Shown piece after piece: positions 1-36,585 of a stretch of DNA of 36,585 bases. The notes under the pieces are model-generated. The model did no database searches. It worked only from the letters and a program-made list of their open reading frames with translations, and had not been told where the DNA came from. A program made the position numbers and the translations under genes. Source of the stretch: Methylocystis sp. (GTDB taxonomy: Bacteria > Pseudomonadota > Alphaproteobacteria > Rhizobiales > Beijerinckiaceae); contig NZ_JAKFWS010000082.1 of NCBI RefSeq assembly GCF_021731785.1, forward strand, positions 1 to 36,585. The letters are read 5' to 3'. Each line of letters opens with the position of its first letter. The first letter of the stretch is position 1.

Positions 1-752
1 ATCGTCCGCTGTCGCTCAATGCGCCGCCGCTGGTCTTCGTCGGTCGCCGCACGTCGGAACTCACCAAATACGCCGCCAATGCGTTTCTCGCGACCAAGAT
101 CACCTTCATCAACGAAATCGCCGATCTATGCGAGAAAGTGGGCGCCGACGTGCAGGACGTCGCGCGCGGCATCGGTCTCGACAAGCGCATCGGCGGGAAA
201 TTCCTGCACGCCGGCCCCGGCTACGGCGGCTCCTGCTTTCCGAAGGATACGCTGGCGCTGATCAAGACCGGACAGGACGAGGGCGCCAGCCTGCGCATCG
301 TCGAAACGGTGGTCGCGGTCAATGACGCGCGCAAACGCGCCATGGCGCGCAAGGTGATCAACGCGCTCGGCGGTTCGGTGCGCGGCAAGAAGATCGCGCT
401 CTTAGGATTGGCGTTCAAGCCCAACACCGACGACATGCGCGACGCGCCCTCGCTCGCCATCGTCGCCTCTCTCGCCGGCGATGGCGCCAAGCTGCACGCC
501 TATGACCCCGAGAGCATGGCGCAGGCGCGTCCGCTGATGCCGGAAGTCACGTTCCACGACAACGCCTATTCGGCCCTGGAAGGCGCGGAGGCGCTCGCAA
601 TCGTCACCGAATGGGACGCCTTCCGCGCGCTCGATCTCGATCGGGTGAAGAGCCTGTTGAAGCAGCCGATCATCGTCGATCTGCGCAACGTCTATCGCCC
701 GGCCGACGTGCGCAAGCGCGGCTTCACCTATGTGAGCGTGGGGCGTACATAG
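1..752 (+). CDS. ugd: UDP-glucose 6-dehydrogenase, C-terminal part (5' end outside window)
   Basis: Oxidises UDP-glucose to UDP-glucuronate with two NAD+, a cytoplasmic step that supplies precursors for surface polysaccharides. The frame is open from base 3 with no start, so about 249 C-terminal residues are seen. The catalytic loop GPGYGGSCFPKDT, with the nucleophilic cysteine, is intact. Just before it is the central helical segment (SELTKYAANAFLATKITFINE) typical of the UDP-glucose/GDP-mannose dehydrogenase family. A second Rossmann-like UDP-binding domain follows (KIALLGLAFKPNTDDMRDAPS), ending in the usual IVDLRNVY region. GDP-mannose dehydrogenase is less likely because this loop and the FKPNTDD motif fit the Ugd/RkpK group better. 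The next gene starts 54 bases downstream. Confidence 0.93.
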   Translation, partial: RPLSLNAPPLVFVGRRTSELTKYAANAFLATKITFINEIADLCEKVGADVQDVARGIGLDKRIGGKFLHAGPGYGGSCFPKDTLALIKTGQDEGASLRIVETVVAVNDARKRAMARKVINALGGSVRGKKIALLGLAFKPNTDDMRDAPSLAIVASLAGDGAKLHAYDPESMAQARPLMPEVTFHDNAYSALEGAEALAIVTEWDAFRALDLDRVKSLLKQPIIVDLRNVYRPADVRKRGFTYVSVGRT

Positions 753-806
753 ACCGGCGCAGACCTGAGCTAAAAGGGCCGGGTTTGGCAGGCGAGATTT
801 TCGAAA

Positions 807-1397
807 TTGAAGCAAGCCGGGAGCGTGAAACAAACCACCTTCGATTTAGGACTGTCGAACGCCGTATTTTCAAAGTGTCGGCGTTATCGATACAGGTTGG
901 AGCGGACGTTCGCAAAAGAGGGCCCTGTCGCCGTTTTTCTTCTTCATAATCCGAGCACTGCGTGCGAAATCCAGGATGACGCGACAAGCCGGCGCGGCAT
1001 CAGTTTCGCAAAGGAGTGGGGCTGTTCGAAGCTCACCTTCATCAACGTCTGGGCGGGCATCGCTACCGATCCCAAAGAGCTATGGGGGATGGATGATCCG
1101 TGCGGGCCGGACAATGACGGATACATCCGTGAAGCGCTCCGAGAAGCGGCGGCGACACGCGGTCTCGTCGTCGCGGCTTACGGGAATATCCGGCCGCCCC
1201 ACGATCTGAAACAGCGCGTTCGAGATCGCTTAAAGGATGTGCATCGAGCGGTCCGGGAGTGCGAACCGCCGATCTACGCGCTCGGATGCAACCTCGACGG
1301 CTCGCCGAAACACCCGCTTTATCTGAGCATACGAACACCGCTGATCGAATGGCGGCCTTCATTGGATAGCTACGGAACTGTGGTCTCGGAGCCCTAG
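807..1397 (+). CDS. DUF1643 domain protein
   Basis: A 196-residue protein of the DUF1643 family, whose biochemical role is unknown. Family hallmarks seen: an N-terminal YRYRLERTF segment, a hydrophobic strand leading into LLHNPSTA (about residues 45-52), a following D-D-T-S-R-R pattern and FAKEWGCSKLTFINVWA. A conserved PCGPDND block comes next, then a strand VVAAYGN and the C-terminal ALGCNLDGSPKHPLYL motif seen across the family. The start is a TTG at 807 with AGGCGAG nine bases upstream; a GTG at 825 is an alternative but sits too close to its own purine stretch. It lies between ugd and the convergent hemA, with no operon partner that hints at function. Confidence 0.8.
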   Translation: MKQAGSVKQTTFDLGLSNAVFSKCRRYRYRLERTFAKEGPVAVFLLHNPSTACEIQDDATSRRGISFAKEWGCSKLTFINVWAGIATDPKELWGMDDPCGPDNDGYIREALREAAATRGLVVAAYGNIRPPHDLKQRVRDRLKDVHRAVRECEPPIYALGCNLDGSPKHPLYLSIRTPLIEWRPSLDSYGTVVSEP

Positions 1398-1468
1398 ATT
1401 TTATGAGTGCGCACGCGCGCTTCACGTTGTGAGCGCGGCCCGTTCATAACGGCCGTCGCCGCGCCCGC

Positions 1469-2755
1469 TCACTGCGCCGCGAGTTTGATTTCGGGATAGC
1501 TGCACTTCTCGTCGCTCTTCGCCTCGACATGGAGATGCGACGGCGGTTCGACGAACGGAATGCCCAGCGTCTGCCAAACGTCGACGAGCGATTCGACGAG
1601 GCTCGCGATATGCGCATGCGTGTGGCGCGGCGTCGGCGTGACCCGAAGCCGCTCGCTTCCCTTCGCCACAGTCGGGTAGTTGATCGGCTGAATATAGATC
1701 GAGTGGCGTTCGAGCAGCAGGTCGCTCGCCGCCTTGCAGAGTTCGGCGTCGCGCACCATCACCGGCACGATATGCGAGCCATTTTCGAGCACGGGCAGGC
1801 CGGCGGCGGCAAGCGCGTGCTTGGTGATATGCGTGACGCGTTGATGCGCCGCCCGCAGGTCTGGCCGGCGCTTGAGCAGACGCACGGCGGCGCAAGCGGC
1901 GGCGGCGACGGCCGGCGGCAGCGCCGTGGTGAAAATGAACGAAGCGGCGTAGGACCGGATCGCGTCGATCACCGCCGCGTCGCCGGCGATATAGCCGCCC
2001 ATCGTGCCGAAGCCCTTGGCGAGCGTGCCCTCGATCACATTGACGCGGTCCATCACGCCTTCGCGTTCGCAGACGCCGCCGCCGCGCGCGCCATACATGC
2101 CGACCGCATGCACCTCGTCGACATAGGTCATCGCGCCATAGCGCTCGGCGAGCGCGACGATGTCGGCGACCGGCGCAATATTGCCGTTCATCGAATAGAG
2201 GCTTTCGAAGATCACAAGCTTGGGCCGATCGCCTGCGTCGATCAGCAATTCTTCGAGATGCGCCAGATCATTGTGGCGGAAGATTTTCTTTTCGGCCCGC
2301 GAGCGCTTCACGCCTTCGATCATCGAATTGTGATTGGAGGCGTCGGAGAGGATGACGCAATTGGGCAAGAGGTCGGCGATCGTCGAAATCGCCGCGAGGT
2401 TGGAAATCCAGCCGGAGGTGAAGACGAGCGCGCGTTCCTTGCCATGCAGGTCGGCGAGCTCGCGCTCAAGCTCGACGATGGCGTGGCTGGTGCCGGAGAT
2501 ATTGCGCGTGCCGCCTGCGCCCGCGCCGACCTTGTTCGCCGTCTCGACCATGGCGGCGATCACGTCGGGGTGCTGGCCCATGCCGAGATAGTCGTTCGAG
2601 CACCAGATGGTCACCGGCTCCACCGAGCCGTCGTCGCGATGCCAGTTCGCCAGCGGAAAAGCCTCGACGTCGCGCTCCAGATGCGCAAAGACGCGGTAAC
2701 GGCGCTCGTCCTTCAGACGGGAGACGGCGGCCTCGAAGTAACGCCGATAGACCAT
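1469..2755 (-). CDS. hemA: 5-aminolevulinate synthase
   Basis: Condenses glycine and succinyl-CoA to 5-aminolevulinate, the first step of tetrapyrrole (haem, and possibly corrinoid or chlorophyll) synthesis by the C4 route typical of alphaproteobacteria. The 428 residues match the family in length and start ([20 protein letters not shown]). Visible are the glycine-rich [14 protein letters not shown] segment (about 78-90), the cofactor-stacking region around SNHNS (about 140-144), the PLP aspartate in YVDEVHAVG (about D213), and the PLP lysine in EGTLAKGFG (about K247). A GGAG ribosome binding site lies just upstream of the ATG. It is transcribed alone, convergent with the DUF1643 gene and divergent from the adenosyltransferase gene. 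No FNR/FixK box was found in its upstream region. Confidence 0.97.
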
Positions 2756-3071
2756 GCTCCAACCCTTTGATTTTTATTTGCCCCGAAGTCCACGGCGCGG
2801 CCCCCGTCCTGCCTGCCGTCTAGTTTGGACGATTTCTTACATAGCCGATCCGCGTCCGGAAGGCGAGTGGCCGAATGACGCGCCCGCGGCTCTTTTCATG
2901 CGGAATTCCGGGCCAGTGCGAAATAAAATGATGGCGCCACCGCGGGCGAAGCCGCTATCCAAACTGCGTCTTGCCGATCCGCCCTCGCCGGAGCTTTTTT
3001 GAGCAAGGCGCTTTAGGCATGACCATCAGGCGCGCGTGGCGTAACGAGAGACCGGGGTGCGTAGGACGGCG
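2756..3071. other. Divergent intergenic region hemA / adenosyltransferase
   Basis: 316 bases between two divergent genes. It must hold the promoters of both. I see no clear -35/-10 pair, riboswitch core or FNR-type palindrome. The 82-codon frame open at 2754-3002 has no family resemblance and no ribosome binding site and is judged spurious. Confidence 0.5.
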
Positions 3072-3596
3072 ATGAAGCTCTATACGAAAAAAGGCGACCG
3101 GGGACAGACCAGTCTCTTCTCAGGCCGGCGCGCGGCGAAATTCGATCCGCGCGTGGCCGCCGTCGGCGATCTCGACGAATTGTCGGCGAGCCTCGGGCTC
3201 GCGCGCGTCGCCTTTCCGCAATCCGACGATCTTTTGTGCGGCGCGCAAAAGGCGCTCTATAAAATCAGCGCCATCGTCAGCGCCGAAGCGCGTCAGATCG
3301 ATATCCTATTGGACGACGCCGAAATCGCGGCGCTCGAAATCGAGATCGACCGCGCCAGCGACGCCCTGCCACCCTTACGCGATTTCATCTATCCGGGAGA
3401 GGCGGAGGCGAGCGCGCGTCTCCACATGGCCCGCGCCGTCGCCAGGCGCGCCGAGCGCAGCATCGCCGCGCTCGAAGCGCCGCCGGCGCCCGACAACGCT
3501 CTCGCCTATCTCAATCGCTTAAGCGATTTGTTGTTCGCTCTGGCGCGGCTCGCGGACCAGCAGAGCGGACATGGCGACCGGATGCTCGGCGGCTGA
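3072..3596 (+). CDS. pduO: Cob(I)alamin adenosyltransferase, PduO type
   Basis: Transfers the adenosyl group of ATP to cob(I)alamin to make adenosylcobalamin, the coenzyme of mutases such as methylmalonyl-CoA mutase. The 174 residues contain the N-terminal nucleotide-binding TKKGDRGQTSLFSGRR, the central DFIYPGEAEASARLHMARAVARR helix with its ATP-contacting arginines, and the C-terminal LNRLSDLLFALARLA helix, all hallmarks of the PduO/MMAB family. The start is the ATG at 3072 with AGGA six bases upstream; an in-frame GTG at 3057 would add only five residues foreign to the family. A broken second copy of its middle part lies at 6546-6662. No B12 riboswitch precedes this copy. Confidence 0.94.
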   Translation: MKLYTKKGDRGQTSLFSGRRAAKFDPRVAAVGDLDELSASLGLARVAFPQSDDLLCGAQKALYKISAIVSAEARQIDILLDDAEIAALEIEIDRASDALPPLRDFIYPGEAEASARLHMARAVARRAERSIAALEAPPAPDNALAYLNRLSDLLFALARLADQQSGHGDRMLGG

Positions 3597-3707
3597 AGTT
3601 TCGCGAGTCGCAGCGGTGGCTTCGCGCAAGTAGCAGACATTAGCTTGGAGATATTCGGCGCCGCTGCAGAAAAGGACGAACCTGCTCAGCCAGGCGTTAA
3701 AAAGAAG

Positions 3708-4535
3708 TCACGTGATCGCCGCCGCCGGCGCCGGAATCTCCTCGGCGATGACCCTGAAGCTCGCGAGCGTGCACGGGCCAAATGAGGTGACCATCGCGAC
3801 GTCGGTCGCATCTCGTCCGCGCGCAATCAGGATGCGCCCGATTCGCGGCGTGTTGTGGCGGGCGTCGAACGTGTGCCAGCGCCCACCGAGATAGACTTCG
3901 AACCAGGCGCTGAAATCCATCAAGGATTCGTCTGGCGGCACGCCGATGTCCCCAAGATAGCCGGTGCAGTAACGCGCGGGCATATTCATGCAGCGGCATA
4001 ATGCGACAGCGAGATGGGCGAAGTCGCGGCACACGCCGCGTTGCTCCTTATTCGCGTCCCACGCCGTTCTTGTTGGGCTAGCGTGCTCGTAATCGAACGC
4101 GATGCGATCGTGGACATAGTCGCAGATCGCCTGCGCCAGCGGCCAACCCTTCGGAACCTGACCGAAAAGCGACCACGCCAAGTCCGACAGGCGATCGGTC
4201 TCGCAATAGCGGCTGCCGAGCAGATAAATCAGAACCTCCACCGGCAGGTCTTCGAGCGCATGCTGCTCGGCCGCCGCGGCGATTGGATCGGGCCTCCCGT
4301 CGTCCTGAACAAGAAAGTCCGACGACATTGTCAGCCGGCCCGCAGGGGCGCGGATGACATGGCAGAAATTGCCGAAACTGTCGTGATAGGTGTTGGCGGG
4401 GAGGGGCGGATCGAGGCGCATGCGATCGGCGGTCAGCACATCGGCGAGGCGCGAGGGATGGACGCTCAGCGTCAGAATCATGGGCGTCGGCTGCGGGCAG
4501 TCATAGGAGATTTCGTAGCCGACGCGAATCTTCAT
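3708..4535 (-). CDS. Transglutaminase-like protein lacking the canonical histidine
   Basis: 275 residues of the bacterial transglutaminase-like (papain-fold) family, with an N-terminal beta-rich domain (about 1-110) and a C-terminal core. The nucleophile is visible in EQRGVCRDFAHLA (C169) and the aspartate in RWHTFDARHN (D224). The position that is histidine in the canonical HAWFE motif is serine here (DFSAWFEVYL, about S209). I believe this is a trait of an alphaproteobacterial subfamily, but it makes catalysis uncertain. An AGGAGG site directly upstream fixes the start at 4535, so the longer open frame up to 4688 is not used. It follows the second transglutaminase-like gene by 50 bases, suggesting one operon. 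Substrate unknown; such proteins often sit with ATP-grasp and alpha-E genes in amide or peptide metabolism loci, which are not present here. Confidence 0.88.
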   Translation of the reverse strand: MKIRVGYEISYDCPQPTPMILTLSVHPSRLADVLTADRMRLDPPLPANTYHDSFGNFCHVIRAPAGRLTMSSDFLVQDDGRPDPIAAAAEQHALEDLPVEVLIYLLGSRYCETDRLSDLAWSLFGQVPKGWPLAQAICDYVHDRIAFDYEHASPTRTAWDANKEQRGVCRDFAHLAVALCRCMNMPARYCTGYLGDIGVPPDESLMDFSAWFEVYLGGRWHTFDARHNTPRIGRILIARGRDATDVAMVTSFGPCTLASFRVIAEEIPAPAAAIT

Positions 4536-4585
4536 CGGAAAGCCTCCTTTGCTCGAACAAGCGGAGCCGTCGCAACGGTCGAGCA

Positions 4586-5488
4586 TTATCCTCCCGCGCT
4601 CATGAGAGCGCCGCATTCGGCGTCCGCAGCAGCGGCGACTTTGACGGCGACCTTCATGGCGAGATGGTCGGACGCCGTCCCGATCCATGTTCCTTGCAGC
4701 GGAATCGCTTCCCTTGGCTCATCCACGACCGCGATGCGCACCAAATTCCGATTCCCGAACATGCCGCTCGATGGATCGAAGTCAACCCAGCCCGGGCCGG
4801 CGATATAGGCCTGGACCCAAGCATGGGTGTTGCCCCCGATGTCGCCGTCGTCGTCATCATCGTCAAGATGCAGATATCCGGAAACGAATCGCGCGGCGAT
4901 GCCAAGCGAGCGCAGCGCCGCGATCATGAGCGTCGCAAGGTCGCGACAACTTCCGCTGGCGAGTTCCAGAGTCTGGACCGGGTCCTGCACGCCCTTCTCG
5001 TGTCGCGCCACATGTTTGAAGGTCCGGTTGATGGTCTGCGTCATCTCGACGAGAAGCTTGTGGGTGTCGGCCGAGCCGTCCTCACGCAGGAACGTGGCGG
5101 CCCAGCGATCGAGCCGAGGATGCTGCGACTGTGGCGTGAGGAAGCGCGCGAGATCGCGGCTCTCTTCCTCGCCGTAGGCAAACGGATGGCTCCGCGCAAA
5201 GTCCTCAATATCGGCTTCTTTGAAGTCGGTTGGCGCGTGGCGGAGGCGCATGGTGCTTTCGACGCGAAGCTCGCAGGCGGGTTCCGCGAAACGGGCCGTC
5301 GCGACATGATTGCCGAAAATATCCCGCGTCCAGGAGATCTGGCTCGGCGCGGGCGTAATTTCGAGTTCGGACTCGAGCACGATTTGGTCATCATCGTCGC
5401 GTGGACGCAGCATCATCCGGTGCTCGCCGAACGCGACAGGCTGCGCATAATGGTAAGTCGTGACGTGTCGGACGGTGAGAATCGGCAT
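4586..5488 (-). CDS. Transglutaminase-like protein with complete catalytic triad
   Basis: 300 residues. The N-terminal beta domain opens with MPILTVRHVTTYHYAQPV, the usual start of this family, and the core carries ASGSCRDLATLM (C181), NTHAWVQAYI (H222) and WVDFDPSSG (D238), a full Cys-His-Asp triad. Between C181 and H222 is a run of six aspartates followed by GD (about residues 209-215), unusually acidic for this loop. The start at 5488 is chosen by family fit; an ATG seven codons upstream (5509) is possible, and the frame continues open to 5626. It is the first gene of a two-gene operon with the preceding family member and is divergent from the N-formylglutamate amidohydrolase-like gene, with 122 bases between. 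Likely a cysteine protease or amidase rather than a cross-linking enzyme; substrate unknown. Confidence 0.88.
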   Translation of the reverse strand: MPILTVRHVTTYHYAQPVAFGEHRMMLRPRDDDDQIVLESELEITPAPSQISWTRDIFGNHVATARFAEPACELRVESTMRLRHAPTDFKEADIEDFARSHPFAYGEEESRDLARFLTPQSQHPRLDRWAATFLREDGSADTHKLLVEMTQTINRTFKHVARHEKGVQDPVQTLELASGSCRDLATLMIAALRSLGIAARFVSGYLHLDDDDDDGDIGGNTHAWVQAYIAGPGWVDFDPSSGMFGNRNLVRIAVVDEPREAIPLQGTWIGTASDHLAMKVAVKVAAAADAECGALMSAGG

Positions 5489-5610
5489 TGCGGTCTCGCG
5501 CTGATCCATGTTGCGGATAAAGCAAGTTCCGATAGCAGGCAATTTCCGCGCCAGGAACGGGACTCGTTTGTCGCCCTGCGGCGCCGCCAGTCCAATGAAA
5601 GAGAACGCCA

Positions 5611-6396
5611 ATGAATGGAACGCCATACAGCCTGTTGGCAGCCGACGAACCGGCCCCGATCATTGTGCATAATGAAAACGGTCTCTCGCCGTTTGTGATC
5701 GTGGTTGATCACGCGGGAAATTCTCTCCCGCGCGCGCTCGGCCGGCTCGGCGTTCCGGAGAGCGAATTGGCGCGCCACATTGCCTGGGACATTGGCATAG
5801 CCGCGGTTTCGCGCTTCGTGGCGGATGCGCTCGACGCCACTTTGGTGCAGCAGAACTATTCGCGCCTCGTTATCGACTGCAACCGCGCGCCGGGGTCACA
5901 GACGTCAATCCCCGAAATCAGCGAGTTTACCCCGATCCCTGGAAACGTCAGCTTGAACGAAGTCCAGAAGGACGCGCGCCTGCGCGAGATTTTCCAGCCC
6001 TATCATGATCGGATCAAAGCCGAGCTTGATCGGCGATGGCGGGAGGGCCGGCCGGCGGCATTGATCGCGCTGCATAGTTTTACGCCGGTCTTCATGGGCG
6101 CGGCGCGGCCCTGGCATGCTGGCGTGCTTTACAATCGCGACGCGCGTTTCGCCAATATGCTGATCGCTTCGCTCAGACGTGAAGAAGGACTCATCGTCGG
6201 CGACAATGAGCCCTATAGCGTGACCGATGAATCGGATTACACTATTCCGGTGCATGGCGAGCGACGCGGCCTGCTTCACGTCGAGGTCGAGATCCGCCAG
6301 GACCTGATTGCCGGCGACAGCGGACAGCGCGCGTGGGGCGCGCTGCTCGCGCATTTGCTGCCGCTGGCGTATCAAGCGCTGGCGACGGCGTCGTAA
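5611..6396 (+). CDS. N-formylglutamate amidohydrolase family protein
   Basis: 261 residues of the zinc-dependent N-formylglutamate amidohydrolase (HutG/FGase) family. Key blocks: VIVVDHAGNSLP (about 28-39), IAWDIG near residue 58, a VQQNYSRLVIDCNR segment, then IALHSFTPVFMG with the metal-site histidine, and a late GERRGLLHVEVEIRQDL block. Known members release formate from N-formylglutamate in histidine breakdown, but no hut genes are nearby, so a different N-acyl amide substrate is as likely. It is divergent from the two transglutaminase-like genes, a neighbour combination compatible with a shared amide-hydrolysing role (inference). The ATG at 5611 follows AAAGAGAA, an adequate ribosome binding site. 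Confidence 0.88.
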   Translation: MNGTPYSLLAADEPAPIIVHNENGLSPFVIVVDHAGNSLPRALGRLGVPESELARHIAWDIGIAAVSRFVADALDATLVQQNYSRLVIDCNRAPGSQTSIPEISEFTPIPGNVSLNEVQKDARLREIFQPYHDRIKAELDRRWREGRPAALIALHSFTPVFMGAARPWHAGVLYNRDARFANMLIASLRREEGLIVGDNEPYSVTDESDYTIPVHGERRGLLHVEVEIRQDLIAGDSGQRAWGALLAHLLPLAYQALATAS

Positions 6397-6545
6397 CCTT
6401 CAGGCGATGGAATTGCGTTGCTCTAGGGAGGTCGCGCGCGGTCTGGATCGAAGGGGCGGCCGATCGCGCCGCGGGTCATCGCTTCCGGTGCATCCGCCTT
6501 CAGGAATGACACGAATGGGTCAGCTAACAGCGCCTCGAGCGATGC

Positions 6546-6662
6546 GAGCGACGCGCTGCCGCCGCTGCGCGACTTCATCGTTCCGGGAGAGGCGGAGGGG
6601 CGAGCGCGCGTCTTGACATGGCGCGCGCCGTCGCAAGGCGCGCCGAACGCAACATCGCCGCT
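6546..6662 (+). pseudogene. Remnant of a second PduO-type adenosyltransferase gene
   Basis: About 117 bases closely resemble the middle of the intact adenosyltransferase gene (roughly 3360-3475). In two frames one can read SDALPPLRDFI, PGEAE and then ARAVARRAERNIAA, matching SDALPPLRDFIYPGEAE and ARAVARRAERSIAA of the intact protein. Small insertions and deletions (around GGAGGGGCGAGC and CGTCTTGACATG) break the frame. Nothing of the N- or C-terminal parts is present. The fragment ends exactly where the stop codon of the convergent alpha/beta hydrolase gene begins. The remaining part of the gap from 6397 shows no recognisable gene. Confidence 0.82.
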
Positions 6663-8203
6663 TACTTCTTTTCTTGTAATCGGGATGATCTTAGCCATTC
6701 CCTCATTCGATTGAAGTCCGGGTCGGTCGTAAGGATAGGTGTAGCTCGGAAAGCCGGTTGCTCCGCCAGAGCGGCGAACATAAGCGTTCTGAAAAGAGGG
6801 GAGTTGAAATAGCTCTTATGCGCAAGCTCGAAGGCGGCCATCACCTCGGAGAAATTCGGAAGAGCTTCCGCATTGTCCGATTTCAGGGCCGAGTAGACTT
6901 CGCGGCGCAACGTCTGAACGACCGCCAGTGATTGAGACTCATCAAAAACGGTCAACTGTTCGGCAAGGTCGGCGGGCATGGTCACCGGTGGCTGCGCCGA
7001 CCACATCGGCCTATCCGCAATTTTGGTGGCACTTTGCCCGGGGAAGTCTAGACGGAGCAAGAGGCGCTGCAAGAGATCACCGATAAGGGCGCCAACCCAT
7101 GCTAGGCTTAGGCATTTGAATATACAGACAACGACTAGGCATGCAGCGAGAGTAATGGCGAGTGGCACGCCAATTCTTAGCGCCTGCTCCAGATATTCCA
7201 TGATCGTAAAAGCGGGCTTCGGCAAATGGTCACCGGAATTGAACAATGACGGTTGCGAATTATTAGCCGCCGAGAACAATCCAAGCCATATGAAGACGAA
7301 AATCGACGCGACCGCAAAATTCAATAGAACGAAAACAGCCGAAATATTTTCCTTTAGCTTGGGAATTAACGCGATCGGTCTCGCATTAACCACGCGGGAC
7401 AGCCCTCCGATCGCCTCGTCGAGCGGATGCGCAAGCCCTAACCACCGTGATGCGTACTGCTCGCTTGTCCTGTGGACATTGGCCCGGCTGATCGCACTGT
7501 CCGCCTTAGCACGTTCGTCGATAAAGAGCCTGACGATGAACAAGAAGGCAAAGCCTACAACAAGTCTGTATGTATAGCCGATGATCTCCGAAGGGCTTTG
7601 CCAAAAATGGTCGTAACAGGTGAGTTGTATTGGCTGACCTTGTAGCGGTTTGGAAACGGATTGCGAACCCTCGCTGCAACTTGGCTTAGGTTTAAAGGCA
7701 GGGTCGAGGGCTATAAGCTGCCCATTGAGAAAGCCTTCGGGGGTTGTCGCGGAGGAGACCGCTGCGCCGAGCGCGACAAGAAACACAGCGATGAGCAGAA
7801 CGGGAACAGCAATGCTCAATAAGACGCTACGCTTGGCGACGTGGATGAAAGGCGTCCCGACCGTGACTGCTTGCATGAGGTTGGGCAGCGGCAATTTCGC
7901 TTCGCTGGCTAGTAGCAACGCGTTGCTTACGACCGAGCCCCCGTGAGAATGACCAATCAAGACGTATTGCTCCGCCCTTTCCTCAAGCGCCTCACATAGC
8001 TTGAGCAGCTTTTCCGCAGCCTTTCGCCTGGAGACCTCGCTGTTGTGGCCCTCCCATTGCAGGGGATCGAAGGAGAGGGCGCCCTCTTTGGGCTCGATGC
8101 ATTCCCGAAGATGGCGTTCGAATGGCGATCCGCGTTGCCACCACTGATCACCTGCTTCGGGCCCCGCAGCATAAGTTCCATGGATGGAAACGATGGTCGG
8201 CAC
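6662..8203 (-). CDS. Membrane-anchored alpha/beta hydrolase, function unknown
   Basis: 513 residues. The N-terminal part has the start of an alpha/beta-hydrolase fold: strand PTIVSIHGTYA, with the HG oxyanion motif, then QYVLIGHSHGGSVVSNALL with the nucleophile elbow GHSHG (S86). TVGTPFIH follows, as in lipases. Four hydrophobic segments lie at about 126-150, 206-228, 287-312 and 344-372, followed by a soluble C-terminal tail of about 130 residues. The block RWLGLAHPLDEAIGGL between the second and third segments could supply acid or base residues. Start is GTG at 8203 with GGAGG seven bases upstream. Codon use is visibly more AT-rich than the neighbours, and both sides hold gene remnants, suggesting acquisition. 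It may be a lipase or esterase acting at the inner membrane; no partner gene is adjacent. Confidence 0.8.
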   Translation of the reverse strand: MPTIVSIHGTYAAGPEAGDQWWQRGSPFERHLRECIEPKEGALSFDPLQWEGHNSEVSRRKAAEKLLKLCEALEERAEQYVLIGHSHGGSVVSNALLLASEAKLPLPNLMQAVTVGTPFIHVAKRSVLLSIAVPVLLIAVFLVALGAAVSSATTPEGFLNGQLIALDPAFKPKPSCSEGSQSVSKPLQGQPIQLTCYDHFWQSPSEIIGYTYRLVVGFAFLFIVRLFIDERAKADSAISRANVHRTSEQYASRWLGLAHPLDEAIGGLSRVVNARPIALIPKLKENISAVFVLLNFAVASIFVFIWLGLFSAANNSQPSLFNSGDHLPKPAFTIMEYLEQALRIGVPLAITLAACLVVVCIFKCLSLAWVGALIGDLLQRLLLRLDFPGQSATKIADRPMWSAQPPVTMPADLAEQLTVFDESQSLAVVQTLRREVYSALKSDNAEALPNFSEVMAAFELAHKSYFNSPLFRTLMFAALAEQPAFRATPILTTDPDFNRMREWLRSSRLQEKK

Positions 8204-8514
8204 GATCGTCCTCCGGCAGCGACGCCTGGGATTAATATTGGAAATTCAGGACATCGGGCGCCGGGTCAAAACTTCTCTCAAACTGACGGTTTCGTAAAGT
8301 TGAGCCCATGCAGTTGATCCGGTTAGCTGGGCCGCTTTCGGGACACTTTGTGGACCTGTATCCCCCGATGCAGCCCCTTTTTGCTCGCATGGCAAATCGG
8401 ACGGGCGCCAAAGTTCGCTTCCACAATCCCGGCGACGGCGCGGCAAGGCAATGCGCGCCTTTTGAGGGTCCGCTCCGGCTCGCGACCTGGCCTTCGCCAA
8501 CGGCTCCTTCGCCC
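8204..8514. other. Intergenic stretch without recognisable gene
   Basis: Upstream of the hydrolase gene. Short frames exist on both strands (a 106-codon one at 8308-8628 on the plus strand), but none has a family match that I recognise, and the plus-strand one runs into the antisense of the gene remnant that follows. Could be decayed mobile or coding DNA; no transposase motif or terminal repeat could be made out. Confidence 0.4.
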
Positions 8515-8781
8515 CTAGCTCGGCCGCGAGGCGAAAGTCTTCGCGGCATTGCGACTCGCCGCCGCAGTTGCGCCCTTCAATATCAACAGTCCCGCAAAGG
8601 CGTCGAGGTTGATGAAAAAGATTCGTGAGAAGATCGGCGCCGTAAAATGGTCGACGCCAGGGCCAGTCGCTGCGGTGACCGCCTGAACGAGTCTCTCATA
8701 GTCAACAAGGGAAGCAAGCAAAGCCGCGAGCCCGCCGGCGAAACCATCAAAGCGCCGCGCCAGCAGGCCGGCGTTTTCACA
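8515..8781 (-). pseudogene. Truncated copy of the 173-residue membrane protein gene
   Basis: Reads CENAGLLARRF, AVTAATGPGVDHFTAP and INLDAFAGLLILK, against CESAGLLARRF, AVTAATGPGVDHFTAP and INLGAFAGLLILK in the intact gene at 12722-13243. It corresponds to the last half (residues about 88-173). The end, FASRPS against FASRPT, and the DNA around the stop are also alike. The N-terminal half with the first membrane segments is missing, replaced by unrelated sequence (frame open to 8859). The reading frame is still open, so a short protein could be made, but loss of half the fold argues for a remnant. It sits upstream of and divergent from the first receptor and its riboswitch. Confidence 0.8.
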
Positions 8782-8960
8782 AGCGCGCCTGGCGCGATTG
8801 GGCTTATGCAACCTCCCAATCTCGGTCAAACCGAGGACCTTGGTTGAGGCACCGCACATCGAGCGACCTGTGGCGCTTCTGCATCACTGCTTTTGAAAAA
8901 GGCGCAGGCGCAACGCCCGTCCGCCTAATCGGCTTGACTTGAAAATCGCATTTAACGCTT

Positions 8961-9172
8961 ACTGTTACCGACGGTTCCCGCAAGGGATCAATAGGGAATG
9001 CGGTGAGCGCATCGTCGCGCGATGCCGCTGCTGCCCCCGCAACTGTAAGCGGCGAGTCAAAGACCAAAACAGCCACTGGAGCCAATGTTCCGGGAAGGCG
9101 GCCTTTGAGCGACGACCCGCGAGCCAGGAGACCTGCCGTCATCGTGGTCACGCGCGAAGCATCGGGCGGTGG
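8961..9172 (+). promoter_or_regulatory. Cobalamin riboswitch (adenosylcobalamin/B12 element)
   Basis: Contains the conserved B12-box GAGCCAGGAGACCTGCCGTC at 9121-9140, the core GCTGCCCCCGCAACTGTAAG, GGGAATGCGGTGAG near its 5' side and GCCACTGG in the middle, in the order expected for a cobalamin riboswitch. The core matches the second copy at 16081-16294 nearly base for base. It ends about 93 bases ahead of the receptor start. When the cofactor is bound, such elements usually reduce expression of the downstream gene; I could not identify the terminator or anti-RBS partner. Confidence 0.95.
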
Positions 9173-9265
9173 GCGCCGATGTGGGTGAAGCCTATTTTGG
9201 CGCCTTGCGCGCTTAAATGGGCGTGGCCAGTCGCAGTGACGGTCCGGTCTGCTGCGAGCCTTGCC

Positions 9266-11698
9266 ATGCATGTTTCTTCAGCCGCGGTCCGCCTTGCTTC
9301 GATCCTCGCGGCACTCGCTCCGCTAACGGCGCTCGCTCAAACCGCGCTCCCCACCATACAAGTCGGCGCGCATCGGGCGGCCCCGGCAACGCGTTCCCAT
9401 GCGCCCGCGCCGGGACGATCCGTTCATGCGCCGCCGCAACCGCCGCGCGCTTCGCCAATTGTCGCGGCTATCGCCCGCCCCGCGCCGCCCGCGGGCCCGA
9501 CGCCGCCGCCGATCACCGCCTCAAGCGAGAAATTCTTCACTGGCCAGGAGGTCAACGCGCTTCCCTTCGCGCGGCCCGGCGACGCGCTGGAAATCGTGCC
9601 CGGACTCGTCGTCACCCAGCACAGCGGCGAAGGCAAGGCGAACCAATATTTCCTGCGCGGCTTCAATCTCGACCATGGCACCGATCTCGCGCTCTATCTC
9701 GACGGCATGCCGCTCAATATGCGCACCCATGGCCATGCCCAGGGCTACGCGGACAGCAATTTCCTGATCCCCGAGCTGTTGTCTTACGTGCTCGCCCGCA
9801 AAGGGCCGTATGACGCGCAAGACGGCGACTTCTCGTCGGCGGGCTCGATCTACATGCAATACAACGACAGGATCGACAAAGGCTACTTCCAGCTCACTGG
9901 CGGCAGTTTCGCCTATGCGCGAGCGCTCGCTGTCGCGCCTTACCAGGATTTCGCCGGGGGCTCCACCTATGGCGCGGTCGAAGCGCAATACTACAACGGA
10001 CCCTGGGAGCGCGGCGACAATATGCGGCGTCTCAACAGCGTGTTGCGCTGGTCGCGCGGCACGCAAGAGGACGGCGCCTCCGTGACCTTCATGGGCTACG
10101 CCAACAAATGGTATGGAACGGACCAAATTCCGAGTCGCGCGGTCAGCGCCGGGTTGCTGTCGCGCTGGGGCACGATGGACCCAACCGCCGGCGGCGCGAC
10201 TTCGCGCTTCTCGCTCTCGTCGCGCTGGAGTCAGATTGAGGGTAATCACGCCACGCGCGTCGAAGCCTATGTCGTCCATTCGACCTTGGACCTCTACAGC
10301 ACTTACACCTATTTCCTGGGGCATCAGGATTTGGGCGACCAAATCCGTCAGTTCGACTATCGCACGGTCGTCGGCCTTAACGCGCAGCATGCGATCAGAT
10401 GGGCCGATGTGAATGGCGCGCCAATCGAGACCCGCGTCGGCTTTCAGGGACGCTACGACGACATCCGACTTGGCTTGCAGGAGAGCGTCCGTCGACAACT
10501 CTATGACACGCTCAGCAACAATGCCGTCGGCGAAGGCAGCATCGGCCTCTGGACCGATACGGCGGTGCGCTGGACGCCCTGGCTGAAGACCGTCACCGGG
10601 GCGCGCTTCGACTATTACAACGCCGCCGTAAGCTCGCTTCAAACGCTGGTTGACGCGCCGAAACTCGCGGCGAGCACTGGCCTCTCGGCGTTCCTTCTCA
10701 CGGGACCATTCAACCAGGGCGTAAAGAATGCGGCGCTGTTCAGCCCGAAGCTCTCGATCATCGTCGGCCCTTTCTACAAGACGGAATTTTACGCCAATTA
10801 CGGCGAAGGCTTCCACTCGACCGACGCAAGGGGCGCGGTGCTGCAATTCTCCACAGCCGAACTTGCGGACAATGACGGCTTCGTTCAGGCGGCTTCAATT
10901 CCGCTGCTGGTGAAATCACGCGGTGCCGAGATCGGCGCCCGCGCCAAATTCATCGAGGGGCTCGATTCCAGCATCAGCCTCTTCTGGCTCAATCTCGAAT
11001 CGGAGAACCAGTTTGTCGGCGACAGCGGCACGACCATCTTCGGTCGCCCGAGTCGCAGATATGGCATTGAACTCGTCAACAAATACGCCCCGAACGCCTG
11101 GATCAGATTTGACGGCGACGTGGCGCTTGTTCAGGCGCGCTACCGCGGCGTCGACGTTGCGCAGACTTTGGCGTGGCTCGATTTGATGGCGCCTGACGCA
11201 TTGCCTTATGGGACATTCTTGGGCAATGCGCCCGGCAACTATCTGTCGAACGCCATCGCGGTGACGGCGATGGGCGGATTGGAGATGGGCGAGACGACCG
11301 GATGGTTCGGCGCGCTGAAGTATCGCTATTTCGGGGCCAGGGCGCTCACCGAGGACGGCTATTTCAATTCCCCGGCGACCGGCACGTTGAACGCGCGAGT
11401 GGGCTATCGATGGGCGGATGGCTGGCGACTGCAGTTCGACGCCTTCAATGTTTTCAACTCTCGCTCCGACCAGATCACATTTGCCTATGGCTCACTCCTG
11501 CCGAGCGATCCCCTTTACGCGCAATGCGTCGCAGGCGTTGCTCCCGCCCAGGTTTGTGGCGTCGGCGTCATGGATCGGCATTTCAAGCCGCTCGAGCCTG
11601 CAGCCGTGCGCGTGACATTGGCTGGGCCACTGAACTTTGAACAGCCGATCGCCAGACTTCCTGATTTTGCGGAGCCTTTCTCGCGACCATCGAACTGA
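9266..11698 (+). CDS. TonB-dependent outer membrane receptor under B12 riboswitch control
   Basis: 810 residues. The start at 9266 gives a signal peptide (MHVSSAAVRLASILAALAPL, cleavage near ALA|Q24). The frame remains open back to 8939, but that stretch is the riboswitch. A 93-base leader equals that of the btuB-like gene, supporting this start. After the mature N-terminus LPTIQVGA comes a proline/alanine-rich linker (about 37-83). The plug then carries FFTGQEVNALPFARPGDALEIVPG and NQYFLRGFNLDHGTDLALYL, and a beta barrel follows to FNVFNSRSDQ and VRVTLAGPLNF. A tail of some 19 residues follows the last strand. The plug differs from BtuB and belongs to a broad receptor group of unclear substrate. 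Riboswitch control suggests corrinoids, cobalt or a B12-sparing substrate (inference). Confidence 0.9.
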   Translation: MHVSSAAVRLASILAALAPLTALAQTALPTIQVGAHRAAPATRSHAPAPGRSVHAPPQPPRASPIVAAIARPAPPAGPTPPPITASSEKFFTGQEVNALPFARPGDALEIVPGLVVTQHSGEGKANQYFLRGFNLDHGTDLALYLDGMPLNMRTHGHAQGYADSNFLIPELLSYVLARKGPYDAQDGDFSSAGSIYMQYNDRIDKGYFQLTGGSFAYARALAVAPYQDFAGGSTYGAVEAQYYNGPWERGDNMRRLNSVLRWSRGTQEDGASVTFMGYANKWYGTDQIPSRAVSAGLLSRWGTMDPTAGGATSRFSLSSRWSQIEGNHATRVEAYVVHSTLDLYSTYTYFLGHQDLGDQIRQFDYRTVVGLNAQHAIRWADVNGAPIETRVGFQGRYDDIRLGLQESVRRQLYDTLSNNAVGEGSIGLWTDTAVRWTPWLKTVTGARFDYYNAAVSSLQTLVDAPKLAASTGLSAFLLTGPFNQGVKNAALFSPKLSIIVGPFYKTEFYANYGEGFHSTDARGAVLQFSTAELADNDGFVQAASIPLLVKSRGAEIGARAKFIEGLDSSISLFWLNLESENQFVGDSGTTIFGRPSRRYGIELVNKYAPNAWIRFDGDVALVQARYRGVDVAQTLAWLDLMAPDALPYGTFLGNAPGNYLSNAIAVTAMGGLEMGETTGWFGALKYRYFGARALTEDGYFNSPATGTLNARVGYRWADGWRLQFDAFNVFNSRSDQITFAYGSLLPSDPLYAQCVAGVAPAQVCGVGVMDRHFKPLEPAAVRVTLAGPLNFEQPIARLPDFAEPFSRPSN

Positions 11699-12059
11699 CG
11701 GCCCCAGCGCGGCGAATGTGAGTCTCGACGGCCGCTGAGAGTCATGACGAAGCTTCGTCAACGGGTCTCACGCTATCTTGGACGCGAACCGACAGTCTTC
11801 GTGGCATGGCGCCCAAAATATCATCATGTCGTCGATAAGAGTGCGCAGATGACGCGCTGCTGCGTCGTTGCAATCCGCGACGACGTTCTTTTCGCCAACA
11901 AAAGCGACTGGCGCCGCATCCTGGCCGGCAAGACAGCTGGCTCCTGGTTTAGGGTTGGCCGGAGCGTCCACAACAGATCAATAATTTTTCGTCCGCGGGA
12001 ACATGCCTTCAGCGCAAGAGTTCTGACAGTGATCTTAGTCCTAACGATGGAGAACGCCC
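11699..12059. other. Intergenic region between receptor and CsbD-like gene
   Basis: 361 bases. A 109-codon frame (11744-12073) has no recognisable family and overlaps the CsbD-like start, so it is judged spurious. The only interpretable signal is an EcfG-type promoter at 11998-12022, annotated separately. No terminator for the receptor gene was found. Confidence 0.5.
11998..12022 (+). promoter_or_regulatory. Probable EcfG (general stress) promoter of the CsbD-like gene
   Basis: GGAAC at 11998-12002, 16 bases, then AGTT at 12019-12022, against the EcfG consensus GGAAC-N16/17-CGTT. One mismatch, in the first base of the -10 element. It lies about 38 bases upstream of the CsbD-like start codon, and CsbD proteins are classic general stress proteins; ecfG itself is in this window. 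Confidence 0.68.
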
Positions 12060-12311
12060 ATGGGTTCGGTTAGCGATAAAATTAAGGGCTCAATCAATGA
12101 GACCGTGGGTTCGGCGAAACAAGCCGCGGGGAAAATCAGCGACTCCCCCGAACTTGAAGGCGAAGGCCTGGCGCAGGAGCTAAAAGGAAAGGGTCAAACG
12201 GCGCTCGGCGAAGCGAAAGATGCAGTTGCCGACGCATTGGACACGGCAACTACGAAAGTGCAGGAACTCGCCAAGAGCGCTAAAGAAGCGATTCATCGCG
12301 CGACCGAATAA
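12060..12311 (+). CDS. CsbD-like general stress protein
   Basis: 83 residues, highly charged and helical, with no hydrophobic core. The start MGSVSDKIKGSINETVGSAK and the later LAQELKGKGQTALGEAKDAV follow the CsbD pattern of repeated KG..NE..G.AK helices. Family members are small soluble proteins strongly induced in the general stress response; their molecular action is unknown. A GGAG site lies nine bases ahead of the ATG, and an EcfG-type promoter lies about 38 bases upstream. The DUF1328 gene follows after 51 bases, probably in the same transcript, which would then end at the strong hairpin at 12565-12601. Confidence 0.9.
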   Translation: MGSVSDKIKGSINETVGSAKQAAGKISDSPELEGEGLAQELKGKGQTALGEAKDAVADALDTATTKVQELAKSAKEAIHRATE

Positions 12312-12362
12312 GGCGAATCTCGCGGCTGCGCGTGGATTGCATCTCTCTTGACGGCGGCCGGC

Positions 12363-12536
12363 ATGGGAAGCTTGCTTCAATATGCAATCGTATTCTTGAT
12401 CGTCGCGATCATCGCAGCCTTTTTTGCCTTTGGAGGCGTCGCGGGAACAGCGATGGAAGGCGCGCGCATTTTATTCTGGGTGGCGCTCGTCTTTTTCGTT
12501 ATTTCCGCGGTGGTGGGTTTGGTGAGGAGAGCCTGA
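12363..12536 (+). CDS. DUF1328 (UPF0391) small membrane protein
   Basis: 57 residues with two hydrophobic segments: LLQYAIVFLIVAIIAAFFAF, then GGVAGTAMEGARILFW, then VALVFFVISAVVGL, ending in RRA. This is the usual DUF1328/UPF0391 layout: two short membrane helices, a GG-AGTA linker and a basic C-terminus. The ATG at 12363 fits the family; an in-frame TTG at 12348 would add five residues. Such genes are commonly stress-induced in proteobacteria; role unknown. It follows the CsbD-like gene and precedes a strong terminator. Confidence 0.88.
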   Translation: MGSLLQYAIVFLIVAIIAAFFAFGGVAGTAMEGARILFWVALVFFVISAVVGLVRRA

Positions 12537-12564
12537 TGACTTTGGTCTCCTTTTCATAAGCTCT

Positions 12565-12601
12565 AAATAAAGCCCAGCTGTGCAAGCTGGGCTTTATTTT
12601 T
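12565..12601. terminator. Intrinsic terminator, probably bidirectional
   Basis: A perfect 15-base-pair stem (AAATAAAGCCCAGCT with AGCTGGGCTTTATTT) around the five-base loop GTGCA, followed on the plus strand by further T. The A-rich left arm gives a T-rich tail on the minus strand as well. It can end the CsbD-DUF1328 transcript from the left and the btuB operon transcript from the right (stop at 12722). Confidence 0.92.
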
Positions 12602-12721
12602 CGAGAGGCCGGCAACAAGCGCATTGTTCGTTGCATGAAAATTTTTTGCCGGTTCCTGCGCCTCAATGGTCGAAGCCACCAAGACTGGGTTCAGAGGTCA
12701 AGCTTCGCTTTGGGGTCACGT

Positions 12722-13243
12722 CTAGGTCGGTCGCGAGGCGAAAGTCTCAGACAGATCGCGATTCGCTACTGCGGCTTTCAGAATCAACAATCCCGCAAAG
12801 GCGCCGAGGTTGATGAAAAAGATTTGTGCGACGACCGGCGCGGTGAAATGGTCGACGCCGGGCCCCGTCGCGGCGGTGACGGCCAGAATCAGGCTCTCAT
12901 AAGCGACAAAGGAAGCAAGGAAAGCAGCGAGCCCGCCCCTGAGGCCGGGAAAGCGGCGGGCGAGCAGGCCGGCGCTTTCACAGGACAGCAGAGCGACGAC
13001 GCCGAGCGCGCCGCCCCAAAACAGCGTTGTGGGATCGGTCGGATAATGCAGGAAGAGAAAGCCCATCGCCTGATTCGTGAGCCACACTGCGCCCGTCAGC
13101 AGCAGCGCCGCGACAGCGGCGAAGCCGGCGAGCGGCAAGGCGCAAGCCCAGGCGAAGCTGAACAGAACGCTGGCGGCGATGAATGTCGCCGCCCAAAGCG
13201 CGCGGCGGTTGATCTTCGAAACGGTGGAAAGTGTCAGCGACAT
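12722..13243 (-). CDS. Uncharacterised membrane protein in the btuB operon
   Basis: 173 residues with about five hydrophobic segments (roughly 16-37, 38-56, 74-92, 103-125 and 138-158). Conserved-looking polar features are GFLFLHYPTDPTT between the second and third segments and TGPGVDHFTAP before the last; the latter is unchanged in the truncated copy at 8515-8781, which points to functional importance. A GGAG site lies eight bases ahead of the ATG. It is the third gene after the riboswitch-controlled btuB-like gene, 54 bases from the second. I do not recognise the family. Possible roles are an inner membrane partner of B12 or cobalt uptake (inference from context only). Transcription probably ends at the hairpin at 12565-12601. 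Confidence 0.8.
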   Translation of the reverse strand: MSLTLSTVSKINRRALWAATFIAASVLFSFAWACALPLAGFAAVAALLLTGAVWLTNQAMGFLFLHYPTDPTTLFWGGALGVVALLSCESAGLLARRFPGLRGGLAAFLASFVAYESLILAVTAATGPGVDHFTAPVVAQIFFINLGAFAGLLILKAAVANRDLSETFASRPT

Positions 13244-13297
13244 GAGGTTTCTCCTTTCAAGCGAAGGCGGGGGAATTGAAATCGAAAGCGCGGCGTG

Positions 13298-13897
13298 TCA
13301 GCCGCTGCACGATGGAGTCGCGGCCCGATCGGCGGGATCGGGCTCGTGCAGGCCGAACCAGCGCGCGCGCAATTTGTCCCAGAGCGCCAGGCGCGACCAA
13401 TCCGGCTCCTTCAGAACTTTGTCGGTCGCCGCATCGAGGAACGGGTTGGGCAGCAGCACGGTGATCTGCTGCTCGCCGGCGCCGTTGAACAATTGCAGTC
13501 CCCACGACATTGGCACGCAGCTCGTGTTCCGTCGGCGATAGAGCTCGGCGCGCGACGTGCGCCTCAGCTTTGCAAGCTCGGGCGACGTCGGCCGAGCGCG
13601 TGATCCTTTGTTCTCGCCGATGCAGACGTGAAAATGCGTGACGCCGAAAGCGACGGTGAGATAGCCGTCGAGCAGCCTGATCCGCGTCGGCGCGCGGTCG
13701 GCGTGAATTTCCCACGCCGCGCCTTGAATGATCGGTCCGAAGACGATCTCGCGCCAGTGATTTTTGAAAAGGTCGCGAATGAGTTCTTCGAGACTCGCCG
13801 CGTCCGTCGGCAGAGAAAAGACATCGAGCATTGCGCCGTCAGGCTCGACGATACGTCGTGGCGCTATGCTTGGCGTTCTGACTGAAGTCATTTGCAT
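13298..13897 (-). CDS. Uncharacterised soluble protein in the btuB operon
   Basis: 199 residues, no signal peptide or membrane segment. A distinctive block runs FGPIIQGAAWEIH, then IRLLDGYLTVAFGVTHFHVC, then ELYRRRNTSCVPMSWGLQLF. His, Cys and Trp are frequent in the middle, which could serve metal or corrinoid binding, but this is speculation. The gene starts 13 bases after the btuB-like stop, with the strong site GAGGAG ahead of the ATG, so it is surely co-transcribed and under the same riboswitch. An ATG two codons further in is an alternative start. I do not recognise the family; the tight linkage to a B12 receptor is the best clue to function. Confidence 0.82.
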   Translation of the reverse strand: MQMTSVRTPSIAPRRIVEPDGAMLDVFSLPTDAASLEELIRDLFKNHWREIVFGPIIQGAAWEIHADRAPTRIRLLDGYLTVAFGVTHFHVCIGENKGSRARPTSPELAKLRRTSRAELYRRRNTSCVPMSWGLQLFNGAGEQQITVLLPNPFLDAATDKVLKEPDWSRLALWDKLRARWFGLHEPDPADRAATPSCSG

Positions 13898-13910
13898 GTC
13901 GATCTCCTCC

Positions 13911-15989
13911 TCACCAGGCGTATTTCACGCCGCCATAGAAGGCGCGCGCCGTCGTCGAATAATTGTAGACCTCCTCGTAGAGCGCATTGTTGAGATTCTC
14001 GATGCGCCCATGAAGCGTCAGCTGGTCGGTGAGCTTGTAATTGGCGAAGAGATCGAGCCGGACATAGGGCGCGAGCATCACGCGCTTATTGAAGATGAAA
14101 TCCACATCATGCGCCGGACCGACGATATTGGCGCGCGCTTCGACGTCGAGCCCCGGCAGGCCGGTGTAGATGAGCGACCACATTCCCTTATTTCGCGGAC
14201 GGCGCAAGAGCGTGCGTCCGGCATAAATGCTGTCGGGATCGTCATCGAGATTGCGCGCTGAGAGAAAAGTGTAGCTTCCCCGCAACAGCAGCGCTGCGGG
14301 GACGAGACTTGCTTCGCCAGAGAATTCGACGCCGCGCGTGTCGGCCCGCCCGACGTTGAAATAGCAGCCGAAGATTTGCGTCGCGGTGCAGCTCTCGGCC
14401 TTTCCGAACTGCACGAGATTCGCATAGCGATTGGCGAAGACGGAGACCGAGGCGGTGGCGCGGCCGCCGAAAAAGCTCTGATCGATTCCGGCGTCGAAGC
14501 CGAGCACGCGTTCGGGCGCGAGCGCTGGATCGCCATATTCGGAAAACCGCTGATAGAGAGACGCGGTCTTGGCGCCGGTCGCGGCGGAGCCGCGCAGCCG
14601 CATGCCGATCTCGTCGATGCGGAAATTCGCCATCGTTCGCCAGGTGAGGAAGGTTCGGTTCCTGCTCACTGCGTCGACGCGCCCGCCATAGGAAATGTCG
14701 AGCCGATCGAAGAAGGTGACCTGATGCTGCGCATAGCCCGACCATGTCGTCTGCTCGGCGAAAGTCGGCGCGTATGTGTCGACGATCCAGGCTTCGCGCG
14801 AGCTTTGCGCGGTCTCGGTCTCGACACGCGCGCCGATGGTCGCGAGACCAAGCGGGCCGAGCGCGACATCGCTCTGATGTTCGAGGCCCCGCCGGCCGCC
14901 GAGATAGCCGAAACGGCAGTTCCGCGACATGAAGGTCAGCGTGTCGAAACAGGCGTCCGTCGTCCACGCGTCGCGATTGCCGCGATTGGCGTAGAGCGTC
15001 AGCCTGTTGCGCAGCATCTTGTCGAACATATCGGCGCCGAGCCGCGCATAGCCCTGCATGAAGGTTGCTTGCTGATGATTGAAAGGATCGAAGACGCTCC
15101 AGGGATTGAAGGCGTAGGGATTGTCGTAACGGACGGCGCTGTCGTAGCCGGCGAGGCCCGCCTCGATCCGCGCATCTTCCGTGAATTCATATCCGATGCG
15201 TCCGGTGACGCCGACGTTGTTGGTGGGATCGTCGGCGGGCAGCGGTGGCAGCGTCGTCGTCTGATCGCCGATCACGATCGGGCGCTGCTGACGATAGCCG
15301 TAGCGCGGGAAGCCATCGGCGTGCAGGCCGGAGATCGACAGCGCGTAAGAACCGTGCGCGTCGGCGCCGGAGATCGACGCGCGCGACGATGACGTTCCAT
15401 AGGAGCCGCCCTCCGACATGATCCAGCCTTGTGGCGCGCCCTTGCCGCGGCGGGTGATGATATTGATCACGCCGCCCATCGCGTCCGAGCCGTAAAGCGC
15501 CGATTGCGGGCCGCGCAGCACTTCGATGCGCTCGATGTCGGTCGGAATGAGACGGCCGAAATCGACCGAACCGTCCGTACTTGTCGGATCGCCGATGCGA
15601 ATGCCGTCGATGAGCACCAGAGTCTGGCCGGGCGTCGAGCCGCGCAGAAAGACCGAGGTCTGCGTGCCGGGCCCGCCGTTCGAAAAGACGTCCAGTCCCG
15701 GAACGCCGCGCAGAACGTCGTTGAAGGCGAGCGATCCGCGCTTCTGGATATCATGCGCTTGAATGACGCTCACCGAGGCGCCAGTGCTCGCAACCGGCTG
15801 CTCAACGCGCGTCGGCGTGACGACGGTTTGGTCTTCGACGTCGGCGGCGGGCTCGCCCGGCTGCGCCGGACTCAATGGGCCGACTTCGATGGTCGGCAAG
15901 GACTGCTGGGCGATAGCGACGGAAGCGGAGAGGGATAGCGACAGCAGAAACGCGCCGCGCAAGGCGGAGCTCTGAATGTGGAAATGCAT
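13911..15989 (-). CDS. btuB: BtuB-like TonB-dependent cobalamin receptor
   Basis: 692 residues. Signal peptide (hydrophobic SALRGAFLLSLSLSASVAIA, cleavage near residue 27), then LPTIEVGPL and a TonB box DQTVVTPTR (about 53-61). The plug has VSVIQAHDIQKRGSLAFNDV, RGVPGLDVFSNGGPG, VFLRGSTPGQTLVLIDGIRI and IERIEVLRGPQSALYGSDAMGG, the classic BtuB/CirA plug blocks. The barrel runs to the C-terminal aromatic FYGGVKYAW. With a cobalamin riboswitch 92 bases upstream, vitamin B12 or another corrinoid is the very likely substrate, moved into the periplasm with energy from TonB-ExbBD. First gene of a three-gene operon with two uncharacterised genes. No btuF, btuC or btuD is in the window. Confidence 0.94.
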   Translation of the reverse strand: MHFHIQSSALRGAFLLSLSLSASVAIAQQSLPTIEVGPLSPAQPGEPAADVEDQTVVTPTRVEQPVASTGASVSVIQAHDIQKRGSLAFNDVLRGVPGLDVFSNGGPGTQTSVFLRGSTPGQTLVLIDGIRIGDPTSTDGSVDFGRLIPTDIERIEVLRGPQSALYGSDAMGGVINIITRRGKGAPQGWIMSEGGSYGTSSSRASISGADAHGSYALSISGLHADGFPRYGYRQQRPIVIGDQTTTLPPLPADDPTNNVGVTGRIGYEFTEDARIEAGLAGYDSAVRYDNPYAFNPWSVFDPFNHQQATFMQGYARLGADMFDKMLRNRLTLYANRGNRDAWTTDACFDTLTFMSRNCRFGYLGGRRGLEHQSDVALGPLGLATIGARVETETAQSSREAWIVDTYAPTFAEQTTWSGYAQHQVTFFDRLDISYGGRVDAVSRNRTFLTWRTMANFRIDEIGMRLRGSAATGAKTASLYQRFSEYGDPALAPERVLGFDAGIDQSFFGGRATASVSVFANRYANLVQFGKAESCTATQIFGCYFNVGRADTRGVEFSGEASLVPAALLLRGSYTFLSARNLDDDPDSIYAGRTLLRRPRNKGMWSLIYTGLPGLDVEARANIVGPAHDVDFIFNKRVMLAPYVRLDLFANYKLTDQLTLHGRIENLNNALYEEVYNYSTTARAFYGGVKYAW

Positions 15990-16080
15990 GCGCGTAGACT
16001 CGCAGCGAGACGTGGGCCGTCACTGCGAAGGTCTTTGCCCGTACGCCGAGAAGGCGAAGGGCATCGACCGCATCGGTGCA

Positions 16081-16294
16081 CCCCGCCCGACGCTTTCGCG
16101 CGTGACCACGAAGCGACGGCAGGTCTCCTGGCTCGCGGGTTGTCGCCTCGGACCGCCTTCCCAGAGCCTTATGGCTCCAGTGGCTTAGTGGTCGTCGGCT
16201 CGCCGCTTACAGTTGCGGGGGCAGCCGCGGAATTGCGCACGAAGAAGCGCGCTCACCGCATTCCCATTTTGATCCCGTTAGGAACCGTCAGTGG
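16081..16294 (-). promoter_or_regulatory. Cobalamin riboswitch of the btuB operon
   Basis: On the minus strand: GACGGTTCC at the 5' side, GGGAATGCGGTGAGCGC, the core GGCTGCCCCCGCAACTGTAA, GCCACTGGAGCC, and the B12-box GAGCCAGGAGACCTGCCGTC (complement of 16115-16134). Order and spacing match a complete cobalamin aptamer. It is clearly paralogous to the copy at 8961-9172. The 92-base leader before the btuB-like start can form small GC-rich hairpins that might be the expression platform; which one acts is not clear. Confidence 0.95.
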
Positions 16295-16431
16295 CAAAAT
16301 AGAATGCCGATCACGCGGACTGTCAAGAGCTTTGCATTTTCTCAGGCGAAAACCTCGATCATGAATATAGCGCTTCAAGCGCCACCGGCTTCGCACATAC
16401 GAAAAGCTTGGGCTCTTCGCATGTCCGGAAT

Positions 16432-18141
16432 TCATTGCTTCCGTGCGATCATTCTTTGGCCGCAGCACCTGTCAACTTTGGGCATCCATCCGACATGGGT
16501 AATCCTCGAACGACCATAAAACGTTTCAAGTCTCGTCCTGTTCGGATCGCCCGGATGTATGCCAAGATAATTTGCTGCGTTGGCCGAAAAAAAACGATCA
16601 CTGAGTTTGCCTTGCGCACCCAAGTTTGGATCCTGATCCAAGATAGAAAAGATTTGTTCGAAATCCTTTAGATAATTTTTGACGCCTCCACCTTCTAGAA
16701 CGATCATTTCCCAGTCCGTTCCATACAGGAATCTCTGCGCGAGCGCGGCTGAGCCCTTCCCTCTAGTCGATTCGAATAACGTCCTCAAGATTGCAGTCAA
16801 TTCTTGCGGTCGGGAAACCGCCTCCGTGAAATATCCGGAATCGGCATAGAGATGCCGCCCAGCGTGCGTATTCATCAGCGACATAAAACTCTTTGCCCGA
16901 TCGGTTCCTTTCTCGATTGGCGAAGTCTCCCCAAAATGTCCGAAATTCACGCGCAGCCCCGGAAAGCAGCGAACTGCCTCCTGCCAGCCCTTCGCGCCAG
17001 AAAGATCTTCAAAGTCGGGCGTAGGAGAATTTGATCGCGCCGAATGCGCCATGATTGGCACTCCATTTGACGCACACCACTCGTAGAGCGATTTGAGCGC
17101 ACCATCCAATCGAACATTAATATCTGGTCGCCGCAGAACCGCGGGAATCCAATCGCGATTCCAAAATTCTGGCGATCTGCCGCTATTGCCATAGGCCTGA
17201 AAGCCCATTGTCGGATAAAGTTTGACCCCAAGAAAACCCTTTTCCGCAACGGCTCGGACAACTTCCTCGAGAGGCGAGTAGTAGGGCCATTCTCCGAGGT
17301 CGAAGGCAATTTGCTTAAAGGGATCGAAGGGAACGAAACAATGCACTCGTCCACTGGTTAAAACGCTTATTTGAGCCATTAATTCAATCTGTTTCGGTAT
17401 TGAGGTCAGCGTTGGCGTTCCTCCCGCGATCGGCCAGTCATAATTCACCAGATGGCAGATCATTAAATCTACTTTTCGATGTCGACCTTTTGAATATTCG
17501 AAAAGGTAGTCAAAGATATTTACGTACCGAAATTGGAAATTGCGCAAAATAAATGCCAAAGCGCCTTCTATTGCTGAACTGACAGGGTCGGATCGGAATG
17601 CAGTAGGAGACTTCCTGGATTTATAATCTGAATAACGCTCAGGAAGGTCCCGTATTTGCCGGACTGCCTTCGAGGACTCCGCTCTTAAGGAGGCGTTCTC
17701 GTTTTCCAATTGGTCCGCTGCATCGATCAGGGCCTGGCGTCCGACCTTATATTGCTCATCACTACGGGTATCGAGCCAGTCTGCCTGAAGCCTGTCGCAG
17801 GCTTTAAGCCTGTCTGCGATACGAACCAGTTCTTCCAGTTCCTCGTCCCCAGTCGGAGCGCCAGCCCAAGCTAACTTCTGCAAGATTGGACCTAAGCCTT
17901 TGATATGGCGCGCTCGACTAAGAAACGCATTTACCTGGAGGTCTGACCCATTGAAGACATGCACGTGAGAGTCGATCGCTAGTGGAACTGCCGGATCGGT
18001 AATGCGTGGGTCGTTTGAGCACCATGGTTCGATTTCCCTCCTGAATATTTCACAGCCACTCAAGCTTGCAGCGCTGGTCCATGCGGGGACAAGCCGAGCA
18101 AATCTCTGCGAGAAAAAAGCATTTTTCGGTTCCCGTCGCAA
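16432..18141 (-). CDS. Amidohydrolase-family metal-dependent hydrolase, probable lipoprotein
   Basis: 569 residues. The barrel-type amidohydrolase_2 pattern is visible: metal-binding IDSHVHVFNG (H59, H61), FLGVKLYPTMGF (K307), VPIMAHS (H366), NFGHFG (H402) and LYGTDWE (D476). Before it, ASLSGC (C30) resembles a lipobox after a basic N-terminus, although the hydrophobic stretch is short, so export as a lipoprotein is plausible, not certain. An insert of about 100 residues (90-190) is charged and helical. The only start in the frame is TTG at 18141, four codons after an in-frame stop. Base composition is markedly more AT-rich than the flanking M20 and btuB-like genes, a sign of transfer. Substrate unknown. 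Confidence 0.8.
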   Translation of the reverse strand: MRREPKNAFFSQRFARLVPAWTSAASLSGCEIFRREIEPWCSNDPRITDPAVPLAIDSHVHVFNGSDLQVNAFLSRARHIKGLGPILQKLAWAGAPTGDEELEELVRIADRLKACDRLQADWLDTRSDEQYKVGRQALIDAADQLENENASLRAESSKAVRQIRDLPERYSDYKSRKSPTAFRSDPVSSAIEGALAFILRNFQFRYVNIFDYLFEYSKGRHRKVDLMICHLVNYDWPIAGGTPTLTSIPKQIELMAQISVLTSGRVHCFVPFDPFKQIAFDLGEWPYYSPLEEVVRAVAEKGFLGVKLYPTMGFQAYGNSGRSPEFWNRDWIPAVLRRPDINVRLDGALKSLYEWCASNGVPIMAHSARSNSPTPDFEDLSGAKGWQEAVRCFPGLRVNFGHFGETSPIEKGTDRAKSFMSLMNTHAGRHLYADSGYFTEAVSRPQELTAILRTLFESTRGKGSAALAQRFLYGTDWEMIVLEGGGVKNYLKDFEQIFSILDQDPNLGAQGKLSDRFFSANAANYLGIHPGDPNRTRLETFYGRSRITHVGWMPKVDRCCGQRMIARKQ

Positions 18142-18200
18142 AAAATTCCGTCAAAAACAACCGACACAACTCAACGAGATAAATCAGTATAGTAGCATTG

Positions 18201-19589
18201 CTAAGCCGCCGCCAGCGCATGCAGCACCCGCGCCCATGAGCGCGTTCCCTTGTGGAACGACGTGTATGAATATTTCTCGTTCGGCGAATGAATGCGGTCG
18301 TCGTCTTGCGCGAAGCCGATCATCAGCGAATCCATATTGAGATCGCACTTGAAGCTGCCGACGATCGGGATCGAACCGCCGCAGCCGGCGAGCACCGGCT
18401 CCTTGCCCCATTCTTCCGCCAACGCGCGGCGCGCGCGATTAAGCGCCTCTGAGCCAAAGGGAAGCTGCAGCGCGTTCGAAGCGCCATGTGAAAGAAATTC
18501 GGCGCTTGCGTCCGCCGGCAGATGCTCACGCACGAAGTTGCGGAAGCTTTCGAGGATCGTCTTCGCGTCCTGCGCGCCGACGAGGCGAAACGAAAATTTC
18601 GCCGACGCCTGCGCCGGCAACACCGTCTTCGAGCCGGCGCCGGTATAGCCGCCGATGATTCCGTTCACGTCGCAGGTCGGGCGCGCCCAGATTTGCTCCA
18701 TGACGCCGCGTCCCGCTTCGCCGCCGACGCGGGTCAGCCCAATCTCCGAGAGCCATTTGGATTCGTCGAAGTCGATGGCGCGCCATTGTTCGGCGATGTC
18801 TTCGGGAATTTCGGGCACGCCGGCGTAAAAGCCCGGCAGCGTCACCTTTCCCTCCGAATCGTGCAGATCGGCGACGATTTTCGCCAGCACATGGATCGGG
18901 TTCAGCACCGGCCCGCCAAACATGCCGGAATGCAGATCGCGGCTCGGCCCCTTGATGACCACCTCTTCGAGCGCCAATCCGCGCAGCATCACCGTGATCG
19001 CCGGCGTCGAGGCGTTCCACATGCTGGTGTCGCAGACAAGCGCGAGATCGGCGGCCGAAAGTTCGTCCCTGTTCGCGGCAAGAAAGCCTGGAAGAGAGGG
19101 GGATCCCGTCTCCTCTTCGCCCTCGAACAGAAATGTGACGTTGCAGGGCAGTCCGCCATTCGCCTCGAACGCGCGGCACGCTTCGAGAAAGGTCATCAGC
19201 TGGCCTTTGTCGTCCGAGGCGCCGCGGGCGACGATGTCCTCGCCGTCCTTGCCCTCGGCAAGCCGCGGCGCGAAAGGCTCGGTCTCCCACAATTCAAGCG
19301 GATCCGGCGGCTGCACGTCATAATGGCCGTAGAACAGCACATGCGGCGCATCCTTGCGCTTCGCCTTGGCGTGGCCAACGACGATCGGATGGCCGGGCGT
19401 CTCGCGCACCTCTGCCGCGTAGCCGAGCCCGTCGAGCTGATCCTTGAGCCAGTTCGCGGCGCGCAGACATTGGGCCGCGAAGGCGGGATCGGTCGAAACG
19501 GAGGGGATGCGCAGAAGATCGAACAGGCGTTCGCGCGAAGCGTCGAGATTGGCGTCTATCGTCGTGAGGACGGCGTCGATCGCGGCCAT
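18201..19589 (-). CDS. M20 family dipeptidase
   Basis: 462 residues of the M20 zinc metallopeptidase family, dipeptidase/carnosinase-like subgroup. Metal and catalytic motifs: VLFYGHYDVQPP (H89, D91), ARGASDDKGQ (D126, bridging), FLFEGEEETGSPS (E158/E159), a CDTSMWN segment (metal aspartate) and a C-terminal FAQDDDRIHSPNEKY with the last histidine ligand. The dimerisation lid lies between. It probably cleaves dipeptides in the cytoplasm, as there is no signal peptide. The start at 19589 has a GGGGAG site; the frame stays open to 19763 but through an intergenic palindrome, so the longer form is rejected. Confidence 0.93.
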   Translation of the reverse strand: MAAIDAVLTTIDANLDASRERLFDLLRIPSVSTDPAFAAQCLRAANWLKDQLDGLGYAAEVRETPGHPIVVGHAKAKRKDAPHVLFYGHYDVQPPDPLELWETEPFAPRLAEGKDGEDIVARGASDDKGQLMTFLEACRAFEANGGLPCNVTFLFEGEEETGSPSLPGFLAANRDELSAADLALVCDTSMWNASTPAITVMLRGLALEEVVIKGPSRDLHSGMFGGPVLNPIHVLAKIVADLHDSEGKVTLPGFYAGVPEIPEDIAEQWRAIDFDESKWLSEIGLTRVGGEAGRGVMEQIWARPTCDVNGIIGGYTGAGSKTVLPAQASAKFSFRLVGAQDAKTILESFRNFVREHLPADASAEFLSHGASNALQLPFGSEALNRARRALAEEWGKEPVLAGCGGSIPIVGSFKCDLNMDSLMIGFAQDDDRIHSPNEKYSYTSFHKGTRSWARVLHALAAA

Positions 19590-19663
19590 GAATTGAGCTC
19601 CCCGGTGAGAAGCCGAACCTAGTGCGGATGCATGGCGAGGGGAAGGCGCGGCGACGCCACCGC

Positions 19664-19748
19664 CGTCATGGCCGGCCTTGAGCCTGCCATCCACGCCGAT
19701 CCGTTGCGTTGCGTTTCGTGGATGGCCGCGACAAGCGCGGCCATGACG
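19664..19748. repeat. Intergenic palindromic repeat, copy 1
   Basis: An 85-base imperfect inverted repeat. The outer arms are CGTCATGGCCG and CGGCCATGACG, and the inner arms are GCCATCCACG and CGTGGATGGCC. It lies in the gap between the M20 and fumC genes and resembles the second copy at 29429-29560. Such CGTCATGGCCGGG/CGTGGATGGCC elements are dispersed between genes in many Hyphomicrobiales genomes. Confidence 0.85.
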
Positions 19749-19759
19749 CCCGGGTGTGC

Positions 19760-21157
19760 TCACGCGCTCGGCGCGAGCATTTTCTCCGGCCGCACGATCT
19801 CGTCGAATTCGACTTCCGTGACTTTGCCGGAAGCGAGCGCCTCTTCCTTCAGGCTGGTGCCGTTCTTATGCGCGGCGCGCGCGATCTTGGAGGCCGCGTC
19901 ATAGCCGATCTTCGGCGCGAGCGCGGTGACGAGCATCAACGAGCGATCGAGAAAGCGCTTGATGTTGTCCTCGTCAGCTTCGATCCCGTCGACGCAGCGC
20001 GTGACGAAACTGTCGATGCCGTCGGCGAGCAGGATGGTCGATTCGAGCAGCGCGAAGCCGACGACAGGCTTCAACACGTTGAGTTCGAGATGGCCCTGCG
20101 AAGCGGCGAAGGTGATCGTCGCGTTGTTGCCGAAAACGCGCGTGCAGACCATGGTCAGCGATTCGACCTGAGTCGGATTGACCTTGCCAGGCATGATCGA
20201 GGAGCCCGGCTCGTTTTCGGGAAGCTTCAATTCCCCGAAACCCGCCCGCGGCCCGGAGCCGAGCAGGCGAATGTCGCAGGCGATCTTATAAAGACCCGAC
20301 GCCAGCGCGTTGAGCGCGCCATGGGCGAAGACGATCGCGTCGTGAGTCGCGAGCGCTTCGAATTTGTTGGGCGCGGAGACGAAAGGCAGCCCGGTCTGCT
20401 CAGCGACGTCGGCGGCGACCTCTTCGCCAAAGCCCTTGAAGCTGTTGACGCCGGTGCCCACCGCCGTTCCGCCCTGCGCAAGCTGCAGAAGATCAGCGAG
20501 CGTCGTTCTGATGCGCCGTTTGGCGTTCTCGGCCTGCGCCGCATAGCCGGAAAATTCCTGGCCGAGCGTCACCGGCGTCGCATCCTGCAGATGGGTGCGG
20601 CCGATCTTGATGATATCGGCGAATTTCACCGCCTTGGCGTTCAGCGCGATATGCAGCCGCTCGACGGCGGGAAGCAGCCGACCCGAAATCGTCGTCGCGC
20701 CGGCGATGTGAATGGCGGTGGGGAAACTGTCGTTAGACGACTGACCGAGATTGACGTGATCGTTGGGATGAACCGGCGATTTCGAGCCGCGCGGCGCGCC
20801 GAGCATTTCATTGGCGCGATTGGCGATGACCTCGTTGACGTTCATGTTCGTCTGGGTGCCGGAGCCGGTCTGCCAGACGACGAGCGGGAAATGTTCATCG
20901 AGCCTGCCGTCGATCACTTCGCGCGCGGCGGCTGCGATGGCGTCGGCGATCTTGGGGTCTAGCAAGCCTTTTCTGGCGTTGACCTTGGCGGCCGCGAGCT
21001 TGATGCGCGCCAGCGCATGCACGATCTCGATCGGCATGAGATCGCCGCCGATCGGAAAATTTTCCCGCGAACGTTCGGTCTGCGCCCCCCAATAGGCCCA
21101 GGTCGGCACGGCGATATCGCCAAAAGAGTCGCGTTCAATTCTCTGATCTTCGGTCAT
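19760..21157 (-). CDS. fumC: Fumarate hydratase, class II
   Basis: Interconverts fumarate and malate in the TCA cycle; iron-free, homotetrameric. The 465 residues match the family. Seen are the substrate-site [18 protein letters not shown], the [20 protein letters not shown] segment, [20 protein letters not shown] with the catalytic histidine, and the fumarase/aspartase signature [11 protein letters not shown]. The class II start [22 protein letters not shown] is also typical. The gene lies 60 bases downstream of ecfG in the same direction; read-through is possible but a functional link is not implied. Confidence 0.97.
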
Positions 21158-21217
21158 CGCTCGCTCGCATCGAAAGGCGCATTTCGCGCCTTCCTATGCG
21201 GCATTTCCGACGAGCGT

Positions 21218-21790
21218 TCAATCGCGTGAGGAGACTTCCGAGAGCCGCTCGGCGGCGGCCCATTCGCGCCGCTCTGCGGTCGGCGGCGTCGACATGAGTT
21301 CGGAGAGCCGGTTGCGCGCGCGGTTCACTCGGCTTTTCATCGTGCCGGGCGCGCAACCGCAGATTTCCGCGGCTTCCTCATAGGACAGTCCGGAGGCGGC
21401 GACGAGGATCAGCGCTTCGCGCTGATCCAGCGGCAGCTTCTGCATCGCATCTTGAAAGTCGAGAAAGTCCATATGCGCGTGCTGCGATTCCGGCGCAACC
21501 AAGCGACCGGCGATCAAGCCGTCCGGATCGGGCGCTTCGCGGCGACGCTTGCGATATTCGCTGTAGTAGATGTTGCGCAGGATGGTGAACAGCCAAGCGG
21601 TGAGATTGGTGCCTTCCGAGAATGTCGCGAGGTTGCCCCAGGCTTTGACCAGCGTTTCCTGAACGAGGTCGTCGGCGCGATCGGAGTTTCCGCAGATCGA
21701 CACGGCGAAAGCCCGCAGACTCGGAATGGCGGAGATCAGCTCAGCCTTTAATCCCTGTCCTGCCGAATGCGCTTGTTCGCTTGCCGTCAC
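21218..21790 (-). CDS. ecfG: General stress response ECF sigma factor EcfG
   Basis: 190 residues of the EcfG (ECF15) group. Sigma region 2 is seen in LRAFAVSICGNSDRADDLVQ and LVKAWGNLATF, then LTAWLFTILRNIYYSEYRKR. Region 4 is seen in MQKLPLDQREALILVAASGL, SYEEAAEICGCAPGTMKSRV and NRARNRLSELM. It directs RNA polymerase to GGAAC-N16/17-CGTT promoters once freed from the anti-sigma factor NepR. Its GTG start overlaps the TGA of nepR (GTGA), so the two are translationally coupled. The divergent phyR and this pair form the standard alphaproteobacterial locus. Confidence 0.96.
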   Translation of the reverse strand: MTASEQAHSAGQGLKAELISAIPSLRAFAVSICGNSDRADDLVQETLVKAWGNLATFSEGTNLTAWLFTILRNIYYSEYRKRRREAPDPDGLIAGRLVAPESQHAHMDFLDFQDAMQKLPLDQREALILVAASGLSYEEAAEICGCAPGTMKSRVNRARNRLSELMSTPPTAERREWAAAERLSEVSSRD

Positions 21791-22155
21791 TCACTCTTCC
21801 TCGGCGAGTCTATTGTCGCCGAAGAGGATAGCACATTCGTTTCGAGTTGGTTCAAGAGTTTCAGAAATCGATCCGGAACCGGTTGAGCCACGACGTCGTC
21901 GTAAAGGTTGCGAAGCTCCTTTCCGATCGAGTCCTGGAATTCCACGGATCGCCGGCGTTGTACCGGCTTGGCGCCGCACCGCGCCTCCCCACCCCCTCGG
22001 CGCCGATCGCCGAATTCGTCACGCGTCATTACCCATCCCGTAAATGTCTCCAGCCTGCGAGGGCCTGGTCTCGGAGAATACCGCCCCTCGCCCGCGAAAG
22101 CATCGTCTTCTGCTTTCGCGCGCGCAACTGTATTCTCCGGATTCTTGTTCCCCAT
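21787..22155 (-). CDS. nepR: NepR-family anti-sigma factor with long N-terminal extension
   Basis: 122 residues. The C-terminal part carries the NepR core IGKELRNLYDDVVAQPVPDR followed by FLKLLNQLE, the two helices that bind either EcfG or phosphorylated PhyR. NepR proteins are usually about 60-70 residues; here some 70 residues rich in Arg, Gly, Asp and Glu precede the core and look disordered. The start at 22155 is chosen for its GAGGG site five bases upstream; the frame is open further to 22227, past the EcfG-type promoter's -10 element, so longer forms are unlikely. A start inside the extension cannot be excluded. Confidence 0.9.
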   Translation of the reverse strand: MGNKNPENTVARAKAEDDAFAGEGRYSPRPGPRRLETFTGWVMTRDEFGDRRRGGGEARCGAKPVQRRRSVEFQDSIGKELRNLYDDVVAQPVPDRFLKLLNQLETNVLSSSATIDSPRKSE

Positions 22156-22227
22156 GGAGCCCTCTATTTTAATATGCATGATTTCTGGAGCCGCCGCGTT
22201 ATAGTGCGCCGCAAGGACGATAGGCAA

Positions 22228-22252
22228 AACGCGCCGCTAAAGAATTGGTTCC
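22228..22252 (-). promoter_or_regulatory. EcfG-dependent promoter of nepR-ecfG (autoregulation)
   Basis: On the minus strand GGAAC (complement of 22248-22252), a 16-base spacer and CGTT (complement of 22228-22231): a perfect match to the EcfG consensus. It lies about 73 bases ahead of the nepR start codon and points to the known autoregulation of this locus. No equivalent was found in the direction of phyR. Confidence 0.88.
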
Positions 22253-22353
22253 CTAAAATGCCGAGCAGTTTTGACATATTGTCCAAGTGTTGAATCGGCT
22301 TAGCTCGCACGCGCTTCCCCTTGGGAGGCTTGAGGCTGCTGGAGTTGTAAGGC

Positions 22354-23169
22354 ATGTCAGCATCAAAGGAAGTTTCTGCGCATATTCCCTATTTGAGACG
22401 ATTTGCGCGCGCATTGGTCGGCGATCGAGAGGGGGGCGACGCCTATGTGCTGGCCACGCTCGAAGCCGTCGTCGCGGAGCCCGGCCGCATCACCGATTCA
22501 GAAGATCTACGGGTTTCCGTTTACCGTTTGTTCCTGGACGTTTGGGCGGCGACGCCGATCAACGCCCACATCGACCGTTCCGGCGCGCTGGAGGAAAACG
22601 GCCGCCGCAACCTTGAGGCGATTTCGCTGAAACCGAGAATCGCCTTTTTGCTGCAGGCGCTCGAAGGATTCGATCTCGACCAGATCGGGCAGACCCTGCA
22701 AGTTTCGGAACGGGAGGCCGGCGCGCTGATCGAAGCCGCAAATGGCGAAATCGCCGACCAGATCGCCACCGACGTGCTGATCATCGAGGACGAGCCGCTG
22801 ATCGCGCACGACCTGAGGAGCATCGTCGAGGAGCTGGGCCATCGCGTGATCGGCATGCCGCGCACCCACGCCGAGGCGGTCGCCGCCATAAAAGAGAGCA
22901 ATCCAGGACTGATTCTCGCAGATATCCAGCTCGCGGACGGCAGCTCAGGGCTCGACGCCGTAAATGAAATCCTCGGCTCTCTTTCCACGCCGGTGATTTT
23001 CGTCACCGCTTATCCCGAGCGGTTTTTGACGGGAGAACCGCCCGAGCCGGCCTTTCTGATCGCCAAGCCCTTCAACGTCGAGAGTCTCAAAGCCATCATC
23101 AGCCAGGCGCTGTTTTTTGACCGGCGTGCCGGACGACGTGAGAGGACCGCGCCCTGGGTCGGCATGTGA
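22354..23169 (+). CDS. phyR: PhyR anti-anti-sigma response regulator
   Basis: 271 residues: an N-terminal sigma-like domain (about 1-130; IPYLRRFARALVGDREGGD, then LEGFDLDQIGQTLQVSEREA) and a C-terminal receiver domain (about 138-258) with acidic E145/D146 in IIEDEP, phospho-acceptor D190 in LILADIQL, T218 in FVTAYPE and K238 in IAKPFN. When phosphorylated under stress, the sigma-like domain binds NepR and releases EcfG. Divergent from nepR-ecfG with 198 bases between. The kinase is not adjacent; the HWE-family kinase at 31642-32841 is a distant candidate. Confidence 0.97.
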   Translation: MSASKEVSAHIPYLRRFARALVGDREGGDAYVLATLEAVVAEPGRITDSEDLRVSVYRLFLDVWAATPINAHIDRSGALEENGRRNLEAISLKPRIAFLLQALEGFDLDQIGQTLQVSEREAGALIEAANGEIADQIATDVLIIEDEPLIAHDLRSIVEELGHRVIGMPRTHAEAVAAIKESNPGLILADIQLADGSSGLDAVNEILGSLSTPVIFVTAYPERFLTGEPPEPAFLIAKPFNVESLKAIISQALFFDRRAGRRERTAPWVGM

Positions 23170-23261
23170 GTGATTGATCTGATTACAATAATTCTATTTT
23201 TGACGACTGCCTCCCTTCCGGAAAAATCATTCCGGGCGCCAAGATAAATCGTCCCGGCCTA

Positions 23262-23286
23262 GAAACAATGGCTGCCGAGGCGAGTT
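23262..23286 (+). promoter_or_regulatory. Possible EcfG promoter of the KGG-repeat gene
   Basis: GAAAC at 23262-23266, 16 bases, then AGTT at 23283-23286; one mismatch in each element to GGAAC-N16-CGTT. Position (37 bases before the start codon) and the stress character of the gene make it plausible, but the match alone is weak. Confidence 0.42.
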
Positions 23287-23322
23287 ATAGCTGTAGGCGC
23301 TGGGAAAACTGAGAGGCGGCCC

Positions 23323-23601
23323 ATGGAGGAGATGAAGAAATCCAGTCGCGGTTTCGCGTCTATGGATCCCGAAAAGCAGCGCGCGATTGCGCGCAAAGGC
23401 GGGCAGAGCGTTCCTGACGAAAAACGCAGTTTTTCGCAGAACCCTGATCTTGCGGCCCGCGCAGGGCGCAAGGGCGGCCAGAGCGTAAATCCGGCCAAGC
23501 GGAGCTTCTCGCGCGACCATGCGCTGGCTTCCGAGGCTGGCCGCAAGGGCGGACACGCCTCGCACGGAGGCGGCGCCCAAAAACGTAGCGCGCCGCTCTA
23601 A
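23323..23601 (+). CDS. KGG-repeat general stress protein
   Basis: 92 residues, strongly basic and Gly/Ser-rich, with three KGG motifs in near-repeats: MDPEKQRAIARKGGQSV, then NPDLAARAGRKGGQSV, then HALASEAGRKGGHASHG, separated by KRSFS linkers. This is the stress-induced KGG (Con-10/GsiB-like) repeat pattern; such proteins are hydrophilic and probably disordered, with a protective role that is not defined. A GAGAGG site precedes the ATG at 23323. It sits directly behind phyR, and a possible EcfG promoter lies upstream. Its last codons form one arm of the terminator that serves the convergent ptsN operon. Confidence 0.9.
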   Translation: MEEMKKSSRGFASMDPEKQRAIARKGGQSVPDEKRSFSQNPDLAARAGRKGGQSVNPAKRSFSRDHALASEAGRKGGHASHGGGAQKRSAPL

Positions 23602-23611
23602 GAGCGGCGCG
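23578..23611 (-). terminator. Intrinsic terminator of the rpoN-hpf-ptsN operon
   Basis: A GC-rich perfect inverted repeat (CGCGCCGCTCT with AGAGCGGCGCG, 23589-23611, centre at 23600), followed on the minus strand by CTACGTTTTT. It lies just beyond the ptsN stop. The stop codon of the convergent KGG gene is in the loop, so the hairpin may also end that transcript, though without a T run on that strand. Confidence 0.75.
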
Positions 23612-23615
23612 AAAC

Positions 23616-24080
23616 TTATGCGGCGAAGGGTTTTGAGCGCTGCGCGATGAGCGAATAGAGCGCGTCGTCGTCGCGCGTCCCCCGCATTGTCGCTACGAGG
23701 CCCGGATCCCTCAACATCCTGGCGGCGCAGGCAAGCGCCTTTAGATGGTCGGCGCCCGAACTCTCCGGCGTCAGAATCATAAAAACCAGGTCGACCGGCG
23801 CGCCGTCGAGCGAGCCAAAGTCGACGGGCCGGTCAAGCCGGCCGAAGACCCCACAAATTCCCTTTAATTTCGCTAGCTTGCCGTGCGGGATGGCTATGCC
23901 TTCGCCAATCCCCGTCGAGCCCAGACGCTCGCGGTGGAGAAGCGCATCGAAAATCTCGCGCGCCGGGAGCCCGCAGATCGTCGCGGCCCTGTCGCTGAGT
24001 TCCTGGAGAAGATGCTTTTTCGTCGTCGCCTTCAAAGAGGCGCATACCGAATCCGGCAAAACCAAGTCCGTTGGCCGCAT
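23616..24080 (-). CDS. ptsN: PTS IIA-like nitrogen regulatory protein
   Basis: 154 residues of the EIIA-Ntr family (PTS_EIIA_2 domain, whole length). The phosphorylated histidine is in GEGIAIPHGKLA (H66); other family blocks are LLHRERLGSTGIG, GAPVDLVFMILTPE and HLKALACAARMLRDP. It accepts phosphate from the EI-Ntr/NPr chain and regulates potassium, nitrogen and carbon-related targets rather than transporting sugar. Its position after rpoN and hpf is conserved across proteobacteria. The spacing to hpf (188 bases) leaves room for an own promoter, though none was recognised. Confidence 0.96.
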   Translation of the reverse strand: MRPTDLVLPDSVCASLKATTKKHLLQELSDRAATICGLPAREIFDALLHRERLGSTGIGEGIAIPHGKLAKLKGICGVFGRLDRPVDFGSLDGAPVDLVFMILTPESSGADHLKALACAARMLRDPGLVATMRGTRDDDALYSLIAQRSKPFAA

Positions 24081-24268
24081 GCGACGATCATCCTGCTTCT
24101 CGTTGGAGGTCTAGGGCCGATAGAGGCTTTGACCATCCTTGAAATTTCAACGTCTCGCTACTTTCGCCAAAATCCGGAGGGACATGGGAAAGATGGCAAG
24201 ATACATGCCGAGAAAGCCGTTATTGTGGCCTCCCTACGACGTTTTTTACGTCGGCGCGCGCGCCGCCG

Positions 24269-24862
24269 TCAGCGCGCGTCTCCCTCGGACTCGGGCGTGT
24301 CGATCCAGCCGATATTCTCGTCGCCGCGCCGATAGACCACATTCACGCGGCCGGTATTGGCGTGCCGAAACACCACGACGGGCGCGCCGGTCAGATCGAG
24401 GTCGAGCACCGCCGCCGAAACCGACAGCCGGCGCAATTTCGTGGTCGATTCGGCGATGATCGCCGGGCTGAACTCCGCCGGCGCTTCATTCTCCTGATCT
24501 GGGGCCTCGATCACATGATAAGCGACGACCTCAGCCTGAGCGCCGTCGACCGCGCCGGGGCCATGTTCGTGATGGCTTTTGAGGCGGCTTTTGTAACGCC
24601 GCAGGCGCTTCTCGATGCGCTCCGCGGCCTGATCGAAAGAGGCGTAGGGCTCCTGCGCGCGGCCGTCGGCCTGCAGCACGATTCCTGAGGCGAGACGCAG
24701 GCTGCAGTCTGCCCGATAGCCCGAGCCCTCAGGCGAAATGGTGACGTGACCGGCGACGCGACCGTCAAAATATTTCGCCGCCGCCATCTCCAGCCTCTGC
24801 GTCACGTGAACGCGCAGGGCTTCGCCGATGCTGATGTTCTTACCGGAGACCCTGAGAGACAT
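24269..24862 (-). CDS. hpf: Ribosome hibernation promoting factor, long form
   Basis: 197 residues. The N-terminal S30AE/RaiA domain (about 1-100) starts MSLRVSGKNISIGEALRVHV and includes the basic helix RIEKRLRRYKSRLKSHH. A variable linker (about 100-135) leads to the C-terminal dimerisation domain VVFRHANTGRVNVVYRRGDENIGWID. The long form can pair ribosomes into 100S dimers in stationary phase without a separate RMF. It sits between rpoN and ptsN, the usual order, about 250 bases downstream of rpoN. Confidence 0.95.
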   Translation of the reverse strand: MSLRVSGKNISIGEALRVHVTQRLEMAAAKYFDGRVAGHVTISPEGSGYRADCSLRLASGIVLQADGRAQEPYASFDQAAERIEKRLRRYKSRLKSHHEHGPGAVDGAQAEVVAYHVIEAPDQENEAPAEFSPAIIAESTTKLRRLSVSAAVLDLDLTGAPVVVFRHANTGRVNVVYRRGDENIGWIDTPESEGDAR

Positions 24863-25110
24863 TTTCCAATCCGAACTCTCGTTGCGAGCGAAGTTTCGGC
24901 CGCGGAAAGAACGGCCGCGCGCTCGGCGCGCGCCGCCGTTGGACCAACCGCACTATGCGCCATCCGCCCTCGAACGTCCGCCCGAGGCGTCGGCCGATCG
25001 CCGACAGTTTGGCCAAAGAGCGGAAATTGCGCGCAGGGTTAGAAGCCCCAGCGCGCGAAGTCAATGGAGTCTTGTTGTGGCGACGCTTGCGCCGCGAGGA
25101 CGACAGGAAA

Positions 25111-26709
25111 TTAGTGGGCCGCCATACACGCCTGCGCAAGCTTGGCGCGACGACGATCGACCGAGGATGGAATCCGCAGGCTGTCGCGGTATTTTGCGAC
25201 CGTGCGCCGGGCGATGTCGATATCGCTCGCCTTCAGGCGTTCGACGATGGCGTCGTCCGAGAGAATATCATCTGGCGTCTCGCGATCGATCATCTGCTTG
25301 ATCCGAAAACGCACCGCCTCGGCTGAATGCGCCGCGCCGCCGCTGGTCGTCGCGATCGAGGCGGAGAAGAAATATTTGAGTTCGAAGACGCCGCGCGGCG
25401 TCATCATGTATTTATTCGACGTGACCCGCGACACGGTCGATTCGTGCATGCCGATCGCGTCGGCGACCGTGCGCAGGTTCAGCGGTCGCAGATGTTCGAC
25501 GCCATGCGTCAGGAAGGCGTCCTGCAAGCGCACGATCTCGGAGGCGACGCGCAGAATGGTGCGGGCCCGCTGCTCGAGGCTCTTGGTCAGCCAGTTGGCG
25601 TTCTGCAGACAATTGGAGATGAAGCTCTTGTCCGTGGCGCTCGTGGCGCTCGTGGGCGCGGCGCTGACCTGCGCCGCATAACTGTGGTTGACCAATACCC
25701 GCGGCAGCGCGTCGGCGTTGAGTTCGATGTGCCAGCCGCCGTCCGCCGCCGCGCGCACGATTACGTCGGCGACGAGCGGCTGGATCGGCGCCCCGCCGAA
25801 GGCCCGGCCCGGCTTGGGCTCCAGCCGGCGCAGCTCCGCCGCCATGTCCACAATGTCTTCGTGGTCGACGCCGCACAGCTTGGCGAGCTGCGCGAAATCG
25901 CGGCGCGCGACGAGCGGCAGGTTGGCGACGAACGCCTGCATCGCCGGGTCATAGCGATCGCGCTCCTTGAGTTGGATCGCAAGACACTCCGCCAGATCGC
26001 GCGCGCCGACGCCGGAAGGATCGAAGGTTTGGATGATCGCGAGCACGAGCTCGGCTTCCGCCCTGTCGGCGTCGAGGCGCGCGGCGATCTCGCCAAGGTC
26101 CTCGCGCAGGTAGCCGCTTTCGTCGATCCCGTCGATGACCGCCTGGCCGATAAGTCGATGACGCGGATCGGGGCAGGCGAGCGCCAGCTGTTCGGCGAGA
26201 TGCTCGTGGAGATTCTGCCGATCGGCGACATAGGCCTCGAGATTGGGCGCTTCGCCGTCGGCTGACCCGCCGCCGGCGGCGCCCGTCCACGACGTGGCCG
26301 AAAGGCCGGCGCCGTCGGGGGCTTCGTCGCGCATCCGGTCGCTGACCGCCGGACCCTCGGCTTCGAATGCGTTGCTCATGTCGGCACCGAGATCGGCGGA
26401 GAGCGTGGCGGAATCGACTGCAAGATCCTGGCGCGCCCAGTCGCCCTCCTGAGGCCCTTCAAAGGCGTCATCGGCGCGCGAATCGTCGCCCGGCGGGGAA
26501 TCCGCCGCCTCAATGCCGCTATCGCCTTCCTGCGTCTCGAGCAGCGGATTGCGCTCGAACTCCTCCTGCAAGAAGGCGGCAAGCTCCACATTCGAGAACT
26601 GCAGCAGCTTGATCGCCTGTAGCAGCTGCGGGGTCATCACCAGGGCCTGGCCCTGACGCATCATCAACTTGGTGGAAATCGCCATTTCGCTCGACCACCC
26701 GAACGCCAT
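25111..26709 (-). CDS. rpoN: RNA polymerase sigma-54 factor
   Basis: 532 residues. Region I: LMMRQGQALVMTPQLLQAIK with LLQFSNVELAAFLQEEFERN, the glutamine/leucine-rich activator-response segment. Region II is acidic and variable (about 60-170). Then comes the core-binding domain (LAEQLALACPDPRHRLIGQAV, FDPSGVGARDLAECLAIQLK), the helix-turn-helix DAIGMHESTVSRVTSNKY, and the RpoN box ARRTVAKYRDSL near the C-terminus. The start at 26709 is preferred because AAGGCGG lies close upstream; the frame is open to 26772. It transcribes nitrogen and other -24/-12 promoters with enhancer-binding activators. Upstream is lptB, downstream hpf and ptsN. Confidence 0.97.
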   Translation of the reverse strand: MAFGWSSEMAISTKLMMRQGQALVMTPQLLQAIKLLQFSNVELAAFLQEEFERNPLLETQEGDSGIEAADSPPGDDSRADDAFEGPQEGDWARQDLAVDSATLSADLGADMSNAFEAEGPAVSDRMRDEAPDGAGLSATSWTGAAGGGSADGEAPNLEAYVADRQNLHEHLAEQLALACPDPRHRLIGQAVIDGIDESGYLREDLGEIAARLDADRAEAELVLAIIQTFDPSGVGARDLAECLAIQLKERDRYDPAMQAFVANLPLVARRDFAQLAKLCGVDHEDIVDMAAELRRLEPKPGRAFGGAPIQPLVADVIVRAAADGGWHIELNADALPRVLVNHSYAAQVSAAPTSATSATDKSFISNCLQNANWLTKSLEQRARTILRVASEIVRLQDAFLTHGVEHLRPLNLRTVADAIGMHESTVSRVTSNKYMMTPRGVFELKYFFSASIATTSGGAAHSAEAVRFRIKQMIDRETPDDILSDDAIVERLKASDIDIARRTVAKYRDSLRIPSSVDRRRAKLAQACMAAH

Positions 26710-26862
26710 TGTCCGCCTTTCAGCGGCCCGATTTTTGCTTATATCATTTAGATCGAGCGTGTGCAGGGCCAAAAAAGAAGCGCGCCGCCGAGCAAAATGC
26801 CCAAGCGTTAATCATTGATGCCGGCAGCGCGCGACGCGCGCGACCGTTAAAAAACGGCGTGG

Positions 26863-27921
26863 TTACATGCGGAAATCTTCGCCGAGATAAATTCGCCGAA
26901 CATCCGGATTGGCGACGATTTCCTCAGGCGAGCCTTCGGTCAGCACATGGCCGTCGTAAATGATGTAGGCGCGGTCCGTGAGGCCCAGAGTTTCGCGGAC
27001 GCTGTGATCGGTGATGAGCACGCCGATGCCGCGCGCCTTCAGATGCCGCACAAGATCCTGGATTCCGCCGACGGCGATGGGATCGATGCCGGCGAAAGGC
27101 TCGTCGAGCAGCATGAAGGAAGGATGGCCGGCGAGCGCGCGGGCGATCTCGCAGCGACGCCTTTCGCCGCCCGAGAGCGCCACAGCGGGCGTATGGCGCA
27201 TCCGGGTGAGGCGGAATTCTTCGAGGAGGGCCTCAAGCTCCGCCTCGCGCTTCTCGGCTGCCGGCTGGGTGATCTCGAGCACGGCGCGGATATTGTCCTC
27301 GACCGAAAGACCCCGGAACACCGAGGCCTCCTGCGGCAGATAGCCGATTCCAAGCCGCGCGCGGCGGTACATGGGCAACGGCGTCACGTCGTAGCCGTCG
27401 AGCGAAATCATGCCCCTGTCGGGCTTCACCAGCCCCGTGATCATGTAAAAGACGGTGGTTTTGCCGGCGCCGTTCGGGCCCAACAGACCGACCGCCTCGC
27501 CGCGCGCGACATGCAGGCTCACGTCTTCCACGACGCGGCGCGATTTGTAGGATTTCGCCAGATTATGGACCGACAGCAGGCCTTCGCCGTCGAATCCGAC
27601 GGGCTCCTGATAGGCGGCGCGCGGCTCGAAGCGCGCCGATTCGTCCTGTTGAAGCGCCGGCGCGGGTCCCCAGAAGCTTCTGTCGCGCGCCGATTCCTCG
27701 GTATCAGCGGCGCTTTGGGCGCCGGCGTCGAGCCACTGGTTTTCGGCGATTTCATCGGGTTTCCGCGACCGCCTGACGCCTTCGGCGAGCCGCGCCAGCG
27801 AGCGGCCGGCGGCGCGAAAACGCGTCGAAAGGGCGGAAAAATAGCTCAAGCGCGCCTTGTCCGTCGCTCTGCGTGTCCAGGGTTTCGAAGCGATGCTCCC
27901 CGCCGGGGGGCCGGTTGCCAC
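26863..27921 (-). CDS. lptB: LPS export ABC transporter ATPase LptB, N-terminally extended
   Basis: 352 residues. The last 240 are a standard LptB: Walker [10 protein letters not shown] (about 148-156), Q-loop [11 protein letters not shown], signature LSGGERRR (about 249-256), Walker [14 protein letters not shown] and the switch histidine in [11 protein letters not shown]. It drives extraction of lipopolysaccharide from the inner membrane with LptFG and LptC. The first about 115 residues, basic then acidic and apparently disordered, are absent from the E. coli protein. The open frame has only a GTG at 27921 as a likely start and no internal ATG before the ATPase domain. lptC and lptA, usual upstream neighbours, are missing; leuD is there instead. 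Confidence 0.94.
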
Positions 27922-27987
27922 ATTAAGGGTGCTCTATCTCATCAGCGCCGCTTCGGGAACATTGGCGCTTCGCCATGCGTCGTTTGG

Positions 27988-28593
27988 TCAAGCCCACGGG
28001 CGCTTCACTGCGGCCAGCTTTTCATAGGCGTCGATCTGGTCGGCTTTTTGGAGCGTCAGACCGATGTCGTCGAGGCCGTTCAGCAGACAATGCTTGCGAA
28101 ATGGATCGATCTCGAATGTGATCACGCCGCCGTCAGGCCCGCGAATCTCTTGCGCTGCAAGGTCGATGGTCAAAGTGGCGTTGGCGCCCCGGCTGGCGTC
28201 GTCCATGAGCTTGTCGAGCTCGGCCTGGCTGACCGCGATCGGCAGAATGCCGTTTTTGAAGCAGTTGTTGTAGAAGATGTCGGCGAAGCTCGTCGAAATG
28301 ACGCAGCGGACGCCGAAATCGAGCAGCGCCCAGGGCGCATGTTCGCGCGACGAGCCGCAGGCGAAATTGTCGCCGGCGACGAGGATGCTGGCCTTGCGGT
28401 AGGCCGGCAGGTTCAGCACGAAATCGGGGTTTTCGGAGCCGTCTTCGCGATAGCGCATCTCCGAAAACAAGCCCTTGCCGAGGCCGGTGCGCTGAATGGT
28501 TTTGAGATACTGCTTGGGAATGATCATGTCCGTATCGACGTTCATGATCGGCAGCGGCGCGGCGACGCCGACGAGCTTGACGAATTTTTCCAT
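27988..28593 (-). CDS. leuD: 3-isopropylmalate dehydratase small subunit
   Basis: 201 residues, the swivel-domain subunit that with LeuC isomerises 2- to 3-isopropylmalate in leucine synthesis. Typical blocks: [20 protein letters not shown] near the N-terminus, [20 protein letters not shown] (active-site loop) and [20 protein letters not shown]. The start at 28593 (MEKFVKLVG) matches the family; the frame is open to 28638 without a better site. leuC and leuB are not in this window, so the subunit genes are split in this genome. Confidence 0.97.
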
Positions 28594-28750
28594 GTCCCTC
28601 GGGCCTGGGGCGACAGCGCCCCGGGGCCCATGTAGCAAATCGGCTGGTCGGCCGCAAAGCGCCGCTCGCTCCGGGTCCGCCCGACCGGTTGCGGGCGTGG
28701 CGCCCGCTCTCTCGCGCAGGCGCGCGGGCTTCTGCTAACATGTCAAAAAT

Positions 28751-29413
28751 ATGCGCCAAGTTGCTCTTGAAATGATCCTGCAGCATCTGATCCCGCAAAA
28801 TTACAATTGGCCGGTCGAAGCGGTCGGCTATCTCGCTGCCGCGGCGAGCGTGTTCGTCTATGTGTCGAACACCATGATCCCTTTGCGCATCGGGGCGATC
28901 GTCGCCAATGCGCTTTTCGCCTTCTATTTCTTTCTCAAGGGACTCTATCCGCTGTTCGCGCTCAACGCTTTTCTGGTTCCGGTCAATATGCTGCGGCTGC
29001 GACAGATGCAGCGCCTCGTCCAGGACATTCGCGCCGCCGCCTCGGAAGATTTCGATTTCGAATGGCTGCGCCCCTACATGAAACCGCTCAAACTCTCGGA
29101 AGGCTTCGTCCTGCATCGCAAAGGCGATTTGTCGGAGGAGGCCTATCTGCTGGTGCGCGGCGACATCCATCTGCGCGAGCCGGAAGTGACGCTGAAGCCC
29201 GGCGCGCTGTTTGGCGAGATGGGCATGTTCACCAGTGAAAACCGCCGCACCGCCACGGCCGTCGCCGCGACCGACGTCGAACTGCTCTGCGTGCGCTATG
29301 ACGATCTCTTGCAGCTCGCGGCGCAGAATCCGCAATTCGGCTTTTACCTGATGCGGCTCATGGTTCAGCGCATGCAATACAATGTGGAGCTCGCCCGTTC
29401 CGGCAAAGGATGA
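28751..29413 (+). CDS. Membrane protein with cyclic nucleotide-binding domain
   Basis: 220 residues. Three hydrophobic segments (about 23-39, 43-61 and 65-80) are followed by a linker helix ([20 protein letters not shown]) and a Crp-like cyclic nucleotide-binding fold (about 103-210). In this fold the phosphate-binding cassette region reads [22 protein letters not shown], with glutamate and arginine in the usual places. There is no DNA-binding domain or catalytic domain, so it probably senses a cyclic nucleotide or another ligand at the inner membrane and signals through a partner. Alternative start at the ATG seven codons in. Next gene acs begins 173 bases downstream, after a palindromic repeat. 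Confidence 0.88.
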
Positions 29414-29428
29414 GCGCATCCCCTCGGG

Positions 29429-29560
29429 CGTCATGCCCGCGCTTGTCGCGGGCATCCACGCCCACGTATCGGCTATGCTCGAAACGCTGTAATACCTTTC
29501 GCCCGATAAAGATCGCTCAGCGTCAGGACGTGGATGGCCGGGTCAAGCCCGGCCATGACG
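29429..29560. repeat. Intergenic palindromic repeat, copy 2
   Basis: The left arm CGTCATGCCCGCGCTTGTCG, continuing to GGGCATCCACG, and the right arm CGTGGATGGCCGGGTCAAGC, continuing to CCGGCCATGACG, flank about 70 unrelated bases. Same family as the copy at 19664-19748, with a longer middle. It fills most of the gap before acs. Confidence 0.85.
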
Positions 29561-29586
29561 GAAACGAGAGGCGTCAGAAAATTATA

Positions 29587-31521
29587 ATGTCGCAAAAAAT
29601 CTACCCCGTCCCGGCCGACTGGAAGAAGAACGCGCGCATCGACGAAGAGAGCTACCGCCGGCTCTATGAGCGTTCAATCAAAGACCCGGACGGGTTCTGG
29701 GCCGAGCAGGCGCAGCGCATCGACTGGATCACGCCCTTCTCAAAAGTGAAGCGCACCAGCTTCGACACGCATAATGTCTCGATCCGCTGGTTCGAGGACG
29801 GCACCACCAATGTCGCGATGAATTGCATCGACCGGCATCTGCCAGCGCGCGCCAACAAGACCGCGATCATCTGGGAAGGCGACGATCCCTCCGTGTCGCG
29901 CCACATCACTTACGCCGAGCTGCATGAGGAAGTCTGCCGCTTCGCCAATGTGCTCAAGAAGCACGGCGTCAAGAAGGGCGACCGCGTCACCATCTATCTG
30001 CCGATGATTCCGGAGGCCGCTTTCGCCATGCTCGCCTGCGCGCGCATCGGCGCCATTCACTCGGTGGTCTTTGGCGGCTTCTCGCCCGATTCGCTTGCCG
30101 GCCGCATCGCCGACGCTGAATCGAACGTCATCATCACTGCCGATGAAGGCCTGCGCGGCGGCAAGAAAATTCCGCTCAAAGCCAATGTCGACGCGGCGCT
30201 CGACAAGGTGTCCGCGAAAACGGTCATCGTCATCACGCGCACCGGCGCCGATGTCGATATGCAGCCCGGCCGCGACTTCCGCTATGAGGAAGAAGCGGCG
30301 CGCGTTTCCGCCGATTGTCCCTATGCGGAGATGGACGCGGAAGATCCGCTGTTCATCCTCTATACGTCGGGCTCGACCGGCAAGCCGAAGGGCGCGCTGC
30401 ATACGACCGGCGGCTATCTCGTCTATACGTCGCTCACCCATGAGCTCGTCTTCGACTATCGCGAAGGCGACGTCTATTGGTGCACGGCGGATGTCGGCTG
30501 GGTGACCGGCCACAGCTATATCGTCTACGGCTCGCTCGCCAATGGCGCGACGACGCTGATGTTCGAAGGCGTGCCGAATTATCCGAGCGTGTCCCGCTTC
30601 TGGGAGATCGTCGACAAACACAAGGTCAATATTTTTTACACGGCGCCGACCGCCATTCGCGCGCTGATGGCGGCGGGCGAGGCTCCCGTTAAAAAGACCA
30701 GCCGCAAGTCGCTGCGCTTGCTTGGCTCCGTCGGCGAGCCGATCAATCCGGAAGCCTGGGAATGGTATCACCGAATCGTCGGCGAAGGGCGTTGCCCGAT
30801 CGTCGACACATGGTGGCAGACGGAGACAGGCGGCGTGCTGATCTCGCCGCTGCCCGGCGCCATCGATTTGAAGCCAGGTTCGGCGACGCGGCCGTTCTTC
30901 GGCGTCGTTCCCGAAATCGTCGATCCGCTCGGCAATGTTCTTGAAGGCCAATGCGAAGGCCTGCTCGTCATCGCCGATTCATGGCCGGGGCAGATGCGCA
31001 CCGTCCATGGCGATCACGAACGTTTCGCGCAGACCTATTTCTCCGCTTTTCCGGGCAAATATTTCACCGGCGACGGCGCCAAGCGCGACGCCGACGGCGA
31101 TTACTGGATCACCGGCCGCGTCGACGACGTCATCAATGTCTCGGGCCATCGCCTCGGCACGGCGGAAGTCGAAAGCGCGCTCGTCGCGCATGAGAAAGTT
31201 TCGGAAGCGGCCGTCGTCGGCTATCCGCACGACATCAAAGGGCAGGGCATTTATGCCTTCGTCACGCTCAATCAGGGCGTGACGCCGAGCGAACATCTGC
31301 GCAAGGAGCTGGTGCATTGGGTGCGCCACGAGATCGGGCCGATCGCGACGCCCGACATCGTGCAATTCGCGCCGGGATTGCCTAAGACGCGTTCGGGCAA
31401 GATCATGCGGCGCATCTTGCGCAAGATTGCGGAGGGCGAGTTCGGGGCGCTCGGAGACACGTCGACGCTCGCCGACCCGGGGGTTGTGGAGGAGTTGGTA
31501 AGCGAGAGGCCGGGAAGATAA
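29587..31521 (+). CDS. acs: Acetyl-CoA synthetase
   Basis: 644 residues, AMP-forming; makes acetyl-CoA from acetate, ATP and CoA in the cytoplasm. The N-terminal ACAS domain starts [20 protein letters not shown]. The adenylation core has [16 protein letters not shown] (about 256-271), [19 protein letters not shown] and [11 protein letters not shown]. The C-terminal lid has [16 protein letters not shown] and [11 protein letters not shown] with K605, the lysine that is acetylated to switch the enzyme off and that contacts the adenylate. The frame is open 177 bases further upstream, but this passes through the palindromic repeat, so the start at 29587 is used despite a weak ribosome binding site. 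Single gene; convergent with the HWE kinase gene. Confidence 0.97.
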
Positions 31522-31641
31522 CGTGAGACGAGAAACCCAACATCAAAATCGTCGCTCGATGCTAATAACGGACATGCGTCGCGTTAAGCATTGAGCCCTC
31601 TCCTATGGGAACGTTCGAGCTGCTCTGCATCCTAGGAGATG

Positions 31642-32841
31642 CTACTTGGATAGGTTGGCCAAGGGAATTTTCATCGAGACCATCAAGCCCTCAGGCCTCC
31701 ATCTGTAGCCAAGCTCGCCTTCGAATTGGCTGACGATTGTCGACTGCGACAATCGTGTGCCGAAACCGCTGCTTTCCGGCGGTCGTGCGATCTTGGGCCC
31801 GCCACGCTCCGACCAACACAGGACGAGTTGCTCCCCTTCAGCGGACCAAGAAAGCTCCACCACGCCTTCTTCTGATTTGAGAGCGCCGTATTTTGCCGCA
31901 TTGGTCGCAAATTCGTGCAACACCAGCGCAAGGCCATTTGTGGCGCGCTGGCCCAACAAGATTCGCGGACCTTCCGCGACGAAGTGGCTTCGCGTGTCAG
32001 GCGGCGCATGCGGCTGCATGATCTTGGCGACCAGTTCCGCGAGGTCGACCATTTCGGCCTGAGCTTTGTTTGCGAAGCTACGGCGCACCAAAGCATCGGC
32101 TTCCGCCAACGCATCCAGGCGGCCCGAAACCATCTTTGACATCTCTGCCGGAGTCTTCGCGGCCTTCTCGCTGACCCGCACAATGCCTGTAGTGAGCGCG
32201 AAGAGATTCTTCACGCGATGGCTCATCTCGCTCGTCAGCCTTTCCTGCTGCTCCAAAGCTTCCTTAAGCCGCCGTTCCGAATTCAGCATTCGCAACGCAA
32301 TTCCTACAAACCCTGCAAGCTCAGTCATCACACGAGCGTGGCCACTGTCGAAATGACCTTCCTTGTCGGAAACAATCCAAAGCGTTCCTAGCGGCTCCTT
32401 GCCGCCAAGATAAAGCGGCACTAGCAACACTTCGGGCACGACAATGCCGGCATCCGAGATCCAGTCATACACGCGCTCCGGATGCGACGATAACACCGGC
32501 GCGTTGCGATCGAGCGTGACGCCGCAGGGGCTAAAATTTCGTGGCGTTGTAGCGTCCTCGAACGGCGCCAGCCGCCCGCGCAGATAGCGCCATCGAAATA
32601 CGCCCGGGGCGGGATCTGGCTCGTAAAGGCTGAGTCCGGCCGATACGCCTCCGGTCATTTCCATAGCCAGGTCGACAAACCGAGGCAGAACCTCCGCCGG
32701 ATGGTCGGCCATGCGTCCGGCGAGATCTTGAAGCGCCAGCTTTTCTCGAAGCGAGTCAGTCTCCTTCGGAGCGCGGCGATCCAACTCCTCGGTGATGAAG
32801 ACGTCCGAAATAGCCGAATCTTGCCGCCGTTCCAGCTTCAT
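31642..32841 (-). CDS. GAF-domain HWE-family sensor histidine kinase
   Basis: 399 residues, soluble. An N-terminal GAF domain (about 38-185; LLVPLYLGGKEPLGTLWIV) is followed by an HWE/HisKA_2 dimerisation helix with the phospho-histidine in EMSHRVKNLFAL (H208) and an ATPase domain with LALVLHEFATNAAKYGAL and LCWSERGGP, the W-E signature of the HWE class. The last motif GFGTRLSQSTIVSQFEGELG is typical too. Kinases of this class phosphorylate PhyR or single-domain regulators in alphaproteobacteria. phyR lies about 8.5 kb away, so a link is possible but not shown. No adjacent response regulator gene. Confidence 0.92.
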   Translation of the reverse strand: MKLERRQDSAISDVFITEELDRRAPKETDSLREKLALQDLAGRMADHPAEVLPRFVDLAMEMTGGVSAGLSLYEPDPAPGVFRWRYLRGRLAPFEDATTPRNFSPCGVTLDRNAPVLSSHPERVYDWISDAGIVVPEVLLVPLYLGGKEPLGTLWIVSDKEGHFDSGHARVMTELAGFVGIALRMLNSERRLKEALEQQERLTSEMSHRVKNLFALTTGIVRVSEKAAKTPAEMSKMVSGRLDALAEADALVRRSFANKAQAEMVDLAELVAKIMQPHAPPDTRSHFVAEGPRILLGQRATNGLALVLHEFATNAAKYGALKSEEGVVELSWSAEGEQLVLCWSERGGPKIARPPESSGFGTRLSQSTIVSQFEGELGYRWRPEGLMVSMKIPLANLSK

Positions 32842-33003
32842 CGTCAGCCTCGAGGTCGCGCTATTCTACATCGAGTCTCACGATCGTAAATCGAAATGCA
32901 GGACGAGCGGCGCTCGATCAATCTACCTGGTTTGGTCCTCAGGAAAACGCGACAGCTCGCCCGTCCAAATACATTTTCAGGCCAGAACAGATTCGCACGT
33001 TGC

Positions 33004-33405
33004 TCAGGACAAGTTGCGCAAATAGCCCTCGACTCGCGTCAACAATAGAGCGCAGCGTAGGATCGTGGCCTCGCTGTCGCCCGTAAATCGGCGATCAAGC
33101 ACAACAAATTCCCGGATGACGCAGCCAACGGGAAATTGCCGCCAACTGAGGTCAATGTGATACCACTCGTCGTCGACTAATAGACCATTCCAGAAATGGG
33201 TTTCTTCGCTTTCGCCCGTCCAGACTTTACCCTTGATGATCTCGGCTGCGGGATAATAGTGCTGCACCACCCGGCAGGTTGGATAGCATTGACCCAACGC
33301 GGGATTGCCGACTTGCTCAACCGCTCCACAAGCAGTTTGCCTGTCCCAGGACGCTTCCAGTGCTTCGCGAAGGCGTAGCATGAAATTCTGGTCGAGCTTT
33401 ACCAT
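33004..33405 (-). CDS. YunG-like protein
   Basis: 133 residues. The pattern LREALEASWDRQTA, then VGNPALGQCYPTCRVVQHYYP, then a strand with THFWNGLLVDDEWYHIDLSW and RQFP, follows the YunG family of small proteins with conserved GQC, HFWN and DLS-QF motifs. The Cys, His and Asp in that order recall a papain-like arrangement, but no activity is known. The start at 33405 is chosen to fit the family and avoid overlapping the upstream gene, whose stop is 52 bases away; the frame is open to 33546. Probably co-transcribed with the acetyltransferase gene. Confidence 0.68.
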   Translation of the reverse strand: MVKLDQNFMLRLREALEASWDRQTACGAVEQVGNPALGQCYPTCRVVQHYYPAAEIIKGKVWTGESEETHFWNGLLVDDEWYHIDLSWRQFPVGCVIREFVVLDRRFTGDSEATILRCALLLTRVEGYLRNLS

Positions 33406-33457
33406 CTCATGCGTCAATCCATAAAGGCTATCGCGAAGGCGACAGATCGAAAGCCCG

Positions 33458-33925
33458 TCAGATGGGCGCATTCGCGACCGGAATGTCGAAATGTAGAACT
33501 TCCTCTCGGATCCCCATCTTTTCATAGAGCGCGATGGCCGGATCATCGCCGTAGTCCGCCTGCACGAACAATATGTCAGCGCGGCGCTCGGCGGCGATGT
33601 CCTGCAAAGATTCGATCAGCGCCGTCGCTACGCCGCGGCGACGATGGCGATCGTCCACGGCGAGATCATAGATGTAGATTTCACTGCGCCGGCTCTCCAA
33701 TTTTTCCAGTTCGTACGCCACGAGCCCGCCGATGGCCGCGCCGTCTTGCACGGCGACGCTGACAATGACGTGCTCTTTGGCAAGCAACGTCTTCAAATAA
33801 TCATCGCTCGGCGGACATGCTCGATAGGCGGCAGGGTCCTCGAAAGCTCTTGCGAACAGCTCGTTTAGCTCGCGCATCCACTGAGCGTTTGCGGGACGAA
33901 GTCGATGAACTACATAGGTGGTCAT
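33458..33925 (-). CDS. AAC(3)-I family GNAT acetyltransferase
   Basis: 155 residues of the GNAT fold. The blocks RSEIYIYDLAV, HRRRGVATALIESL (acetyl-CoA P-loop) and FVQADYGDDPAIALYEKMGI with REEVLHFDI closely follow aminoglycoside 3-N-acetyltransferase AAC(3)-Ia, as does the N-terminal FEDPAAYRACPPSDDYLKTL. Known relatives acetylate gentamicin-type drugs, but chromosomal homologues of environmental bacteria may act on other amines, so resistance is not implied. The start at 33925 has GGGGAG upstream, with a long spacing; an ATG at 33943 lacks a site. No integron or mobile element is next to it. Confidence 0.85.
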   Translation of the reverse strand: MTTYVVHRLRPANAQWMRELNELFARAFEDPAAYRACPPSDDYLKTLLAKEHVIVSVAVQDGAAIGGLVAYELEKLESRRSEIYIYDLAVDDRHRRRGVATALIESLQDIAAERRADILFVQADYGDDPAIALYEKMGIREEVLHFDIPVANAPI

Positions 33926-34101
33926 GCCAATTGGGCTCCCCATGGCGCAGCCCGGCTATGTTATAAAGCGCGCGAAGCCGACCGAGACCGCTCTGTAACC
34001 TGTCCAGCGATTGGCGAAAAATCGCCATTCATTGGCGCCCTTCCGCCTGTTCCGCCGCCCTGTCGCGCCTCATTTACTTCCTCAGAGAATAGGACCAGGA
34101 G

Positions 34102-34677
34102 ATGCAGCGCTTTCTTGTCATCCTCGTCGGGCTGATCGCGGCTGCCCCCGCACGCGCGGATTCCGACGTGGAGCATGCGCGATATTCCGTGGTCGCCTCG
34201 TCAGGGACCATCGAGATACGCGATTACGCGCCGCAGATCGTCGCAGAGACGACGGTCGCCGGCGAGCGCGGCGCAGCCATCAGCGCAGGCTTTCGCCGCC
34301 TCGCCGGTTACATTTTCGGCGACAATTCCCCGCAGCAAAAAATCGCCATGACCGCCCCCGTCGGACAGGAGCCGGAGGGCGGCGACTGGAAAGTGCGTTT
34401 CACCATGCCCGCCGAATACAGCATGGCGAACCTGCCGAAACCCAACAGCGCTGAAGTCAAACTCGCCGCCGCGCCCGCAAAACGCATGGCGGCCATTCGC
34501 TTCTCCGGACTCGCCGGCGACGACGCCCTCGCCGAAAACAAGGCGAAGCTCCTGGATTATCTGAAGCGCCAGGGGATATCGCCCAAGGGCGAGCCGCAAT
34601 ACGCCTTCTACGATCCGCCTTGGACGCTGCCCTGGAACCGGCGCAACGAAGTCTTGGTTGAAATCGCCCGCGAGTAA
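34102..34677 (+). CDS. SOUL haem-binding family protein, exported
   Basis: 191 residues. Signal peptide MQRFLVILVGLIAAAPARA with cleavage before D20, so a periplasmic location is expected. The rest is a SOUL/HBP domain: IEIRDYAPQIVAETTV, FRRLAGYIFGDNSPQQKIAM, TAPVGQEP, VRFTMPAEY, and the C-terminal YAFYDPPWTLPWNRRNEVLV, all family landmarks. Eukaryotic members bind haem or tetrapyrroles; the bacterial role is unknown. AGGAG sits directly before the ATG. The gene stands alone, divergent from the acetyltransferase gene and convergent with the deaminase gene. Confidence 0.93.
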   Translation: MQRFLVILVGLIAAAPARADSDVEHARYSVVASSGTIEIRDYAPQIVAETTVAGERGAAISAGFRRLAGYIFGDNSPQQKIAMTAPVGQEPEGGDWKVRFTMPAEYSMANLPKPNSAEVKLAAAPAKRMAAIRFSGLAGDDALAENKAKLLDYLKRQGISPKGEPQYAFYDPPWTLPWNRRNEVLVEIARE

Positions 34678-34742
34678 GCGCGACTTGGCGTCGCTCGCGG
34701 CCAACGTATCGATGGCGTCTAGGCGAACTGGCGAAGAGTCGC

Positions 34743-35309
34743 CTACTTCTTATCGAAAAGCGCCAGCGCTTCCGGCGCCAGCACGCCGCCAGTGATCTCG
34801 ACTGTCAAAAACGGCGCGGCTTCGGCCACGGCTCTGCTCGTGATCATGATCTGGCCGAGTCGTTTCGATAATTGCTCGATCGAGGCGGCGTAGACCACGC
34901 GTCCGATTCCGCACCAGACGATCGCGCCCATGCACATCGGGCAAGGCTCGCCCGATGTATAAAGTGTCGCGCCTTTGAGCTCCTTCGCCGGATTGTCGGC
35001 GACAAAGCGGCGAATCGCCACCATCTCGCCATGCGCCGTCGGATCATGGTTCGTCACGCCGAGATTGCGTCCCGTCGAGACGACTTTGTCCTCGCGCACG
35101 ATCGCCGCGCCAAAGGGAAAATCGCCCTTGGCGGCTTCCGCGATCGCAATCTGCATGAATTTCTCGTCTTCCGGGCGAACCGGCGAGCGCTTCGCATGGG
35201 CTTGGGCGGGCGAAGCGCCAGTCGCCGCGGCAAGACCGCCGGCCATTGTCGCCAGGGCGGCGCGCCGGTCGAAATGATCGGCGCCGCAACCGCATGTCTT
35301 TCGGCTCAT
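34743..35309 (-). CDS. Tat-exported nucleoside/guanine deaminase-like protein
   Basis: 188 residues. The N-terminus has DRRAALATMAGGLAAATGAS (twin arginines at about 15-16) and AQA, a Tat-type signal. The mature part is a cytidine/deoxycytidylate deaminase-like zinc domain: TAHGEMVAIR (H93, catalytic E95) and SGEPCPMCMGAI (C123, C126), with IGRVVYAASIE as in TadA and guanine deaminases. Deaminases of this class are usually cytoplasmic, so export is unusual; a periplasmic nucleobase-scavenging or detoxifying role would fit (inference). The start at 35309 has a GAGGCGAG site; the open frame reaches 35390. Divergent from fabD by 105 bases. Confidence 0.88.
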   Translation of the reverse strand: MSRKTCGCGADHFDRRAALATMAGGLAAATGASPAQAHAKRSPVRPEDEKFMQIAIAEAAKGDFPFGAAIVREDKVVSTGRNLGVTNHDPTAHGEMVAIRRFVADNPAKELKGATLYTSGEPCPMCMGAIVWCGIGRVVYAASIEQLSKRLGQIMITSRAVAEAAPFLTVEITGGVLAPEALALFDKK

Positions 35310-35414
35310 CTCTCGCCTCGGCCCGCTCTTCGACTTGGGGGCGCCAAACTTGACACGGCGAACCGGGCAATGCCACTCGCGGCGGCGCAATTAGAATGAG
35401 CGAGGCGGTTACGA

Positions 35415-36362
35415 ATGGCGAAAGCTTTCATTTTTCCGGGCCAGGGGTCTCAAGCGGTCGGCATGGGCAAGGCGCTGTTCGACGCCTTTGAGCCGTCGCG
35501 CGCGGTATTCGCCGAGATTGACGATGCGCTGTCGCAGCCGCTCTCGAAACTGATGTTCGAGGGCCCCGAATCCGAACTGACACTCACCGCCAACGCCCAG
35601 CCGGCGCTGATGGCGGTGTCGCTCGCCGCGATTCGCGCGCTCGAAGCCGAATGCGGGCTCGATCTTACGCGCGACGCGGCCTTCGTCGCCGGACATTCGC
35701 TCGGCGAATATTCCGCTCTCGCGGCCGCCGGCGCGCTGACGATCTCCGACACGGCGCGCCTCCTGCGCATTCGCGGCGACGCCATGCAGAAAGCGGTCCC
35801 TGTCGGAGAGGGCGCCATGGCGGCGCTGCTCGGCGCCGATCTCGATCAGGCGCGCGCCATTGCTGGGGAGGCGGCGACGGCCGCGAACGGCGTCTGCCAA
35901 GTCGCCAATGACAATGGCGGCGGCCAGGTGGTGATTTCGGGCGCCAAGGGGGCCGTCGAGAAGGCGATCGAGCTCGCCAAAGACAAGGGAATCAAGCGGG
36001 CGGTGCTGCTGCCGGTCTCCGCGCCCTTCCATTGCGCGTTGATGCAGCCCGCCGCCGACGCCATGCGCGAGGCGCTCGCCGTAGCGGCGATCAGCGCCCC
36101 GCGCGTTGCGGTCGTCGCCAATGTGACGGCGCAGCCGACGCAGGACCCGGAAGCGATTCGCCGCCTACTCGTCGAGCAGGTCACGGGAGCCGTGCGCTGG
36201 CGCGAATGCGTGGCCTTTATGGCCGATCACGGGGTCACGAAATTTGTCGAATGCGGGTCGGGCAAGGTTCTCGCGGGCCTGTTGAAGCGTATCGCGCCGC
36301 AGGCCGCCGGCATATCGATCGGCGCGCCGGCCGATTTCGACGCCTATCGCGCCTTCGCATAA
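35415..36362 (+). CDS. fabD: Malonyl-CoA:ACP transacylase
   Basis: 315 residues; loads malonyl groups onto acyl carrier protein for fatty acid synthesis. FIFPGQGSQAVGMGK opens the protein. The nucleophile elbow is GHSLGEYSALAA (S95), the catalytic histidine is in PVSAPFHCALM (about H206), and FVECGSGKVLAGLLKRI is the usual C-terminal block. A GAGG site precedes the ATG at 35415. fabG and acpP, the common downstream partners, do not follow; instead a convergent outer membrane protein gene does. Confidence 0.97.
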   Translation: MAKAFIFPGQGSQAVGMGKALFDAFEPSRAVFAEIDDALSQPLSKLMFEGPESELTLTANAQPALMAVSLAAIRALEAECGLDLTRDAAFVAGHSLGEYSALAAAGALTISDTARLLRIRGDAMQKAVPVGEGAMAALLGADLDQARAIAGEAATAANGVCQVANDNGGGQVVISGAKGAVEKAIELAKDKGIKRAVLLPVSAPFHCALMQPAADAMREALAVAAISAPRVAVVANVTAQPTQDPEAIRRLLVEQVTGAVRWRECVAFMADHGVTKFVECGSGKVLAGLLKRIAPQAAGISIGAPADFDAYRAFA

Positions 36363-36380
36363 AGACGCGGCAAGCGAGCC

Positions 36381-36411
36381 AAAGAAAAGGCCCGGTCGCG
36401 AGGACCGGGCC
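36381..36411 (-). terminator. Intrinsic terminator between fabD and the outer membrane protein gene
   Basis: Perfect nine-base stem GGCCCGGTC with GACCGGGCC (36389-36397 and 36403-36411), loop GCGAG. On the minus strand it is followed by TTTTCTTT, so it mainly ends the outer membrane protein transcript; it may also stop fabD, where the tail is only CGTTCTCT. Confidence 0.8.
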
Positions 36412-36443
36412 CGTTCTCTCGACCGTAAGGCCGATCGGTAGGA

Positions 36444-36585
36444 TTAGTACTTGGCCAACACCGGCGCCGGAGAGCCGAAGTTGAAGTGGTAGTTGATGCC
36501 CGCGCGGATCGTGTGGAAGCGCGTGCGGTTGTTGGTGCTGTTGAGGCCCCAACCCGGGTTGAACGCCCACAGCCAGTTGTTGTTG
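36444..36585 (-). CDS. Outer membrane beta-barrel protein, C-terminal end (partial)
   Basis: About 46 C-terminal residues, missed by simple ORF length cut-offs. They read WLWAFNPGWGLNSTNNRTRF, then HTIRAGINYHFNFGSPAPVL and AKY before a TAA. Alternating hydrophobic residues and the RAGINYHF strand resemble the last strand of the Omp25/RopB-type and related surface barrel proteins of Hyphomicrobiales, where a short tail may follow. The rest of the gene is beyond the window. Confidence 0.75.
   Translation of the reverse strand, partial: NNNWLWAFNPGWGLNSTNNRTRFHTIRAGINYHFNFGSPAPVLAKY

Follow-up and report, generated by a model that had tools for sequence, protein, structure and literature searches.

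What do two uncharacterised genes do behind a btuB-like gene and a cobalamin riboswitch, in a genome that has no permease of the BtuC type? The question was raised by a 36,585-nucleotide stretch of DNA (the whole of which is called the window here) from a 4.2-Mb Methylocystis sp. genome, in which an initial annotation had proposed the two genes as factors for the uptake or handling of vitamin B12. BtuFCD homologues have been reported in more than 90% of B12-uptaking organisms, in a survey whose account leaves the remainder open (PMC2667541), and many B12-auxotrophic Gram-negative bacteria are described as having BtuB and not BtuCDF (PMC6072759).

Both reading frames, of 199 and 173 residues, were present as first annotated, following the btuB-like gene on the same strand as a riboswitch upstream of it (Table 1). 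The order is riboswitch, btuB-like gene, DUF7676 gene and membrane gene, the last of which we named MEM, with 13 nt between the btuB-like and DUF7676 genes and 54 nt between DUF7676 and MEM. The best NCBIfam model for the receptor was TIGR01779 (TonB-B12), at 255 bits under a cut-off of 599.7. A terminator scan returned a single weak minus-strand site within the unit, at the DUF7676 stop (13305-13290), and two sites in the region against 4.6 expected; it is plausible that the riboswitch and the three genes lie on one transcript. The absence of BtuFCD held for the whole genome, in that a genome-wide search gave no FecCD permease match, i.e., no BtuC-type permease, and no CbiQ/EcfT match. The genome does carry CbiC, which makes corrin synthesis probable and B12 import perhaps dispensable.

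Table 1. Features of the window that bear on the locus.
Feature	Position	Strand	Evidence and remarks
Cobalamin riboswitch	16303-16101	-	Rfam RF00174, 123.9 bits vs gathering 31.5; heads the unit
BtuB-like TonB-dependent receptor, 692 aa	13911..15989	-	Pfam Plug and TonB_dep_Rec_b-barrel
DUF7676 gene, 199 aa, soluble	13298..13897	-	Pfam PF24724
Membrane gene (MEM), 173 aa	12722..13243	-	ORF list; model and alignment of orthologues
Second TonB-dependent receptor	9266..11698	+	Under the second riboswitch; divergent
Second cobalamin riboswitch	8957..9154	+	Rfam RF00174, 124.6 bits; ahead of another TonB receptor
MEM 3' remnant copy, open, 114-aa ORF	8515..8859	-	72% identity to MEM residues 86-173
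Cobalamin adenosyltransferase gene	3057-3596	+	PF01923; about 9 kb from the unit

The start of the second receptor was set by eye at a signal-peptide-like ATG within ORF 8939-11698; its relatives lie on the opposite strand beyond MEM in L134, L137, L139, L140 and L141 of the named scan described below. Rfam detected no riboswitch adjoining the adenosyltransferase gene. The remnant copy matches the 3' part of the MEM gene over 213 nt with 82% identity and, on its sequence, is a recent duplicate of MEM. Comparable additional partial copies of MEM were seen in two same-genus genomes (G023, G004). The string TGPGVDHFTAP, which had been put forward because it is unchanged in a second copy, does occur in the 114-residue frame. 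We rejected it as evidence of constraint, since the duplication is recent and the string sits in a loop that varies across the MEM family, which leaves the motif argument without weight.

We then considered how the two families are distributed. A strong MEM match was present in 24 of 37 same-genus genomes (G000-G036; a weak match in G027 was counted as absent). DUF7676 was found in 23 of these 24 and in none of the other 13 (Fisher p 4e-9, a value that ignores relatedness, in a sample with several incomplete genomes and with the broken DUF7676 copies of G007 and G029 counted as present). MEM persists in G007 and G029 where DUF7676 is interrupted, and G024 has MEM without DUF7676. All 18 same-genus MEM loci tested with Rfam carried a cobalamin riboswitch, and 17 of them DUF7676. 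FecCD matches were seen in 7 of the 39 genomes of the genus; of the 24 with MEM, 4 had one.

In a sample of 385 genomes of the class, DUF7676 was present in 16, MEM in 17 and both in 7 (hypergeometric p 8e-7, relatedness ignored). Outside the window, 12 of 16 alphaproteobacterial DUF7676 loci of this sample had an Rfam cobalamin riboswitch, one of the 12 being cut by a contig end. These 16 loci continued with a BtuC-like gene in eight, only a BtuF-like gene in three, MEM in one (L052) and none of these in four (L040, L041, L045, L053), as judged from BLAST labels of the neighbours, with Pfam on representatives. Among these four, DUF7676 has as a neighbour a glutamine synthetase in L040, a GntR-type regulator in L045 and in L053 an Fe-S protein that weakly matches reductive dehalogenases (20.4 bits vs a cut-off of 24.3). 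A same-strand cobalamin riboswitch lay upstream of MEM in 13 of the 17 MEM genomes, and was absent in L212, L215, L217 and L219. The cobalamin riboswitch of L072 is closely preceded by a fluoride riboswitch (2705-2767, minus strand) that reads in the other direction.

A further scan took the best 80 of 304 DUF7676 relatives as named loci. Alphaproteobacteria, Verrucomicrobiota, SAR324, Chloroflexota, Planctomycetes and Actinomycetota are among their sources; many of the records are metagenome assemblies, in which contigs may be misbinned. At least one of four markers (cobalamin riboswitch, BtuB-like gene, BtuC or MEM) was found in 60 of the 80, the BtuB label denoting similarity to TonB receptors and being by itself unspecific. 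A frequent layout was riboswitch-btuB-DUF7676-btuFCD, and representative loci were confirmed with Pfam to hold BtuF-, BtuC- and BtuD-type genes. In four of the 20 loci without the four markers, corrin or B12-transport genes were recognised. A riboswitch was found in 43 of the 62 named loci with at least 2.6 kb upstream. Outside Proteobacteria riboswitches were detected less often (4 of 16 loci scanned with Rfam), many of these loci being ended by contig ends. The calls were made with an nhmmer profile, supplemented by four further Rfam sites; the profile recovered all 40 sites from which it was built and two partial Rfam sites, and replaced a regular expression that had found 2 of 35 sites in a first version and 35 of 43 in a second. 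The control set, 60 FecCD and heme-carrier loci with a total of 211,517 bases, consisted of shorter pieces than the DUF7676 loci (about 3.5 kb each); its single riboswitch was that of L245, a locus overlapping the B12 locus L051.

Genome context gives good support to a role of both families in B12 uptake or handling, and neither of the two contrary outcomes named in the initial annotation was found. Homologues lay mostly in B12 loci, as the counts above indicate for DUF7676 (60 of the best 80) and MEM (13 of 17 genomes), and no characterised unrelated family emerged: DUF7676 has no assigned function in Pfam, and the window MEM had no credible match in Pfam or NCBIfam. A search of 33 MEM members against the same libraries gave a best E of 0.017 and, in one member, 0.0011, none of them credible, and two MEM profiles gave no credible match to PDB sequences at E<=10. 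A literature search gave no paper under the name DUF7676, and reports on B12 transporters, BtuN, BtuM and ChuX/HutX, covered mostly at the level of title and abstract, yielded no description of either family.

Compared with each of the other 51 aligned members, the window copy of MEM is eight residues shorter (24 nt, in frame) in the cytoplasmic loop joining helices 2 and 3. This could be a real deletion or an effect of assembly, and the window protein may be impaired by it. We therefore modelled a full-length 184-residue orthologue (L131, Methylocystis sp. L43). The model (pLDDT 88.1, pTM 0.82) has six helices, at residues 10-35, 38-48 (short), 51-71, 79-105, 108-134 and 143-178, so the "about five" membrane segments first proposed were close to the mark, the second helix being the short one. 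In a Foldseek search of the PDB, S-component entries (RibU and ECF-PanT chains, TM 0.40-0.58) stood at ranks 1, 4, 5, 6 and 7 with non-significant E values of 0.29 to 1.9; TmRibU had a prob of 0.96 and RibU 3p5n TM scores of 0.54/0.58, likewise with E not significant, and the ECF-PanT chain 6zg3_C is presumably the S-component of its complex. BtuM was not named among the 50 rows listed, all of which had E values of 0.29 or worse.

Three residues, C34, Q66 and W84 (numbered as in the 184-residue orthologue), were invariant in all 52 aligned MEM members and N153 was present in 50 of them, rows below 160 residues (two short partial rows) having been dropped beforehand. Mean K+R per loop was 0.0, 0.1 and 0.1 for the loops taken as periplasmic vs 1.8 and 2.1 for those taken as cytoplasmic. 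These positive-inside charges agree with a predicted topology in which both termini are cytoplasmic, and this topology would place C34, Q66, W84 and N153 at the periplasmic ends of helices.

The 199-residue protein is a full-length DUF7676 member (PF24724, 235.2 bits vs a cut-off of 27, positions 4-166 of 166), with no signal- or membrane-like stretch in the window copy (maximum 19-residue mean hydropathy 1.3, at residue 75). Its AlphaFold2 model (pLDDT 92.2, pTM 0.87) was compared with the PDB by Foldseek. The first 23 rows were HutX, ChuX, HemS, ChuS, PhuS, a putative heme-binding protein and two unnamed entries (E 5.8e-4 to 0.067, prob 0.85-1.00, four rows at <=0.001); the first four had a prob of 1.00, E values of 5.8e-4 to 9.7e-4 and TM scores of 0.42-0.55, and the row after the 23 fell to a prob of 0.06. 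The predicted fold of DUF7676 is thus that of the ChuX_HutX/HemS cytosolic heme carriers, as judged from the model. At the level of sequence there was no Pfam match to ChuX_HutX at E<=1, an hhalign comparison of 64 DUF7676 with 28 heme-carrier sequences gave a non-significant probability of 2%, and the family had no credible match among PDB sequences. Residues H88, H90 and C92 were invariant in all 64 sequences of the main alignment and were retained in all eight plasmid-borne sequences.

DUF7676 is also linked to [2Fe-2S] proteins and adenosyltransferases. In five Chloroflexota DUF7676 loci (L174, L177, L178, L185, L192) a sequence cluster of thioredoxin-like [2Fe-2S] proteins with a four-cysteine pattern was found, Pfam-positive in L177 and without a Pfam match at E<=0.001 in L185. 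The L192 member, directly after DUF7676, is a [2Fe-2S]-BtuR fusion, with BtuR at residues 175-347 (PF02572, 192.8 bits) and a ferredoxin part that is unlisted by Pfam but identifiable from its similarity to L177 (56% identity over 112 residues). DUF7676 occurred in 14 of 72,556 plasmid records; seven of the eight plasmid regions examined had a cobalamin riboswitch and the same seven an ABC permease, and a Streptomyces region had neither. In the three cyanobacteria tested (Nostoc, Trichormus, Acaryochloris) a thioredoxin-like [2Fe-2S] domain is joined to the C-terminal end of DUF7676; it is matched by PF01257 at E 1.3e-4 to 5.2e-4, under the curated cut-off, and keeps four cysteines in C-x4-C and C-x3-C spacing. 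On a Rhodococcus plasmid DUF7676 overlaps a gene for a protein with an FhuF 2Fe-2S C-terminal domain, and a FhuF 2Fe-2S-type gene holds the matching position on the Streptomyces plasmid.

The reading that we consider probable takes the unit as an operon for B12 salvage, repressed by cobalamin, in which MEM is a solitary S-component-like importer and DUF7676 a ChuX/HutX-like corrinoid acceptor; what this entails for corrinoid binding, transport, electron transfer and chemistry is what we infer. BtuB with TonB would carry cobalamin across the outer membrane, and MEM would take the inner-membrane step in place of BtuFCD, with C34, Q66, W84 and N153 forming a corrinoid pocket and C34 as a candidate cobalt ligand, as in BtuM. 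DUF7676 would act as a cytoplasmic acceptor that takes the corrinoid from MEM or BtuCD, holds it near the strand of invariant H88-x-H90-x-C92 and presents it to a [2Fe-2S] donor for one-electron reduction and removal of the upper ligand, with adenosylation by BtuR/PduO to follow. Prediction thus assigns one protein each to the inner membrane and the cytoplasm, in agreement with the step that had been suggested for the pair.

A more far-reaching version, which we hold to be possible at best, is that DUF7676 is a missing bacterial cytosolic B12 processor, functionally the counterpart of human CblC but built on a heme-carrier fold, and that MEM represents a second, independent lineage of solitary S-components for B12 import, using an invariant cysteine of its own. 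Having received the corrinoid at the inner membrane, DUF7676 would strip off the upper ligand reductively together with a [2Fe-2S] protein, fused or separate, and pass the Co(II)/Co(I) corrinoid to BtuR/PduO.

The salvage operon with MEM as importer has to be weighed against the less likely case that MEM serves B12 uptake as an accessory membrane factor (in receptor coupling, retention or partnership with an ABC transporter) and not as the permease. Among the 37 named loci with BtuB, DUF7676 and 2.5 kb of downstream sequence, MEM alone followed in 24, BtuC alone in 11, both in one (L147) and neither in one (L210). The riboswitch was followed by MEM alone in L214, L216 and L225, and eight loci without DUF7676 had the order riboswitch-receptor-MEM. 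MEM does not strictly replace the ABC importer, as it occurs alongside BtuFCD in L147 and BtuCD in L226, a co-occurrence that would suit an accessory role. So would the genes of about 265 codons, all of one cluster, that lie directly 3' of MEM in L214, L216 and L221. Pfam identified Peripla_BP_2 in L214 and in a relative in L206, beginning at residue 7 or 8; this leaves no space for a signal peptide and the proteins may be cytosolic corrinoid binders. DUF1636 genes, of another uncharacterised family, were seen in the same kind of B12 uptake locus (L051, L285, L290), and the Anabaena gene at the DUF1636 position, alr4027, is described as a putative metal-binding protein (PMC10878165).

Against an accessory role stand the genomes that appear to need an importer. 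Ten of the 17 class-sample MEM genomes had no CbiC match (absence meaning that the genome was missing from the list of matching genomes), nine of these ten being at least 93% complete, and all ten carry B12-binding domains. Full FecCD matches were found in two (G099, G433). The other eight had no FecCD match above 30 bits: G184 (29.1 bits) and G443 (27.3 bits) had partial matches just over the 26.5-bit cut-off, G120, G174 and G284 fell below it, and G277, G299 and G071 had no match. None of the ten had CbiQ/EcfT. The comparison with genomes lacking a BtuC-type permease thus comprised eight MEM genomes without CbiC, full BtuC-type permease or EcfT, which leaves them without an alternative inner-membrane passage of the two kinds covered, FecCD and CbiQ/EcfT.

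A role of DUF7676 as a regulator, or as a heme-related passenger in B12 operons, we regard as improbable. Its modelled fold is that of heme-binding proteins and some copies have no recognised B12 gene nearby, but Pfam gave no DNA-binding family match, the operon position and riboswitch recur across phyla, and its neighbours include corrinoid genes. Besides BtuR these are CbiZ (Pfam on L180 and L206, the L180 sequence cluster covering seven loci), CobD/CbiB in L172 and a CbiA/CobB-type protein in L203; a propionyl-CoA-carboxylase-type subunit (L175) and TonB (L180) were also found. Slightly less probable still is that MEM imports cobalt ions to feed corrin synthesis, with DUF7676 as a handler of metal or precursor. 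In its favour, B12 riboswitches also control cobalt transporters, CbiC is present in the window genome and H88, H90 and C92 could hold a metal. The lack of a CbiC match in 10 of 17 MEM genomes led us to reject cobalt import as the main reading; among the 52 MEM members no His, Asp or Glu position reaches 85% conservation, and MEM adjoins TonB receptors and substitutes for BtuFCD. Of the "corrinoid or cobalt use" first suggested, the corrinoid part is supported and the cobalt part fits less well.

MEM is a concrete candidate for the inner-membrane B12 route in methanotrophs and in CbiC-lacking genomes. To our knowledge, the reception, reduction and upper-ligand stripping of imported cobalamin in the bacterial cytoplasm are poorly defined, and with DUF7676, which is linked to ferredoxins and adenosyltransferases in several phyla, a cytoplasmic cobalamin-processing step becomes testable on one purified protein.

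The closest known parallel to MEM is BtuM of Thiobacillus denitrificans, described as a solitary B12 transporter of S-component fold, with six helices, a btuB-adjoining gene, frequent occurrence in genomes without BtuCDF and EcfT, pocket residues H28, D67, Y85 and R153, and a cysteine, C80 (PMC6072759). MEM is likewise small, with six helices in the model, both ends predicted to be cytosolic, an invariant cysteine and a btuB-adjoining gene, often in genomes without BtuCDF and EcfT. It differs in that its invariant cysteine is residue 34, at the end of helix 1, whereas that of BtuM is residue 80, and no credible sequence similarity of MEM to any PDB chain was found. The spacing of the conserved MEM residues resembles that of the BtuM pocket residues and C80, a likeness that is suggestive only. 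To ECF S-components the MEM model shows the structural similarity noted above, with E values that are not significant, and no CbiQ/EcfT partner was matched in the window genome. The name BtuN has been used for a gene of B12 uptake in Methylobacterium sp. 2A and also in Rhodocyclus, where it forms one cluster with BtuB (PMC7038796, PMC8954225).

In heme operons of the type hmuR-hmuS-hmuTUV, the carrier gene lies between the genes for the TonB receptor and the ABC importer, and DUF7676 can hold the same operon place. ChuX, ChuS and HutX are described as cytosolic heme-binding proteins of heme uptake operons (PMC10404700). DUF7676 differs from these carriers in sitting in B12 and not heme operons and in having no sequence-family match to them. 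A B12 operon similar to the DUF7676 loci is found in Anabaena sp. PCC 7120, where alr4027-btuB2-alr4030-btuF-btuC-btuD is reported to lie behind a cobalamin riboswitch, to be induced by cobalt starvation and to serve cyanocobalamin uptake. Loss of btuB2 lowered this uptake about 50-fold and loss of btuD 4-fold, whereas a btuF mutant took up cyanocobalamin as before (PMC10878165). The window DUF7676 lacks the ferredoxin domain of its counterpart on T. variabilis plasmid A, where the Anabaena gene order recurs with DUF7676-[2Fe-2S] in the place of alr4030. As alr4030 lies between btuB2 and btuF and is described as similar to ferredoxins (PMC10878165), gene order and description together suggest that it is the orthologue of the T. 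variabilis fusion.
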